Source of the DNA: Vibrio tritonius
GTDB taxonomy: Bacteria > Pseudomonadota > Gammaproteobacteria > Enterobacterales > Vibrionaceae
Assembly: GCF_001547935.1 (NCBI RefSeq)
Contig: NZ_AP014635.1
Span: 2,294,001 to 2,358,000, forward strand
Direction: 5' to 3'
DNA: 64,000 nucleotides
This document shows positions 1-64,000 of this stretch, piece after piece (within the stretch, counting starts at the first letter, position 1; each line of letters starts with the position of its first letter). The notes beneath the pieces were generated by a model, which was given only the letters and a program-made list of their open reading frames with translations, did no database searches and was not told where the DNA came from. The position numbers and the translations under genes are program-made.

Positions 1-1
1 C

Positions 2-1993
2 GTTGGTCTACAAACAGACGCTCCTTTGAAACGTGCTATCATCCCTAACGGTGGTATCCGCATGATCGAAGGTTCTTGCAAAACTTACGGTCGCGAACTT
101 GACCCACAAGTTTCAAAAATCTACCACGAATACCGCAAAACACATAACCAAGGTGTTTTCGACGTTTACACTCCTGGTATCCTAGCATGTCGTAAATCTG
201 GCGTTCTAACTGGTCTTCCAGATGCTTACGGCCGTGGTCGTATCATCGGTGACTACCGTCGTATCGCGCTTTACGGTATCGACTACTTGATGAAAGACAA
301 ATTCGCTCAATTCACTTCTCTACAAGAGCAAATGGAAAACGGCGAAGATCTACAAGCAGTTATCCAACTGCGTGAAGAAGTTGCTGATCAACACCGTGCT
401 CTAGGCCAAATCAAAGAAATGGCTGCTAAATACGGTTGTGATATCTCTCGCCCTGCAGAAACAGCTCAAGAAGCAATCCAATGGACTTACTTCGGTTACC
501 TAGCTGCTGTTAAATCTCAAAACGGCGCGGCAATGTCTCTAGGTCGTACTTCTACTTTCCTAGACATCTTTATCCAACGTGATATCGAAGCAGGTAAAAT
601 CACTGAAGTTGACGCTCAAGAAATGATCGACCACTTCGTGATGAAACTACGTATGGTTCGTTTCCTACGTACTCCAGAATACGATGACCTATTCTCTGGC
701 GACCCAATCTGGGCAACAGAATCAGTAGGTGGTATGGGTCTTGACGGTCGTACTCTAGTTTCTAAAACTAACTTCCGTTTCCTAAACAGCCTATATACAA
801 TGGGTCCTTCTCCAGAGCCAAACATCACTGTTCTTTGGTCTGAGCAACTACCTGAAGGCTTCAAAAAATTCTGTGCTAAAGTATCTATCGATACTTCATC
901 TATCCAGTACGAAAACGATGACCTAATGCGTCCAGACTTTGAGTCTGATGACTACGCAATCGCATGTTGTGTATCACCAATGGTTGTTGGTAAACAAATG
1001 CAATTCTTCGGTGCTCGTGCAAACCTTGCTAAAACTATGCTTTACACCATCAACGGCGGTGTTGATGAAAAATCTAAAGCACAAGTTGGTCCTAAGATGC
1101 CTAAAATCACTTCTGAAGTTCTTGATTACGATGAACTTTGGGAAAAAATGGATCACTTCATGGATTGGTTGGCAAAACAATACGTTACAGCATTGAACGC
1201 TATCCACTTCATGCACGACAAATACAGCTACGAAGCGTCACTAATGGCTCTACACGACCTACACGTGAAACGCACAATGGCTTGTGGTATTGCTGGTCTA
1301 TCTGTTGCAGCTGACTCTCTATCTGCAATCAAATACGCTAAAGTAACTCCAATCCGTGACGAAGACGGCGTAGCGGTAGACTTCAAAATTGAAGGCGACT
1401 ACCCTAAATTTGGTAACAACGACGCTCGCGTTGATGACATCGCATGTCAATTGGTTGAAACTTTCATGAACAAAATCCGTTCATTGAAAACTTACCGCGA
1501 TGCAATCCCAACTCAGTCAATCCTTACTATCACTTCTAACGTTGTGTACGGTAAGAAAACTGGTAACACACCTGATGGCCGTCGCGCAGGCGCTCCATTC
1601 GGTCCTGGTGCAAACCCAATGCACGGTCGTGACCAAAAAGGTGCTGTAGCATCATTGACTTCAGTTGGTAAACTGCCATTTGCACACGCTAAAGACGGTA
1701 TCTCTTACACCTTCTCTATCGTTCCAAACGCACTTGGTAAAGAAGACGATTCACGTCGCGCTAACCTAGCTGGCCTAATGGATGGTTACTTCCACCACGA
1801 GTCTGGCGTTGAAGGTGGTCAACACCTAAACGTTAACGTTCTAAACCGTGACACTCTTCTAGATGCTGTTGAGCACCCAGAGAACTACCCTCAGCTAACT
1901 ATCCGTGTATCAGGTTACGCTGTTCGTTTCAACTCTCTAACTGCTGAACAACAACAAGACGTTATCTCTCGTACATTCACTGAATCAATGTAA
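2..1993 (+). CDS. pflB: Formate C-acetyltransferase (pyruvate formate-lyase), 5' partial
   Basis: This glycyl-radical enzyme converts pyruvate plus CoA to acetyl-CoA plus formate during anaerobic growth in the cytosol. The reading frame is open from base 2, and its first residues ([11 protein letters not shown]) match the interior of E. coli PflB, so about 95 N-terminal residues lie outside the window; the TTG at 26 is not a start. The catalytic Cys-Cys pair (ACCVSP) is encoded at 965-970. The glycyl-radical motif RVSGYAVRF near the C-terminus has its radical Gly codon at 1913-1915. Codon use is strongly biased, as expected for a highly expressed gene. The protein ends with the usual TESM-type tail and is followed by a strong terminator. 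Its activase, pflA, lies 2.4 kb downstream beyond an opposing gene. The promoter is not in the window. Confidence 0.97.
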
Positions 1994-2018
1994 TTGACTC
2001 TTCTGAATGAATGATTCT

Positions 2019-2045
2019 AAGCCCCGCAATGCGGGGCTTTTTTTA
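2019..2045 (+). terminator. Rho-independent terminator of pflB
   Basis: A GC-rich stem, AAGCCCCGC with GCGGGGCTT around a short AAT loop, is followed directly by a run of T. It starts 25 bp after the pflB stop codon, so pflB transcription probably ends here and does not run on to pflA. Confidence 0.9.
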
Positions 2046-2182
2046 TGTCTTTTGTTTGAGGGGTGGCAAATCTCATGACAGAATCCATAACCAATTCCCC
2101 CGCTTTCAGCCAACCAGAATGGTCAGATAGGATTGGAAGCTTGCCAAGCATTCGCTTTTCCGTTTCGAAGACAAACCAGTGA

Positions 2183-2219
2183 AATAAAAATCGGCCTCAA
2201 AATAGATTGAGACCGATGT
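2183..2219 (-). terminator. Terminator of the chemoreceptor gene
   Basis: Read on the minus strand, a stem ATCGGTCTCA / TGAGGCCGAT (one G-U pair) is followed by TTTTTATTT. It lies about 65 bp past the stop of the minus-strand chemoreceptor gene and faces the pflB terminator. Confidence 0.75.
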
Positions 2220-2282
2220 TAGTATGAGAAGAACAGGACTCAATCGGTAGTTAACAAAACCGAGCCGAATCCGATTGATAGA

Positions 2283-4163
2283 TTAAATAGCAAAGCGCTG
2301 ACAATCCTCATTTAATCGAGTTGAACGCTTATCTACTTCTTGACTAGTCTGACGAATCTGATCGTTACCTTGCTCAAGAGACTTCATTGACGAAGATATT
2401 TGCACCATATTGTTCGCCATTGACTGACTGGTGGTTGCCAACTCTTTCATTGAAGCAAAAATAACTTCTGTCTGGCTTGCCGCTTCATCAGCCTTTTCGG
2501 TAATCAGACGCATCGCTTCAATTGCTTCCAACCCACGTTGCTGACCGACCGACATCGAATCTTGTGATTGCGAGATATACTGGATAACTTCCGAGCTTTC
2601 ATCTTTCATCGTTTTGATGGTGAGAGTAATGTCCGATACCGCATCAACAGTTCGCACCGCCAAGCTGCGCACTTCATCAGCTACCACAGCAAACCCTCGC
2701 CCCTGTTCGCCAGCGCGAGCCGCCTCAATAGCAGCGTTTAACGCAAGTAAGTTGGTTTGTTCGGCAATGCCATTGATGATCTCCATCACCGAATCGACTT
2801 TGGTCGACGCCTGCTCAAGTTGTTGAATATGCCCGGCAGCAGAATCGAGTATTTTGCCAATGTCTTCAAGGGAACCAATTGCAGCAGAGATGACTTTAGC
2901 CCCCTCTTCGGCCGCCTCATTCGATGACTTGCTCATCTGTGCCACAAACTCAAGAGAATTCGACACTTCTTGTGTGGTAACACTCACCTCTTCCGTTGCA
3001 GAAGCAAGCAATTGGGTCTGACCAATCACATCACTTTGGCTAAGCACTTGCTTATCTATACCGCGATTTAATACCGCAGCATCACCAGATAATGCGCGGC
3101 TATTTTCCTGCACTTTACGAACTAAGCTGCCCAAATGCTCACAACTGTCGTTGATTGCAATTGCTAACTGATTGAATTCATCATTAGGGTTATTGGTCAA
3201 ACTCATGCGTTGAGATAAATCTCCCTCAGAGAGCTGTTCTAAAACGCGTTTGGTTTGCGCCAAAGAACGAGTCAATGACATGCTTAACATCATAAAGATG
3301 GAGATGGTGACTAAAGCAAGCACCGCACAAGCAATCAATACTGACCATAACGTAGTTGTACCAGTGTGAGCTGCTTGTTCTTGATGTTGAGTACTGAGAT
3401 TTTCAATATTCTGAGAGATACTGGCAATCACATTCCGCGCTTCAACTTCGCCCTCAATTAGCTTCTGGGCGTGTTGTTTTACCAACTCATTGAGTTCGGC
3501 CACTCTTTTAAAAACAGCTTTGTATTGCTCTATTTCTGTTTTGTATAAATTGAGCATCGCATAGCTGTTCGACGTATTGATAAAGCCAAACATAGCTCGA
3601 TTGAACAACTTGAGATTTTGCTCACTCTGCTTTAGCAGGTAATTTTGCTGCATTTTGATCATCGCTTGAAAATCAGACATAACTGTCACCATGCCGGTCT
3701 CATCTATCTTTTTTTCAATTTGATTTTCGAGCGATTTCAATTGCCCCAATTTCCCTTCATCGACGCTAAAACCTAGTTCAGCTTTGGTGTTTAACCACGG
3801 GCGAAATGCCAAATCAAACGATTCTACCGCTGACGCGAGCTTATCAGCGTCACCAACCAGGCCAATACCTTGTAGAAACTCAACATCATGCTTCACGACT
3901 AAGGCTAAGGTATCTAACTCCTGCAATGCCTTATCTACCTGCGATGAAGTGAGATCATCGCGCTCAGCAGCCAGAGTTAAGAGTTGCGATTGGGTTGAAT
4001 GGAGGCCAACAAGACCAGAAGTGATGTTATTACTCTGCTGGTACTGTGAACTCATACCTTTCAGGCTATGCGCTGCATAGGTGCCTAGAGCAACAAATCC
4101 GATGCAAAGAACAACAATAAAAGCAGTTATTTTCTGCTTTTGAGACAACTTAATTACATCCAT
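2283..4163 (-). CDS. Methyl-accepting chemotaxis protein
   Basis: A transmembrane chemoreceptor signalling to CheA/CheW. Residues about 10-30 form the first membrane helix. Residues about 35-265 are a mostly helical periplasmic sensor domain without a PAS/Cache signature that I recognise. The second membrane helix is at about 271-295 and a HAMP linker follows at about 296-350. The cytoplasmic hairpin tip, with the invariant [18 protein letters not shown] segment, lies at about 467-485. There is no C-terminal NWETF-type CheR docking pentapeptide (the protein ends CQRFAI), so adaptation probably relies on other receptors. The ligand cannot be read from sequence. Its place between pflB and pflA on the opposite strand is unusual; a link to pyruvate, formate or redox taxis is only a guess. 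Confidence 0.93.
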
Positions 4164-4379
4164 GTACGTATCCCTTTGAGAGTGTTAAGGTTTAAATCGA
4201 CAGCCTAATATCCTTATTATTTTCTAGCCGAATGGTATTGTTATAACACATTTTTGCTCAATATCTAGGCATTTTAGTGCTGGCGGATTCCGACCTTAAT
4301 AATCATAAGGAAAAACTATTTTATCCTGTTGGTTTGTAATAAAATAACACCCAAGAACCTCCAAGAAGAAGAGCTGCAC

Positions 4380-5120
4380 ATGTCTACTACTGGTCGTATA
4401 CATTCCTATGAAACCTGCGGTACTGTCGATGGTCCAGGAATCCGTTTTATTATTTTCCTACAAGGATGCCTATTCCGTTGTAAGTATTGCCATAACCGAG
4501 ACACATGGGATGTGCATGATGGTAAAGAATCTTCTGTGGAAGAGATCATCCAAGAAGCGAAAAGCTATCGTCACTTTATGAAAGCGTCTGGTGGTGGTAT
4601 CACCTGTTCCGGTGGTGAATCGTTACTTCAACCTGAATTCGTTCGTGACCTATTTACTGCTGCCCATGCTGAGGGTATCCACACCTGTTTGGACACCAAC
4701 GGGTATGTACGTAAGTACACTCCCGTTATCGACGAAGTACTCGACGTCACGGATCTAGTGATGCTGGATATTAAGCAGATCAAAGATGACGTACACCAAA
4801 ATTTGGTTGGCGTTTCCAATAAACGTGTTTTGGACTTTGCGCGATACCTTAACAAGATTGGTAAGAAAACGTGGATTCGTTATGTTGTCGTCCCTGGCTA
4901 CACCGATGACGATGAATCAGCCCATTTGCTAGGTCAATTCATTAAAGAAATGAGCAACATTGAAAAAATTGAAATGTTGCCATATCACAAGCTAGGCGCT
5001 CATAAATGGGAAGCCATGGGTGAAGTTTATCCTTTGGAAGGCGTTAATCCGCCACCTAAAGAGACAATGGAACGCATCAAAAACATCCTGTTAGAGTACC
5101 ATCCTGTCGTTAAGTACTAA
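4380..5120 (+). CDS. pflA: Pyruvate formate-lyase 1-activating enzyme (radical SAM)
   Basis: Radical-SAM activase that installs the glycyl radical on PflB. The ATG at 4380 gives 246 residues, the same length as E. coli PflA, and a start [19 protein letters not shown] that aligns directly; the frame is open further upstream but that extension has no homology. The CX3CX2C cluster motif is C30-LFR-C34-KY-C37, and the GGE-type SAM motif follows ([11 protein letters not shown], about residues 70-80). In E. coli pflA directly follows pflB; here a chemoreceptor gene lies between, so pflA needs its own promoter in 4164-4379. Two hairpin terminators follow the gene. Confidence 0.97.
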
Positions 5121-5162
5121 GCGTTTAAGTACTAAGAGTTTAGTACTAACAGGTTGAGTACT
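5113..5162 (+). repeat. Four phased AGTACT palindromes at the end of pflA
   Basis: AGTACT occurs at 5113-5118, 5128-5133, 5142-5147 and 5157-5162, that is, every 14-15 bp. The first three copies sit in a TTAAGTACTAA/TTTAGTACTAA context. The first copy contains the first base of the pflA stop codon. The pattern looks like duplication of the gene end; function unknown. Confidence 0.7.
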
Positions 5163-5193
5163 CGGCTAATTAGCCGTCTTAACAATATTCCCC

Positions 5194-5223
5194 AAAGGTC
5201 AGCACTGTGCTGACCTTTGCTAT
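5194..5223 (+). terminator. Terminator hairpin 1 after pflA
   Basis: An 11-bp perfect stem (AAAGGTCAGCA / TGCTGACCTTT) with a 3-base loop is followed by a modest T-rich stretch, GCTATTTTA. It acts together with the second hairpin immediately downstream. Confidence 0.7.
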
Positions 5224-5229
5224 TTTAGG

Positions 5230-5252
5230 TGACCTCTTGGGAGGTCATTTTT
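5230..5252 (+). terminator. Terminator hairpin 2 after pflA
   Basis: A 7-bp stem (TGACCTC / GAGGTCA) with a TTGG loop is followed by TTTTT. It is 7 bp downstream of the preceding hairpin, so pflA has a tandem terminator. The remaining gap to yfbU (5253-5432) is AT-rich promoter-like sequence without an operator that I recognise. Confidence 0.7.
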
Positions 5253-5432
5253 GCTCTAGTTAGCAGCCAAAGTCCCTCACAATTGCACTCGCAATTCAGT
5301 AGCACGATTTTTTAGCCATTTTCAAATATTTGTTCACTAAATATGTGTTTAGATCATATTTATCGAGCGGCTATCACGGTAATCTGATCCCATAAACACA
5401 AAATTTAAACCTTTTCATTTAGTGAGGCCACC

Positions 5433-5933
5433 ATGGAAATGACTAACGCTCAACGTCTAATCTTGTCGAACCAATACACTCTAATGAGTCAGCTGGATCC
5501 AGCTAATAGCGCCAAATATCAACGTTTAAAAACCATTGTTGAACGTGGGTATGACCTACAGATGAAAGAGTTAAACAAAGAATTTGGTTGCTTATCTGAA
5601 CAAACTTGCCGTGAAGTTATTGATATCATGGAGATGTACCACGCTATGCAGGAATCATACAATATGCTTCCTGAATCCGCTCAATCCGATGTCGACCAAC
5701 GCCGCTTAATATTTTTGGGATTTGACGCGGCAACCGAAGGCCAGCTTGTTCAATACGTCCGTTTCTTGGTTTCCAGCGAAGGTCTCTATACCCAATTTGA
5801 TCAAGGCGAGCATGGATTTAATAGTCAAATACCTATGGTTGAGAAGTACCACCGCATGCTAACCGTGTGGAAAAAATGTCCGCGTCAATATCACCTATCC
5901 GCTAGTGAATTGCATCAAATTTTTGGAGCTTAA
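5433..5933 (+). CDS. yfbU: YfbU family protein
   Basis: A conserved gamma-proteobacterial cytosolic protein of 166 residues (E. coli YfbU is 164). The start [15 protein letters not shown] and the C-terminal [15 protein letters not shown] match E. coli YfbU closely. The ATG is preceded by GTGAGG at good spacing. No catalytic motif is visible and the molecular function is not established; toxicity on overexpression has been linked to the E. coli protein, but I see nothing here that explains it. The gene stands alone, with its own promoter region upstream and a strong terminator downstream. Confidence 0.93.
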
Positions 5934-5965
5934 ACGTAACGTCCCCCTAACGGAATTCAGAACTA

Positions 5966-5999
5966 AAAACAGGGAGCGTGTTTCGCTCCCTGTTTTTTA
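5966..5999. terminator. Bidirectional terminator between yfbU and the OmpV-type gene
   Basis: The stem AAAAACAGGGAGCG / CGCTCCCTGTTTTT carries A-runs and T-runs on both sides, so it can stop transcription from yfbU (plus) and from the convergent outer-membrane protein gene (minus). Confidence 0.9.
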
Positions 6000-6033
6000 T
6001 TATCTACGCACAGATGATTGTCAGATGGAAACA

Positions 6034-6798
6034 CTAAAACAGGTAAGAAGCCCCTGTAAAAAATGCCACATTCTCGCCATGTGAAACCATAGGGCTATCC
6101 TCTATTTCACTGTCGTATGAAGTTAAACGCAGCCCTGCGTCAAAACGCACATTGTCAGTAAGATGGTAAAAACCATTCAAACCGATATAAAACTGTCCCG
6201 CGCCATCAGCATCATATTGATCCAACCCAGAACGACTCGCTTCACCGGCAGAAACACCGTAAAGATAGTTCGTCATTTTGCTTGAGTTGTATTCGTAACC
6301 AATACCCGGAATCACCCCCCACGGGCCAGCAATGATTGGATAGCTCCATCCAGCATGTGCCATATAACCATCATGCTCACCGGTAAATTCAATTGCAGCG
6401 CCAACCTCAAGTTTACCAAGTGGCAAACGTAATTCGTATTTTGGACCAATTAAGCCCGTAGCGTGGCGTTTATCAAGTTCTCGCATTTGACGATCATCTG
6501 AATCAGACGGGTCAAAATGACGGCCATCATAAATCAGGCGTAATGAAAAGTTTTGTGCAGAATCTTGGGGTAATACTCGATAGCCTAATTCACGACCACG
6601 AAAATAAACATAGTCGCCTTCATAGCCTCCCACAAGGGTCGAACCAGTAGTGTAATCAGTATCCTTATACAACTCCGAAGAGACACCCGCACCAACACCA
6701 ACAGACCACCGCGTACCCGCAGCATGAGCAAAACTTGTACAACCGATCGCTAACATGATCGCGGTCTTAGCCAAGCGGCCAGCCATTTTTGTTTGCAC
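6034..6798 (-). CDS. MipA/OmpV family outer-membrane protein
   Basis: A beta-barrel outer-membrane protein of 254 residues. It has a Sec signal peptide (about residues 1-27, cleavage near FAHAAG), alternating barrel strands with Gly/aromatic residues and a C-terminal Phe (GASYLF) for BAM-dependent insertion. The segment NYLYGVSAGEASRSG and the ending SPMVSHGENVAFF are typical of the MipA/OmpV family. The GTG at 6798 is chosen because AGGA lies 8 bases before it; an ATG at 6786 is an alternative with no suitable ribosome binding site. The precise role is unknown; family members act as scaffolds for murein enzymes (MipA) or as salt-responsive adhesins/immunogens (OmpV). Confidence 0.88.
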   Translation of the reverse strand: MQTKMAGRLAKTAIMLAIGCTSFAHAAGTRWSVGVGAGVSSELYKDTDYTTGSTLVGGYEGDYVYFRGRELGYRVLPQDSAQNFSLRLIYDGRHFDPSDSDDRQMRELDKRHATGLIGPKYELRLPLGKLEVGAAIEFTGEHDGYMAHAGWSYPIIAGPWGVIPGIGYEYNSSKMTNYLYGVSAGEASRSGLDQYDADGAGQFYIGLNGFYHLTDNVRFDAGLRLTSYDSEIEDSPMVSHGENVAFFTGASYLF

Positions 6799-7105
6799 TT
6801 TTTCAATCCTCGTTCAGTAAAATTGGTAGATAAATCACACTTACTTAACAATATTTGTGCGAGTAATACCTATGGATATCGTGTTGTAAAGGTAAACCGC
6901 TTCTCGTATAGACCCAAAATATAATCAGTAAGATTCATATCCAACCTAATAATGGCAAATATGTAAACACGATACAACCATCACGATTTTGAAATAAATG
7001 CATAATTGTTAAGCAAAATCGTATGTTTGGAACTAGGCTTAGATTGTTAGGGATTTGTGTTTTAAGCGGTTGTATGTCAATAGACATTTCTAGAGGGGAA
7101 TCACT
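6799..7105. other. Divergent promoter region, OmpV-type gene / yeaG
   Basis: A 307-bp AT-rich spacer without a credible gene. It must hold promoters for the minus-strand outer-membrane protein gene and for the plus-strand yeaG operon. I looked for a -24/-12 (GG-N10-GC) element before yeaG, because E. coli yeaGH has been reported as RpoS- and nitrogen-controlled, and found no good match. GAGGGG at about 7091-7096 is the yeaG ribosome binding site. Confidence 0.6.
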
Positions 7106-9040
7106 ATGAGTATTTTTGACCACTTTCAGGCGCGCTATGAAGCAGCCAAGGACGAAGAGTTATCAATACAAGAGTTTCTAGCTCTATGTAAAGAAGACAA
7201 AAGTGCTTATGCTAACGCCGCAGAGCGTTTGTTGTTAGCTATCGGGGAACCTGAACTGGTAGACACATCTAAGCACCCTCGTCTAAGTAGAATTTTTTCA
7301 AACCGAGTTGTTTCACGTTACGAACCTTTTAAAGAGTTTTATGGCATGGAGGAAGCCATAGAACAAATTGTTTCTTACCTAAGACACGCAGCTCAAGGCC
7401 TAGAAGAACGTAAGCAGATCCTTTATCTGCTAGGTCCAGTAGGTGGTGGTAAATCATCTTTGGCTGAAAAATTAAAAGCCTTGATGCAACAATGTCCAAT
7501 CTATATTTTGTCAGCAGATGGTGAACGTAGCCCAGTTAACGACCACCCTTTCTGTTTGTTCGATGTCAATGAAGACGGCTCACTTCTAAAAGAAGAGTAC
7601 GGCATTGATAAACGTTATTTGCGTTCAATTATGTCCCCTTGGGCAGCTAAGCGTCTTCATGAATTTGGTGGCGATATCACTAAGTTTAAAGTAGTAAAAG
7701 TTCGTCCATCTATCTTAGACCAAATCGCGGTCGCCAAAACCGAACCTGGGGATGAAAACAACCAAGATATTTCTTCATTGGTCGGTAAGGTCGATATCCG
7801 CAAACTAGAACACTATTCTCAAGATGATCCTGATGCATACAGCTACTCCGGTGCATTGTGTCGAGCTAACCAAGGTTTGATGGAATTCGTGGAAATGTTT
7901 AAGGCGCCTATCAAGGTGCTACACCCACTCTTGACCGCGACCCAAGAAGGCAACTACAACGGTACAGAAGGGCTATCTGCATTGCCATTTGATGGTATGA
8001 TCTTGGCTCACTCAAACGAATCCGAATGGCAAGCCTTTAGAAACAACAAAAACAATGAAGCGTTCTTAGACCGTGTTTACATCGTCAAAGTCCCTTACTG
8101 TTTACGTGTTTCTGAAGAAGTTAAGATTTATCAAAAACTGTTGGATCACAGTGAACTATCTCATGCTCCATGCGCGCCAAGCACCTTAGATCTTTTAGCA
8201 CAATTTAGTGTACTTTCTCGCTTAAAAGCTCCTGAAAACTCGTCTATTTTCTCCAAAATGAGGGTATACGATGGGGAAACGTTAAAAGACACCGATCCAA
8301 AAGCGAAGAGTTATCAAGAGTACCGAGATTATGCCGGTATTGATGAAGGCATGGCAGGTCTATCCACTCGTTTTGCGTTTAAGATTCTGTCTCGTGTCTT
8401 TAACTTCGACCATGGTGAAGTCGCGGCTAACCCGGTTCACTTGTTCTATGTTATCGAACAGCAAATCGAAAGAGAGCAATTCCCTCAAGATGTTGCTGAA
8501 CGTTACCTCGAATTTGTTAAAGGTTACTTAGTCCCCCGTTACGTGGACTTTATCGGTAAAGAAATCCAAACCGCATATCTAGAGTCTTACTCTGAGTACG
8601 GTCAAAATATCTTCGACCGTTATGTAACTTATGCTGACTTCTGGATTCAAGACCAAGAGTACCGTGACCCAGAAACCGGACAATTGTTCGACCGTTCAGC
8701 GCTAAACAGCGAGCTGGAAAAAATTGAAAAAACAGCAGGCATTAGCAACCCTAAAGATTTCCGTAATGAAATCGTCAACTTTGTGTTGCGTGCTCGCGCC
8801 AATAACAATGGCAACAATCCACTTTGGACCAGCTACGAAAAACTGCGCACGGTCATTGAGAAGAAAATGTTCTCTAATACCGAAGAGCTGCTGCCAGTTA
8901 TCTCCTTTAATGCGAAAACCTCTTCAGAAGATCAGAAGAAACACGACGACTTTGTCGCTCGTATGATGGAGAAAGGTTATACAGAGAAACAAGTGCGCTT
9001 GCTCTCTGAATGGTATCTACGAGTTCGTAAATCCTCATAA
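7106..9040 (+). CDS. yeaG: PrkA family serine protein kinase YeaG
   Basis: A cytosolic PrkA-type kinase of 644 residues, the same length as E. coli YeaG. An AAA-type P-loop, GPVGGGKS, is at residues 110-117 within the AAA_PrkA domain; the C-terminal third is the PrkA kinase-like domain. In E. coli YeaG is induced under stress and nitrogen starvation and affects metabolic adaptation. It starts at an ATG with GAGGGG upstream and heads an operon with yeaH and spoVR. A strong hairpin separates it from yeaH and may adjust relative expression. Confidence 0.95.
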   Translation: MSIFDHFQARYEAAKDEELSIQEFLALCKEDKSAYANAAERLLLAIGEPELVDTSKHPRLSRIFSNRVVSRYEPFKEFYGMEEAIEQIVSYLRHAAQGLEERKQILYLLGPVGGGKSSLAEKLKALMQQCPIYILSADGERSPVNDHPFCLFDVNEDGSLLKEEYGIDKRYLRSIMSPWAAKRLHEFGGDITKFKVVKVRPSILDQIAVAKTEPGDENNQDISSLVGKVDIRKLEHYSQDDPDAYSYSGALCRANQGLMEFVEMFKAPIKVLHPLLTATQEGNYNGTEGLSALPFDGMILAHSNESEWQAFRNNKNNEAFLDRVYIVKVPYCLRVSEEVKIYQKLLDHSELSHAPCAPSTLDLLAQFSVLSRLKAPENSSIFSKMRVYDGETLKDTDPKAKSYQEYRDYAGIDEGMAGLSTRFAFKILSRVFNFDHGEVAANPVHLFYVIEQQIEREQFPQDVAERYLEFVKGYLVPRYVDFIGKEIQTAYLESYSEYGQNIFDRYVTYADFWIQDQEYRDPETGQLFDRSALNSELEKIEKTAGISNPKDFRNEIVNFVLRARANNNGNNPLWTSYEKLRTVIEKKMFSNTEELLPVISFNAKTSSEDQKKHDDFVARMMEKGYTEKQVRLLSEWYLRVRKSS

Positions 9041-9061
9041 CCCTCCTATGGCCCTTTAGCC

Positions 9062-9090
9062 CCTCATCACGGCAGGACGCCGTGATGAGG
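9062..9090 (+). other. Intercistronic hairpin between yeaG and yeaH
   Basis: A perfect 12-bp stem (CCTCATCACGGC / GCCGTGATGAGG) with a 5-base loop lies 21 bp after the yeaG stop and 46 bp before yeaH. No T-run follows on either strand, so it is not a classical terminator. It is more likely an mRNA-stability or processing element that sets the yeaG:yeaH ratio. Confidence 0.65.
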
Positions 9091-9136
9091 AAAACTTAAT
9101 CTAAAGGTACCCATTTGTCGTTAAAAGGGGAAACAC

Positions 9137-10408
9137 ATGGCGCAATTTATCGATAGAAGATTGAACGGCAAGAATAAAAGCGCAGTGAACAGACAGCGCT
9201 TTTTGCGTCGCTATAAAGATCAAATTAAGGAATCGGTAGCAGACGCTGTACATCGTCGTTCTATTACCAATACGGATACAGGTGAAGATGTATCCATTCC
9301 AAATCGTGACATCAGTGAGCCTTCTTTCCATCAAGGAAAAGGGGGTGAGCGTGAACGTGTTCATCCAGGTAATGACCAATTTATTCGTGGCGACAAAATA
9401 GAGCGTCCCAAAGGTGGTCAAGGAGGCGGCGGTTCTGGTGAGGGTGATGCCAGTGCCGATGGAGAAGGCGAAGACGATTTTGTTTTCCAAATTTCCAAAG
9501 ACGAATATTTGGATCTTCTATTTGAAGATCTTGAGTTGCCAAATCTTGAAAAAAACCAAGTCAATAAAATTACTGAGTGGAAAAGTCACCGAGCTGGTTA
9601 CAACACCGCAGGGGTGCCCACCAACATAGCGATAGTGCGTTCACTGCAACAATCATTAGCTCGTCGTACAGCAATGACCGCAGGGAAACGCCGATTACTG
9701 CACGAGTTAGAAGATGAACTCGAGAGAATTCAACACACTGAGCCAGCGCAGTTGTTGGAAGAAACTCGCATCAAAGAAGAGATTGAAGAGCTACGTAAAA
9801 AAATTGAAAGTGTGCCATTTATTGACACTTTCGACTTACGCTTCAAAAACTATGAACGACGCCCAATACCTTCAAGCCAAGCGGTCATGTTTTGCTTGAT
9901 GGATGTCTCTGGCTCAATGGACCAGGCAACCAAAGATATTGCTAAGCGCTTCTACGTGCTGCTGTATCTATTTTTAACCCGTAAATATGAAAATGTTGAA
10001 GTCGTCTTCATTCGTCACCACACTCAGGCGAAAGAAGTCGATGAGCACGAATTCTTCTATTCCCAAGAGACCGGGGGCACCATAGTGTCGAGTGCTCTAA
10101 AACTTATGCAGGAGATCGTGGAAAAACGTTATCCCAATGGTGAATGGAACATTTATGCAGCGCAAGCCTCAGATGGTGATAACTGGGCTGATGACTCACC
10201 ACGCTGTAAAGAGTTGCTCAGTGAGAAATTGCTTCCACTGTGCCGCTACTATTCCTACATTGAAATTACTCGTCGCTCACATCAAACCTTATGGCACGAG
10301 TATGAAAAACTTCAGGAGTCTTTTGGAAACTTTGCTATCAAAAACATTCGGAGTACAGATGATATCTACCCCGTCTTTAGAGAGCTATTCCATAAAGAGA
10401 CAGCATAG
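9137..10408 (+). CDS. yeaH: YeaH/DUF444 (UPF0229) von Willebrand-type protein
   Basis: A 423-residue cytosolic protein of the UPF0229/DUF444 family. The N-terminus is basic. Residues about 93-112 form a Gly/acidic low-complexity linker and residues about 185-225 are charged helix, probably coiled coil. A vWA-like domain starts at about 245, with the MIDAS-like motif DVSGSM at 256-261. The gene almost always travels with prkA and spoVR, which suggests a functional complex; its biochemical role is unknown. The start is an ATG preceded by AAAAGGGG. Confidence 0.93.
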
Positions 10409-10419
10409 GGAGGTCATAT

Positions 10420-11970
10420 ATGGTGACAAAAACTAAATCAGCGAAATCTAGCGCTCCCGATAAAAGTCGTATGCTGCCAGACGGACCCGACTGGACATTT
10501 GATTTGCTAGAGCAGTACCACACCGAGATTCGTCGTGTGGCTGAGCACTATAAACTGGACACGTATACCAATCAAATTGAGGTAATCACCTCTGAACAGA
10601 TGATGGATGCGTATTCCAGCATCGGGATGCCGATCAATTATAACCACTGGTCGTTTGGTAAAAAGTTTATTCAAACGGAACAGGGTTATAAGCATGGTCA
10701 AATGGGGTTAGCTTATGAAATTGTAATTAACTCCGACCCTTGTATCGCCTATTTAATGGAAGAAAACACGGTCACAATGCAGGCGTTAGTGATGGCCCAT
10801 GCCTGCTACGGTCATAACTCTTTCTTTAAAGGGAACTATTTGTTTCAAACTTGGACTGATGCGTCGTCCATCATTGATTACCTACTTTTTGCGAAAAACT
10901 ACATTCGCAAATGTGAAGAAAAGTACGGTGAAAAAGAGGTTGAAAAACTGCTCGACTCTTGTCACGCCCTAATGAACTATGGTGTCGACCGATACAAACG
11001 CCCAGAAAAAATTTCCATTGCAGAAGAGAAAGCGCGCCAAGAAGAACGTGAGGCGTATCTTCAATCGCAAGTGAATGAACTTTGGCGTACGGTACCTAAA
11101 AAGGAAAAAGAGGATGCGAGTGTAAAACGTTTTCCAAGTGAACCTCAGGAAAATATTCTCTATTTTATTGAAAAACATGCACCATTGTTGGAATCTTGGC
11201 AACGTGAGATCGTACGTATTGTGCGTAAAGTGAGCCAATACTTCTACCCTCAAAAGCAGACCCAAGTCATGAATGAGGGATGGGCAACGTTCTGGCACTA
11301 CACCATTTTAAATCACCTTTACGATGAAGGTTTTGTGTCTGATAAATTCATTCTTGAATTCCTTCACAGCCACACCAGCGTAGTGGCACAACCACCATAC
11401 AACAGTCCTTATTACAGTGGGATAAACCCTTATGCGCTTGGTTTTGCCATGTTCCAAGACATTAAGCGTATATGTGAAAATCCGACCCAAGAAGATTATG
11501 AATGGTTCCCTAACCTAGCGGGGACTCCATGGTTAGAAGCGGTACACTTCGCCATGCGTAACTTTAAGGATGAAAGTTTCATTAGCCAATATTTATCACC
11601 TAAGATAATTCGCGATTTCAAATTGTTTGCAATTGACGATGATGACCGAAAGAACTTTATCGAAGTTAGTGCGATTCATGATGACACGGGCTACCGTGCT
11701 ATTCGTGAAAAGCTCGCGGCTCAATATAACTTGAGCAATCTCGAGCCCAACATCCAAATCTACAATGTGGATGTCCGTGGTGATCGTTCGTTGACACTTC
11801 AATATGTGCCACATGATCGCATTCCATTAGACCCTAGTTATGACGAAGTATTGAAACATCTTCATCGTCTATGGGGGTTTGAAGTGAAATTAGAGGAGGT
11901 AAAAGACACTGGAAGAAGGGAAATCCTCTCAACCTGCCCTAAACGTAACGATTACGACACTCGCATATGA
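10420..11970 (+). CDS. ycgB: SpoVR family protein (YcgB)
   Basis: A 516-residue member of the SpoVR family, named for a Bacillus sporulation-cortex gene but widespread in non-sporulating proteobacteria. It starts 11 bp after the yeaH stop with GGAGGT directly upstream, so it is translationally close to yeaH. Conserved His/Glu-rich segments (MAHACYGHNSFF, NEGWATFWHY) could form a metal site, which is an inference. In E. coli the homologue ycgB lies apart from yeaGH; here the three genes form one operon. The molecular function is unknown. Confidence 0.92.
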   Translation: MVTKTKSAKSSAPDKSRMLPDGPDWTFDLLEQYHTEIRRVAEHYKLDTYTNQIEVITSEQMMDAYSSIGMPINYNHWSFGKKFIQTEQGYKHGQMGLAYEIVINSDPCIAYLMEENTVTMQALVMAHACYGHNSFFKGNYLFQTWTDASSIIDYLLFAKNYIRKCEEKYGEKEVEKLLDSCHALMNYGVDRYKRPEKISIAEEKARQEEREAYLQSQVNELWRTVPKKEKEDASVKRFPSEPQENILYFIEKHAPLLESWQREIVRIVRKVSQYFYPQKQTQVMNEGWATFWHYTILNHLYDEGFVSDKFILEFLHSHTSVVAQPPYNSPYYSGINPYALGFAMFQDIKRICENPTQEDYEWFPNLAGTPWLEAVHFAMRNFKDESFISQYLSPKIIRDFKLFAIDDDDRKNFIEVSAIHDDTGYRAIREKLAAQYNLSNLEPNIQIYNVDVRGDRSLTLQYVPHDRIPLDPSYDEVLKHLHRLWGFEVKLEEVKDTGRREILSTCPKRNDYDTRI

Positions 11971-12007
11971 TTGGGGCTCAAAACATTAAATCACTTAACA
12001 CCTAATC

Positions 12008-12034
12008 AAAAGGCTCCATTATGGAGCCTTTTCA
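12008..12034. terminator. Bidirectional terminator between spoVR and kdsB
   Basis: The stem AAAAGGCTCCAT / ATGGAGCCTTTT around a single T carries A and T runs on both sides. It ends the yeaG-yeaH-spoVR operon and probably the convergent msbA-lpxK-kdsB operon. Confidence 0.85.
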
Positions 12035-12075
12035 TCAATTGTGGTTGATGCCTCTACCCTGTTGGTCACGGCAAA

Positions 12076-12834
12076 TTAAGCTTTACGCTGTGCCACAATG
12101 TGTCTTACTGCTTCTAAATCTTCTAGGGTATCAACGCCAGCAGGCGGTGCTTCTTTGGCCACATCAACATGAATTTTCTCACCGTACCATAGTACTCGCA
12201 GCTGCTCTAAACTCTCTATCTGTTCAAGCTGGCTTGGTTGCCAATTCACGTAAGTGTTAATGAAACCAGCACGATACGCGTAAATACCTATGTGGCGTAA
12301 CAATGGGCGAGTAATTTGCTTCGGTTCAGCCGCGTAATTATTACGATCCCAAGGGATAGAAGCACGACTAAAATAGAGAGCATACCCATCTTTATCCGTG
12401 ACCACTTTAACCGCATTCGGATTAAAGACCTCAGACTCTTCGGTAATTTCGATGCCTAATGTCGCCATAGGAGCCACACTATTAGCCAAATTATCCGCCA
12501 CTTGGCCAATAATGGATGGCGGTATGAGTGGTTCATCACCCTGCACATTCACGATAATCTGATCGTCTGCAATGCCCATCAGTTTAACGACTTCCGCTAA
12601 ACGTTCAGTTCCAGACTGGTGATCGGAAGATGTCATGCACACTTGGCCACCAAAACCAGTGACAACGTCAGCAATACGCTGATCGTCAGTAGCAACAATC
12701 ACCTGCTCAGCACCAGCTAAACTGGCTTGTTCATACACCCACTGCACCATAGGCTTACCACAAATGTCAGCTAATGGTTTCGCAGGTAAACGTGACGAAT
12801 GATAACGCGATGGAATCACCACGGTGAAAGACAT
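12076..12834 (-). CDS. kdsB: 3-deoxy-manno-octulosonate cytidylyltransferase
   Basis: Activates Kdo with CTP to CMP-Kdo for lipopolysaccharide inner-core synthesis. The ATG at 12834 gives 252 residues and the start [21 protein letters not shown], which aligns with E. coli KdsB (248); a longer frame to 12849 would run into the preceding gene and is rejected. The nucleotide-binding segment SRLPAKPL and the NVQGDEPLI motif (about residue 100) are clear. The start lies 1 bp downstream of the stop codon of the Trm112-like gene, indicating coupled translation in the msbA-lpxK-trm112-kdsB operon. Confidence 0.96.
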
Positions 12835-12835
12835 A

Positions 12836-13015
12836 TTAACGCCCCTCATCCATCGACATAGTGCGAGCTTCCGTTTCTAGTAAAACAGGAATACCATCTT
12901 TGATCGGATAAGCAAGTCGGTCAGCTTTACAAATAAGCTCTTGTTTTTCTTTATCGTAAACCAGTCTACTTTTGCAGACAGGACAAGCAACGATCTCAAG
13001 TAGTCGATGATCCAT
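12836..13015 (-). CDS. ycaR: Trm112-like (UPF0434/YcaR) zinc-ribbon-like protein
   Basis: A 59-residue protein starting [18 protein letters not shown], closely similar to E. coli YcaR, which also lies between lpxK and kdsB. Cys11 and Cys14 form a CPVC knuckle and Cys29 is a third cysteine; the fourth zinc ligand of classical Trm112 proteins is absent, as in YcaR. The C-terminal [12 protein letters not shown] is the family signature. It overlaps the 3' end of lpxK by 20 bp and ends 1 bp before kdsB. The function in bacteria is unknown; Trm112 in eukaryotes is a methyltransferase partner, so a partner role is only an analogy. Confidence 0.93.
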
Positions 13016-14003
13016 AGTGTTCCATTACCTCTTGTATTTTATGAATGATGCGCTCCGCATCTGGCGCTGCTAAAGTTGCAGTCACCGGCAAATACCACCA
13101 ATTTTCTTTAGCAATATGCGCGCATTTAACCGCATCTTTCTCGGTCATGATCAGATTGTCACCACGTTGATCGAGCGCTTCTAGCTCGGCTGGCGAAAAG
13201 TCCTCATGATCAGAGAACGACTTTGTAACCAAAGGATTAGCTCCCAACTGTTTGAGAGTATTAAAAAATCGTGGTGGATGACCAATACCTGCAAAAGCAA
13301 CTAAGCGAGTTAACGATGCTGCACTGCATCGCTCACCTGTCACAAGATTGACAGCATCATCAGGACGTAACGACATGGCAATTTCAGAGTCCTGAGCCTG
13401 TCCACCATTCGTGATTTTGAAATCCACTTGTCCTAAGCGAGACATCGGCTCTCTTAACGGGCCAAGAGGAATCAAGTGTTGATTACCAAAGCGACGAACG
13501 CCATCAATCACCACCAGTTCAATATCCCTCTCTAAGGCATAATGTTGTAACCCATCATCGGTAATAATGATGTTAATACCTTGGTTTAGCAAAGATTTTA
13601 CCGCTTCAGAACGGTTAGGATCTACCGCTACCGGTACGCCAGTGCGCTGATGAATTAATTTAGGTTCATCTCCGCAATGGGATGTAGGAGTGGTTGCATT
13701 AAGCACCAATGGGTATTGTAGGGCTTTTGCGCCATAACCACGGGAAACAACACCGGGTTTGTAGCCAAGAGCAAGCAGAGTTTCAACAAGCCAAATAACA
13801 ACAGGGGTTTTACCATTTCCACCAGCAGTGATATTCCCCACCACCACGACAGGTACAGGTGCACGATAACGTGCTTTTTCCCCATCGGCATAGGCCTGAC
13901 GACGAGAGCGACTGACCTTTGAAAATAGGCAGCTCAATGGCCACAATAGTGGCCATAGAAGATAGAAAAGAACCGAGCGTTGAAACCAGATTTTTTCTAT
14001 CAC
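12996..14003 (-). CDS. lpxK: Tetraacyldisaccharide 4'-kinase
   Basis: Inner-membrane kinase that adds the 4'-phosphate to the lipid A precursor disaccharide. It has 335 residues (E. coli 328). The N-terminal hydrophobic helix (about residues 10-28) anchors it, and the P-loop [11 protein letters not shown] is at residues 56-66. The motif ITDDGLQHY (about residue 152) is the catalytic Asp region. It overlaps msbA by ATGA and the downstream small gene by 20 bp, so it is in the middle of a tightly coupled LPS operon. Confidence 0.96.
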
Positions 14004-15754
14004 GCTTTTTCACCAAACTGAATGCTGTGTAGCTGGGCGTATGCCCCATTTAAACTCAGCAGTTCAGAGTGACTGCCTCGTTCAATGATTTCACCATCTT
14101 CAACCACTAAGATTTGATCTGCATTCTCAATAGTCGATAAACGGTGCGCAATCACTAATACCGTTTTATTCTTTTGTAGCTCTTCTAATGCAGCTTGAAT
14201 CGCACGTTCTGATTCCGTATCCAAAGCAGACGTTGCTTCATCAAGAATCAACACTGGCGAATCACGAAGCAGCGCTCGAGCAATGGCGATACGCTGGCGT
14301 TGTCCGCCCGATAGACTCGTACCATTTTCACCAATAACCGTATCAAGACCTTGAGGCATGTTATTAATGAATTCCATGGCATGGGCTAACTCAGCAGCAT
14401 GCTCAATTTGTTCACGGGTGTACTCACCTTCAGCCGCGTACGCGATGTTATTTGCGATAGAGTCATTAAAGAGGTGAACGTTTTGTGAAACAAGACCAAA
14501 ATGGCAACGTAAGTTCGCCAATTTATAATCTCGCACGTCGTGTTCATCAAGGGTAATTGAACCTGAGTCTACATCGTAAAAACGGGTGAACAAGTTGGCA
14601 ATGGTCGATTTACCCGAACCAGAACGCCCTACCAAAGCAACGGTTTTCCCGGCTGGCAAATTAAAACTCACATTACGTAACGCTGGCTTCTCTTTACCTT
14701 GGTAAGTAAAGGTAACCTCTTTCACCGCTACATCACCAGAAACTTTATCTGACTCAAATTTACCTTGGTCTTTCTCACGTTCCAGATCCATCAGACCGAA
14801 TAACGTTTGGCTTGCAGCCATCCCTTTTTGGAATTGAGACGTTACATTCGTTAGTGACTTCAAAGGACGCATCATTGAGAACATGGAAGTAAAGACGACG
14901 GTAAAAGTACCTGGAGTCAAACTTTGACGAATCTCATCAACGCTTGCTAAATAAAGTACCGCTACCACAGCAAACGATGCAATAAATTGGATCAATGGGT
15001 TAGCAATCGCTTGTGCTGATACCAACTTCATTGACTGCTGTCGCATTCGGTTGCTGACTTTATCAAAACGGTCTTGTTCAATCGCCTGACCACCGTAACT
15101 CAAAACGACCTTGTGACCTTTCAGCATCTGTTCCGCCGATTCTGCCACATGGCCCATCGCGGTTTGCATATTTTTCGAGATCTTACGAAAACGCTTCGAA
15201 ACCACGCGAATCGCAATAGCAACGATTGGCGCAATGACAATTAACACAAGAGATAACTGCCAGCTACTCCAGAACATCAGCGTTAACAAGCCGATAATGC
15301 TAGCCCCTTCTCGAACAATGCTCACCAATGCTTTACTGGTCGCATCGGCTACCTGCTCTGAGTCGTACGTAATACGCGATAGCAAACTACCGGTCGATTC
15401 TTTATCAAAAAAGCTCACAGGCATGTGCATAAACTGGCCGAATATAGCGCGGCGCATCGACATTACGACATTACCGGAAACCCAGCTCAAACAATAAGCC
15501 GACACAAAACTACTGGTACCACGGAGAAACATGACTCCGATAACAATCAAAGGCAAAGTACGCAAAAAGTTAGAATCGGTAGAAGTAAAACCTTCATCAA
15601 GCAACGGTTTTAGTAGTGACATCATGTAGGTATCAGATGCCGCGTTAAGAACTAAAGCAATACAAGCAACAACGAGGCCTGCTTTATAGTTGCGAATGTA
15701 GGTCCACAGGCGTTTAAACGTCTGCCAGGTGGTTTCATCTGTATCGATCGACAT
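14000..15754 (-). CDS. msbA: Lipid A flippase, ABC transporter MsbA
   Basis: A homodimeric inner-membrane ABC exporter that flips core-lipid A to the periplasmic leaflet. It has 584 residues (E. coli 582). The N-terminal half contains six membrane helices. The nucleotide-binding domain has Walker [10 protein letters not shown] (about 378-386), signature [15 protein letters not shown] and Walker [12 protein letters not shown]. The stop codon overlaps the lpxK start (ATGA). It lies 30 bp downstream of comEC, so read-through from comEC is possible. Confidence 0.97.
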
Positions 15755-15784
15755 GGATATCCATCACTGATTAAAAAATTGGAG

Positions 15785-18013
15785 TCATTCTACCCCGTTA
15801 CGCAGCATCTGCCTATACCATGGCTGGTTAGCATCTGAGCGTTTCGTTGTAATTGTTATCTTACTTGTCTGAAAATTAACAGTTATTTGACCTGAGTCAG
15901 CCGTATCTAGCCAAACAGAATCTAAAGAACGATACAAATTTACGATATTTTTTGACGGCAGACGCCATTGCCCACCTTTTTCTACCGATGCAATCGCCCA
16001 ATTAGGATGCACCTTTTCAACAAAATGACGAGTCGATGATGTACGACTGCCATGATGAGGGACTAACATCACATCAGCATGTAAATCGTCACGCCCGCGA
16101 GAAAGTAACCACTCGCCAACAGCATCTATATCCCCCGTTAATAGCATTCGATGCCCAATAAGATCACTAACCATGACAACACATGAATGCTGATTACTGG
16201 CGCGAGAAACCATTGCCGGGGGCCAAAGCACATCAAAGCGTAACGCCTTCCACCACCAATGACTGCCCGCAACACAAGGTTGATACCCAGTTAAACGTTG
16301 GCTAGCGCGCAGCCATGCATTAGGCGCAGACTCTTCAAGCCACTGTCTTCCTCCACTATGGTCGTTATCAGTATGGCTCAGGATTACGCCGTCTAACTGC
16401 CACCCTCTCCTCGCTAACATAGGTAAAATCAAGCTTTGCGCATAACTACCATGGGTCCAAGAACTGCCAGTATCGTAAATCACAACACGCCCCTGCTGTT
16501 CAATCAATATCGCTAACCCATGCCCTACATCTAACACATGAATACTCCACCCTTCCTCTGGCTTAGCAAATGCCTCGTGCAGTAACCAAAGCAAAAGCAA
16601 TAAACCAAGCATAGAACGACGAACGACATGTCGAATCAACCATAATCCAACAATAACCATCATGATGCCGATGAGAGTTTGACTTAAGGGTAACCATCCT
16701 CCTTTTGCCAAAGGTAACGCCCATTGCAGTGGCGTAAATCCCAACACAATGGCTTGCCATAACCAACCGCTAAAGCCACTCGTAAGCAATAGCGTCATGA
16801 GTAAAAGAAATACCAGCGGCACCAATAGAAAGCTAAACCAAGGGATAAAAAACAAGTTAAACAAGAAGGAACCGACACTGATACCAGAGAAAAACCAACC
16901 GGTCACAGGCAGCATTCCAATGCTCATTCCAAGTTGAATCAGCAGCGCCTTTTGCCAAGCATGGCGAATATTCATGACCGAATGAGCAAAGACAATCACC
17001 ATCACCACAGCAAGAAACGATAACCAAAAACTACTCGAATAACTGGCAAAAGGGTCCAGCAACAAAACGCCGGACAAGGTAACGATAATGCGCCAAACAC
17101 TCGACACCTTAACCTGAGCAAGCAGCAAGATAACCTGTATAGCACACATCATGAGCGCTCTTTGGGTTGGAAGCGTGAACCCCGCGAGCCACGCGTAACT
17201 CCAAGCTACCCCAAAGCCCATTAACCAAGGAGACCAGAGTAGCCATCGATGACCACGCCCCACCAAGTTGCCAATAAAAAAGCCGACACCAAATGCGATA
17301 CCAATATGCAAACCTGAAATAGCCACCAAATGAGCCAAACCGCTATCGCGTAACTGCTGCCACTGCTCTGCACTGATTTTGCTACGGTCTCCAAACACAA
17401 GAGCAAAGACTAAGCCCTGTATCGGACTATCTGCGCTTAGTAGAGTAAGATGGCGGTATAATTTGTCCTTTATTCCCGTATAAGAGCTAACCACAAAGGA
17501 GGATTTTGGCAAAACACTCGCACGAGCGACTATTCTCTGACTTATGACTTGTTTTTCAAAATCATAACCCACTTCGTTTAATACGCCGTAAATAGGCTTA
17601 ATCGCGACTTTAAAGCGAGCAACTTGACCATTTCTCAGTTCAATAGGCGCCCGCAGGTAAACTCGGGGCTGCTGAAACCATGACAAAGGCCGATTATTAA
17701 TTTGAATAATTTTAACCGTCCCCGAATATCCGCTCTGGTTTGCTTTAAAAAAGCTGTCAACTTTTGCGGTTATGGTAATATTCGCCCCAAATTTAAAAAT
17801 CATTTGTTTTTGTACGCTCAATATTTGGCTGTGTGTTAGTATCAACACCACAGCAAACCCAATACCAGCGCCCCATCTTAAGTGTCTAAGAACGATGCAA
17901 CAGGTGCACAGTAATATGCCCAATTGCCACGATGGCATTGCAGGCCAAACGACTGAAGAGAGTATGGTGAGCGAGAACGAAATCAATATCCAATAATTAT
18001 ATAAGCGAGTCAT
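15785..18013 (-). CDS. comEC: ComEC/Rec2 DNA-uptake channel
   Basis: Polytopic inner-membrane protein that carries single-stranded DNA into the cytoplasm during natural transformation. It has 742 residues: an N-terminal membrane part and a DUF4131-like extracellular region (about 1-200), a competence domain with many membrane helices (about 200-490), then a metallo-beta-lactamase-like domain with SHTDNDHSGG at about residues 544-553, the probable nuclease metal site. V. cholerae requires ComEC for transformation. Its start codon is only 8 bp from the start of the divergent DUF2062 gene, so promoter elements must overlap that gene; an internal start is possible but would remove the first membrane helix. 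Confidence 0.93.
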   Translation of the reverse strand: MTRLYNYWILISFSLTILSSVVWPAMPSWQLGILLCTCCIVLRHLRWGAGIGFAVVLILTHSQILSVQKQMIFKFGANITITAKVDSFFKANQSGYSGTVKIIQINNRPLSWFQQPRVYLRAPIELRNGQVARFKVAIKPIYGVLNEVGYDFEKQVISQRIVARASVLPKSSFVVSSYTGIKDKLYRHLTLLSADSPIQGLVFALVFGDRSKISAEQWQQLRDSGLAHLVAISGLHIGIAFGVGFFIGNLVGRGHRWLLWSPWLMGFGVAWSYAWLAGFTLPTQRALMMCAIQVILLLAQVKVSSVWRIIVTLSGVLLLDPFASYSSSFWLSFLAVVMVIVFAHSVMNIRHAWQKALLIQLGMSIGMLPVTGWFFSGISVGSFLFNLFFIPWFSFLLVPLVFLLLMTLLLTSGFSGWLWQAIVLGFTPLQWALPLAKGGWLPLSQTLIGIMMVIVGLWLIRHVVRRSMLGLLLLLWLLHEAFAKPEEGWSIHVLDVGHGLAILIEQQGRVVIYDTGSSWTHGSYAQSLILPMLARRGWQLDGVILSHTDNDHSGGRQWLEESAPNAWLRASQRLTGYQPCVAGSHWWWKALRFDVLWPPAMVSRASNQHSCVVMVSDLIGHRMLLTGDIDAVGEWLLSRGRDDLHADVMLVPHHGSRTSSTRHFVEKVHPNWAIASVEKGGQWRLPSKNIVNLYRSLDSVWLDTADSGQITVNFQTSKITITTKRSDANQPWYRQMLRNGVE

Positions 18014-18021
18014 GATCCCTT

Positions 18022-18543
18022 ATGCCAAGAAAGTTCATTAAGCGGTTTATGCCTAACCACGACTTAATTAAACGTCAGAAGGCACTTAAAATTTTTGGCA
18101 ACGTGCTATACAACCCCAATTTGTGGTGTCTAAATCGACGCTCCGCAGCCGGGGCATTTGCTGTTGGTCTATTTATGGCGTTTGTTCCACTTCCAAGCCA
18201 AATGATCATGGCTGCCGGTCTGGCCGTGCTGTTTGGGGTAAACCTACCACTCTCAATTGCATTGGTATGGATTACCAACCCAGTCACCATGCCTGTGATT
18301 TTCTATTTCTGTTACAAACTGGGGGCTTGGGTAATGCAAATGCCGCCGCAAAACTTCCACTTTGAGTTAACGTGGCAGTTTCTACGTGAACAACTCAATA
18401 CGATTTGTTTACCTCTATTAGTGGGTTGTGGCATCAGTGCTGTCATCGCATCCATTCTGGGCTACTTTGGCATCATGGGTCTATGGCGCTACTCAGTCGT
18501 GCGTAGTTGGCAAAAGCGTCGCCATAAATTCGGTAAGAATTGA
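18022..18543 (+). CDS. DUF2062 membrane protein
   Basis: A 173-residue inner-membrane protein of the DUF2062 family. After a basic N-terminus (MPRKFIKRFMP) it has two or three hydrophobic segments between about 45 and 160, with the family-typical NRRSAAGAFAVGLFMAF and ITNPVTMPVIFY stretches. The function is unknown. The gene is divergent from comEC with 8 bp between start codons, and no strong ribosome binding site is seen before the ATG. Next to lipid A and Lol genes, an envelope role is plausible but unproven. Confidence 0.85.
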   Translation: MPRKFIKRFMPNHDLIKRQKALKIFGNVLYNPNLWCLNRRSAAGAFAVGLFMAFVPLPSQMIMAAGLAVLFGVNLPLSIALVWITNPVTMPVIFYFCYKLGAWVMQMPPQNFHFELTWQFLREQLNTICLPLLVGCGISAVIASILGYFGIMGLWRYSVVRSWQKRRHKFGKN

Positions 18544-18701
18544 GCGGCAATCTCAACGCCATTCCCCAAATCTGCTTGAGCAGCTTATAAGTTTTGCGGC
18601 GTAGAGCGATAGGCAATCCAGTAGGGTGCGAGTGAACCAGCGATTTAGTTTGAAAAAAATGCAAACGCACCGAGTAACCGCTGGTTATCACAATGAAAAA
18701 T

Positions 18702-18729
18702 AAAAAAGGACCTCACGGTCCTTTTTTAT
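18702..18729. terminator. Bidirectional terminator, DUF2062 gene / lolE
   Basis: The stem AAAAAAGGACC / GGTCCTTTTTT with TCAC loop lies between the convergent DUF2062 gene and lolE and has A and T tracts on both sides. The 215-bp gap shows no credible gene. Confidence 0.88.
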
Positions 18730-18758
18730 TTCATCGATTCTAACTTTTTGATGTTTTT

Positions 18759-20003
18759 CTATTTACCACTAAGAACGATCGCCGGGTTAAGCCTACTGGC
18801 TCTTTTCGCCGGATACCAAGTCGCGACTAGACTCAATATAATCGCGGTACCTGAGACTAATACCACATCCGCCAATGCCACTTGAGACGGCAGAAAATCG
18901 ACAAAATAGATATCACCGGATAAGAAATGATGGCCAATTATCCCTTCAATTAGTTTGACTATTTGAGTGAGATTCATCGCTAATACCACGCCAAGGACGC
19001 TACCGACAATACTACCTAGCACACCGGAAAACACGCCTTGCCAAACAAATATCCGCTTCACTAATCCATCAGTAGCCCCCATGGTGCGCAAAATAGCGAT
19101 TTCTGCTGCGCGGTCTTTTACCGCCATCATTAACGTTGAAACGATATTAAAACTCGCAACACCAATCACAAGCACCATGACCAGATACATGATGGTCCGC
19201 ACCATTTCAATGTCACGGTACAAATAGCCAAACTTCTGCTTCCAACTGCGCAAGTAAACAATTTCGTTGAGCTGTTTACCAACTCGACGCACGACATCCG
19301 TCGCCATGAACACATCATCAACCTTAATAGAAACCCCTGTTACCTTGTCACCAAGGTCGGTGTACTGCTGCGCATCTGAGATAGGTAACAACGCAATATT
19401 GTGGTCAATCTGTCCATTCAGCGTGAGTAAACCAACGACTTTTACCCTAACTCGTTTAGGTGCCTCAACCTTATTGGCTTTATTCACTTGCGGAATCATC
19501 AAGGTGATGTAATTTCCCACTTTGACATTCAGCTTGTCCGCCACCCCTTTACCAATAATTATCTGCTGTTGATTAGGTTGAAAATTTTGCCAAACATCGG
19601 CGCTAATAAAACGAGAAAGATCAGACACCTTGTCTTCTTGCTTCGGATCAACGCCACGAACCTCAAGCGCTTTAAGCTGCTTGCCTCGCTCTGCTAATGC
19701 CGTAAACCGAACATAAGGTGCCGCGGCGATCACACTCGGATCGCTCTGTGCTTGTTTCACCATCAAAGGCCAGTCTTGAATTGGTGCTCGCACCCCTTCA
19801 AATTCACCATGAGGAATGACTGACAATACTCGGTTTTTCAATTCACGCTCAAAACCGTTCATCGCAGATAAACCAATGATGATCACTGCAACACCAACAG
19901 CAATGCCAATCGTGGACGAAAGCGAAATAAAAGAGACCATTTTGTTACGCTGCTTGGCTCGGCTAAAACGACCACCAATAAAAAGAGAGAGACCGCCTAA
20001 CAC
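18759..20003 (-). CDS. lolE: Lipoprotein-releasing system permease LolE
   Basis: Inner-membrane subunit of the LolCDE complex that extracts mature lipoproteins and hands them to LolA. It has 414 residues. One membrane helix near residues 25-50 is followed by a large periplasmic domain (about 50-270) and three C-terminal membrane helices of the FtsX type. The N-terminal segment SLSSTIGIAVGVAVIIIGLSAMNGFERELK matches E. coli LolE better than LolC. It begins immediately after the lolD stop (0 bp gap), so lolC-lolD-lolE is one operon. Confidence 0.94.
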   Translation of the reverse strand: MLGGLSLFIGGRFSRAKQRNKMVSFISLSSTIGIAVGVAVIIIGLSAMNGFERELKNRVLSVIPHGEFEGVRAPIQDWPLMVKQAQSDPSVIAAAPYVRFTALAERGKQLKALEVRGVDPKQEDKVSDLSRFISADVWQNFQPNQQQIIIGKGVADKLNVKVGNYITLMIPQVNKANKVEAPKRVRVKVVGLLTLNGQIDHNIALLPISDAQQYTDLGDKVTGVSIKVDDVFMATDVVRRVGKQLNEIVYLRSWKQKFGYLYRDIEMVRTIMYLVMVLVIGVASFNIVSTLMMAVKDRAAEIAILRTMGATDGLVKRIFVWQGVFSGVLGSIVGSVLGVVLAMNLTQIVKLIEGIIGHHFLSGDIYFVDFLPSQVALADVVLVSGTAIILSLVATWYPAKRASRLNPAIVLSGK

Positions 20004-20690
20004 TTAAGCCTCCTTATTTTCAAGCAACAAACCATCTTGCATGAACATACGACGATCCATTTTACCCGCTAACTCACTATCATGAGTAACGACCAAAAAT
20101 GCGGTGCCGGACTCTTGATTAAGCTGACGCATCAAATCGTAAATCGACAGTGCGGTTTGATGGTCAAGATTACCTGTTGGCTCATCAGCTAACACAAGAT
20201 CAGGCTTATTCACGAGGGCGCGTGCGATGGCAACACGTTGACGTTCACCACCGGAAAGTTCGGCAGGACGATGCTGCATACGATGTCCAAGACCAACACG
20301 CTCAAGCAACTCTTTTGCTGCTTGCTTAGCTTCTGCCACCTTCTTACCACCAATCAAAAGCGGCATGGCGACATTCTCTAACGCGGTAAAGTCGGCCAAC
20401 AAATGATGAAACTGATAAACAAAGCCGAGATGGGTATTGCGAACCTTCGCCTGTCGATTTGAGCTCAAACGCGCCATATCATGACCAAGAAACTCAACCT
20501 GCCCTTCACTTGCATCGTCCAAAGCACCTAAAACATGTAACAGGGTGCTTTTACCAGAGCCAGAAGAACCAACAATTGAAACCAATTCACCCGGTTTGAG
20601 CGCAAAGCTCACACCTTTAAGCACTTGAGTGGAGAACTCGCCTTCTTGATAGGTTTTGCATACATTCTGACAAGACAACAAATTATTCAT
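20004..20690 (-). CDS. lolD: Lipoprotein-releasing system ATPase LolD
   Basis: Cytosolic ABC ATPase driving lipoprotein release. It has 228 residues, with Walker [10 protein letters not shown] (about 42-50), signature [15 protein letters not shown], Walker [13 protein letters not shown] and the switch His in VVTHDSE. It overlaps the end of lolC by 8 bp and abuts lolE, consistent with equimolar complex assembly. Confidence 0.97.
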
Positions 20691-21891
20691 AACGTAACGC
20701 CTCAGCGGGTTTCACAGATGATGCTCGATAAGCAGGGAAAATAGTGGCTAAAAGACTTAAAGCAATAGCCAGCAAAATCACGACCGTGATTTGTAATGGG
20801 TCAATAACAACAGGAAGTGTGCTACCTAACGCAAAAAATGCCACGCCTAACGCACTAAGTAAGGTATTGAGATTATCAGCGACTGCCACACCGAGTAAAC
20901 CGCCTACCAACGCGCCAATCACGCCACTGCTCGCCCCTTGTACCATAAATATGGCCAGCACTTGACGATTGGTCATGCCCTGAGTTTTCAAAATCGCCAC
21001 TTCTGCTTGTTTTTCCATAACCACCATAATAAGAGCAGAAATAATATTAAACGCAGCAACACCAACGATGAGTCCGAGCATTAAGCCCATCATGTTCTTT
21101 TCCATGCCAACGGCTTGGAAGAGTTCGCCCCGTTGGTCGCGCCAGTCACTCCAATGCCAACCGTCTGGCAACGACTTACGTGACATTTCGCCAACAACAA
21201 ACGGATCATTAAAGAACAAACGCCAGCCGGAAATGGTGTCTTGACTGTAATGCAATAGCCGACCAGCATCAGCAATATGAGAAATAATTAACTGTCCATC
21301 GACATCAGATCCCGTATTGAAAATTCCCGCGACCAGAAAGTTACGCTGACTAGGAATGCGACCAAATGGCGTGTACTGACTCGCACTTGTGACCATTAAA
21401 CGAACTTTATCACCTACAGTAACATTGAGCTCTCGCGCCAACATTTGTCCTATAAATACTCGATAGCTGTTTGGCTGCAAATAAGAAACTTTACCGCCCA
21501 AGAGATATTGCTCAATCGGATCGTTATCTTGTGGCTGAATGCCAATCAATAACCCAGCAGTGAGTTCACTTGAACTTTGGATAACAGCTTCACTACGGAT
21601 TATGGGTTCAGGCGCCCGAGCTGTGGAAAGCTTTGATATGAATGAAGGAGGCGTCGCGCTCGCACGCGTCTGATCATGGTCTTGGCTAATAACTGCTTGT
21701 GGTAACACGCCCAAAATGCGGTCTTTCAATTCGCCTTCGAAACCGTTCATCACGGATAATACCGTCACTAATGCCATCACACCAATGGTAATACCCGCTG
21801 TGGACATGTACGAAACAAATCGACTAAACCTATCACCTGAGCGACCACGCAGATAGCGTAAACCAATAAAGGTTGAAATCGGGTGAAACAT
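20683..21891 (-). CDS. lolC: Lipoprotein-releasing system permease LolC
   Basis: Inner-membrane subunit of LolCDE that recruits LolA through its periplasmic domain. The ATG at 21891 gives 402 residues beginning [22 protein letters not shown], which matches E. coli LolC (399); the frame extends 12 bases further to a TTG without support. Topology is the same as LolE: one N-terminal helix, a periplasmic domain, then three C-terminal helices. The ribosome binding site is weak. The paralogous LolC/LolE pair (rather than a single LolF) is the gamma-proteobacterial arrangement. Confidence 0.94.
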
Positions 21892-22088
21892 AATACAAAC
21901 CAAACAACTAGAATGGCGCTACTGTAGCGGGAATCGGCAGAAGGTTGTAGTTTTTCTTTGCTAAAACTGTGTAAGAATCGGTTCATCTCACGTTTATTGT
22001 TGGCTATTTCACTGAGATAACACTAAGACACCTTGATTACTGCACCAGTATGACGATAATCATCTCAAGCGTAACAAGGAATGAGAAT

Positions 22089-22655
22089 ATGACTGACCAA
22101 GAGTTTTTTTCGGTGCATCACGCACTCACAATCAATGTGGAACCCCTAGAGGCCAGTTTTGTTCTGCCTTCCACTGATGATTTCGTTCGTGAAATCCCAA
22201 CGCCGTTCATCGTCGCTAGCGAGTTTAGTCAGCTAGATAGCCTTACTGAACAAGCCAAATCAGATATCAAGAGCAACGATTTTCGGCATGTATGTCAGTT
22301 GCTGGATACACAGAATGCGAAATTGAATTTATTACTTACGTTCATGCTTTCCCAAGAGGACAGCAAAGAACATCGTTATAAAAGCCTTTCATTTGGTGCC
22401 AGTCAGTTTACCTATCCAACAACGACTGCATTAGCGGTCGGTACCAAAGTGCGCGCAAAGCTCTTTTTAGAACACCCTTCAGCCGCAATTTACTGTTACG
22501 GCAATGTGGCAGCATGTGAAGTGAAAGACACCCAGCACATCATTACGGTAAAATACGATTTACTGCGCGATGTTGACCAAGATCTGTTAATCAAAGCCGC
22601 ACTTTATCAACAGCAAAAACTGTTACGCCAACGTTCACTAGATCGAGAAAAATAA
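22089..22655 (+). CDS. PilZ-domain protein, PlzB-like, with degenerate c-di-GMP motif
   Basis: A 188-residue soluble protein. By position immediately before mfd and by overall length it corresponds to V. cholerae PlzB. The ATG at 22089 is favoured by AAGGA 9 bases upstream; an in-frame start at 22050 lacks one. The C-terminal half looks like a PilZ barrel (about residues 90-170), but the RxxxR motif that binds c-di-GMP is absent and only a partial NxSxxG-like segment (SLSFGASQF, about 95-103) remains. It may therefore act through protein contacts and not by ligand binding. It ends 12 bp before mfd and is probably cotranscribed with it. Confidence 0.72.
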   Translation: MTDQEFFSVHHALTINVEPLEASFVLPSTDDFVREIPTPFIVASEFSQLDSLTEQAKSDIKSNDFRHVCQLLDTQNAKLNLLLTFMLSQEDSKEHRYKSLSFGASQFTYPTTTALAVGTKVRAKLFLEHPSAAIYCYGNVAACEVKDTQHIITVKYDLLRDVDQDLLIKAALYQQQKLLRQRSLDREK

Positions 22656-22667
22656 TAAGCCTTACCA

Positions 22668-25600
22668 ATGACAACACAAACACTACTCCCTCTAGCAAAC
22701 GCAACCAAAGCTGGAGATAAAAAATTTAATGGCAATTTGCCCGGCGCGAGTTTAGCGCTCGCCATTGCAGAACTGGCTAACCAGCATAACAGCCACACTA
22801 TTTTAGCCGTTCCAGATCCACAAACGGCGCTGCGTTTACTCAATGAAACCGAGCAGTTTATTCAAGGTGACATTGCCATGTTCCCTGATTGGGAAACCTT
22901 GCCATACGATCATTTTTCGCCTCACCAAGAGATTATCTCTGAGCGTATCGCACGTCTTTATCAACTGCCTAACCTAGGTAAAGGCATTACGATCGTCCCA
23001 GTCAGCACTTTACTGCAGCGCCAATCGCCACGCTCCTTTTTGTTGCAACACACCCTAATGGTTAAACGTGGCGACCGTTTTTCTCTCGAAAAACTGCGCC
23101 TTCAGCTCGAACATTCGGGCTATCGACATGTTGATCAAGTATTTAGCCCCGGTGAATACGCCAGTCGTGGTTCGATTTTGGACCTATTCCCAATGGGCAG
23201 CCAAGTACCCTACCGTTTTGATTTTTTCGATGATGAAATTGATACCATCCGCACCTTTGATCCGGAAAATCAACGTTCTATCGATGAAATCGACAATGTA
23301 TGCTTGTTGCCTGCTCACGAATTTCCTACAGCAGAAACAGCAATAGAAGAGTTTCGCAGCCGTTGGCGCCAGCGTTTTGAAGCCCGCCGCGAGCCAGAAT
23401 CAGTCTACATGCAAGTGACCAAAGGCACTTGGCCTGCCGGTATTGAATATTGGCAACCACTCTTTTTTGATCATACTGAAACCTTATTTGACTATCTCCC
23501 TGAAGGCAGCCAAATCATCGCCGTGGGTAACCTAGAACCGGCCATCGATCAATTTCTGAGCGACACAGCTTATCGTTATGATCAACGTAAAATTGATCCG
23601 CTACGACCACTGCTTCCACCAGAAGAGCTGTGGCTCAAAAAAGATGAGCTGTTTGGCTTATTTAAAACGGTTCCCGTTATTCAGCTAGAGCGAGAGCCAG
23701 TCGCAGAGAGAGCTGGGCGCGTTAACATGCCAATTAACGCGCTACCAGAGCTAGCAGTCAAACATCAACAAAAAGAACCATTGGCAGCACTGCGTCAATT
23801 CACCGAACAATTTGCTGGCAAAATACTGTTTTCGGTTGAATCACAAGGGCGTCGTGAAGCACTACTTGAACTGCTGCAACCACTCAAGTTACGACCAAAA
23901 ACCGAAGCCAATTTCCAAGAAGCACTTAACAGCAAAAGCAAATGCACACTGGTCATTGGCTCAGCAGAACATGGTTTTATCTATGGTGACAACCAAGTCG
24001 CTTTGATTTGCGAAAGCGATCTCCTTGGTGATCGTGTTCTACAACGGCGCAAAAAGGACCGTAAAGTCACCACCAATAGCGATGCGGTTATTCGTAACCT
24101 TGCCGAGTTAAAACCGGGGCAACCCGTGGTCCATATCGATCATGGCATCGGGCGCTACTTAGGCCTGCAAACACTCGAGGCGGGTGGCATTACCACCGAA
24201 TATGTGACGTTAGAGTACCAAAACGAAGCGAAACTCTATGTTCCTGTTGCGTCACTCAACCTCATCAGCCGCTATTCCGGTGGCGCAGAAGAGAGTGCCC
24301 CACTGCATAAGCTGGGTGGTGAAGCATGGGTAAAAGCTCGGCGTAAAGCCGCTGAAAAAGTACGTGATGTGGCGGCAGAACTATTGGATGTATACGCCAA
24401 ACGCGAACTCAAACCGGGTTATAAATTCCACCTTGACCGCGAACAATACGCGACCTTTAAAAGCAGTTTCCCATTCGAAGAGACTGATGATCAAGCCATG
24501 GCAATCAACGCCGTGCTGTCGGATATGTGCCAAGCCAAAGCCATGGATCGCCTAGTCTGTGGTGATGTGGGCTTTGGTAAAACCGAAGTTGCTATGCGAG
24601 CAGCCTTTGTTGCGACAGATAACAGTAAACAAGTCGCGGTATTGGTACCTACTACCCTGCTAGCTCAACAACATTTTGAGAACTTCCGTGACCGTTTTGC
24701 CAACTTACCTATCCGGGTGGAAGTGCTGTCACGCTTCAAATCAGCAAAAGAACAGAAGCAGATTCTCCAAGACGTTGCCGAAGGCAAAGTTGATATCGTG
24801 GTCGGTACACACAAATTGCTTTCAAGTGAGATTAAGTTTGCCGATTTGGGCTTATTGATCGTCGATGAAGAACACCGCTTTGGCGTACGCCAGAAAGAGA
24901 AAGTGAAAGCGATGCGTGCAGACGTAGACATTCTCACCTTAACCGCGACGCCAATTCCACGTACGCTTAACATGGCAATGAGTGGTATGCGTGACTTATC
25001 GATCATTGCGACACCACCGGCTCGACGCCGAGCCGTAAAAACCTTTGTTCGTCAGAGCGAAGACGCCGTGGTCCGTGAAGCGATCTTGCGCGAAGTTGCG
25101 CGTGGTGGCCAAATCTATTTCTTACATAACCAAGTAGAAACCATAGACAAAGTTGCTGCTGATTTGGAGAAACTGGTTCCTGAAGCCCGTATTACTGTTG
25201 CCCATGGTCAAATGCGTGAACGCGAACTAGAAAAGATCATGAATGATTTCTATCACCAGCGTTATAACTTGCTGGTGTGTACCACCATCATTGAGACAGG
25301 TATCGATGTACCCACTGCCAATACGATTATTATTAATCGTGCAGATAGTCTAGGGCTGGCTCAGTTGCATCAGTTACGTGGTCGTGTGGGTCGTTCACAC
25401 CACCAAGCCTATGCTTATTTGCTAACGCCACCGCCAAAAGCGATTACCAAGGACGCAGTGAAGCGTCTTGAAGCCATCGCGTCCCTTGAAGACTTAGGCG
25501 CTGGCTTTACTCTCGCCACGCACGACCTTGAGATTCGCGGCGCAGGTGAACTGCTTGGAGAAGAGCAAAGTGGGCAAATCCAATCGGTTGGATTTACGCT

Positions 25601-26132
25601 CTATATGGAAATGCTTGACCAAGCGGTTGAAGCACTGAAATCGGGTAAGGAGCCAACGCTGGATGAATTACTTCGCGAACAAACGGAAGTGGAAATGCGT
25701 GTTCCCGCACTGCTGCCTGAGGAGTATATTCCAGATGTAAATACACGCCTATCCATGTACAAACAGATAGCGAGTGTGAGCAGTGCCGATGAATTAGCAG
25801 AGCTAAAAGTGGAATTAATTGACCGCTTCGGTAAGCTGCCCGATGCCGCACAGCATCTATTAGCGATTGCTCAGTTGAAGCTCGATGCGGGCCAACTCAA
25901 AGTTCGCAAAATTGAAGCTCATGACAAAGGTGGCTACATCGAGTTCTATCCAAATGCTGACATTAACCCAATGTTTTTGGTTAAACTACTGCAAGCACAA
26001 CCAAAGCAATTTGCGATGGACGGCCCAACTAAATTCAAATTCACCTTGCCATTAGTGGATAGGCGCGAAAGAATGAGTTTTGTCGCAAACATGCTAAACG
26101 AATTTGAGCAGAATCTTCTGCCAGCAGCCTAA
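22668..26132 (+). CDS. mfd: Transcription-repair coupling factor
   Basis: Removes RNA polymerase stalled at DNA lesions and recruits UvrA. It has 1154 residues (E. coli 1148). The UvrB-like N-terminal module carries DWETLPYDHFSPHQ (about 65-80). The RNA-polymerase interaction region is at about 475-550. The translocase motor has Walker A GDVGFGKTE (about 632-640) and the DEEH box at 733-736, followed by the RecG-like TRG region and a C-terminal autoinhibitory domain. It follows the PilZ gene at 12 bp with a weak ribosome binding site, suggesting coupling. Confidence 0.97.
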   Translation: MTTQTLLPLANATKAGDKKFNGNLPGASLALAIAELANQHNSHTILAVPDPQTALRLLNETEQFIQGDIAMFPDWETLPYDHFSPHQEIISERIARLYQLPNLGKGITIVPVSTLLQRQSPRSFLLQHTLMVKRGDRFSLEKLRLQLEHSGYRHVDQVFSPGEYASRGSILDLFPMGSQVPYRFDFFDDEIDTIRTFDPENQRSIDEIDNVCLLPAHEFPTAETAIEEFRSRWRQRFEARREPESVYMQVTKGTWPAGIEYWQPLFFDHTETLFDYLPEGSQIIAVGNLEPAIDQFLSDTAYRYDQRKIDPLRPLLPPEELWLKKDELFGLFKTVPVIQLEREPVAERAGRVNMPINALPELAVKHQQKEPLAALRQFTEQFAGKILFSVESQGRREALLELLQPLKLRPKTEANFQEALNSKSKCTLVIGSAEHGFIYGDNQVALICESDLLGDRVLQRRKKDRKVTTNSDAVIRNLAELKPGQPVVHIDHGIGRYLGLQTLEAGGITTEYVTLEYQNEAKLYVPVASLNLISRYSGGAEESAPLHKLGGEAWVKARRKAAEKVRDVAAELLDVYAKRELKPGYKFHLDREQYATFKSSFPFEETDDQAMAINAVLSDMCQAKAMDRLVCGDVGFGKTEVAMRAAFVATDNSKQVAVLVPTTLLAQQHFENFRDRFANLPIRVEVLSRFKSAKEQKQILQDVAEGKVDIVVGTHKLLSSEIKFADLGLLIVDEEHRFGVRQKEKVKAMRADVDILTLTATPIPRTLNMAMSGMRDLSIIATPPARRRAVKTFVRQSEDAVVREAILREVARGGQIYFLHNQVETIDKVAADLEKLVPEARITVAHGQMRERELEKIMNDFYHQRYNLLVCTTIIETGIDVPTANTIIINRADSLGLAQLHQLRGRVGRSHHQAYAYLLTPPPKAITKDAVKRLEAIASLEDLGAGFTLATHDLEIRGAGELLGEEQSGQIQSVGFTLYMEMLDQAVEALKSGKEPTLDELLREQTEVEMRVPALLPEEYIPDVNTRLSMYKQIASVSSADELAELKVELIDRFGKLPDAAQHLLAIAQLKLDAGQLKVRKIEAHDKGGYIEFYPNADINPMFLVKLLQAQPKQFAMDGPTKFKFTLPLVDRRERMSFVANMLNEFEQNLLPAA

Positions 26133-26200
26133 TGCTGTTTTTTTGAGCAACCTCTGTTGCAGTCATACTAATAGCCTTTGGCAAACATGACGGAGTCATA

Positions 26201-26992
26201 ATGAAAAAACTGATCCCTTTACTTCTTCTTTTGGTGGCAATGCCTAGCTTGGCACAGCGGCAATTTGACATCGAGGTGATTATTTTTAAACGTGCCGTAG
26301 ACGCAGAAAAAGTCAGCGAATCATGGCCAAATAGTCTGCCTGCTATCAATGTTGATAACACAGGCACTTTTGCTGATAACGCTTATCTCGAAAAGAAAGG
26401 TGCAACCTTATTACCGGTTAGTGATTACCAATTGAATGCACAAGAGCAGATATTGAAAGACCACGCAGGCTTTGAAGTGCTGTTGCATACGGCTTGGCGT
26501 CAAGGGGATGAAGGAAAATCTAAGGCTCCAATTTTCCATATTCAAGCTGGCAAAAATTACGCAGATTCATTTAATCCCGATGGTAGCGCTCGTCAGCCGC
26601 AAGATGAGCCAGCAATTCCGGTTGAAGGTGTCGTAGAACAAACCATGCCTGCACCAATTTATGAACTTGATGGAACCTTACAAGTTTATGTACAGCATTA
26701 TCTCTACGCAGAAACCACCTTGGATTTAAAAGAACCTAGCACTCGAGATGTGGTTCTTAAAGATAAACAACTGGAGTTGGAAGTAAGCCCAGAAGACCAA
26801 GATGCCAATGTGCAATTAGGTCACCTAGAGTCTGTGTCACCAACTCAAGAAGTGGAGACCTTCCTTAAGAGCTATCGCATGGAACAAAAGCGTCGCATGC
26901 GTAGTGGAGAAACTCACTACCTTGACCATCCTTTGATGGGCATGATCATTCAAGTTCGCCGTGTCGACGAATCTGCTCAAATTGCACAATAA
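26201..26992 (+). CDS. csiV: CsiV, periplasmic peptidoglycan-binding activator of the PBP1A system
   Basis: A 263-residue periplasmic protein with a clear signal peptide (about 1-18, cleavage after SLA). The mature start QRQFDIEVIIFKR and the internal VQHYLYAETTLDL segment are family features. In V. cholerae the gene directly downstream of mfd encodes CsiV, which binds peptidoglycan and is needed for LpoA-dependent PBP1A activity; position and sequence features agree here. It lies 68 bp after mfd with its own GGAG-type ribosome binding site. Confidence in function rests on family knowledge. Confidence 0.83.
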   Translation: MKKLIPLLLLLVAMPSLAQRQFDIEVIIFKRAVDAEKVSESWPNSLPAINVDNTGTFADNAYLEKKGATLLPVSDYQLNAQEQILKDHAGFEVLLHTAWRQGDEGKSKAPIFHIQAGKNYADSFNPDGSARQPQDEPAIPVEGVVEQTMPAPIYELDGTLQVYVQHYLYAETTLDLKEPSTRDVVLKDKQLELEVSPEDQDANVQLGHLESVSPTQEVETFLKSYRMEQKRRMRSGETHYLDHPLMGMIIQVRRVDESAQIAQ

Positions 26993-27045
26993 TATGCGTG
27001 GCACCTTAAACGGTGCCACTTGCTTTTCTGCACAAAGGATTAGCA

Positions 27046-27585
27046 ATGACACCTGATTTTCACATCGTTACGCCCCGCTTAATACTGCGCTTGATCGTGT
27101 TAGATGAATCTGACCAACTGGTGCACTGTATTCAATCTTCCCCATCGCTTCATCACTGGATCGACTGGTGCCACAAAGATTTTTCCCATAATCAGGCAGA
27201 GCGCTTTATTTTAGCCACACGATTAAATTGGGTAAAAGCGGAAGCCTATGGATTTGGCGTGTATCACCGCCGTACCAATCAGTTAATCGGCATGGTTGCG
27301 ATTAATGAGTTTTACCCCACCTTTAATATGGCAAGTTTGGGTTACTGGATAAGCGATGAGTTCCAACATCAGGGCTATGGAAAAGAAGCCTTAGAGGCGC
27401 TAATTGAGTTCAGTTTTAGTAAACTCTCTCTCACTCGCTTAGAAATTGTATGTGATCCCGAAAACAAACCCAGTCAAAAACTGGCTATCGCTTGCGGGGC
27501 CGAATTTGAAACGCTCGCACGCCACCGCTTCTTGCACAATAATCAGCCCAAAGTTGGTGCTGTATACTCGATCATTCCCGAATAA
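27046..27585 (+). CDS. GNAT N-acetyltransferase, RimJ/RimL-like
   Basis: A 179-residue acetyltransferase of the RimJ/RimL type, using acetyl-CoA. The ATG at 27046 has AAGGA 8 bases upstream; a longer frame from 27013 has no support. The family start TPRLILRL (about residues 8-15) and the acetyl-CoA-binding segment YWISDEFQHQGYGKEALEAL (about 98-117, motif Q-x-x-G-x-G/K) are visible. The substrate (ribosomal protein N-terminus or a small amine) cannot be read from the sequence. Its stop codon lies within a remnant of a repeated element. Confidence 0.85.
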   Translation: MTPDFHIVTPRLILRLIVLDESDQLVHCIQSSPSLHHWIDWCHKDFSHNQAERFILATRLNWVKAEAYGFGVYHRRTNQLIGMVAINEFYPTFNMASLGYWISDEFQHQGYGKEALEALIEFSFSKLSLTRLEIVCDPENKPSQKLAIACGAEFETLARHRFLHNNQPKVGAVYSIIPE

Positions 27586-27719
27586 CCGCGTCTGAGGTTA
27601 CATAGATAAAGAGATATGAGGGTATATTTTTCTAGTAGAATAACTAGGTATTCTAATCGGTGCCTTGCCTATGAGCGAATACATTCTCGCTGAAACCGCA
27701 TCTTGAGGTTACTTGGGTA
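27583..27719 (+). repeat. Truncated ERIC-like element with duplicated end
   Basis: From about 27625 to 27719 the sequence matches the right part of the full element at 34102-34196 with only a handful of differences, including the core CGGTGCCTTGCCTAT and the end GCATCTTGAGGTTACTTGGGTA. A degenerate second copy of the same end (CCGCGTCTGAGGTTACATAG) stands in direct orientation at about 27585-27607, overlapping the acetyltransferase stop codon. The left arm is missing, so this copy is a remnant. Confidence 0.75.
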
Positions 27720-27735
27720 GAGATAGTTATTCCAT

Positions 27736-27763
27736 AAAAAAACCGCCAAACGGCGGTTTTTAA
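27736..27763 (-). terminator. Terminator between ndh and the acetyltransferase gene
   Basis: The stem AAAAACCGCC / GGCGGTTTTT with an AAAC loop lies 28 bp after the ndh stop on the minus strand and is followed there by T-rich sequence. The flanking A and T tracts allow bidirectional action. Confidence 0.88.
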
Positions 27764-27789
27764 ATAGGGGTAATGCACTATCAATAGAC

Positions 27790-29079
27790 TTAGTGTAATT
27801 TCAAGTTTGGACGCAACACACGGTTAATACGACCAACTAACATCATCAAGCCTGTTTTGAACATGCCATGCAACGCCATTTGGTGCATGCGGTAAAGCGA
27901 GATATACACCATACGCGCTATGCGACCTTCAACCATCATTGACCCTTTCGTTAGGTTACCCATTAAGCTACCCACGGTAGAGAAGCGGCTAAGAGAAACA
28001 AGTGAACCGTGATCTTTATAGATATACGGTTTCATCTCGCGACCATTTAGCTTCGCTATGATGTTTTTGAACGCCAAGCTCGACATCTGGTGAGCTGCTT
28101 GAGCGCGTGGTGGCACAAACTTACCATTTGGTTGAGTACACTGTGCTAAATCACCAATCACGAAAATGTCTTCATCGCGAGTTGTTTGCAACGTCTCTTT
28201 CACTACCAATTGGTTAATACGGTTAGTTTCTAAGCCTGCGATATCTTTCATGAAATCTGGGGCTTTAATCCCCGCAGCCCATACCATGATTTTCGCGTGA
28301 ATCTTCTCACCGTCTTTAGTCGTTAGACCATCCGCCTCAGCTTTCGTTACCATAGTCGCGGTACGCACATTAACGCCCAACTTTGTTAACTCTTGATGAG
28401 CTGCTGCGGAAATACGTGGAGGAAGCGCTGGAAGAATACGTTCACCCGCTTCAACTAAGTTCACGTTCAGTTTGCTCGAGTCTAAGTCACCAAAGCCATA
28501 GTTACGCAATTCTGCAACGGCATTGTGCAATTCAGCAGAAAGCTCTACACCAGTAGCACCGCCACCGACGATAGCAATGTCGACAGTACCGTGACCTTGG
28601 TTGGCATGTAGCTTGAGGAACTCATTGTTCATTTCGGTACGAAAACGATGCGCTTGTTCAGGGCTATCAAGGAAGATACAGTGATCGCGCACCCCTTCGG
28701 TATTGAAATCATTGGAAGTCGAACCAATTGCCAGAACAAGAATATCGTATTCCAATTCGCGCTGTGGCATCAGCAGCTCGCCAGCTTCATCATGCTGTTC
28801 AGCCAAAACGATCTTTTTCGCATCGCGATCGATCGACTGTAAGCTACCGAGTTGAAAATCAAAACTGTGGTTGCGAGCATGAGCACGATAACTCAACGCA
28901 TCAACACCTTCATCCAGTGAACCCGTTGCTACTTCGTGCAATAAAGGTTTCCAAAGATGGCTAGATTTACGATCAACCAGAGTAATTTTTGCGCGTCTTT
29001 TTCGGCCAAGGGTTCGACCTAATTTGGTTACCAGCTCAAGGCCGCCCGCGCCTCCGCCTACAACAATAATGCGTGTCAC
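27790..29079 (-). CDS. ndh: NADH dehydrogenase, type II (non-proton-pumping)
   Basis: A single-subunit, FAD-containing inner-membrane-associated enzyme that passes electrons from NADH to quinone. It has 429 residues (E. coli 434). The FAD-binding [10 protein letters not shown] (about 8-17) and NAD-binding [14 protein letters not shown] (about 172-185) Rossmann motifs are clear, as is the [13 protein letters not shown] FAD motif ([10 protein letters not shown], about 306). The C-terminal amphipathic region anchors to the membrane. Upstream lie two FNR boxes over a candidate promoter, in keeping with the known anaerobic repression of E. coli ndh by FNR. Confidence 0.96.
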
Positions 29080-29190
29080 TTTACAAAGATCCTCAAAAAA
29101 TAAACATTAGTAATTGTTTTTCTATTCGACAAAAGCCAAACAGAAAGAATTTGTCAGGTGCAGTAAATATCCGCACTCTTATGAGGTTCA

Positions 29191-29224
29191 TAAACAACCG
29201 ATAGTTCTAAACAACCGATAGTTC
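29191..29224. repeat. Exact 17-bp tandem duplication upstream of ndh
   Basis: TAAACAACCGATAGTTC occurs twice head to tail with no mismatch (29191-29207 and 29208-29224). It lies in the predicted 5' leader of ndh, about 112 bp before the start codon. It looks like a recent slippage duplication or a doubled regulatory site. Confidence 0.85.
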
Positions 29225-29292
29225 TGAGATGCCGAAACAAGGTTATCTGACATCAAAGTTTAGGCGAGTTTTTCACTCGTTCTTAATTTTTT

Positions 29293-29306
29293 TTGATATC
29301 TATCAA
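29293..29306. promoter_or_regulatory. FNR box 1 (perfect consensus)
   Basis: TTGATATCTATCAA matches the FNR consensus TTGAT-N4-ATCAA exactly. It is flanked on both sides by T tracts. Its centre is 20 bp from that of the second box. On the minus strand it lies just downstream of the predicted ndh start of transcription, a repressing position. Confidence 0.8.
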
Positions 29307-29312
29307 TTTTTT

Positions 29313-29326
29313 TTGATGGCAATCAT
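29313..29326. promoter_or_regulatory. FNR box 2 (one mismatch)
   Basis: TTGATGGCAATCAT matches the FNR consensus at all but the last base. It overlaps the minus-strand -10 element TATAAT at 29325-29330, so occupancy would block the ndh promoter. FNR repression of ndh from tandem sites is established in E. coli. Confidence 0.7.
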
Positions 29327-29352
29327 TATATATGGCAAATCTAGTCACGCAA
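29318..29352 (-). promoter_or_regulatory. Candidate sigma-70 promoter of ndh
   Basis: On the minus strand TTGCGT (29352-29347) and a perfect TATAAT (29330-29325) are separated by 16 bp, with predicted transcription start near 29318 and a leader of about 240 nt. The -10 element overlaps the second FNR box. The same AT-rich stretch also reads as TATATA on the plus strand, with box 1 centred near -41, so a divergent FNR-activated transcript is an alternative. Confidence 0.55.
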
Positions 29353-29397
29353 CCAAGAATTCATCGGCTCTGTCGGTTTTTTTAAGTAAAACCGCTA

Positions 29398-29426
29398 GAA
29401 AAAAGCGGCGATTAATGATCGCCGCT
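29398..29426 (-). terminator. Terminator of ycfP
   Basis: On the minus strand the stem GCGGCGAT / ATCGCCGC with a 5-base loop is followed by TTTTTT (29404-29399). It lies 14 bp after the ycfP stop and separates the hinT-to-ycfP cluster from ndh. Confidence 0.85.
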
Positions 29427-29439
29427 AATAACAGGACAC

Positions 29440-29988
29440 TTAATGATCACTAAGCGTTTTGAACGCCTTTAACAATTGTAGATGATGGGAGATTTTAGGA
29501 AATTTATGTGGCTGTTTTTCATCCCACATAATGGAATAGTATGGTGAAAGTTCAGCAGCCGACTCACGGCTATCAAGGATGCCATCGGTACGAGATAAGA
29601 AAACCATACAACGGCTGGCATTATCATTACGAAAGCCATCGATACATTTGGTCGCAATATCTTCATACTCTTCTGGACGGTCTATTTTGCCGCCCATAGT
29701 CAATTCTGGATGGAGGTTAGGGTTAAACAGCGCCTGTTTTATCCCACAGAGAAACCCTACTCGTTCAGACCAATAAGCCCCTAGTCCGACCCCACAGATC
29801 AAGGGGGAAGGGTCATCACTGGTTTCAATCGCCTTTTGCACTTCATTGAGTAGATGCTGCATATCATGCTTGGGATGCTGAGTGCTGTAACTGATAAACC
29901 GCACATCATCATCAATAAACTGCAGCTGCATTATTTTTTCGTGGTTACCAGGGCTGGTAGAATCATACCCATGTAAATATACAATCAT
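29440..29988 (-). CDS. ycfP: YcfP family (UPF0227) alpha/beta-hydrolase-like protein
   Basis: A 182-residue cytosolic protein (E. coli YcfP 180) with a predicted esterase-type alpha/beta-hydrolase fold. It begins [19 protein letters not shown], the fold's oxyanion-type start. The usual nucleophile-elbow Ser is not in classic GxSxG form; the equivalent segment reads [14 protein letters not shown] (about 64-77). The C-terminal [19 protein letters not shown] is strongly conserved. In E. coli it lies in the hinT-ycfL-lpoB-thiK-nagZ-ycfP cluster; the same order is kept here without nagZ. The function is unknown. Confidence 0.9.
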
Positions 29989-30077
29989 GTCACTTCCCTG
30001 CTTTATCGTTCAAATGACAGTCAGATTTGAGCTGACGCTTTGCCAATTTACCTGACTTACATGATGAAACAGTGATC

Positions 30078-30929
30078 CTACTTACATAAATTTTCTTTTA
30101 TTTGAATAGCTTGTTGTTCATACACAGGGTCACCTCGTAGCTGAAATGCTAAGAGATACCACAGCAGAGCCATCATGTGGACACGGATAGACCACTGTTT
30201 CACCCCTTCAACCCAGCCATCGATATTATCAATATCGCGCAATTGACAATAGCGAGCGACATTAGTGGGCTCTAATTGATTCTCGGTGGTTAATAACATC
30301 GCCAAATCTAATCTTGGGTCAGCAATACCAGCATACTCCCAATCAATAACACTGAGCCCTTGGGGTGTCTTAATCAAATTATGCGGCCCCAAGTCAAAAT
30401 GACACAGGGTCAACTCGACTGGGTCAAGTGCAGGTGCAGAACGCCACTGGTGATAGAGCTCGACCAGCGCCTCATCTTTCATTTTTGCATCGAGCTGCAT
30501 CCAATAATGATCAACTCTGGCAGTGTAATTAAATGGCGCGACAGGAATGCGCTTTTTGTCCAATAAGTGAATGCGCACCAGTGTCTTAATTTGTATATCG
30601 AAATCCGCATCATCAAACAGCTCGCCATCAACCCATTCCACCAGCAAACCTTGATCATTAATGTACGCCGCATTCGGGGCAATCATGTCATGTTCGATGG
30701 CTTTGAGGATTTGGTACTCTTGAAAGCGCGAGATAGTGAAGGCTTTGGTTAACTCAGTAATAGGACGCCACACAAAACTGCCTTTGTGTGGCGCAATCAC
30801 TTTCCAACAGCGGTTGGTGAGTCCGCCGGCTAACGTTTCTGCGTAAGTTGGCGGCACATCAAAGAAACGAGTCAAAGACAATAAAGTAGGATCAAGCTGA
30901 CATGCTTCTGCCCATGCTATTTTGGCCAT
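30078..30929 (-). CDS. thiK: Thiamine kinase-like phosphotransferase (APH/choline kinase fold)
   Basis: A 283-residue kinase of the aminoglycoside phosphotransferase/choline kinase superfamily. The Brenner motif CHFDLGPHN puts the catalytic Asp at about residue 179 and Asn at 184, and the metal-binding DWEY Asp is near 196. The lpoB-thiK-ycfP order matches E. coli, where ThiK phosphorylates thiamine for salvage. The ATG at 30929 has AGGAG 7 bases upstream and is preferred over the GTG three bases earlier. Substrate assignment rests on gene order and moderate similarity; choline or another small alcohol remains possible. Confidence 0.8.
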   Translation of the reverse strand: MAKIAWAEACQLDPTLLSLTRFFDVPPTYAETLAGGLTNRCWKVIAPHKGSFVWRPITELTKAFTISRFQEYQILKAIEHDMIAPNAAYINDQGLLVEWVDGELFDDADFDIQIKTLVRIHLLDKKRIPVAPFNYTARVDHYWMQLDAKMKDEALVELYHQWRSAPALDPVELTLCHFDLGPHNLIKTPQGLSVIDWEYAGIADPRLDLAMLLTTENQLEPTNVARYCQLRDIDNIDGWVEGVKQWSIRVHMMALLWYLLAFQLRGDPVYEQQAIQIKENLCK

Positions 30930-30967
30930 CACTCGTCTCCTTATCGGGGGCTAGCTCAATTTAGTGT

Positions 30968-31558
30968 TTATAAGCCAAACAGACTTTTTTGCTCTTGTTT
31001 ACGAATTTCAGTTTCATCAGCCCATTCGATAAGACCGGTTTTTAGATCCATCAAACGCATTGTCATTTTGTAATACACGTCTTTATCACTGCCGGCATTT
31101 TTCACAATACTGGATAGATTGCCGTACAGCATGTATTGCGCACCAACCATTTTACCAAATTGGATTGCTGAGTTTTGGTTCACTAACTCGTCGTTATTTT
31201 GGAATTTTAGTTGCTGACGAACGGAGTCGACACGGTCCATATCCACAAAACGGAATTTACCTGAGTTTAGCAACTTCGTGCTGATCGAATCTGTGATGGA
31301 TTCAGTATCAATATGTTCGCTGGTTTTATTTTTAATTCGTTCCACAAACACAATTGGACGTTTATCGTGAGTGATAGCCCCCACAGAACCAGACATCATC
31401 ATGCTATCGACCATATCCGCAGCGATTTTTTGTAAGTCAGTAGAACCAAAGTCAGCGGTGACAGTTTCTACACCTTGTGCATCACCATAACTGACTTTAT
31501 TAGCACAACCACCAAGTAGGACAGCTAATCCCAGTACAGCCCATAAACCTTTGTTCAT
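30968..31558 (-). CDS. lpoB: Penicillin-binding protein activator LpoB
   Basis: Outer-membrane lipoprotein that spans the periplasm and activates PBP1B. It has 196 residues. The signal peptide ends in a lipobox LLGGC with lipidated Cys18. The globular domain carries the family core: NKTSEHIDTESITDSI (about 77-92), SGKFRFVDMDRVD and QYMLYGNLSSIVK. The disordered linker after the Cys is shorter than in E. coli (213 residues in total). It is in a run of three lipoprotein genes. Confidence 0.93.
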   Translation of the reverse strand: MNKGLWAVLGLAVLLGGCANKVSYGDAQGVETVTADFGSTDLQKIAADMVDSMMMSGSVGAITHDKRPIVFVERIKNKTSEHIDTESITDSISTKLLNSGKFRFVDMDRVDSVRQQLKFQNNDELVNQNSAIQFGKMVGAQYMLYGNLSSIVKNAGSDKDVYYKMTMRLMDLKTGLIEWADETEIRKQEQKSLFGL

Positions 31559-31583
31559 TTTTGAAACCTCAAACTATTTCAAT

Positions 31584-31976
31584 TTATTGATTAAACTGGC
31601 GAATTTGCACACGGAATTGCGTGCCATTGGGTTTGATTGATACTTCTGACAAGGTAATACCCTCACCGCCACGCACAATCGCTTGCTGCCATGCACTTGG
31701 CCGCGTATTCACTTCTAAACCTTGAGCATCGTACCAATAGAAACGATACTGAATAAACTGGTCACCTTTATAATGGCTGGTGAGTCGTACTACGCCGCGA
31801 GCATGCCCATTCAACTGAGTGGTGGTGATATCTTCGACTCTAAGTCGATCACCCAAAACATGGTCACCAAATAATACTTGTTGATTGGCGCCATCAACTT
31901 GCAAGCCTGCGGTATTCTTTGCACATCCAGCAAGCAGTCCTATCGCTATCAATGCTCCCAACCATTTTTTCATCAC
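31584..31976 (-). CDS. ycfL: YcfL family lipoprotein (DUF1425)
   Basis: A 130-residue predicted lipoprotein: the signal peptide ends in the lipobox LLAGC with Cys18. The mature part is a small beta-rich domain (segments RVEDITTTQLNGHARGV and FRVQIRQF). It is adjacent to lpoB as in E. coli and overlaps the upstream lipoprotein gene by 4 bp (ATGA). The function is unknown; genomic linkage with lpoB suggests an envelope or peptidoglycan-linked role. Confidence 0.86.
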   Translation of the reverse strand: MMKKWLGALIAIGLLAGCAKNTAGLQVDGANQQVLFGDHVLGDRLRVEDITTTQLNGHARGVVRLTSHYKGDQFIQYRFYWYDAQGLEVNTRPSAWQQAIVRGGEGITLSEVSIKPNGTQFRVQIRQFNQ

Positions 31977-33364
31977 AATTTCCCTAGTTGTTTATGCCAA
32001 ATCGTGGCGTTATCGCCTTGGCGTGATAACCAAACCAGCGTCGTCCCTCCAGAGGGGACGTTAAAAGTATAACTCTTTTGACCGACCTGAAGTGTTTGCT
32101 CTCCTGCAGAGACCAATTGACTCATCGCATTAACTTGAGCAGGTAAAGTTAACCAACTGCGGGTGTCTGGCTGCTCAGTAAGCGTGTTCCAAATGTTAAA
32201 GACCAAACTGCCAATATCATTACCTTGGGTCGTATTCTTACGCAGTTCGTCCTTAGCAATCACTCGTAACACTTGTCGGACAACAAGTGTGGGCATACGT
32301 TCAGTCAAATCTTGTTTAGCCATATTATTGACATCCGCTAACCGCGATCCCAACACAACCTTTTGGTTAAGCACTAAGTCAGCTTTACCGTGGTGGGCGT
32401 GGGATGGGTAATAAGGCAGGGCAACAGAATACAATGCTAATTGGCCTCGACTGTCATACAGAGGTAAAGTTAATTGCCATCCATCTAACGCATCAACAAT
32501 GCCTTGTTCATCAATAAGAATGACTCGCCCTTGGCCTGTATTTAAGGAGGGCATATCCCCATAGCGTTTTTTCAGCATACGAAGGTCTTCATTCATAGCC
32601 AATGCTTTAGCAACACGGATGCTGGCTTCAATCACCGCTTGGTTATTTGGTGCTACGGCTAACGCTCTACGATAGTCAACATAAGCATCATTGAGATCAT
32701 GAGACGTTTCATATAAAAGCCCAGATAAGAAAAACAAATACCCATTTTGTACCGCAGACAGCTTTTTGCCTGCATCTGGGTAATGCGCTAAAACAGCGCC
32801 TATATTGGGGCTGACACCTTCATCTTCTAGCTGCTGCTGTGCATTATCTAACTCAGCTTCTCGGCTCTTGCGTGCCGCCTCTTGTACTTGATTAGCTCGG
32901 CGCATTTCTACGAGGGCATCTTCCAGCTTTTGTTGTTGAAGATAGTTCAAACCAAGATAAAGATGCAAAAATCCCAATTCATAATCGGGAGCAATATACT
33001 CTTTTAAATTATCATTAATGGCGAGTGAGCCAACGCTGTTGGCACTGCGGCTAAGTGAAATGGTGGCTTCGTCCTGTTGCTCTTTTACGGCTTGATCAGA
33101 CTTTTCAAATGCTGAAAAGCTTTGTGGATATTGGGCATCTAGAAAATAGACTCGCCCTTTTTCCAAATTATCAAGCACATCCCCTGCAACAAAATCATCG
33201 AGATTGTCAGTCGCTTCGGTGTAATTACCTGCTGCGACGGATTGATAAAGATCTTTATTTTGTGCGCTGTAATGGCTAAATAAGTTGCCGGCAGTAAAGT
33301 TAGCGCAACCACTGAGCAGCACACTGCACAGGGTTAACGAAACGTAACGTCGATGCATCGTCAC
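31973..33364 (-). CDS. Large TPR-like lipoprotein (COG3014 family)
   Basis: A 463-residue predicted lipoprotein with lipobox LLSGC (Cys20). The first half is rich in helical repeats resembling TPRs (for example ELGFLHLYLGLNYLQQQKLEDALVEMRRA, about 129-157). The second half contains a beta-rich region ending in a possible Ig-like domain. The GTG at 33364 has GGAG upstream; an ATG two codons later is an alternative. It shares a 4-bp overlap with ycfL, so the two are translationally coupled. E. coli lacks it at this locus. No function is established. Confidence 0.8.
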   Translation of the reverse strand: MTMHRRYVSLTLCSVLLSGCANFTAGNLFSHYSAQNKDLYQSVAAGNYTEATDNLDDFVAGDVLDNLEKGRVYFLDAQYPQSFSAFEKSDQAVKEQQDEATISLSRSANSVGSLAINDNLKEYIAPDYELGFLHLYLGLNYLQQQKLEDALVEMRRANQVQEAARKSREAELDNAQQQLEDEGVSPNIGAVLAHYPDAGKKLSAVQNGYLFFLSGLLYETSHDLNDAYVDYRRALAVAPNNQAVIEASIRVAKALAMNEDLRMLKKRYGDMPSLNTGQGRVILIDEQGIVDALDGWQLTLPLYDSRGQLALYSVALPYYPSHAHHGKADLVLNQKVVLGSRLADVNNMAKQDLTERMPTLVVRQVLRVIAKDELRKNTTQGNDIGSLVFNIWNTLTEQPDTRSWLTLPAQVNAMSQLVSAGEQTLQVGQKSYTFNVPSGGTTLVWLSRQGDNATIWHKQLGKL

Positions 33365-33428
33365 CCGTCACTCCGTTTTTTAGTATTGCGATCGACACAG
33401 TGCCCGTTAAACGGGCACCTGATTCCTA

Positions 33429-33779
33429 TTAGCTCATTAGCAATGGCCCAAGAGGGCGACCACCAAGAAGGTGCATATGAATATGATAAACTTCTTGGCC
33501 ACCAAATGAGTTGGTATTCACAATGAGACGATAGCCATCGGCTGCAATACCTTCTTGTTCTGCGATTTTTTTCGCTACGGTAAACATACGACCAAGAGCT
33601 AACTCGTCTTCTTCCTCAACGTCATTGACAGTTGGGATAAGTTTATTCGGAATGATCAAAATATGGCTAGGCGCGCGAGGGTTGATATCACGAAAGGCTG
33701 TCACAAGGTCATCTTGATACAAGATATCGGCTGGGATTTCTTTGCGAATGATTTTACTAAAAATGGTTTCTTCCGCCAT
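33429..33779 (-). CDS. hinT: HIT-family purine nucleoside phosphoramidase
   Basis: A 116-residue Hint-type hydrolase of AMP-lysine/phosphoramidate bonds. The histidine triad reads HIHMHLLGG near residue 99. The start [24 protein letters not shown] matches E. coli HinT. It heads the minus-strand cluster hinT - lipoprotein - ycfL - lpoB - thiK - ycfP, with 64 bp to the next gene. Confidence 0.95.
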
Positions 33780-33932
33780 GAATTCACTCCATTGGAATAT
33801 TGAGATTTAACATGTTGACAATGAGTATGCGCTAAGGGGTTGTAAAGCTCAATAAAAAACAGTGTTCTAGAAATTCACTCACTGCTCTGAACTATTTAGC
33901 TCACCGAGGTCTAAACCAGATATAGAGCCTAA

Positions 33933-34198
33933 TATACCCAAATGACCTCAAGATGCAGACTTCAGAGCTTCATCAACGAGCACAGGTCAAGCTCAATGAC
34001 GGAAGGAATGGTCATTCCCTTTCAACGTCATTTGGCGCAGAAATGGGCTTGTTGATGAGCTCCCAAGGGGCGAGTTGTATTCGCTCCTATGCTGCGTTAC
34101 CGATTTTCTACGTAGAATAACTATGTATTCAAATCGGTGCCTTGCCTATAAGCGAATACATTCTCGCTGAAACAGCATCTTGAGGTTATTTGGGTATA
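33933..34198. repeat. ERIC-like intergenic inverted-repeat element, 266 bp
   Basis: The element begins TATACCCAAATGACCTCAAG and ends with its near-perfect inverse complement, CTTGAGGTTATTTGGGTATA, giving terminal inverted repeats of about 24 bp and TA at both ends. It contains nested internal palindromes: GAGCTTCATCAAC / GTTGATGAGCTC, AATGAC...GTCATT, and ACCGATTTT...AAATCGGT. Terminal motifs and the GCTGCGTT core resemble the enterobacterial ERIC family; an ERIC form with an internal insertion is known from Vibrio. There is no coding potential. It is between hinT and the CARF-nuclease gene. Confidence 0.75.
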
Positions 34199-34221
34199 AA
34201 ACGCAATCCCCTTTGTTACAG

Positions 34222-34247
34222 AACGGCGTACATAGTTGCCGTTTTTA
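34222..34247 (+). terminator. Terminator-like hairpin upstream of the CARF-nuclease gene
   Basis: A short stem AACGGC / GCCGTT with a 10-base loop is followed by TTTTT. It lies about 170 bp before the start codon of the downstream gene and 24 bp after the ERIC-like element. It could be an attenuator or could stop read-through; the stem is only 6 bp, so this is tentative. Confidence 0.4.
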
Positions 34248-34413
34248 CCACTTATTGTTAATACCCCGTCAAAAGACACGGTTACTGTCAGTATTCTCAC
34301 AATAGGGTCTTGTTTTTTGCTCGAACCACCATTATATGAGTACCAAGCGCTTGCATCCTACCCTTTCGATACCTTCAGATTTTTGCAAGCCACACATGAG
34401 GATAATAATTTAG

Positions 34414-35577
34414 ATGAGCATTCATGTTGGCATTATTGATCAAGATCCTGTGAGATTGGTCACGCCGTTATTAGACAGTCGAATCGATTGTCAGCACATT
34501 ATTTTCGTTGGCGACAGCAACCAAGAAAGCATGTATCTCCGTTTACATACGGTACTGACTCAGCGAGGTATCGGGTCCGAATTTTTCGAAATTCCTTCAG
34601 GTACGAACATCTCGGAAATTAAACATAGTGTTCGTGGCCTAGTGGAAAGCCTTAAAGATCGTAAGCAAGAAATTCACCTCAATGCTAGTTGTGGTCTGCG
34701 ACACCGTTTATTAGCCATTTATGAAGTTTTTCGCTCCTATCACTGGCCTATTTTTGTCGTGGAACCGTCAAGTGACCAACTCTGTTGGCTCTACCCAGAT
34801 GCCAATGAAGATACACAAGTTCAAGACCACATCACTATTGCTGATTACCTCACTATTTTTGGTGCCCGCGGTGAGTTCGCCGAACAAACATTATCGCCCC
34901 AACTGGATCAAAAACTGTATGAGTTAGGTGAGCGCTGGGCAGGCAATGCGTTGGAATTAGGCCCTGGATTAGCAACGCTGAACTATCTTGCCACCACCTG
35001 TCGTAAAGAGCAGCGCCTTGATGTTGAACTATCCGAGAAACAACAAGGTTATCGTGAATTAAACATTCTCTTAGACGATCTTGTAGAAGCCGCTATCGCC
35101 ACATACGAAAATGGCGTACTCACCTTCGCTAACGAAGATGCACGTCGTTTTTCTAACGGTGAGTGGCTAGAAACACTGGTTCATAGCACAGTGAAACAAA
35201 TACAAGATGATATGCCAACCATTCAAGACCGCTCGCTCAACGTCCAAGTGTATCGCCAGCTTGGTGAACGAGAAGTTCGTAATGAACTAGATGTGGCTAC
35301 AGTTGTTAATAACAAACTGCATATTATTGAATGCAAAACTAAAGGCATGCGTGACGATGGCGACGACACCTTGTATAAGCTGGAATCGCTACGTGATCTT
35401 TTAGGTGGCTTGCAAGCGAGAGCGATGCTCGTCAGTTTCCGTCCACTGCGCCATAACGACATTACTCGCGCCGAGGACCTAGGACTAGCTTTGATAGGCC
35501 CAGACGAACTTAAAGATCTAAAGCCTCACCTAGCCCGCTGGTTTAAAGAAGCTGGCGGTCGTGAAGAAGAGTTATAA
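34414..35577 (+). CDS. CARF-domain PD-(D/E)XK nuclease of the Card1/Can2 (DUF1887) family
   Basis: A 387-residue soluble protein; from memory it is very close to V. cholerae VC1899, a structurally solved family member. Residues about 1-140 form a Rossmann-like CARF domain (start MSIHVGIIDQDPVRLVTPLL; ligand-loop segment LNASCGLRHR at 89-98). A linker/winged-helix region follows. The C-terminal domain (about 245-345) has the restriction-endonuclease motif: E291/D293 in NELDV and E306-C-K308 in IIECK. Relatives Card1 and Can2 are activated by cyclic tetra-adenylate in type III CRISPR immunity. No CRISPR array or cas gene is in this window, so the signal and target are unknown. It is monocistronic, followed by a terminator shared with fadR. 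Confidence 0.88.
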   Translation: MSIHVGIIDQDPVRLVTPLLDSRIDCQHIIFVGDSNQESMYLRLHTVLTQRGIGSEFFEIPSGTNISEIKHSVRGLVESLKDRKQEIHLNASCGLRHRLLAIYEVFRSYHWPIFVVEPSSDQLCWLYPDANEDTQVQDHITIADYLTIFGARGEFAEQTLSPQLDQKLYELGERWAGNALELGPGLATLNYLATTCRKEQRLDVELSEKQQGYRELNILLDDLVEAAIATYENGVLTFANEDARRFSNGEWLETLVHSTVKQIQDDMPTIQDRSLNVQVYRQLGEREVRNELDVATVVNNKLHIIECKTKGMRDDGDDTLYKLESLRDLLGGLQARAMLVSFRPLRHNDITRAEDLGLALIGPDELKDLKPHLARWFKEAGGREEEL

Positions 35578-35598
35578 TTTTCAGTAACGTCGATAAAC

Positions 35599-35630
35599 AA
35601 CAAGGCCCGCTGAGTGCGGGCCTTGTTATT
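35599..35630. terminator. Bidirectional terminator, CARF-nuclease gene / fadR
   Basis: The 12-bp stem AACAAGGCCCGC / GCGGGCCTTGTT with loop TGAGT is between two convergent genes. The T-tract is modest (TTGTTATTAT) but the stem is very stable. Confidence 0.8.
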
Positions 35631-35652
35631 ATGTCTAGTAAAAAACGTCAGA

Positions 35653-36492
35653 TTAGCAATCATCTTCTGTAAAATTCGACGGCAACGTTTTCTTCATTTC
35701 ATTCCACAAATGAGCACTGGCGATTCCATAATGGCGAATCAAGTTAGGTAATTGTTCACTTGAACCGCTTTGGCACACAGCCAAAAGATCTTTGTAGAAA
35801 TTCAACGCCAATGCACATGACTGAGGGTTGGAGAAATAATAACTACCCACTCGATCATAGAGCTTTTTAAGGCCATTAAAAATCAAACCGTAAATCTGAT
35901 TTCCAGAATGAAATGCTAAACGTTGGAACAGCATATAGTCATAAAAGTTAAAGGTTTTCGCCACCAATATTTGCTGACGTTTCTCTTCATCTTTTTCGCC
36001 ATCATCTTTCACTTCTTGGGCAATTTTATCTGCATAAGGCGACTGAGAAACAAAAGCATCCCAAGACTCAGCACTTAATAAAGCCTCACAAGAGTCAATG
36101 ACATTTTTAATTGTGCGTTCCGAATTCTCACGGTTTACTTTGAAAGCATAACGCATGAAAATAGGGCTAATATTGGTACGAGCCGCTAAAAGGTCTTCCA
36201 CAATGCTGGTTGCGTTATCCGCATCTAACGTCATCAAGGTATCCAAAATATGAAGCCCGGAGGTTTCCATAAATTGGTTTACTTTAGTAGGTTTGCCGTG
36301 CTGAATGGTTAACCAACCATCTCGAGCTAAACGCTGTAATACTTCTCTTAGTGTCGTACGAGTAACACCTATCAATTCAGAGAGTTCTCGCTCGGCTGGT
36401 AGAATCGAGCCTGGGGGGAAACGTCCGTTCCAGATGCTTTCAATAATATATTTTTCTGCAAAACCTGCTGGGCTTTTTGCCTTAATGACCAT
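35653..36492 (-). CDS. fadR: Fatty acid metabolism regulator FadR (Vibrio form with insertion)
   Basis: A GntR-family regulator that represses fatty-acid degradation and activates unsaturated fatty-acid synthesis; acyl-CoA releases it from DNA. It has 279 residues against 239 in E. coli. The N-terminal winged helix ([20 protein letters not shown], about 31-50) is nearly identical to E. coli. An extra stretch of about 40 residues, roughly 139-179, interrupts the acyl-CoA domain; in V. cholerae such an insertion is known to add a second ligand-binding site. It is divergent from nhaB, as in E. coli. Confidence 0.96.
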
Positions 36493-37203
36493 TAAGTACT
36501 TTTCCGGTTTTTTTAATTATCTATCGAATGAACTCATCATACCACTATAAGCTAACTAGCGGAAACGACCCATCGATAAAGTTGTCAAAATGTCACACCT
36601 GTCATTGACAGCCATGGTGTTTTATTACGATATTGTTAGCTTATGTAACTAAAACATAACGATTTTTTATGTTTCAAAATATTACATATCCACTAATGTG
36701 TGACCACCCTATAAACAACACTAACAATAACACCCTATCAAAAATACGATAACTCTCTCTAAGTTAAAAAGTTTTTTGTGACTTTTATCATAAGGATTGG
36801 ATGCAAGATCACCAATTCGGTTTGACGTGAACCATCGGTTCAATTTGTGATATGCTCGAAGTACTTTAGCGATGTGGTAGATAACGATAAGATGATTTGT
36901 TACTGTTTTGTCGTTGATTTTTTAGTCACATCTCGTTTATCGCGTTGAATGTTTCCATGTAGCATCGCTTTTAGGGATAGCTTGAGACCACACATTTCAA
37001 ACTATTAACTCAGGCTATTTATGGTTTAGCAAACACACCGCTGATGTTGATGTACTATGCGTCGATATCATTGAATCTCCTGCATAATAAACGATTCGCC
37101 AATGCGGACCGCTTTGGAGGCTTCAATGATCAATGTCTCATCGAGCTCTCATAGTCAGTAATTAAGCAGTGTCTATTCATAATAACAGATAAGAGTAATC
37201 ATC
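36493..37203. other. 711-bp fadR-nhaB intergenic region
   Basis: No credible gene is present. It must carry the divergent fadR and nhaB promoters. Two structures stand out: a perfect palindrome at 36828-36842 and a pair of nested helices at 36871-36932. The remainder is AT-rich (about 36600-36800) and otherwise featureless to me. Confidence 0.6.
36828..36842. promoter_or_regulatory. Operator-like palindrome upstream of nhaB
   Basis: TGAACCATCGGTTCA is a perfect 6-bp inverted repeat around ATC. It lies between TTGACG (36822) and TATGCT (36851), which are promoter-like but 23 bp apart. The binding protein is unknown; it does not match the E. coli FadR operator. Confidence 0.45.
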
Positions 37204-38793
37204 ATGCCAATATCCTTAGGAAACGCTTTTATCAAGAATTTCCTTGGAAAAGCGCCAGATTGGTACAAAGTTGCCATTGTTGCATTTCTAATAATTAACC
37301 CTATTGTCTTTTTCTTTATCAACCCCTTCGCTGCCGGCTGGTTGTTGGTCGTAGAATTCATTTTTACACTTGCAATGGCGTTGAAATGTTACCCACTACA
37401 ACCAGGTGGACTACTTGCTATTGAGGCGATTGCTATCGGCATGACCAGCCCAGAGCAAGTTAAACACGAATTGGTGGCTAATATTGAAGTTTTATTGCTG
37501 TTGGTCTTTATGGTCGCCGGCATCTATTTCATGAAGCAGTTGTTGCTGTTCATTTTTACTAAAATTTTGTTAGGTATTCGCTCAAAGATCGCCTTATCTG
37601 TCGCCTTTTGTGTCGCGGCTGCATTTTTGTCAGCGTTTCTAGATGCGCTAACGGTAATCGCCGTTATCATCAGTGTTGCGGTCGGTTTCTACTCGATCTA
37701 CCACAAAGTGGCATCTGGACAAGGAAGCAACTCAAGCCATGACCATACTCATGACGATTCTATCCCAGAACTCACACGTGACGATTTGGAACAATACCGC
37801 GCTTTTCTGCGTTCTTTGCTCATGCATGCGGGTATTGGTACTGCGTTAGGTGGCGTAACCACGATGGTGGGTGAACCACAAAACTTGATCATAGCCGATC
37901 AAGCAGGATGGCTGTTTGGCGAGTTTTTACTCCGTATGTCTCCAGTCACCTTGCCTGTCTTTATCGCTGGGCTTTTGGTTTGTATGTTGGTGGAAAAATT
38001 CCATTGGTTTGGCTATGGCGCACAACTTCCGGTGGCTGTACGTCAAATCCTTAACGACTTTGATCAAGAAGAGCGTAAAAACCGCACCAAGCAAGATGTC
38101 GCTAAACTTATCATCCAAAGCCTTATCGCTTTATGGTTGATTTTTGGCCTAGCGCTACACGTGGCGGCAGTAGGTCTTATCGGCCTGTCCGTCATTATCC
38201 TCGCGACTGCGTTTACTGGCGTTGTAGAAGAACATTCTCTGGGCAAAGCCTTTGAAGAAGCCTTGCCTTTCACAGCGTTATTGGCCGTGTTTTTCTCTAT
38301 TGTGGCCGTTATTATCGACCAAAATTTGTTTACGCCAATCATCGACTGGGTGTTACATATCGAAGATAAAGGCTCACAACTTGCGCTGTTCTATATCGCA
38401 AACGGGTTACTCTCGATGGTATCAGATAACGTGTTTGTCGGTACTGTCTACATCAATGAAGTGAAAACAGCGCTGTTGCATGGCGTGATAGACCCAGACC
38501 AATTCGCGTTGCTTGCTGTTGCTATTAATACCGGTACTAACCTACCTTCAGTAGCGACACCAAATGGTCAAGCAGCGTTCTTGTTCCTACTAACCTCGGC
38601 TCTCGCTCCACTGATTCGCCTTTCTTATGGCAGAATGGTGTTAATGGCCCTTCCTTATACAATTGCACTGACCATTATTGGTCTGTTATCCATTGTGTTC
38701 TTGGTTGAGCCTGCAACCGCTTATTTCTATGATTTAGGCTGGATATCACATCATACGATTCAAGCAGTAGGCACAGCGGTATCAAGCCATTAA
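37204..38793 (+). CDS. nhaB: Na+/H+ antiporter NhaB
   Basis: An electrogenic inner-membrane sodium/proton antiporter of 529 residues (E. coli 513), important for sodium homeostasis in marine and halophilic bacteria. It has about twelve hydrophobic segments. The start [22 protein letters not shown] and conserved loops [13 protein letters not shown] (about 216-228) and [18 protein letters not shown] are typical. The region around 175-190 is His/Asp-rich ([10 protein letters not shown]), a cytoplasmic loop. It has a terminator before dsbB. Confidence 0.96.
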
Positions 38794-38826
38794 AATTTGC
38801 CTTGGCAATGAAACTATTTCAAGATA

Positions 38827-38857
38827 AAAAGCTCTGATATTTCAGAGCTTTTATTTT
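38827..38857 (+). terminator. Terminator of nhaB
   Basis: The stem AAAAGCTCTGA / TCAGAGCTTTT with loop TATT is followed by ATTTTTA. It lies 33 bp after the nhaB stop and 17 bp before the dsbB start, so dsbB gets transcripts by read-through or from a promoter inside nhaB. Confidence 0.85.
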
Positions 38858-38874
38858 TAACCAAGGATGAACCT

Positions 38875-39393
38875 GTGAACATTCTCTATCCACTCAACAC
38901 ATTTTCACGTCAACGCAAAGCCTGGTTACTGCTGCTACTGTGCATTATCATTTTCGAATCTTGTGCGCTGTTCTTTCAACATGTCATGCTACTTGCTCCA
39001 TGTGTCATGTGTATTTATGAGCGCATTGCAATGCTTGGCATCGGTCTAGCAGCCATAGTCGGTGCAATAGCGCCACAAAACCCGGTTTTTCGTTGGGTAG
39101 GCTTCGCTGGCTGGGGTATCGCTGCTATCAAAGGGTTGACGTTAGCCTTGCAGCATGTTGAATTCCAACTGCACCCATCACCATTTCACACCTGTGATTT
39201 ATTTGTGACTCTGCCGAGCTGGATGCCTCTCAACGAATGGATGCCATGGATGTTTCAGTCTTACGGAGATTGCAGCGAGATTGTCTGGCAATTTTTAACT
39301 CTCTCCATGCCTCAATGGCTTGTGGTCATCTTCGCCGGTAACCTCGTTGCACTGGCTATTATGATTGTGGCGCAATTTAGCAAGCAACGTTAA
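38875..39393 (+). CDS. dsbB: Disulfide bond formation protein B
   Basis: Inner-membrane quinone reductase that reoxidises DsbA. It has 172 residues with four membrane helices. The two redox pairs are present: C43-VM-C46 in the first periplasmic loop and C107/C133 in the second. The GTG start at 38875 has AAGGA 7 bases upstream. The nhaB-dsbB neighbourhood is the same as in E. coli. Confidence 0.96.
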   Translation: MNILYPLNTFSRQRKAWLLLLLCIIIFESCALFFQHVMLLAPCVMCIYERIAMLGIGLAAIVGAIAPQNPVFRWVGFAGWGIAAIKGLTLALQHVEFQLHPSPFHTCDLFVTLPSWMPLNEWMPWMFQSYGDCSEIVWQFLTLSMPQWLVVIFAGNLVALAIMIVAQFSKQR

Positions 39394-39433
39394 TCGTAGC
39401 TCTATCAACTAAACCATCACATAGCCTAAAAAG

Positions 39434-39470
39434 AAAAAAGGGCGTTTATCCATCGATAAACGCCCTTTTA
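39434..39470. terminator. Bidirectional terminator, dsbB / ftsK
   Basis: A 15-bp perfect stem (AAAAGGGCGTTTATC / GATAAACGCCCTTTT) with CATC loop, A- and T-rich on its flanks, is located between the convergent genes. Confidence 0.92.
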
Positions 39471-39503
39471 TATGTCTGCTAATCAGTCATTCACAGCTTG
39501 CGA

Positions 39504-42332
39504 TTAGTCTCGTATCGGCGCAGGTGCCAACACTTCTCGATTACCATTATGTCCAGGGGCACTAACGATACCCTGCGCTTCTAATTGCTCAACAATACGT
39601 GCCGCACGGTTATAACCAATTTTGAAACGACGTTGTACGCCAGAAACCGAACCTCGGCGAGTTTCAACCACATGCTCAACCACTTGGTCGAATAGAGGGT
39701 CGACATCTTCATCCGCTTCCATACGTTCGCCAGGCAGCAACATTTCAGGGCTTTGATCACCTGAGGTAATTTCATCGATATAATTCGGCTTACCACGTGC
39801 TTTCCAGTTATTGACTACCGCATGCACATCATCGTCGGACGCAAAAGCACCATGAACACGGACAGTATGGCTAGACCCCGGAGGTAAGTACAACATATCC
39901 CCCATACCCAAAAGCGATTCTGCCCCGCCCTGATCGAGAATTGTACGTGAGTCGGTTTTTGTCGATACCGTAAAGGCAATACGCGCAGGAATGTTGGCTT
40001 TGATCAAACCGGTTATCACATCCACCGATGGGCGCTGTGTAGCAAGAATTAAGTGAATTCCCGCCGCACGAGCCTTTTGTGCTAAACGTGCGATTAACTC
40101 TTCTACTTTCTTACCAACCACCATCATCAGATCGGCAAATTCATCGACAACCACGACGATATACGGCAATTTTTCCAGTAGTGGAGGCTCAGGATCCATA
40201 CTGTCCCCTTCACGCCATAATGGGTCATGAATTGGGTGACCAGCTTCCGCTGCCATTTTAAGTTTTTCGTTAAAGCCTTTAAGGTTACGCACCCCTAATA
40301 CAGACATCAGCTTATATCGGCGCTCCATCTCACCAACACACCAACGTAAAGCATTCGACGCATCTTTCATGTCTGTAACAACTTCAGACAACAGATGAGG
40401 GATCCCTTCATAGACGGACAATTCCAACATTTTCGGGTCAATCATGATAAAGCGAACGTCTTCTGGTGTTGATTTATACAACATACTCAGAATCATCACG
40501 TTTACACCCACAGATTTACCTGAACCAGTGGTACCAGCAACCAATACGTGCGGCATTTTCGACAAATCAGCAACCACGGCATCACCGGCAATGTCTTGAC
40601 CCAAAACAACCGTTGTTGGTGATTTTGAACGTTCAAACTGCTCACTAGCCACCACATCAGACAAATAAACTGTCTGACGGGTCATATTCGGCAGCTCAAG
40701 TCCGACATAAGGTTTGCCCGGTATCACTTCGACAACACGTACAGCCAGTGCAGAGAGCGAGCGAGCCAAGTCCATCGACAAGCTCGAGATACGGCTTACT
40801 TTGACCCCTGGCGCCAAATCCAACTCAAAACGTGTAATCACAGGTCCTGGGAATATATCCACCACCTTGGCTTGGATTTTATAATCAGCCAATTTGGATT
40901 CAACCAAACGAGCAATCTGTTCAAGCGCATCTCTATCGATGAAGTCTTCCCGTTTCTCTGGATGATACAGCAGTTCCAGTGTCGGCATTGGTTCAGCGGG
41001 TTTAGGTAGTACCGTTTCCTTTTGTACTAAGAACGGATTTTGACTTGCCGCTGCGTTATTTTGTGCCTCAGATACCATATTTTGGAACGCCTTTACGTCC
41101 TCATCTTGGTCATCATCAGAACTGGCTAATTCATCTTGATCCGAAATATAGAAATTCGTCTCATCATCATCGATATCGAGATGGGAAATTGTAGGACCAT
41201 TCTCTTCATCAGTCTCAACCGACAAATTCGCATTAGGCTCATGAGAAGTCTCATTATGCCATGGCATCTCGTCATCAGTGAGTGGCTGTTGTGTTATTTG
41301 CTCAACATTATCGGCATAATCATTATGCTCTCGAGCGTCCATGTCCAACTCTTCAATCGTTGAATTAAGTTGCTTACTCCGAGGTATTTCTTCTTCATCG
41401 TCATACACATACGTAGGCTTTGCTGACTCTGTAGCGAATGAAGTTTCAGGAGCCACTCGTTCACGGCGCTCAGGGACATGGATATTAAATCGGCGTGCAT
41501 TATCGGTAGGTTCAACGTACTCATCTTCCGCAACGCTATGAGCCTCCTGCCCTACCTGCTCCAATTCATCTTGCTGGTCTAAATCGACCGTGGAAATTAA
41601 AGGATCATTTTTATCTTCGACGGGCAGCTCTGCGTCATCCACGATTGACGGTTCTACAAGGTTAGGCGTGATAATTTCTTCTTTTTCACCACGCATACGA
41701 TTCGCGAGCCACTGAAAACCTTCAATACATTTCTCACCAAGGCGCTCGACAATCCTTAACCAAGAGATCCCGGTAAGTAGCGTGAAACCTGCGCCCCAAA
41801 GAAATAACATGGCAAGAGTGGTACCCAATACATTTAATGTCGGTAAAGATAAACTGGTAATAACATCACCAATCACACCACCGGAAGAGAAATACCAAAG
41901 GTCATCAAAATTGATATCAGCTAAAGCACAGCTGGTCAGCATCAATACGATAAGACCCAATAAACGCGTTCCCCACAACATAAAATCAATCGGTTCATCA
42001 GCCGAGCGTTTACGTAAGGTAATCCATGCGCCTAGAGTCAATAGAAAGGGAATCGGATAGGCCAGTGAACCAAAAACAAAAAACAGCGTGTCAGCAACCC
42101 AGGAGCCTAGTAAGCCACCCGCATTGTGAATATTGCTTCCCCAAGCCGTTTGTGACCAAGAAGGGTCGGCTGGGTTAAAGGTAAATAAGGATACGGCCAA
42201 TAGAACGGATGCCAGCACTGCCAGTATCAGTCCACACTCTTTTAATCGTTCAACACCATTAAGACGAAAGAACGGTGCTAATTCACCAGTCTTCACAATG
42301 GTCTCTACTTTTTTCTTGTTCTCTTTGAACAT
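39504..42332 (-). CDS. ftsK: DNA translocase FtsK
   Basis: Septal DNA pump that resolves chromosome dimers with XerCD and helps division. It has 942 residues. Four to five membrane helices occupy residues about 34-192. An acidic, low-complexity linker (about 215-440) is much shorter than the E. coli one (1329 residues in total). The RecA-like motor has Walker A GTTGSGKS at about 600-607 and Walker [13 protein letters not shown]. The C-terminal winged-helix gamma domain ([20 protein letters not shown]) reads KOPS/XerD. It is downstream of lrp as in E. coli. Confidence 0.96.
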
Positions 42333-42515
42333 AAACCAACTTGATTATGACTTGAGCCAATATGGTAAACAATATACTCATATTATGGGCGTGAAAACAG
42401 TCCGAGCGGCCGGAGCCGCTCGATTTGTCAAAAGATTTAACCATACCTAGGTCAAAAACCCAATTAGCCAAAGTCAGAATGTGGCAAGAAGTTGCACTTT
42501 TTAGAGTGACTTCGC

Positions 42516-43010
42516 TTAACGAGTTTTGATAACCAGTTGGTTGGTTTGTTTGACTTCTTCCATTACCACATAAGTACGTGTGTCGTTTACCCCAGGCAAA
42601 CGCAACAGCGTATCCCCTAGCAGCTTACGATACGCCCCCATGTCGGACACCCGTGTCTTTAAAAGATAGTCGAAATCACCGGAAACGAGATGACATTCTT
42701 GAATATCATCTAGCTTTTGAACGGCAGTATTAAACTGTTCAAACACATCAGGTGCACCACGGTTCAACGTAATTTCAACAAACACAAGTAGAGAAGCATC
42801 CAAATATTGCGGATTCAGTAATGCAGTATAACCTGTGATATAACCTTGACGCTCTAGACGTCGTACACGCTCCAGACACGGTGTAGGAGAAAGGCCTACG
42901 CGTTTGGATAACTCTACGTTTGAAATACGACCATCTTTCTGCAACTCATTGAGTATATTGCGATCAATACGGTCTAGATCCTTGGACGGCTTCTTATAGT
43001 TGTCTACCAT
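42516..43010 (-). CDS. lrp: Leucine-responsive regulatory protein
   Basis: A global DNA-binding regulator of amino-acid metabolism. It has 164 residues and is near-identical to E. coli Lrp. The helix-turn-helix covers SNVELSKRVGLSPTPCLERVRRL (about 30-52) and the C-terminal RAM/ligand domain ends VVMEEVKQTNQLVIKTR. It is divergent from ald (155-bp gap), whose product handles alanine, a known Lrp co-effector, so regulation of ald by Lrp is plausible. Confidence 0.97.
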   Translation of the reverse strand: MVDNYKKPSKDLDRIDRNILNELQKDGRISNVELSKRVGLSPTPCLERVRRLERQGYITGYTALLNPQYLDASLLVFVEITLNRGAPDVFEQFNTAVQKLDDIQECHLVSGDFDYLLKTRVSDMGAYRKLLGDTLLRLPGVNDTRTYVVMEEVKQTNQLVIKTR

Positions 43011-43165
43011 TTTTTATTCCACCTTTTTACTTCCTTGCAAACATATATGCTACAACTTATTAAAATTTAGCATCAAATATAAACAACCAGCAACTATACT
43101 AGCGTTAAATTCGTACTAGCACTCTATAAATAGTCATTACAACCATACTTTTACAAGGGGGCAGA

Positions 43166-44284
43166 ATGATCATTGGCGTGCCGAAAGAAATCAAGAACCA
43201 CGAATACCGAGTCGGGATGGTTCCTGCTAGTGTCAGAGAACTGATCTCTCACGGTCACCAAGTGTATGTAGAAACTCATGCCGGTAACGGCATCGGCATT
43301 TCAGACGATGACTACATCGCTGTAGGTGCATCCATTCTACCCAAAGCTGCAGACGTCTATGCGTGCGCAGATATGATTGTAAAGGTTAAAGAACCTCAAG
43401 CTATCGAAAGAACTTTACTTAAAGAGGGGCAAATATTATTTACCTATTTGCACCTAGCCCCAGATTTTCCACAAACTGAAGCGCTTATCAAGAGCAAAGC
43501 TATCTGTATAGCCTACGAGACTGTAACAGATAATATGGGTCGCCTACCACTATTAGCCCCTATGTCCGAAGTCGCCGGTCGAATGTCCATCCAAGCTGGA
43601 GCGCAAATCCTTGAAAAATCCCATGGTGGGCAGGGGTTGCTACTTGGAGGTGTTCCAGGCGTTGCACCAGCCAATGTCCTTATTCTTGGCGGAGGGGTCG
43701 TCGGAGCTAATGCCGCGCGAATGGCTGCGGGGCTACGCGCCAATGTTACAATACTCGATCGCCATCTTGACACATTACGGCGGTTAGACCAAGAGTTTCA
43801 GGGGCGAATTCAATTACTTTATTCCACAAAAGAGGCAATTGAGCAACAAATACTCGGCGCAGACCTTGTCATTGGAGCGGTTTTAATACCCGGCGCATCT
43901 GCCCCCAAACTCGTTACAGCAGATCATATCCGCCAGATGAAGCAAGGGGCAGCGGTTGTTGATGTAGCAATTGACCAAGGTGGGTGTTTTGCAACCTCCC
44001 ATGCAACTACGCACGACAACCCAACATTTATCGTTGATGATGTTGTCCATTACTGCGTAGCAAACATGCCCGGAGCAGTGGCAAAAACATCCACTTATGC
44101 GCTAAACAATGCCACTCTCCCCTACATCATAACGTTAGCTAACTTAGGTGTGAAAAAGGCTCTGTTACAAGACGAAGGGTTACGCAATGGTTTAAACGTC
44201 TATTTAGGTCATATTACATGCCAAGAAGTCGCTGTCAGTGCCAATTTACCTTATATACCCGCGCTAGAACTGCTCAGTCTCTAA
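43166..44284 (+). CDS. ald: Alanine dehydrogenase
   Basis: NAD-dependent interconversion of L-alanine and pyruvate plus ammonia. It has 372 residues, the normal family length. The N-terminal start MIIGVPKEIKNHEYRVGM, catalytic Lys in MIVKVKEPQ (about 74), His in TYLHLAP (about 96) and the NAD-binding GGGVVGANAARMA (about 174-186) are clear. AAGGGGG precedes the ATG. It is divergent from lrp. A direct TACTAGC repeat (43097 and 43114, 17 bp apart) lies in the shared promoter region. Confidence 0.95.
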   Translation: MIIGVPKEIKNHEYRVGMVPASVRELISHGHQVYVETHAGNGIGISDDDYIAVGASILPKAADVYACADMIVKVKEPQAIERTLLKEGQILFTYLHLAPDFPQTEALIKSKAICIAYETVTDNMGRLPLLAPMSEVAGRMSIQAGAQILEKSHGGQGLLLGGVPGVAPANVLILGGGVVGANAARMAAGLRANVTILDRHLDTLRRLDQEFQGRIQLLYSTKEAIEQQILGADLVIGAVLIPGASAPKLVTADHIRQMKQGAAVVDVAIDQGGCFATSHATTHDNPTFIVDDVVHYCVANMPGAVAKTSTYALNNATLPYIITLANLGVKKALLQDEGLRNGLNVYLGHITCQEVAVSANLPYIPALELLSL

Positions 44285-44332
44285 AATCGGCAAGTCGCTC
44301 CCTAAAGCATGGATTGCTTTGGGGAACATGAC

Positions 44333-45559
44333 CTACCTTGAATGACGTTTCCTACCTTGAATAAAAAAGTTGCGCGGCGTAGTGGCCCGCGTACAGAATT
44401 CGCTAACGGTAACATCGTAGCCGTGTTCTTCGAGAAATAACATACGATCGAGTATTAGCCACCATTCTAATAGGCGGCGAAATCCCCCTTGTACCAAGCT
44501 CAATTTTTCCATCAATAGGAATTGTTGCTCACCAATACGTTGATAATGATTCCAATCCACTGACGCGGGCAGGACCCACCCTTTCTGATCACACGCCCAT
44601 TGGCAAAAATGCGCAAACCCTGAATCGAGCAATGATTTTTTAATACTGGGGACTGTTTCATAATCGCAAAAACCAAGTACATCTTTGCCTAGTGCTTGAA
44701 AGCCTAGGCGGTAAACCATTTCCGTTTGGCGATGGCGCCGAACTCTCTCTCCCCCTGTCACCGTTTCTTGTAATGGAATGCGCAATTCATTACGCGACAG
44801 AAGCAAGGCACTTTGCTGCGCTGTCAAAGACAAAGGTTGATAGTGTTCAGCCTGAATTAAATGGTAACAACAAGGAGAAAATGAGATCGCCTGACAGCCA
44901 TTCGCTACAGCATGTTTAAGCATCACTGTATGAAGGTCACCGCAAGCATGCAGAGCAACAACGTGAGAATGAGATGTTAGCAATTGACTGGCTGATGCAT
45001 CAAACGCATCACCTTGCACAAAATGCATCGGTAAATGCTGCTGATCAGCAAACACCTGTCCTGAATCGCATAACGCTTGCTGATACTCGAAGCTAACCAC
45101 TGGTGCTTGATAACGAAAAGCCAGCAACCGACCAAGATACCCTTTACCAGAACACCATTCGACCCACGGACCTTTAACACCAGGTTGGCGCTCAATTTCA
45201 TGAGTAATAGCAAGAATCTGCGCCACTTTTCGCCCAGGAACCCCCGTCAATAAACGGGCCTCATCAGCCAGTGGATGTTGAACGGTTTCCGTCGTCAGTG
45301 AAGACTGCTCAAGTAACTGTTGATATGCCATCATATCTGGGAAAAACTGACCTAACTCAGTCATGTGTCGTTTAGGATCATTTTGCATGGCTTCAACGTG
45401 TTGGTAATCAAGTGTATTAAGCCAGTCAATCAAAGGGGGGAGACCCTCTTTCCATGCGGTAGGATAGCAAGAACACAGAGACTGTAAAAAAGGTTCAAAA
45501 CGCCAATAATTTTGATGTCGTAGCAAAAACGCTGTGAGTTGGTTAAAAGTCGCTTTCAT
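44333..45559 (-). CDS. SAM-dependent methyltransferase, Methyltransf_32-like
   Basis: A 408-residue cytosolic protein. The SAM-binding motif I reads WVEWCSGKGYLGRLLA (about 132-147), a form typical of the Methyltransf_32 group that includes METTL25-like and GSTCD-like proteins. A following HACGDL (about 203) and the SPCCYH segment (about 226) fit the same group. The substrate is unknown. The gene is convergent with ald and upstream of no obvious partner; cysB lies 63 bp upstream on the same strand. Confidence 0.75.
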   Translation of the reverse strand: MKATFNQLTAFLLRHQNYWRFEPFLQSLCSCYPTAWKEGLPPLIDWLNTLDYQHVEAMQNDPKRHMTELGQFFPDMMAYQQLLEQSSLTTETVQHPLADEARLLTGVPGRKVAQILAITHEIERQPGVKGPWVEWCSGKGYLGRLLAFRYQAPVVSFEYQQALCDSGQVFADQQHLPMHFVQGDAFDASASQLLTSHSHVVALHACGDLHTVMLKHAVANGCQAISFSPCCYHLIQAEHYQPLSLTAQQSALLLSRNELRIPLQETVTGGERVRRHRQTEMVYRLGFQALGKDVLGFCDYETVPSIKKSLLDSGFAHFCQWACDQKGWVLPASVDWNHYQRIGEQQFLLMEKLSLVQGGFRRLLEWWLILDRMLFLEEHGYDVTVSEFCTRATTPRNFFIQGRKRHSR

Positions 45560-45622
45560 ACCGCCCCCGAAATGTCAGTGGCGGTATTCTAAGAGTCGAG
45601 AAAAAAAACTCAAACTAAATCA

Positions 45623-46901
<1,279 letters not shown>

Positions 46902-47666
46902 ATGAATATTGGTTTAATAATCGCTCTAGTTGCTGTGTTGCTCGTATTGGTGCTGGGTTACAACATAATGCTCCAATACAAAGTGCGTCTAGAATCCACA
47001 AAGAAGCAGGAAGCATCGAAATACATTGCGATTATCGATGCAACTGAAGATTTGATCGGTAACGCTCACCATATGCCATTTAGCAAAGAGCTTCTCGTAT
47101 GTTTAAATACAAGAATACTGGATGCACTAGAGGCAATGCATGAGATAGATCCCAAAGATAAAAATCTGGAACATCGTGTTGCTAATATGCGTAATCAGGT
47201 TGAACAGCTCAAAGCGAACCATCCCGGCGGCGAAAGTGCTTCTTTTAAAGTACCTAGTAGCGACAAACAAGCTCTATTGATGCTTAAATTGGTTAAGCGG
47301 TTACGAGACACCATTCGCAGCGAACATAATAAGGGGCGTTTTGATACTCAATCCTTTGTTGCTGAAAATGCTCGTCTTGAGAACATCCAAATCAAAATTA
47401 ACATAGAAAACGTTCTGAAACGCTCTAACGATGCAATCGTTAGAGGACAACCGGGAACTGCACTGCAGTTGTTACGTAAAGGCATTGATGTGTTAAGTTC
47501 TAAGAATGACGCTTATTCAAATCAAGCAAGAGAGAAATTGCAAACCATGCACGACGAGCTAGAGAAACGTCGTCAAACGAAAAGCGAAGCCGAACTTCAC
47601 CAAATTGAAGCAAATGAACACGATAGTGACATGGAAGCGCTCTTTGGCGAGAAGAAAAAATGGTAG
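46902..47666 (+). CDS. Membrane-anchored helical protein of unknown function
   Basis: A 254-residue protein starting MNIGLIIALVAVLLVLVLGY, a single N-terminal membrane helix (about 3-24). The rest is hydrophilic and almost entirely helical, with predicted coiled-coil stretches (about 85-110 and 205-240) and an acidic tail before EKKKW. The ATG at 46902 is preferred; an upstream TTG at 46866 would place the hydrophobic helix internally. Related Vibrio proteins are often labelled DNA repair ATPase, but no P-loop is visible. I do not recognise a function. It is alone, with its own terminator. Confidence 0.78.
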   Translation: MNIGLIIALVAVLLVLVLGYNIMLQYKVRLESTKKQEASKYIAIIDATEDLIGNAHHMPFSKELLVCLNTRILDALEAMHEIDPKDKNLEHRVANMRNQVEQLKANHPGGESASFKVPSSDKQALLMLKLVKRLRDTIRSEHNKGRFDTQSFVAENARLENIQIKINIENVLKRSNDAIVRGQPGTALQLLRKGIDVLSSKNDAYSNQAREKLQTMHDELEKRRQTKSEAELHQIEANEHDSDMEALFGEKKKW

Positions 47667-47699
47667 TATAACGCCTCGTTTAAAGGCACCTCTTTTATT

Positions 47700-47725
47700 T
47701 AAAGGCCGTCATGACGGCCTTTTTT
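47700..47725 (+). terminator. Terminator of the membrane-anchored helical protein gene
   Basis: The stem AAAGGCCGT / ACGGCCTTT with loop CATG is followed by TTTT. It lies 14 bp before the miaE start codon, so miaE expression depends on read-through or on a promoter upstream of this hairpin. Confidence 0.85.
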
Positions 47726-47738
47726 ACTGTTTATAATT

Positions 47739-48512
47739 ATGATTATTCAAGAAGACGCTATCCAGCAATTGTTACAACCTATCAGTCAGTTTTTAAAATG
47801 CTCTACTCCAGATGAATGGATTATCGAAGCGCGTAAACCTGAAAACTTGCGCGTATTACTGCTCGATCACCTACTGTGCGAGCTCAAAGCTGGCCAATCG
47901 GCTATGTACCTCATTCGCAAATATGCCGTAGACCCATCGAGCCAACACTCCTTGTTAGATTGGTTTAAACCTTATGAAGATTTTGCTTATCGTGGTTTAG
48001 GTTCGATTGAAACGTTAAAAGGGAAAAGCCAGATATCCAAAGCAATCATGGCGAAATCGGATTCTCCCTACAGCCAAGAGCTAATTGATAAAATGGTGCT
48101 ACTTATTAAAGAAGAGTTGCACCATTTCTATCAAGTTCTGGAGATCATGGAGCAACGTGGTGTGCAATATGAGTCGATACCAGCCAGTCGCTACGCGAAA
48201 GGATTGCTTTCACATATGAAAACACACGAGCCAGAGACGTTAATCGATAAATTGATAGTGGGTGCTTACATCGAAGCTCGCTCTTGTGAGCGATTTGCTA
48301 AATTGTCCCCTTATCTCGATGAAGATATGGCTCGCTTTTATATTTCACTGTTACGTTCAGAAGCTCGCCACTATCAAGACTATTTAGCGCTTGCTGAACA
48401 AATCGCGGGTAAAGACATCAGTGAACGCATCGCCTATTTTGGCAGAGTTGAAGCAGAACTCATTTCATCACCTGATCAGGAATTCAAATTCCACAGTGGT
48501 GTTCCCGCCTAA
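47739..48512 (+). CDS. miaE: tRNA 2-methylthio-N6-isopentenyl adenosine(37) hydroxylase
   Basis: A non-haem diiron, oxygen-dependent hydroxylase that converts ms2i6A37 to ms2io6A37 in tRNA. It has 257 residues. Iron ligands are in KEELHHFYQVLEIME (about 124-138), EARSCERF and SEARHYQDYL (ExxH pattern, about 207-216). Salmonella has MiaE while E. coli K-12 lacks it. The ATG at 47739 is 14 bp after a terminator hairpin with no strong ribosome binding site between. Its terminator is shared with the convergent pyrF. Confidence 0.92.
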   Translation: MIIQEDAIQQLLQPISQFLKCSTPDEWIIEARKPENLRVLLLDHLLCELKAGQSAMYLIRKYAVDPSSQHSLLDWFKPYEDFAYRGLGSIETLKGKSQISKAIMAKSDSPYSQELIDKMVLLIKEELHHFYQVLEIMEQRGVQYESIPASRYAKGLLSHMKTHEPETLIDKLIVGAYIEARSCERFAKLSPYLDEDMARFYISLLRSEARHYQDYLALAEQIAGKDISERIAYFGRVEAELISSPDQEFKFHSGVPA

Positions 48513-48536
48513 TTAGGTACGGGAAACGAACCAATA

Positions 48537-48566
48537 AAAAGGGGCAGTATAATCACTGCCCCTTTT
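48537..48566. terminator. Bidirectional terminator, miaE / pyrF
   Basis: The stem AAAAGGGGCAGT / ACTGCCCCTTTT with loop ATAATC has A and T tracts on either side and is between convergent genes. Confidence 0.9.
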
Positions 48567-48588
48567 CGTTTAGCGATAAATCCTAGCG

Positions 48589-49284
48589 TTACGCTAGCGT
48601 TGCGTTAATATCGAGTAACACTTGAGACGGATTTTCCGCTTGGGTAATGGGACGCCCAATCACAAGATAATCAGAGCCAGCTTGAACAGCATCATAAGGC
48701 GTCATGATACGACGTTGGTCACCGGCAGCAGAACCTGCAGGACGAATTCCCGGAGTCACCAATTTAAAATCTTTACCAAGCTCACCTTTTAGTAAAGAGG
48801 CTTCCTGAGCAGAACACACTACCCCATCAAGCCCCGCATTTTTGGTTAGCGTCGCTAGCGTAATCACTTGCTGTTGAGGTAAGCGATCAATACCAATACC
48901 CTGTAAATCGGATTGCTCCATACTGGTTAGTACCGTTACTCCGATAAGCAATGGGCGATCTTTACCGTAAGGCTCCAAAATTTCGCGAGAGGCTGTCATC
49001 ATACGTTCACCGCCACTGGCGTGAACATTTACCATCCATACTCCCAATTCTGCTGCTGCACGAACCGCTTTAGAACAGGTGTTCGGAATATCATGAAACT
49101 TCAGATCTAGGAATACTTGGAATCCACGACGGTGTAACTCTTTAACAAAATCAGGACCAAACAAGGTGAACATCTCTTTACCTACTTTTAGGCGACATGT
49201 CGCAGGGTCGATTTTATCAACAAAGGCAAAAGCATCTGCTTGATTATCATAATCTAAAGCGACAATTACTTTTGGATCGTTCAT
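48589..49284 (-). CDS. pyrF: Orotidine 5'-phosphate decarboxylase
   Basis: Final step of UMP synthesis. It has 231 residues. The catalytic motif [12 protein letters not shown] (about 58-69) with Lys62 as the key lysine and the phosphate-loop VTPGIRPAG (about 186) are clear. It lies 66 bp downstream of lapB in the order lapA-lapB-pyrF, the same as in E. coli. Confidence 0.97.
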
Positions 49285-49350
49285 TTGTACTCCTAACTAG
49301 TTACGCTAAAAAAATGCAGCCATTAGGCTGCATAAAAAATTTCAATATCA

Positions 49351-50520
49351 CTATTCCCCATCCAGTCCACGGATAGGCTTAATACAACCCCAGCTCTTAC
49401 AAGATGGGCAATGCCAATAGAGTGAGTGCGTCGCAAAACCGCACTGGCGGCACCGATACTGAGGTTTCGCTTTTAACTGTTCCCCTACTAATTTTTGCAA
49501 CGTTAACAAACTCTCTTTTGCTCGTCCTTCTTCTGCCTCAGCAATATGGTAATCAATAAGGCGGTAGAACCCTTTCATCGTTGGGTTTTTAACTAGCTGG
49601 CGAGTTAATAAGTCCTGCGCCGAAGCCGTACTTTCATGCTTCGCCACTAAATGCGCAAGCATAAGCTCAGCCGACACACCGGCGTTATGTGCGATGCATT
49701 CACGTAAGAAACGCACTAACTCATGTTCTTGGCCTAAATGGTAATAGCAGTCTGCCATGATGGGCAATACTTCACCGATAAAATCGATATCTTGTCTTAC
49801 CACTTGGCGCAAATACTCCACTGTATGTGCATAGTCTTCGTGCTCAAGATAAAGCTTACCAAGAGAGATACTGGCGCGAACACACTTAGGGTCTATTTGC
49901 AGTGCTTTTTTAAATAGTTGAATCGCTTTGTCGTGGTGACCATCACCTTTCTCTTGCATCGCTATCTCACACCAAAAATGTGCGATATTCGTCTTGTTTT
50001 TGTCACGCCCCATTTTGACCAGAGCTTGGGCACAATCAATGGCTTTATGCCATTCACGAGTCTGCTGATAAATCGCCGTTAGTTGCTGCAAAGCTGATTC
50101 TCGATGTTCTGGTTCATCGATCAATTGTTCAAAAATACGCTCTGCCCGATCTAAAAAACCTGAAACCATATAGTCTTTGGCAAGTTGTTGCAGCGCTAAG
50201 TTTTTTTGATCAATAGTTAAACCAGTACGAGAAATAAGGTTCTGGTGAATACGAATTGCACGGTCTACCTCGCCTCGAGAACGAAAAAGATTACCCAATG
50301 CAAGGTGAGTATCGATGGTATCGTTATCGACTTGCAAAAGTTCAATGAAGTGATCAACTGCCTTGTCCGATTGGTCAGACAATAGCAGGTTCAATCCCGT
50401 CACATATTGACGAGAGATTTGGTGAGATTGTTTCTGTTTATCTTGTTGAGCACTGCGGTGCCCCATATACCAACCATACGCAGCTGCGATTGGTAATAAC
50501 AAGAACAGTATTTCTAACAT
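49351..50520 (-). CDS. lapB: LPS assembly protein LapB (YciM)
   Basis: An inner-membrane-anchored TPR protein that directs FtsH proteolysis of LpxC and so balances LPS with phospholipid synthesis. It has 389 residues: an N-terminal membrane helix (about 1-19), about nine TPR-like repeats, and a C-terminal rubredoxin-like metal site with CRQC and CPSC knuckles (about 356-359 and 370-373). It follows lapA at 25 bp. Confidence 0.95.
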   Translation of the reverse strand: MLEILFLLLPIAAAYGWYMGHRSAQQDKQKQSHQISRQYVTGLNLLLSDQSDKAVDHFIELLQVDNDTIDTHLALGNLFRSRGEVDRAIRIHQNLISRTGLTIDQKNLALQQLAKDYMVSGFLDRAERIFEQLIDEPEHRESALQQLTAIYQQTREWHKAIDCAQALVKMGRDKNKTNIAHFWCEIAMQEKGDGHHDKAIQLFKKALQIDPKCVRASISLGKLYLEHEDYAHTVEYLRQVVRQDIDFIGEVLPIMADCYYHLGQEHELVRFLRECIAHNAGVSAELMLAHLVAKHESTASAQDLLTRQLVKNPTMKGFYRLIDYHIAEAEEGRAKESLLTLQKLVGEQLKAKPQYRCRQCGFATHSLYWHCPSCKSWGCIKPIRGLDGE

Positions 50521-50545
50521 TAAAAAACAGCCTTATCCTATCAAA

Positions 50546-50821
50546 TCAGTTCTGATCTGCAGAGACATCGTTCTTGGCAGCCTGCTTTTTTAATTGTTTG
50601 TTCAGTTTACGAATTCTAAATTTTGATTTGAAATGTACACCCACAAAGAGCATCCACGCCAATACAAACCCAACAACAAAAACGCTTCCAAGTAATGTCG
50701 AAAGATGGAACTGTCCCTGAGCCAACAAATAGTTAAAAGTGACTACTTCTTGGTTTTGAGCTCCCAACGCTAATGCGATAAGAAACAGAGCCAGAATGAG
50801 TACAATTTTTATAATTTTCAT
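50546..50821 (-). CDS. lapA: LapA (YciS) inner-membrane protein
   Basis: A 91-residue inner-membrane protein with two hydrophobic helices (about 2-20 and 40-62) and a basic cytoplasmic tail (LNKQLKKQAAKN). The ATG at 50821 has AGGTG at good distance; a GTG three codons upstream is less likely. It pairs with LapB as in E. coli, where the two assist LPS assembly control. ihfB lies 138 bp upstream behind a terminator. Confidence 0.92.
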   Translation of the reverse strand: MKIIKIVLILALFLIALALGAQNQEVVTFNYLLAQGQFHLSTLLGSVFVVGFVLAWMLFVGVHFKSKFRIRKLNKQLKKQAAKNDVSADQN

Positions 50822-50905
50822 ACGCGTCACCTATTCAGGAATGAGCCTCCATGATTATGCAGGAAAATCGCGTTACAAACCACGCCTAATCGGCATTCAT
50901 GCTAT

Positions 50906-50940
50906 AAAAAAGCGGCACGCTTATAATAGCATGCCGCTTT
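50906..50940 (-). terminator. Terminator of ihfB
   Basis: On the minus strand the stem AAAGCGGCATGC / GCGTGCCGCTTT (one G-U) with an 8-base loop is followed by TTTT. It lies 20 bp after the ihfB stop and ahead of lapA. Confidence 0.85.
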
Positions 50941-50959
50941 CTAGAAATGCGTTTAGTTA

Positions 50960-51244
50960 TCAGAGACTTTCGTTTACACGTTCGCGCAATTCTTTACCAG
51001 GTTTAAAGTGTGGAACGTATTTACCTTCCAGCTCAACTTTATCACCAGTTTTAGGATTACGGCCGACACGAGGCTCACGATAATGTAAAGAGAAACTACC
51101 GAAACCACGAATTTCGATGCGCTCTCCATCTTCCAACGTAGATGCCATATGTTCAAGAATGTCTTTCACCGCATCTTCGATCTCTTTTGCAGACAAGTGA
51201 GTTTGTTCAGCACAGAGTCTTTCGATCAATTCAGACTTAGTCAT
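50960..51244 (-). CDS. ihfB: Integration host factor beta subunit
   Basis: A DNA-bending nucleoid protein, partner of IhfA. The ATG at 51244 gives 94 residues, the E. coli length, and the start [21 protein letters not shown]; a longer frame upstream is rejected. The DNA-bending arm carries [13 protein letters not shown] (about 61-73) with the conserved Pro. It is downstream of rpsA as in E. coli but separated by a strong terminator. Confidence 0.96.
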
Positions 51245-51437
51245 AGTTTCCCTCTTTGAGTTGTTCACACTCATTATAGTAAGTAATGCCAATTCCAACA
51301 AACACTTGAGAGCTATTGGCCAAAAACTTCACGCTTTGATATTGGAACTTTGATCCAGTTTACACAACTTTGCTATTTTCGTGTGTAAAAAATGCGCAAA
51401 AGTGATGTAAGAACAGGAATTACTTCTAAATTATAGA

Positions 51438-51470
51438 CAAAAAAAAGGAGCCAGGATGGCTCCTTTTTTA
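51438..51470 (-). terminator. Terminator of rpsA
   Basis: The stem AAAAAAGGAGCC / GGCTCCTTTTTT with AGGAT loop is flanked by an A-run of eight bases, giving a strong U-run on the minus strand. It lies 11 bp past the rpsA stop. Confidence 0.92.
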
Positions 51471-51480
51471 TAAAGGTCGA

Positions 51481-53151
51481 TTATTCGCCTTTAGCAGCTT
51501 TGAAAGCGTCAGCCATAGCGTTACCGAACGCAGCATCATCTTGCTTGTTCAGAGTAGCCATTGCTTCTTGCTCTTCAGCTTCGTCTTTCGCTTTGATAGA
51601 CAGGTTGATTACGCGGTTTTTACGGTCAACGCCAGTAAATTTCGCTTCAACTTTGTCACCAACGTTAAGAACTAGAGTTGCATCTTCAACGCGGTCACGT
51701 GAAGCTTCAGAAGCGCGGATGTAACCTTCAACGCTGTCTTCTAGTTCGATAGTTGCGCCTTTAGCGTCAACTGCAGTAACAGTACCGTTAACAAGAGTAC
51801 CTTTCTTGTTGTCAGCAACGTAAGCGTTGAATGGGTCATTTTCCATTTGCTTAACGCCTAGAGAAATGCGTTCACGCTCTGCGTCTACTGCTAGAACTAC
51901 TGCAGAGATTTCGTCGCCTTTCTTGTATTCACGTACTGCTTCTTCTCCAGGAACATTCCAAGAGATGTCAGATAGGTGAACTAGACCGTCGATGCCGCCT
52001 TCAAGACCGATGAAGATACCGAAGTCAGTGATAGACTTGATCTTACCAGTAACTTTGTCGCCCTTAGCTTGCATTTCTGCAAATGATTGCCATGGGTTAG
52101 CTTTACACTGTTTTAGACCTAGAGAGATACGACGACGTTCTTCGTCGATATCAAGAACCATAACCTCAACTTCGTCGCCAACATTAACAACTTTAGATGG
52201 GTGGATGTTCTTGTTAGTCCAATCCATTTCTGAAACGTGAACTAGACCTTCAACGCCTTCTTCGATTTCAACGAAGCAGCCGTAGTCAGTTAGGTTAGTT
52301 ACGCGACCAGTCAGTTTGTGACCTTCTGGGTAACGAGCAGCGATTGCTACCCATGGATCTTCGCCAAGCTGTTTCAGACCTAGTGATACGCGAGTACGTT
52401 CACGGTCGAATTTAAGAACTTTAACAGTGATTTCGTCACCAACGTTAACGATCTCAGATGGGTGCTTAACGCGTTTCCAAGCCATGTCAGTGATGTGTAG
52501 AAGACCGTCAACACCGCCAAGGTCAACGAATGCACCGTAGTCAGTAAGGTTCTTAACGATACCTTTAACTTCAGTACCTTCTTGTAGAGTTTCAAGAAGT
52601 TCGTCACGCTCAACACTGTTTTCTGATTCGATAACAGCACGACGAGAAACAACAACGTTGTTACGTTTCTGGTCAAGCTTGATAACTTTGAACTCTAGCT
52701 CTTTGTTTTCTAGGTGAGCTGTGTCACGGATAGGACGTACGTCTACTAGAGAACCTGGTAGGAACGCACGGATACCGTTAAGTTCAACAGTGAAACCGCC
52801 TTTAACTTTACCGTTGATGATACCAACAACAGTTTCAGCTTCTTCGTATGCTTTTTCAAGAACGATCCAAGCTTCGTGACGTTTCGCTTTCTCACGAGAA
52901 AGTTGAGTTTCACCGAAACCATCTTCAACAGCGTCTAGAGCTACGTCTACTTCAGAACCAACTTCAACTTCTAGTTCGCCAGCAGCGTTTTTGAACTGTT
53001 CTGCAGGGATTGCAGATTCAGATTTAAGACCTGCGTCAACAAGAACGTAGCCGTTTTCGATCGCTACTACAGTACCTTTAACGATAGTACCTTGTTGGAA
53101 TTCAGTCTCGTTTAGAAACTCTTCAAAGAGTTGAGCAAAAGATTCAGTCAT
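51481..53151 (-). CDS. rpsA: 30S ribosomal protein S1
   Basis: An RNA-binding ribosomal protein that recruits mRNA to the 30S subunit. It has 556 residues (E. coli 557), with six S1 OB-fold repeats; repeats 3-6 are recognisable by recurring DYG-F and GLVH/SD blocks (for example [21 protein letters not shown] near 207). Codon use is strongly biased, as in highly expressed genes. A GGA-bearing hairpin is found in the leader. cmk lies 110 bp upstream. Confidence 0.98.
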
Positions 53152-53179
53152 TTAAATAATCTTCAATTAAATTAAACTT

Positions 53180-53201
53180 CCACGGGTATCCTACCTCGTG
53201 G
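53180..53201 (-). promoter_or_regulatory. Leader hairpin before rpsA (possible S1 autoregulatory site)
   Basis: On the minus strand CCACG / CGTGG closes a 12-base loop containing AGGTAGGAT, about 28 bases before the rpsA ATG. In E. coli the rpsA leader folds into hairpins with GGA in loops that S1 itself recognises. The similarity is in design and not in sequence. Confidence 0.45.
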
Positions 53202-53261
53202 GGTTATTAAATTCGCCAGTCATCTTCCATGCGACCAACGCTCTATACTTCCCCGATGCAA

Positions 53262-53945
53262 CTATGCTCGTGGAAGCTTAGATTCAATATATATCAGTGC
53301 CTGTTCTACCACTTGTTCAATAGACATCGTTGTAGAATCAAGCACTAGCGCATCCTCTGCGGGGCGTAAAGGAGCCACCGGGCGGTTACGATCACGATCG
53401 TCACGCTCTTGGATTTCGCTTAAAAGGGCGTCAAATTTAACATCTAAACCCTTAAGTTGCAACTGCTTAAAGCGTCTACGGGCACGTTCTTCAGCACTTG
53501 CATCGAGAAATATTTTGACTTCCGCTTCAGGGAAAACAACCGTACCCATATCACGACCATCAGCAACCAAACCTGCACCATCAGCAAATGCTCGTTGACG
53601 ACGAAGTAGAGCTTCGCGCACCCGTGGGAGAGCGGCCACTTTCGATGCAGCCATTCCAGTTTCTTCTTTACGAAGTTCACCAGACACATCTTCGCCTTCT
53701 AAGATAACGCGGACTAAATCGCCTTCTGCAATAAATTGCACATCGAGATGAGTTGCTAGCGGCACCAACGCCTCTTCTGATTCAGTATCCACACCGTGGT
53801 GAATTGCGGCCAAAGCCAACACACGATAAATAGCACCAGAATCAAGGAGATGAAAACCAAGTTTTTTTGCCAATAACATACAAAGCGTACCTTTACCCGC
53901 TCCGCTTGGTCCATCGACGGTCACTACCGGTGTTTGAGAGGACAT
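53262..53945 (-). CDS. cmk: Cytidylate kinase
   Basis: Phosphorylates CMP/dCMP to the diphosphates. It has 227 residues (E. coli 227). The P-loop GPSGAGKGT (about 13-21), the CMP-binding [11 protein letters not shown] (about 129-139) and LID segment [13 protein letters not shown] (about 181-193) are clear. It precedes rpsA, the conserved cmk-rpsA-ihfB order. Confidence 0.97.
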
Positions 53946-54069
53946 GTTTTACTCCACTTTGTGTTAATTACGCAGCCTCTAATGACAGCGTTTTACCGGC
54001 CCGAAATTATAATAACAATCGCGTCTATGTGCCAGTTTAGAATCTCCACTGTGATAGATTTTGCTCAGA

Positions 54070-54112
54070 TAAAACATAAAGCCCAATCACAATGGATTGG
54101 GCTTTATGTCAT
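54070..54112 (-). terminator. Terminator of comEA
   Basis: A 15-bp perfect stem (ACATAAAGCCCAATC / GATTGGGCTTTATGT) with loop ACAATG lies 10 bp after the comEA stop and is followed on the minus strand by TTTTA. It separates comEA from cmk. Confidence 0.85.
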
Positions 54113-54121
54113 AGGTCACAA

Positions 54122-54433
54122 TTAGAGCAGAATACGCTGTTCGTTTTTCTTTAATATTGATTTACCAATGCCTTTTACTTTAGTCAGGTCATTTTTCGTT
54201 TTGAATGGACCGTTTGCTTGACGGTATTTTACGATAGCTTTGGCTTTAGCCAGCCCCACTCCTTTAAGTAAAGTGGACATTTCATCCGCAGATGCCTCGT
54301 TTATGTTAACGGTTATCTGAATCTGTTCACTTTTAGGGTTGTTGTCTGCCGCAACGGCTTGGAAGGTAGGAATACCCAAAAACAAAATGGTGCTGAGTAG
54401 CCAATGTGGGTTTCGTAATAATAAATAGTGCAT
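54122..54433 (-). CDS. comEA: ComEA-family periplasmic DNA-binding protein
   Basis: A 103-residue protein with a signal peptide (about 1-29, cleavage after AVA) and one helix-hairpin-helix pair: NINEASADEMSTLLKGVGLAKAKAIVKYR and DLTKVKGIGKSILKKN (about 40-98). In V. cholerae the gene at this position, between cmk and ppiD, encodes ComEA, which pulls DNA into the periplasm during natural transformation. It has its own terminator on both sides, so it is monocistronic. ComEC is 36 kb away in this window. Confidence 0.9.
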   Translation of the reverse strand: MHYLLLRNPHWLLSTILFLGIPTFQAVAADNNPKSEQIQITVNINEASADEMSTLLKGVGLAKAKAIVKYRQANGPFKTKNDLTKVKGIGKSILKKNEQRILL

Positions 54434-54513
54434 AAAGTGTTCCTTTGCTCTTGTTTAATCGTCGTAGAAATTTTACAAGCGATGGATTCTCCATCCGACA
54501 CAAAGGCACCTAA

Positions 54514-54544
54514 AATACGACGGGCCCCATTTGGGGCCCGTCTT
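54514..54544 (-). terminator. Terminator of ppiD
   Basis: The very GC-rich stem GACGGGCCCC / GGGGCCCGTC with ATTT loop is 32 bp after the ppiD stop. On the minus strand it is followed by GTATTTTA. It isolates comEA from ppiD. Confidence 0.8.
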
Positions 54545-54574
54545 TTGTCACATCAAATACATTGACGCTTGGAT

Positions 54575-56425
54575 TTACTTCACATAATACTCAATGTCAG
54601 TATTCGCACGTAAAATCGCGAGAATGCCAGCCATATCTTGCTGTACCGAAATTTGAGTCAGCTGCTGACCAATTTGCTGTTGATATCTGCCATCATTGTT
54701 GGTAGCCACTTTTTCTAGCTTAACCACCACAACGTTTTGCTCTGCATCAGAAGAACGACTGTAGGTTGCTTTGTCTGCTTCAGGTTTAGGCATCGCAAAT
54801 ACGGCTTCGGCCAGTGGCGAGTTACGATCAATTGTCTCTACATCACCAAACTTAAGCTTGTTCGCTTTCAGAACGGAATCGTCACCTTTCGCCAGAGCTG
54901 CCACTAATTGGTCACCCAGTGACGCTGCAGCGTCTTTCGCCTTCACATCAGTCAACTGTTTAACCACTTGGTCTTTCACTTGAGCTAAAGGAAGAACTTG
55001 CTCTGGACGAGATTCTTCAACACGAACAACCACTACATGCTCAGGAGCCACTTCCACCACTTCAGAATTAAGACCGTCTTCTTTTACTTCTGGGGTTTCT
55101 AGTGCTTTTTGTACATCAGTATTTTGCAGAAGCTTAGGTGCATCTTGAGCGGAAACAAAGTCAGTTGTGACCACTTTAGCACCAATAGTTTTAGCCGCTT
55201 CGTCTAATGAATCTGGCGACTCAAAAGCCACTTTCTCCAGCTTGCTTTGTAAGTCGTAGAACTGATCGATAGCTTTTTGCGAGACAAGTTCAGTGCGAAT
55301 TTGCGCCGCAACCTCTTTCAGCGGTTTCACCTTACCAGGCTTCACTTCATCAAGTTTAATGATGTGATAACCAAAGGCAGATTTAACAACACCCGAAAGT
55401 TCGCCAGCTTTTGTCAATGCGAATGCTGCTTTTTCAAACTCTGGGTCCATGGTGTCGTGTTCAATCCAACCGAGAGAACCACCTTCATTGGCACTACCGA
55501 CATCTTGAGAGTCTTTCTTCGCTAAAGCAGCGAAATCAGCACCGCCTTTAAGCTCGCTTAATACTTCTTCTGCTTTTTTCTCATCATCTTTAATTAAGAT
55601 GTGGCTAACTTTACGTTGTTCAGCAGTAGAGTATTTATCTTGGTGTTCTTTGTAATACTGTTGAACCTCTTGGTCGGTCACTTTAATTTGTGACTGCAAT
55701 GCTTGGGCAGACAATTCAACATAAGAAATTTTAGCTTGCTCTGGGCGAGTATAAGCTTCTGGATGTTCCTTGTAGTACTGATTGATTTCGTCGTCACTCA
55801 ACTGAACTGTTTTCGCGAAATCCACTGTTTTTAGCGTAATTGTACGAACATCACGTGTTTGGTTAATCAAGGCAGCCTGCTGTGCCACTTCACCTTTCAA
55901 ACTGAAAGCGCTGCCCTGCAGAGCTGACATTAGCTGGTTACGAACTAGATCCTGACGAAGATATTCAGCAAATGAATCCGGCGTGAAACCAACGCGACGT
56001 AAAGCAGATTGGTAAAGCTCTTGATCAAACTTGCCATCTTTTTGAAAAGCAGGAATGGCAAGCAGTTGTTCACGAACTTGAGCATCGCTAACACGCAGGC
56101 CTAATTGCTCGGCTTGCTGTTCAACTAAAAGATTGTTGATCATACGATCAAGAACAGATTTACGGAAAGAGGCAACGTAAGCAGGGTCGCCCAGAAGATT
56201 TGAGAAATAATCACCCAATTGAGATTGCATGCGATTACGTTCGTTCTGGTATTCTTGTTCAAATTCAGTGCGACTGATTTTGCTGTCTCCAACTTTCGCC
56301 GCTGCATTGTTGCTACCACTAACCAAGTAGCTACCGATGCCAGCAAAAACGAAGGATAGGATGATGAGTCCTAGAATAACTTTAATCGCGATGCTATTAG
56401 CGCCTTCGCGTAGTCGATCCATCAT
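54575..56425 (-). CDS. ppiD: Periplasmic folding chaperone PpiD
   Basis: An inner-membrane-anchored periplasmic chaperone associated with the SecYEG exit site. The ATG at 56425 gives 616 residues and begins MMDRLREGANSIAIKV, matching E. coli PpiD (MMDSLR); a 33-residue longer frame is rejected. One membrane helix is at about 16-34. SurA-like N-terminal helices surround a PPIC/parvulin domain at about 265-355 (KVSHILIK ... GGSLGWIEHDTM ... FGYHIIKLDEV). Located downstream of hupB as in E. coli. Confidence 0.95.
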   Translation of the reverse strand: MMDRLREGANSIAIKVILGLIILSFVFAGIGSYLVSGSNNAAAKVGDSKISRTEFEQEYQNERNRMQSQLGDYFSNLLGDPAYVASFRKSVLDRMINNLLVEQQAEQLGLRVSDAQVREQLLAIPAFQKDGKFDQELYQSALRRVGFTPDSFAEYLRQDLVRNQLMSALQGSAFSLKGEVAQQAALINQTRDVRTITLKTVDFAKTVQLSDDEINQYYKEHPEAYTRPEQAKISYVELSAQALQSQIKVTDQEVQQYYKEHQDKYSTAEQRKVSHILIKDDEKKAEEVLSELKGGADFAALAKKDSQDVGSANEGGSLGWIEHDTMDPEFEKAAFALTKAGELSGVVKSAFGYHIIKLDEVKPGKVKPLKEVAAQIRTELVSQKAIDQFYDLQSKLEKVAFESPDSLDEAAKTIGAKVVTTDFVSAQDAPKLLQNTDVQKALETPEVKEDGLNSEVVEVAPEHVVVVRVEESRPEQVLPLAQVKDQVVKQLTDVKAKDAAASLGDQLVAALAKGDDSVLKANKLKFGDVETIDRNSPLAEAVFAMPKPEADKATYSRSSDAEQNVVVVKLEKVATNNDGRYQQQIGQQLTQISVQQDMAGILAILRANTDIEYYVK

Positions 56426-56489
56426 AGTGTTACTGCTCTCCGGATTAAGAAGTGAGATACTTCGTTCAAAATTGAATAGCGCGATAATA

Positions 56490-56524
56490 ACAGAAAAAGA
56501 AATGCGCATCAGTAGGATGCGCAT
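56490..56524 (-). terminator. Terminator of hupB
   Basis: On the minus strand the stem ATGCGCATC / GATGCGCAT with CTACT loop is followed by TTCTTTTTC. A second smaller hairpin (TTGCTAG / CTAGCAA, 56548-56571) lies between it and the hupB stop. Confidence 0.8.
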
Positions 56525-56577
56525 ATTTTAAAAAGGTTCGATTTAATTGCTAGAAAAGATAACTAGCAACATTCGAA

Positions 56578-56850
56578 TTAGTTACAAGCGTCTTTAAGCG
56601 CTTTACCTGCTTTAAATGCAGGTACTTTAGCTTCTGCGATTTGGATTTCGTCACCAGTTTTTGGGTTACGACCAGTGCGAGCTGCACGAGTACGTACCTG
56701 GAAAGTACCAAAGCCAACAAGAGCAACTTGGTCACCTGATTGAAGCGTATCTGTTACTGCTTCGATGAATGCGTCTAGAGCACGACCTGCAGATGCTTTT
56801 GAGATATCAGCATTCGCTGCGATTTGTTCTACTAATTGTGTTTTATTCAC
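56578..56850 (-). CDS. hupB: DNA-binding protein HU-beta
   Basis: Histone-like nucleoid protein of 90 residues. The start [28 protein letters not shown] and the arm [31 protein letters not shown] are diagnostic. It lies between lon and ppiD, the same order as in E. coli. Confidence 0.97.
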
Positions 56851-56975
56851 TGTGATTCCCCTTTGGTCACCAATTATTATTTTGTTCGGTGCCTGTTCGT
56901 TCCATTATATTCCAAAAATGTGTCGCAACCCTTGTCATTAAAGGGCTAGCGTCACAGAGCTTAACGTTAGCTGGC

Positions 56976-57016
56976 AAAAAAAACGCTGACAAGCCTTTTT
57001 TGAGCTAATCAGCGTA
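56976..57016 (-). terminator. Terminator of lon
   Basis: On the minus strand ACGCTGATTAGCTC pairs with GGCTTGTCAGCGT through ACGCTGA/TCAGCGT and the inner AGC/GCT, and eight T follow. It lies 28 bp after the lon stop. Confidence 0.82.
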
Positions 57017-57044
57017 ATCTTTTACTTATTTTTGCTACACATCA

Positions 57045-59396
57045 CTATTTTACAGGCTCTAACTCGACACCTGTTGGGTCTTTAGCCAGTGCAACTTTCA
57101 AAACTTCGTCAATCCAACGCACCGGACGAACGTCCAGATCAGCGATAACATTGGCTGGAATCTCTTCCAAATCGCGTTCATTATCTTTTGGAATCAGCAC
57201 AGTTTTGATGCCGCCACGGTGTGCCGCAAGCAGTTTTTCTTTCAATCCACCAATCGGTAATACTTCACCACGTAGTGTGATTTCACCCGTCATTGCCACA
57301 TCAGCTTTGACAGGATTACCAGTTAGGCTTGATACCAATGCGGTGCACATCGCAATACCCGCACTTGGACCATCCTTAGGTGTCGCACCTTCCGGTACGT
57401 GAACATGAATATCACGTTTTTCATGGAAGTCGGCATTAATGCCCAATTTATCGGCACGAGAGCGAACGACAGTCATTGCTGCTTGAATAGACTCTTGCAT
57501 CACATCACCCAATGAACCGGTTTGGGTCATTTTACCTTTACCAGGCATGGATTGCGCTTCAATAGTCAGTAGATCACCACCCACTTCAGTCCAAGCTAAA
57601 CCAACAACTTGACCAATACGATTGTGATCGTCTGCTTTACCATAGTCAAAACGCTGTACGCCTAGATATTCTTTCAAGTTATCCATGGTCACTGTCACGT
57701 GTTGAACATCTTTGTTCAGCAAAATATTCTTCACTGCTTTACGGCAGATTTTAGAAATCTCACGTTCTAGACTACGGACACCAGCTTCTCTAGTGTAGTA
57801 GCGGACGATACCGACAATAGCAGAATCTTCAATTGTAATTTCTTTTTCTTTCAATCCATTACGTTCAATCTGCTTACCAACTAAGTGGCGTTTTGCGATA
57901 TTCAGTTTCTCGTCTTCGGTGTAGCCAGAGAGACGAATCACTTCCATACGGTCAAGCAATGGACCCGGAATGTTCATTGAGTTTGACGTTGCAACGAACA
58001 TCACATCAGACAAATCGTAATCCACTTCTAAGTAGTGGTCGTTAAACGAGTTATTCTGCTCTGGGTCAAGAACTTCAAGCAGTGCTGAAGCTGGGTCGCC
58101 ACGCATGTCAGACGACATTTTGTCAATTTCATCTAAAAGGAACAGTGGGTTTTTTACGCCAACTTTCGCCATTTTCTGAATCAACTTACCAGGTAATGAA
58201 CCGATGTAAGTACGGCGGTGACCACGAATCTCGGCTTCATCACGCACGCCGCCAAGCGCCATACGTACATATTGACGACCTGTTGCAGCAGCAATCGAAC
58301 GACCTAGCGAGGTTTTACCCACACCTGGAGGCCCAACAAGACAAAGGATCGGGCCTTTTAGCTTGTTAATTCGGCTTTGCACTGCGAGGTATTCCAAGAT
58401 ACGTTCTTTAACGCGTTCCAGACCATAGTGGTCTGAGTTTAAAATCTCTTCCGCTTTAGCAAGGTCTTTTTTCACCTTAGAGCGCTTATGCCAAGGAACG
58501 CTCACCATCCAATCGATATAACTACGTACTACGGTTGCTTCCGCAGACATAGGCGACATCATTTTCAGTTTTTGCAGCTCTTGCTCGGTCTTTTCACGAG
58601 CTTCTTTTGGCATTTTTGACGCTTCGATTTTCTGTTTTAGAGCTTCGAATTCGTCAGGAGCATCGTCCATCTCACCCAGCTCTTTCTGAATAGCTTTCAT
58701 TTGCTCATTCAGATAGTACTCACGTTGAGATTTCTCCATCTGCTTTTTCACTCGGTTGCGAATGCGTTTTTCAACTTGCAGCAGATCAATTTCCGATTCC
58801 ATTTGGCCCATGAGGAACTCTAAACGTTCCGTCACATCCAAAATTTCCAACACCTTCTGTTTATCAACCAATTTCAAGGGCATATGAGCTGCAATCGTGT
58901 CTGCAAGACGCGCTGCTTCATCAATACCATTGAGTGAGGTTAAGACTTCAGGTGGGATCTTCTTGTTAAGCTTGATGAACCCCTCGAATTGATTGATCGC
59001 ACTACGAACAATCACTTCTTGTTCTTTTTCATCTAGCTCAGGAGTGATCAAAAACTCTGCTTCAGCAGAGAAGTAATCGCTCTCGATGAATTTTTCGATT
59101 TTAGCGCGCTGTTGCCCTTCAACAAGAACTTTTACCGTACCGTCTGGTAACTTAAGTAATTGCAAAATAGTGGCAACAGTACCAACGTCAAACAAATCAG
59201 ATACTGTCGGCTCATCAGTCTCCGCCTGCTTTTGTGCGACAAGGAGAACTTGTTTGTTGTTATCCATCGCAGCTTCAAGGCATTGAATGGACTTTTCTCG
59301 ACCAACAAACAAAGGGATAACCATGTGTGGATAAACCACTACATCGCGCAGAGGTAGTACGGGGATCTCGATACGCTCGGAACGTTCCAAGTTCAT
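57045..59396 (-). CDS. lon: ATP-dependent protease La
   Basis: A homohexameric cytosolic AAA+ protease for damaged and short-lived regulatory proteins. The ATG at 59396 gives 783 residues (E. coli 784) and starts [20 protein letters not shown]; a 9-residue extension is rejected. The LON substrate domain (about 10-200), AAA+ Walker A GPPGVGKT (about 356-363), Walker [11 protein letters not shown] and the serine-lysine protease with GPSAGIAM (active Ser near 678) are all present. A heat-shock-type promoter precedes it. Confidence 0.98.
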
Positions 59397-59431
59397 ATTT
59401 TTCTCTCTTCCGCTTTCATTCATATCGAAGT

Positions 59432-59459
59432 ATATGGGGGCTAACTTACTGGAATCAAT
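59432..59459 (-). promoter_or_regulatory. Heat-shock (sigma-32) type promoter of lon
   Basis: On the minus strand ATTGATT (59459-59453), a 13-bp spacer and CCCCATAT (59439-59432) resemble the sigma-32 consensus CTTGAAA-N13-CCCCATNT, with a perfect -10 part. It is 36 bp before the lon ATG. lon is a sigma-32 gene in E. coli. Confidence 0.7.
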
Positions 59460-59470
59460 AACAGAACATA

Positions 59471-59498
59471 AAAAAAGGAGGTATTTCTACCTCCTTTG
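59471..59498 (-). terminator. Terminator of clpX
   Basis: The stem AAAGGAGGTA / TACCTCCTTT with TTTC loop is flanked by further A, giving a U-run on the minus strand. It lies 19 bp after the clpX stop, directly before the lon promoter. Confidence 0.9.
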
Positions 59499-59516
59499 CT
59501 ATTTTCTTGACCGAAG

Positions 59517-60797
59517 TTACTCAGCGCCAGCCGCTTGGCTGTCTTTATTTGAGTAAATCATCAATGGTTCTGATTCACCGTTAATAACGGATTCATCGAT
59601 AACCACTTTACTCACATCGGTCATGGAAGGAAGTTCGTACATTGTTTCCAAAAGTACATTTTCCAGAATAGAGCGCAGACCACGAGCACCTGTTTTGCGT
59701 TTCATTGCTTTGGCAGCAATCGCTTTCAGTGCGTCTTCACGGAATTCTAAATCTACGTTTTCTAGCTCGAACAACGCACCATACTGTTTTGTTAGAGCGT
59801 TTTTCGGTTCGTTAAGAATCTGGATTAACGCGTCTTCATCCAATTCAGTCAAGGTTGCCGTTACTGGCAAACGACCGATGAACTCTGGAATCAAACCGTA
59901 TTTCACTAAATCTTCAGGCTCAACTTGAGTAAACAGTTCACTCAATGATTGGCTCTGGTCTTTAGAGTGCACTTCAGCAGCAAATCCGATACCCGTTCCT
60001 TTTGATACACGCTGTTCAACCACTTTATCTAGGCCAGCAAACGCACCGCCACAGATAAATAAGATTTTAGAGGTATCAACTTGAAGGAATTCTTGTTGCG
60101 GATGTTTACGGCCACCTTGTGGTGGAACAGATGCAACCGTGCCCTCGACAAGCTTCAATAGCGCTTGTTGAACGCCTTCACCAGAAACATCACGGGTGAT
60201 GGATGGGTTTTCTGCCTTACGAGAAATCTTGTCGATCTCATCGATATAGACAATACCACGTTCAGCTTTAGCCACGTCGTAGTCACATTTTTGAAGCAAT
60301 TTTTGGATGATGTTTTCAACGTCTTCACCCACATAACCCGCTTCAGTCAATGTTGTTGCATCGGCCATCGTAAACGGCACATCTAGAAAACGCGCTAAGG
60401 TTTCAGCAAGAAGCGTTTTACCGCTACCTGTTGGACCAATCAGCAGGATGTTACTTTTACCAAGTTCCACGCCTTCACTAGTGGTATCGCCGTTACGTAA
60501 ACGCTTGTAGTGGTTATAAACCGCAACCGCAAGCACCTTTTTAGCTTGTTCTTGGCCGATCACATAGTCATCTAGGTGGTCACGAATCTGACGCGGCGTT
60601 GGTAATGCCGTTGATTCTTTCTTAGGAAGAACATCTTTAATCTCTTCACGAATAATATCGTTACAAAGATCGACACATTCGTCACAGATATACACCGATG
60701 GACCTGCGATCAGCTTGCGAACTTCGTGCTGGCTTTTGCCACAGAAAGAGCAGTAAAGCAGTTTACTACTACCACCCTCTTTGCTTTTATCTGTCAT
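59517..60797 (-). CDS. clpX: ClpX unfoldase, ATPase subunit of ClpXP
   Basis: An AAA+ unfoldase that delivers substrates to ClpP. It has 426 residues (E. coli 424). The N-terminal zinc domain has four Cys in CSFCGKS...CDECVDLC (about 16-46). Walker A GPTGSGKT (about 121-128), Walker [11 protein letters not shown], the pore-loop GYVGED and the ClpP-contacting IGF-type loop ([10 protein letters not shown], about 268-277) are visible. It follows clpP at 119 bp, probably cotranscribed. Confidence 0.98.
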
Positions 60798-60916
60798 TCG
60801 CTAACCTCTTAGCCTTTACACATATAGGTCTGAGTGTATAACAATTTTATTCAAATTGCGTGAAGCAATTTGCAGAACTGTCAAACACCAGACATCAAGT
60901 CTATTACTTGCTAATT

Positions 60917-61543
60917 TTACTCACCACGGTGAGTTAGTACAGCATCTACCAAACCATATTCCACTGATTGAGACGCAGACATGAAGTTATCGCGATCAGT
61001 ATCACGTTCAATCACTTCTAGGTCTTGACCAGTGTGCTCTGCAAGCAATTTATTCAATTTCTGTTTGATAGATAGAATTTCTTGGGCATGAATTTGAATG
61101 TCTGAAGCTTGCCCTTGGAAACCACCTAACGGTTGGTGAATCATTACACGAGAGTTTGGTAACGCATAACGTTTACCCTTCGCACCACCCGCTAGTAAGA
61201 ATGCGCCCATTGATGCGGCTTGTCCCATACATACAGTGCTAACGTCAGGCTTGATAAATTGCATGGTGTCATAGATAGACATACCAGCAGTCACGCTACC
61301 ACCAGGAGAGTTGATGTAGAGGAAGATGTCTTTGTCAGGGTTTTCAGATTCTAAGAAGAGCAGTTGCGCCACAACCAAATTAGCCATGTGGTCTTCAACT
61401 TGACCCGTTAAGAAAATGACACGCTCTTTTAACAGACGAGAATAGATATCATAAGAACGTTCACCGCGAGACGTCTGTTCTACTACCATAGGTACTAGCG
61501 CATCAATAATTGGTGACATTGCATTTTTTTCTTGGTAGCTCAT
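60917..61543 (-). CDS. clpP: ATP-dependent Clp protease proteolytic subunit
   Basis: Serine protease that forms the double heptamer of ClpXP/ClpAP. It has 208 residues (E. coli 207). The catalytic Ser is in [11 protein letters not shown] (about 111) and the His in [10 protein letters not shown] (about 136). An N-terminal propeptide is expected ([22 protein letters not shown]). It lies between tig and clpX, the conserved tig-clpP-clpX-lon order. A sigma-70-like promoter TTGACG-N18-TAACAAT can be read in the tig-clpP gap. Confidence 0.97.
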
Positions 61544-61648
61544 AGTCTTATATCCCTAAAATAAATGGCCCGGATGACGAATATCATACGGACCATTGTT
61601 AGCAGAAGAGTCAACGTTTCGTCAACCTTCTACGCTACATATTGCTTA

Positions 61649-62953
61649 TTAAGCAGCAGTTTGAGGGTTCATTAGCTCGTTAAAGCTAACTGCTTTCTCA
61701 GAAACTTTTGCATCAGCAATGATCGCGTCGATTGCCTGATCTTCAAGAGCCAGGTTACGCATGTTATCCATCATTTGTTGGTTTTGCTCGTAGTAAGCAA
61801 TCACTTCAGATGGGTCTTCGTATGCAGTCGCCATTTCTTCGATAAGAGCTTTCACTTTCTCTTCGTCAGCTTTTAGCTCTTTAGATTTGATGACTTCACC
61901 TAATAATAGACCAACTACAACGCGACGTTTTGCTTGTTCTTCAAATAGTTCGCGTGGAAGTTGTGCAGCAGCTTCAGTGTTGCCACCAAAACGTTGTGCA
62001 GCTTGACCACGTAGAACGTCGATTTCTTGGTCGATCAGTGCAGAAGGAACATCGATGTCGTTTTCAGCTACTAGGCCGTCAATAGCTTGCTGTTTGATGT
62101 TTGCTTTAACAGCTTGTTTAAGCTCGCGTTCCATGTTTTTGCGAACTTCAGCTTTAAGCGCTTCAACACCACCTTCTTGAACACCGAATTTAGAAACAAA
62201 TTCGTCATTCAATTCAGGAAGCTCTTGAGCTTCAACTTTGTTCACTTTGATAGCAAATTTCGCTGCTTTACCTTTTAGGTTTTCAGCGTGGTAATCTTCT
62301 GGGAAGTTTACTTCGATATCGAATTCCATACCTGCAGTTTTGCCAACGATACCGTCTTCAAAACCAGGAATCATACGGCCAGCACCCATTTCTAGTGGGA
62401 AGTTTTCAGCTTTACCGCCTTCAAATTCTTCACCGTCGATAGAACCAACGAAATCGATACTAACGCGAGTGCCTTCAGCTGCTGGAGCGTCAACTTCAGT
62501 CCAAGTAGACTGTTGTTTACGTAGAGTTTCTAGCATTTCTTCTACGTCTGCATCTTGTACATCAGCAGTTGGTTTTTCAACAGAGATGTTAGATAGACCT
62601 TTCAGTTCAACTTCTGGGTACACTTCGAAAGTCGCTGTGAAAACAACGTCTTTACCTTCAGCAACTTCAACAGGAGCAAAAGTAGGTGCGCCAGCTGGGT
62701 TGATTTTTTCTTTTACGATTGCTTCGATGAAGTGACGTTGCATAACTTCGCCTAGAACGTCTTGACGAACTGCTTGACCGTACATTTGAGCAACCATTTT
62801 CATTGGCACTTTGCCTTTACGGAAGCCATCGAAACGACGGTTTTTCGCAATGTTGCGTAGTTCAGCTGTCACTGCATCTTCAACGTTTGCAGCAGGAACA
62901 GTAATGTTAAGACGGCGTTGTAGGCCTTCTAGCGTTTCAACAGTAACTTGCAT
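61649..62953 (-). CDS. tig: Trigger factor
   Basis: A ribosome-bound chaperone and peptidyl-prolyl isomerase. It has 434 residues (E. coli 432). The ribosome-docking signature GFRKGKVP (about 43-50) is intact. The FKBP-type domain is about 150-240 ([21 protein letters not shown]) and the C-terminal chaperone arms follow. Codon use is biased as in highly expressed genes. The upstream leader of about 220 nt is predicted to be strongly folded. Confidence 0.98.
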
Positions 62954-63175
62954 TATATTTAAACCTCAAAACTTGCTCAGTTCACTGAGCATCGTGAGCC
63001 AAAACCTAGTTTGGCTGCATCCATGTAGTATGCCCGAACGAGCACATAAATGTATCAATTGAGTGTAGATATACGTCCCACGAGGAATCGTATATCGGAC
63101 TAATGAGTGATATCTTGGCCAGCCATTGGCTGATGAAAGGTATCTCCGATTAGTCTCAGAACCAAAAATTAGAGA
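62954..63175 (-). promoter_or_regulatory. Predicted structured leader RNA of tig
   Basis: Reading the minus strand from a good sigma-70 promoter to the tig start, four hairpins follow one another: 63155-63098 (GACTAAT/ATTAGTC closing inner GATATCTT/AAGGTATC and AGCC/GGCT pairs), 63096-63068 (GATATACG/CGTATATC), 63016-62997 (AGCCAAA/TTTGGCT) and 62990-62975 (GCTCAGT/ACTGAGC). The last is just upstream of the GAGG ribosome binding site. I do not recognise it as a known riboswitch or ribosomal-protein leader. Confidence 0.5.
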
Positions 63176-63181
63176 CGCGAC

Positions 63182-63210
63182 ATTCTAACGAGCTACGCTT
63201 TTCCTGTCGA
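63182..63210 (-). promoter_or_regulatory. Sigma-70 promoter of tig
   Basis: On the minus strand TCGACA (63210-63205), a 17-bp spacer and TAGAAT (63187-63182) form a near-consensus promoter. Transcription would start near 63175, giving the leader described separately. The rest of the tig-dctB gap (63211-63477) is AT-rich and must hold the promoter of the plus-strand sensor gene; nothing else is recognised. Confidence 0.6.
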
Positions 63211-63477
63211 GCGCCGACCCGAGATGAAGTGTTTTAAGTTCTAAAAACCCAATCAAGTGCTAAAAAAAACACCAAACTAACATGGCACGGTGTAGGAAAT
63301 GGGGGCATATCAACCTATTTCAAGGCGTTGTTAAGGTTTTTTTCTTGAAAATAGGCCGAATTGTTTAAAAAGAGATCTTGCTCAGGTTTTACTCCGCAAA
63401 TTCAGCACCTTTCCCAGCACGTTTTATCGCTTTCCCATTATGCTTAGAACTCTGGAATCTGCAGTTGAGGCATCAGG

Positions 63478-64000
63478 ATGCTGCCATTACGTCGTTTTAA
63501 TGTCTATTTTGTGCTTCTCTACCTGTTTGTGACGGCACTGACCGCTCATTGGGTATGGCACTATAGTTATCAGTCGCTCATCACTGACCATACTACACAG
63601 TTAGAACGATTCTCTTCACATATTGCTGCGAAACTAGACAAATATGCCACCATTCCGCGCTTGTTATCAAAAGATCGCGAATTAATTGACGCACTACTCA
63701 GCCCCAATAACTCGGCCCAAATTGAAATAACTAATCGCTTTTTAGAACAGGTAAATAACGTTATTCAGGCATCCGACACTTACCTACTGGATCCCAAAGG
63801 AACCACTATTGCAGCAAGTAATTGGTCCTTAGGCCGAACTTTTATTGGCCGTAACTTTGCGTGGCGCCCCTATTTTTATGAAGCGATTGTTGGTGATAGC
63901 AGCCAATACTTTGCACTCGGCTCGACCTCTGGCGAGCGAGGGTACTATTATTCCTACCCCGTTATTTATGCGGCAGAAATCATCGGCGTCGTCGTCGTAA
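63478..64000 (+). CDS. dctB: DctB-like C4-dicarboxylate sensor histidine kinase, 3' partial
   Basis: The frame is open from the ATG at 63478 to the window end (174 residues), with AGTTGAGG-type ribosome binding sequence upstream. A membrane helix (about 10-28) is followed by a periplasmic sensor domain. The blocks NFAWRPYFYEAI and FALGSTSGERGYYYSYPV match the double-Cache ligand domain of DctB C4-dicarboxylate sensors. The kinase part is outside the window. In V. cholerae a DctB/DctD pair follows tig, supporting the call. The exact ligand is not certain. Confidence 0.82.
   Translation, partial: MLPLRRFNVYFVLLYLFVTALTAHWVWHYSYQSLITDHTTQLERFSSHIAAKLDKYATIPRLLSKDRELIDALLSPNNSAQIEITNRFLEQVNNVIQASDTYLLDPKGTTIAASNWSLGRTFIGRNFAWRPYFYEAIVGDSSQYFALGSTSGERGYYYSYPVIYAAEIIGVVVV

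Follow-up and report, generated by a model that had tools for sequence, protein, structure and literature searches.

The window, a 64-kb stretch of Vibrio tritonius DNA, contains a 387-aa open reading frame with an ATG start that is a genuine gene. It lies between a divergent and a convergent neighbour, and the features of the locus are as follows.

33429..33779, minus strand: hinT (named by eye), divergent neighbour in 78 of the 81 Vibrio sequences
34310..34338, plus strand: likely sigma-70 promoter, TTGTTT-17-TATATG (read by eye)
34348..34391, plus strand: 5' leader stem CGCTTGC / GCAAGCC, in which 6 or all 7 pairs form in 29 of 32 Vibrio leaders
34414..35577, plus strand: VC1899 orthologue, CARF plus PD-(D/E)xK nuclease, 387 aa (ORF, 1xmx_A, Pfam, PADLOC)
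34414..34863, plus strand: CARF (ligand-sensing) domain, about residues 1-150, limits approximate (1xmx_A alignment)
34438..34455, plus strand: pocket strand-1 motif D9-x-D11-P12-x-R14, with D9, D11, P12 and R14 invariant in the orthologue set
34678..34707, plus strand: ligand loop LNASCGLRHR (residues 89-98), replacing N-x-T-G-G-T-K (sequence rows, alignment)
34864..35130, plus strand: middle region, residues 151-239, strongly conserved at about 175-216 (orthologue alignment)
35131..35547, plus strand: Card1-type endonuclease domain PF09002, residues 240-378 (Pfam)
35284..35292, plus strand: catalytic E291-x-D293 (sequence, orthologue alignment)
35329..35337, plus strand: catalytic E306-x-K308 (sequence, orthologue alignment)
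35653..36492, minus strand: fadR, convergent neighbour, present in 37 of 81 Vibrio sequences (name by eye)

The window protein is the orthologue of Vibrio cholerae VC1899 (PDB 1XMX), which the preliminary description had named as a homologue, and we saw no notable difference between the two. The alignment to 1xmx_A spans residues 1-382 at E 2e-216; the weaker matches among the five distinct sequences found in the structural database are Can2 (7bdv, E 2e-26), Card1 (6wxw, 9e-7; also 6xl1) and a further CARF-domain nuclease (8z4i, 4e-6), and two V. cholerae proteins (P0086 and P0091) are 83% identical to the window protein. Pfam assigns the C-terminal part to PF09002 (Card1_endonuc) with 210.4 bits against a cut-off of 26.4, which together with the 1xmx_A match bears out the proposed membership of the Card1/Can2 (DUF1887) family. 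The CARF model PF23400 (CARF_Card1) reaches 20.1, under its cut-off of 24.6 and thus sub-threshold by itself; we accept the N-terminal CARF assignment through the near full-length match to 1XMX, whose N-terminal domain is termed a CARF domain in the literature (PMC7969007, PMC6981274, PMC4012209). The Can2 CARF domain, residues 3-151 (PMC7969007), guided the domain limits. The top PADLOC match is CARF4--CARF_PDDEXK, and a search of NCBIfam gave no match. Can2 (7BDV) and Card1 (6WXW), which are cA4-activated type III effectors, likewise combine a CARF domain with PF09002 and the same catalytic residues.

VC1899 was among the CARF proteins whose structures were solved first (PMC7969007), and cA4 binding had earlier been expected of it (PMC6981274). 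Unlike Can2 and Card1, it is not activated by cA4: the protein did not nick DNA and showed a weak residual RNase activity that cA4 did not regulate, and it was labelled an orphan 'cast adrift' (PMC7969007). Since its orphan status and missing cA4 response are thus published, the orphan character noted in the preliminary description is not new; VC1899-family genes outside CRISPR loci have also been remarked on (PMC4012209). The available text of the literature on VC1899 (including PMC3137634, PMC3974666 and PMC1462988) gives no cellular function.

To place the gene in its genomic setting, we surveyed the own genome and samples of increasing taxonomic breadth. A match at E 3e-101 or better is present in 290 of 296 Vibrionaceae genomes, in agreement with its proposed standing as a vibrio core gene, and is single in 276 of them. 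Two or three matches occur in the other 14, of which four were inspected: two (G016, G152) hold pieces of one gene and two (G013, G015) a remote second copy. The orthologue of G016 (L140) is broken across two frames around residues 68-81. The six family genomes without a match measure 1.0, 1.1, 2.1, 2.6, 3.1 and 4.4 Mb, and from these sizes several of them are reduced. Beyond the family the gene thins out: 32 of 295 genomes match in an order-wide sample (23 from the own family, 9 from outside) and 24 of 369 in a class-wide sample, where, the own genome apart, identity does not exceed 43% over any stretch or 36% when nearly the full length is aligned.

The own genome (two contigs, 100% complete) has a single PF09002 match, and in the search for CRISPR genes, which covered Cas1, Cas10 and PF09002, neither a Cas1 match nor a Csm1-type Cas10 match was found. 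Five matches to the Cas10 palm model, two of them above cut-off, all carry GGEEF and were rejected as Cas10, being read as diguanylate cyclases. A scan of the 64-kb window for at least three exact 16-mers at 45-90 base spacing found no such CRISPR-type array, and the gene lies neither in nor near a type III locus. The window protein thus differs from Can2 and Card1 in that its own genome is without Cas1 or Cas10, the absence of CRISPR context noted earlier is upheld, and the possibility that a type III locus elsewhere in the genome feeds the protein does not apply here.

Across the 296 family genomes no Csm1-type Cas10 scores above cut-off; 45 show some Csm1 match at E 1e-3, and in eight of these the E value is 2e-9 or lower, with frames 581-805 aa long. 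Variant Cas10s escape this model (G013 has a Cas10 yet is absent from the 45), so these family counts are lower bounds, and for the same reason the own genome was additionally checked with Cas1 and the palm model. Among the 35 genomes with remote matches (3 from the family, 9 from the order, 23 from the class), by our reading 17 have a Cas10 palm on the same contig at a distance of up to ~11 kb, 8 have a convincing one on another contig, and 10 have none that convinces. From the palm and Csm1 counts we conclude that the gene is mostly tied to type III systems outside the family and mostly not inside it.

The preliminary description had placed the gene beside fadR and proposed a stand-alone defence or stress effector. 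The neighbourhood set comprised 81 Vibrio sequences (the best 80 of 130 candidate loci plus the window), with neighbours called from matches of at least 85% length within the available flanks. The fadR adjacency holds in 37 of these and fails elsewhere, udp taking its place in 32 and neither gene being present in 12, and it is therefore no rule; hinT is the steadier neighbour. In 14 core loci from other genera of the family, udp adjoins the gene in 11 and yccS sometimes lies upstream (names by eye). As to mobility, 50,697 phage records contain no match, 72,556 plasmid records contain one distant match (25% identity, on one plasmid), and 32 pattern matches in viral contigs, a search of limited reach, yielded no confirmed relative. 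A mobile origin was rejected on the phage and plasmid results.

To estimate the selective constraint, we took the 194 matched loci, of which 173 fell within the length and identity limits and 21 were dropped, giving 132 distinct orthologue proteins that are 61-95% identical to the query and correspond to ~28 effective sequences. Of 387 positions, 140 are invariant (weighted frequency over 0.985), and E291, D293, E306 and K308, previously described as intact, are invariant across all 132 proteins. The median dN/dS of the gene is 0.018 (98 pairs), falling from 0.025 in the CARF part through 0.020 in the middle to 0.012 in the nuclease part. The neighbours give 0.034 for HinT (221 pairs), 0.028 for FadR (13), 0.031 for NhaB (26), 0.022 for Udp (364), 0.033 for a 463-aa neighbour (80), 0.046 for YcfL (97) and 0.071 for DsbB (8); these NG86 values come from pairs with dS of 0.2-1.5, most pairs lying outside these limits and being left out, and the pair sets are unequal between genes and in some cases small. 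That the gene has the lowest rate is true for dN/dS only, because plain protein distances over matched pairs rank differently: relative to HinT, FadR and NhaB the gene is slightly faster (ratios 1.17-1.25) and relative to Udp 2.4 times faster, whereas YcfL (0.42), the 463-aa neighbour (0.42) and DsbB (0.64) all change more quickly than it does. We conclude that the gene is under strong purifying selection. Its distances are correlated with the distances of every one of the seven neighbours (rho 0.58-0.87; 0.82-0.87 for FadR, NhaB and Udp), which fits the expectation for vertical descent.

The patchiness and mobility typical of defence genes are not seen in Vibrionaceae. Near-universality, distances that track those of the neighbours, and the scarcity of matches in phages and plasmids therefore argue against stand-alone defence and suggest the behaviour of a housekeeping or stress gene. 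The preliminary description stands in its family assignment, core status, active site and ligand loop, and is unsupported in the stand-alone defence role.

We then compared the ligand pocket across the family. The printed VC1899 pocket consists of D9, Q10, D11, R14, D34, L95, R96, V115, P118 and Q334 and has almost nothing in common with that of Can2 (PMC7969007); all ten residues are identical in the window protein. Over the 132 orthologues, the nine sites that lie in the CARF domain have a mean entropy of 0.49 against 1.27 for the domain, a difference modestly beyond chance within that domain (P 0.013, resampling). Five of the nine (D9, D11, R14, R96, V115) are invariant, as is Q334; P118 stands at 0.96 and L95 at 0.89, and Q10 and D34 are variable, which counts against a fully fixed pocket. 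Thus the non-cA4 pocket is mostly conserved, in a core gene with a conserved active site; conservation by itself is no proof of gating by a small molecule.

A survey of 18 core-orthologue rows and 26 others, then extended by 120 further proteins, revealed the catalytic E-D-E-K without exception in all compared rows and three kinds of pocket. Most Cas10-linked relatives read S-x-Q-x-x-P(14), N-x-T-G-G-T-K and Y115, while core orthologues read D-x-D-P-x-R(14), N-A-S-C-G-L-R-H and V115-x-E117, with a few changes at 95 and 98. The cA4-type pocket, defined after PMC7969007 by Ser at 9, the TGG(T)K loop and Tyr at 115, is absent from the window protein, whose loop at 89-98 is, as first described, unlike TGGTK: the contrast is S/Q/P14, TGGTK and Tyr115 against D/D/R14, CGLRH and Val115. 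A third set, termed NASxG, shares with the vibrio proteins a loop without GG and Glu or Asp at 117, has mostly D or G at 9, and is without R14 in the compared rows. A 42% identical copy in a genome of 2.6 Mb (G001) retains D9, D11, R14, NASCG and R96. NASxG proteins, found in Neiella, Thalassotalea, Pseudoalteromonas piscicida, Shewanella gelidii, Salinimonas and Thaumasiovibrio, differ from the vibrio ones in being sporadic (any match in 6 of 196 genomes of one family), and some lie in type III loci.

In a FastTree phylogeny of 164 whole proteins, 59 NASxG and 20 vibrio-type rows form a clade of 79 with support 0.987 (0.945 after two rows were added). The VC1899 orthologue group, with one chromosomal copy and the vibrio-type pocket, is monophyletic, the vibrio-type clade having support of 0.999 in FastTree and 98 on the nuclease half. 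Trees of the nuclease half used residues 150-387 and so excluded the pocket domain. In the first of these (71 rows) the pocket class is not a single group, long branches being mixed in; in the pruned tree (62 of 166 rows, with 9 fewer after removal of long branches, other odd rows and the vibrio row P0186) one branch splits 43 proteins without TGG-K from 19 TGG rows with an SH-aLRT of 99.8. These data reveal that, with long branches taken out, NASxG and vibrio proteins fall together in one phylogenetic group, the pocket class.

Because the catalytic site is unchanged and the sensor pocket is of a different class, the protein probably answers a signal other than cA4, a proposal of the preliminary description that gains support here. 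On balance, we favor a domesticated Card1/Can2-type nuclease that is kept under strong selection and is gated by a ligand other than cA4 whose synthesis does not need Cas10. The domestication, from a type III CRISPR effector nuclease, would have taken place in or before the Vibrionaceae ancestor. The protein would be a homodimer, as described for Can2 and VC1899 (PMC7969007, PMC6981274), and the CARF pocket (two Asp, Glu117, Arg14, Arg96, His97) would bind a small non-cA4 ligand whose production may be independent of Cas10. Binding would close the two nuclease domains on RNA, and perhaps DNA too, and a metal-dependent cut would then follow by analogy with Can2, a dimer for which ligand-driven closing and metal-dependent cutting of RNA and DNA have been reported (PMC7969007). 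Its likely task would be to cut conditionally under stress, as part of RNA or DNA metabolism, and not to serve in classic phage defence. Against this reading count the variation at positions 10 and 34 and at L95, the modest P value, the faster plain protein distance, the unpruned nuclease-half tree, and the weak RNase and missing DNA nicking of VC1899 (PMC7969007).

After one ligand had been tested, VC1899 was dismissed as a probable degenerate orphan; the present data indicate that the gene is conserved, selected and family-wide and that its pocket is of a distinct class, and another class of ligand can be named concretely (see below). If true, this would show an immune effector turning into a housekeeping switch and reveal a second messenger outside CRISPR. 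To our reading, three points are new relative to the literature: that the gene is near-universal and strongly selected, at odds with 'degenerate'; that the pocket class forms a phylogenetic group; and that CorA and DHH neighbours provide a lead.

The alternative that survives best, itself unlikely, is a non-cyclic RNA ligand: the protein would sense RNA ends or tRNA fragments and act as a regulated RNase of RNA quality control. The precedent is RtcR of RNA repair, likewise a CARF protein outside CRISPR, which differs in being a transcription activator whose ligand is a tRNA fragment (PMC7790460). The weak RNase activity of VC1899 (PMC7969007) and the core-gene behaviour suit this reading; however, no RNA-repair gene was recognised by eye in the inspected neighbourhoods, and the RtcR CARF has been called a divergent version (PMC7790460).

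Next in order, and again rather unlikely, comes a special form of the preferred reading, with SAM-AMP or a related SAM-nucleotide as the ligand. Type III systems signalling with SAM-AMP would have been the origin of the proteins without TGG-K, and the Vibrionaceae member would have kept such a specificity for an endogenous SAM or aminoacyl nucleotide; the acidic pocket might suit a cationic sulfonium. CorA of Bacteroides fragilis is a SAM-AMP-binding protein, and NrN is the enzyme that degrades this molecule (PMC10600005). Among the fetched loci, three copies without TGG-K are linked to Cas10 (G1071, the second copy of G013, and G389), and two of these three adjoin CorA and a phosphodiesterase of the SAM-AMP kind. 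In the type III locus of G1071 (L256 295-10229) an NASxG CARF nuclease, a gap of ~400 bp, DHH (299 aa), CorA (794 aa), Cas10 (609 aa) and RAMPs follow on one strand; PADLOC matches the DHH phosphodiesterase to C3a116 (5e-14) and DHH_CorA (2e-13), CorA matches at 2e-37, and Cas10 at 1e-24. The second copy of G013 (L184/L245) lies with a Cas10 of 575 aa, a DEDD-like protein, CorA pieces, and RT and Cas1, these last two encoded in separate frames; the Cas10 palm reads WGGDE in both loci. The CorA gene of G013 (L184 9467-12136) runs over several frames, broken or misassembled, with three pieces matching CorA separately.

Several observations weigh against this. In G1071 the DHH and CorA proteins have no Pfam assignment, the Cas10 is under the Pfam cut-off, and the pocket of the CARF nuclease is without D11 and R14. 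The second copy of G013 has neither loop type and sits on a long branch, its DEDD-like neighbour is a weak match (E 0.0025), and its CorA gene is broken. G389 (L186/L243) has a Cas10 with GGDD, NE0113 and CARF8-TM, with RT-Cas1 and RAMPs seen by eye, and no CorA match. In G1069 (L257 4235-9202), too, the NASxG CARF nuclease has a CARF protein of the NE0113 kind close by, together with ZorA. Several TGG-type loci (L191, L192, L229, L241, L244) likewise contain NE0113 relatives, which points to cyclic oligoadenylate for G389 and G1069. The other fetched loci gave no CorA or DHH match (tblastn, E 1e-4, with limited reach for CorA), and the copies in G434, G324 and G015 have no cas neighbour by eye. 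In G434 (L187 6749-9485) an NASxG CARF nuclease lies downstream of a TraG/VirD4-like gene at a distance of 25 bp, and a TIR-like protein is encoded close by (names by eye). We know of no SAM-AMP synthase in vibrios. CorA in III-D loci may sense another molecule (PMC12669027), and Can1-2 have been described as cA4 effectors (PMC11229360). SAM-AMP is therefore a lead and not a demonstration, coming from two of the three loci linked to Cas10, one with a poor member of the class; the available text of papers on SAM-AMP, Can2, CorA and Cas10 contains no proposal of a SAM-AMP-reading CARF nuclease. The broader proposition, in which an endogenous non-cyclic nucleotide akin to SAM-AMP would switch a domesticated Card1-type nuclease in a CRISPR-free signalling pathway of Vibrionaceae, and the NASxG class at large would consist of CARF nucleases reading such a messenger, we regard as quite doubtful.

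That the protein is a housekeeping nuclease with constitutive activity, its CARF dimer serving only as a scaffold, is improbable. The RNase activity of VC1899 is independent of cA4 (PMC7969007) and dN/dS is lowest in the nuclease half, as such a role would have it; on the other hand, pocket sites are conserved above the CARF average and VC1899 activity is weak in vitro (PMC7969007). A degenerate relic detached from CRISPR, as suggested in PMC7969007, is very improbable: the weak activity and missing cA4 response of VC1899 (PMC7969007), the two-frame copy of G016 and the multiple matches in 14 of 290 genomes are set against presence in 290 of 296 genomes, a dN/dS of 0.018 and an invariant catalytic site. 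Least credible is an effector acting in trans for a CD-NTase (CBASS) or another cyclic-oligonucleotide synthase: the own genome does encode one CD-NTase, but SMODS is above cut-off in only 22 of 296 family genomes and this enzyme has its own 2TM effector adjacent. The pair (G000:C1:1858255; L204 6256-8269) consists of a CD-NTase of 429 aa and a 2TM/SLATT-like effector of 238 aa; it lies ~470 kb off, with no CD-NTase next to the window gene (ORFs at 28-42 kb, by eye), and was rejected as a signal source given the effector of its own.

Finally, we examined the flanks of the gene. Promoter boxes similar to those of the window occur in most of 32 aligned Vibrio leaders, and the loops of the leader stem vary in length among them. 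The leader RNA was dropped as a conserved element, its folding energy lying inside the range of control genes: 125 orthologue leaders have a mean z of -0.97 and six neighbouring genes -0.01 to -1.33. No LexA box was found upstream with up to one substitution allowed, and Rfam matches were all far under gathering scores. The intergenic region between hinT and the CARF gene holds a MITE-like 24-nt inverted repeat (33933-34198; 96% complementary, 218 nt between arms) that occurs only once in the window. A hairpin, AACAAGGCCCGC/GCGGGCCTTGTT (35598-35627, by eye), lies where the CARF gene and fadR converge and is likely their shared terminator.
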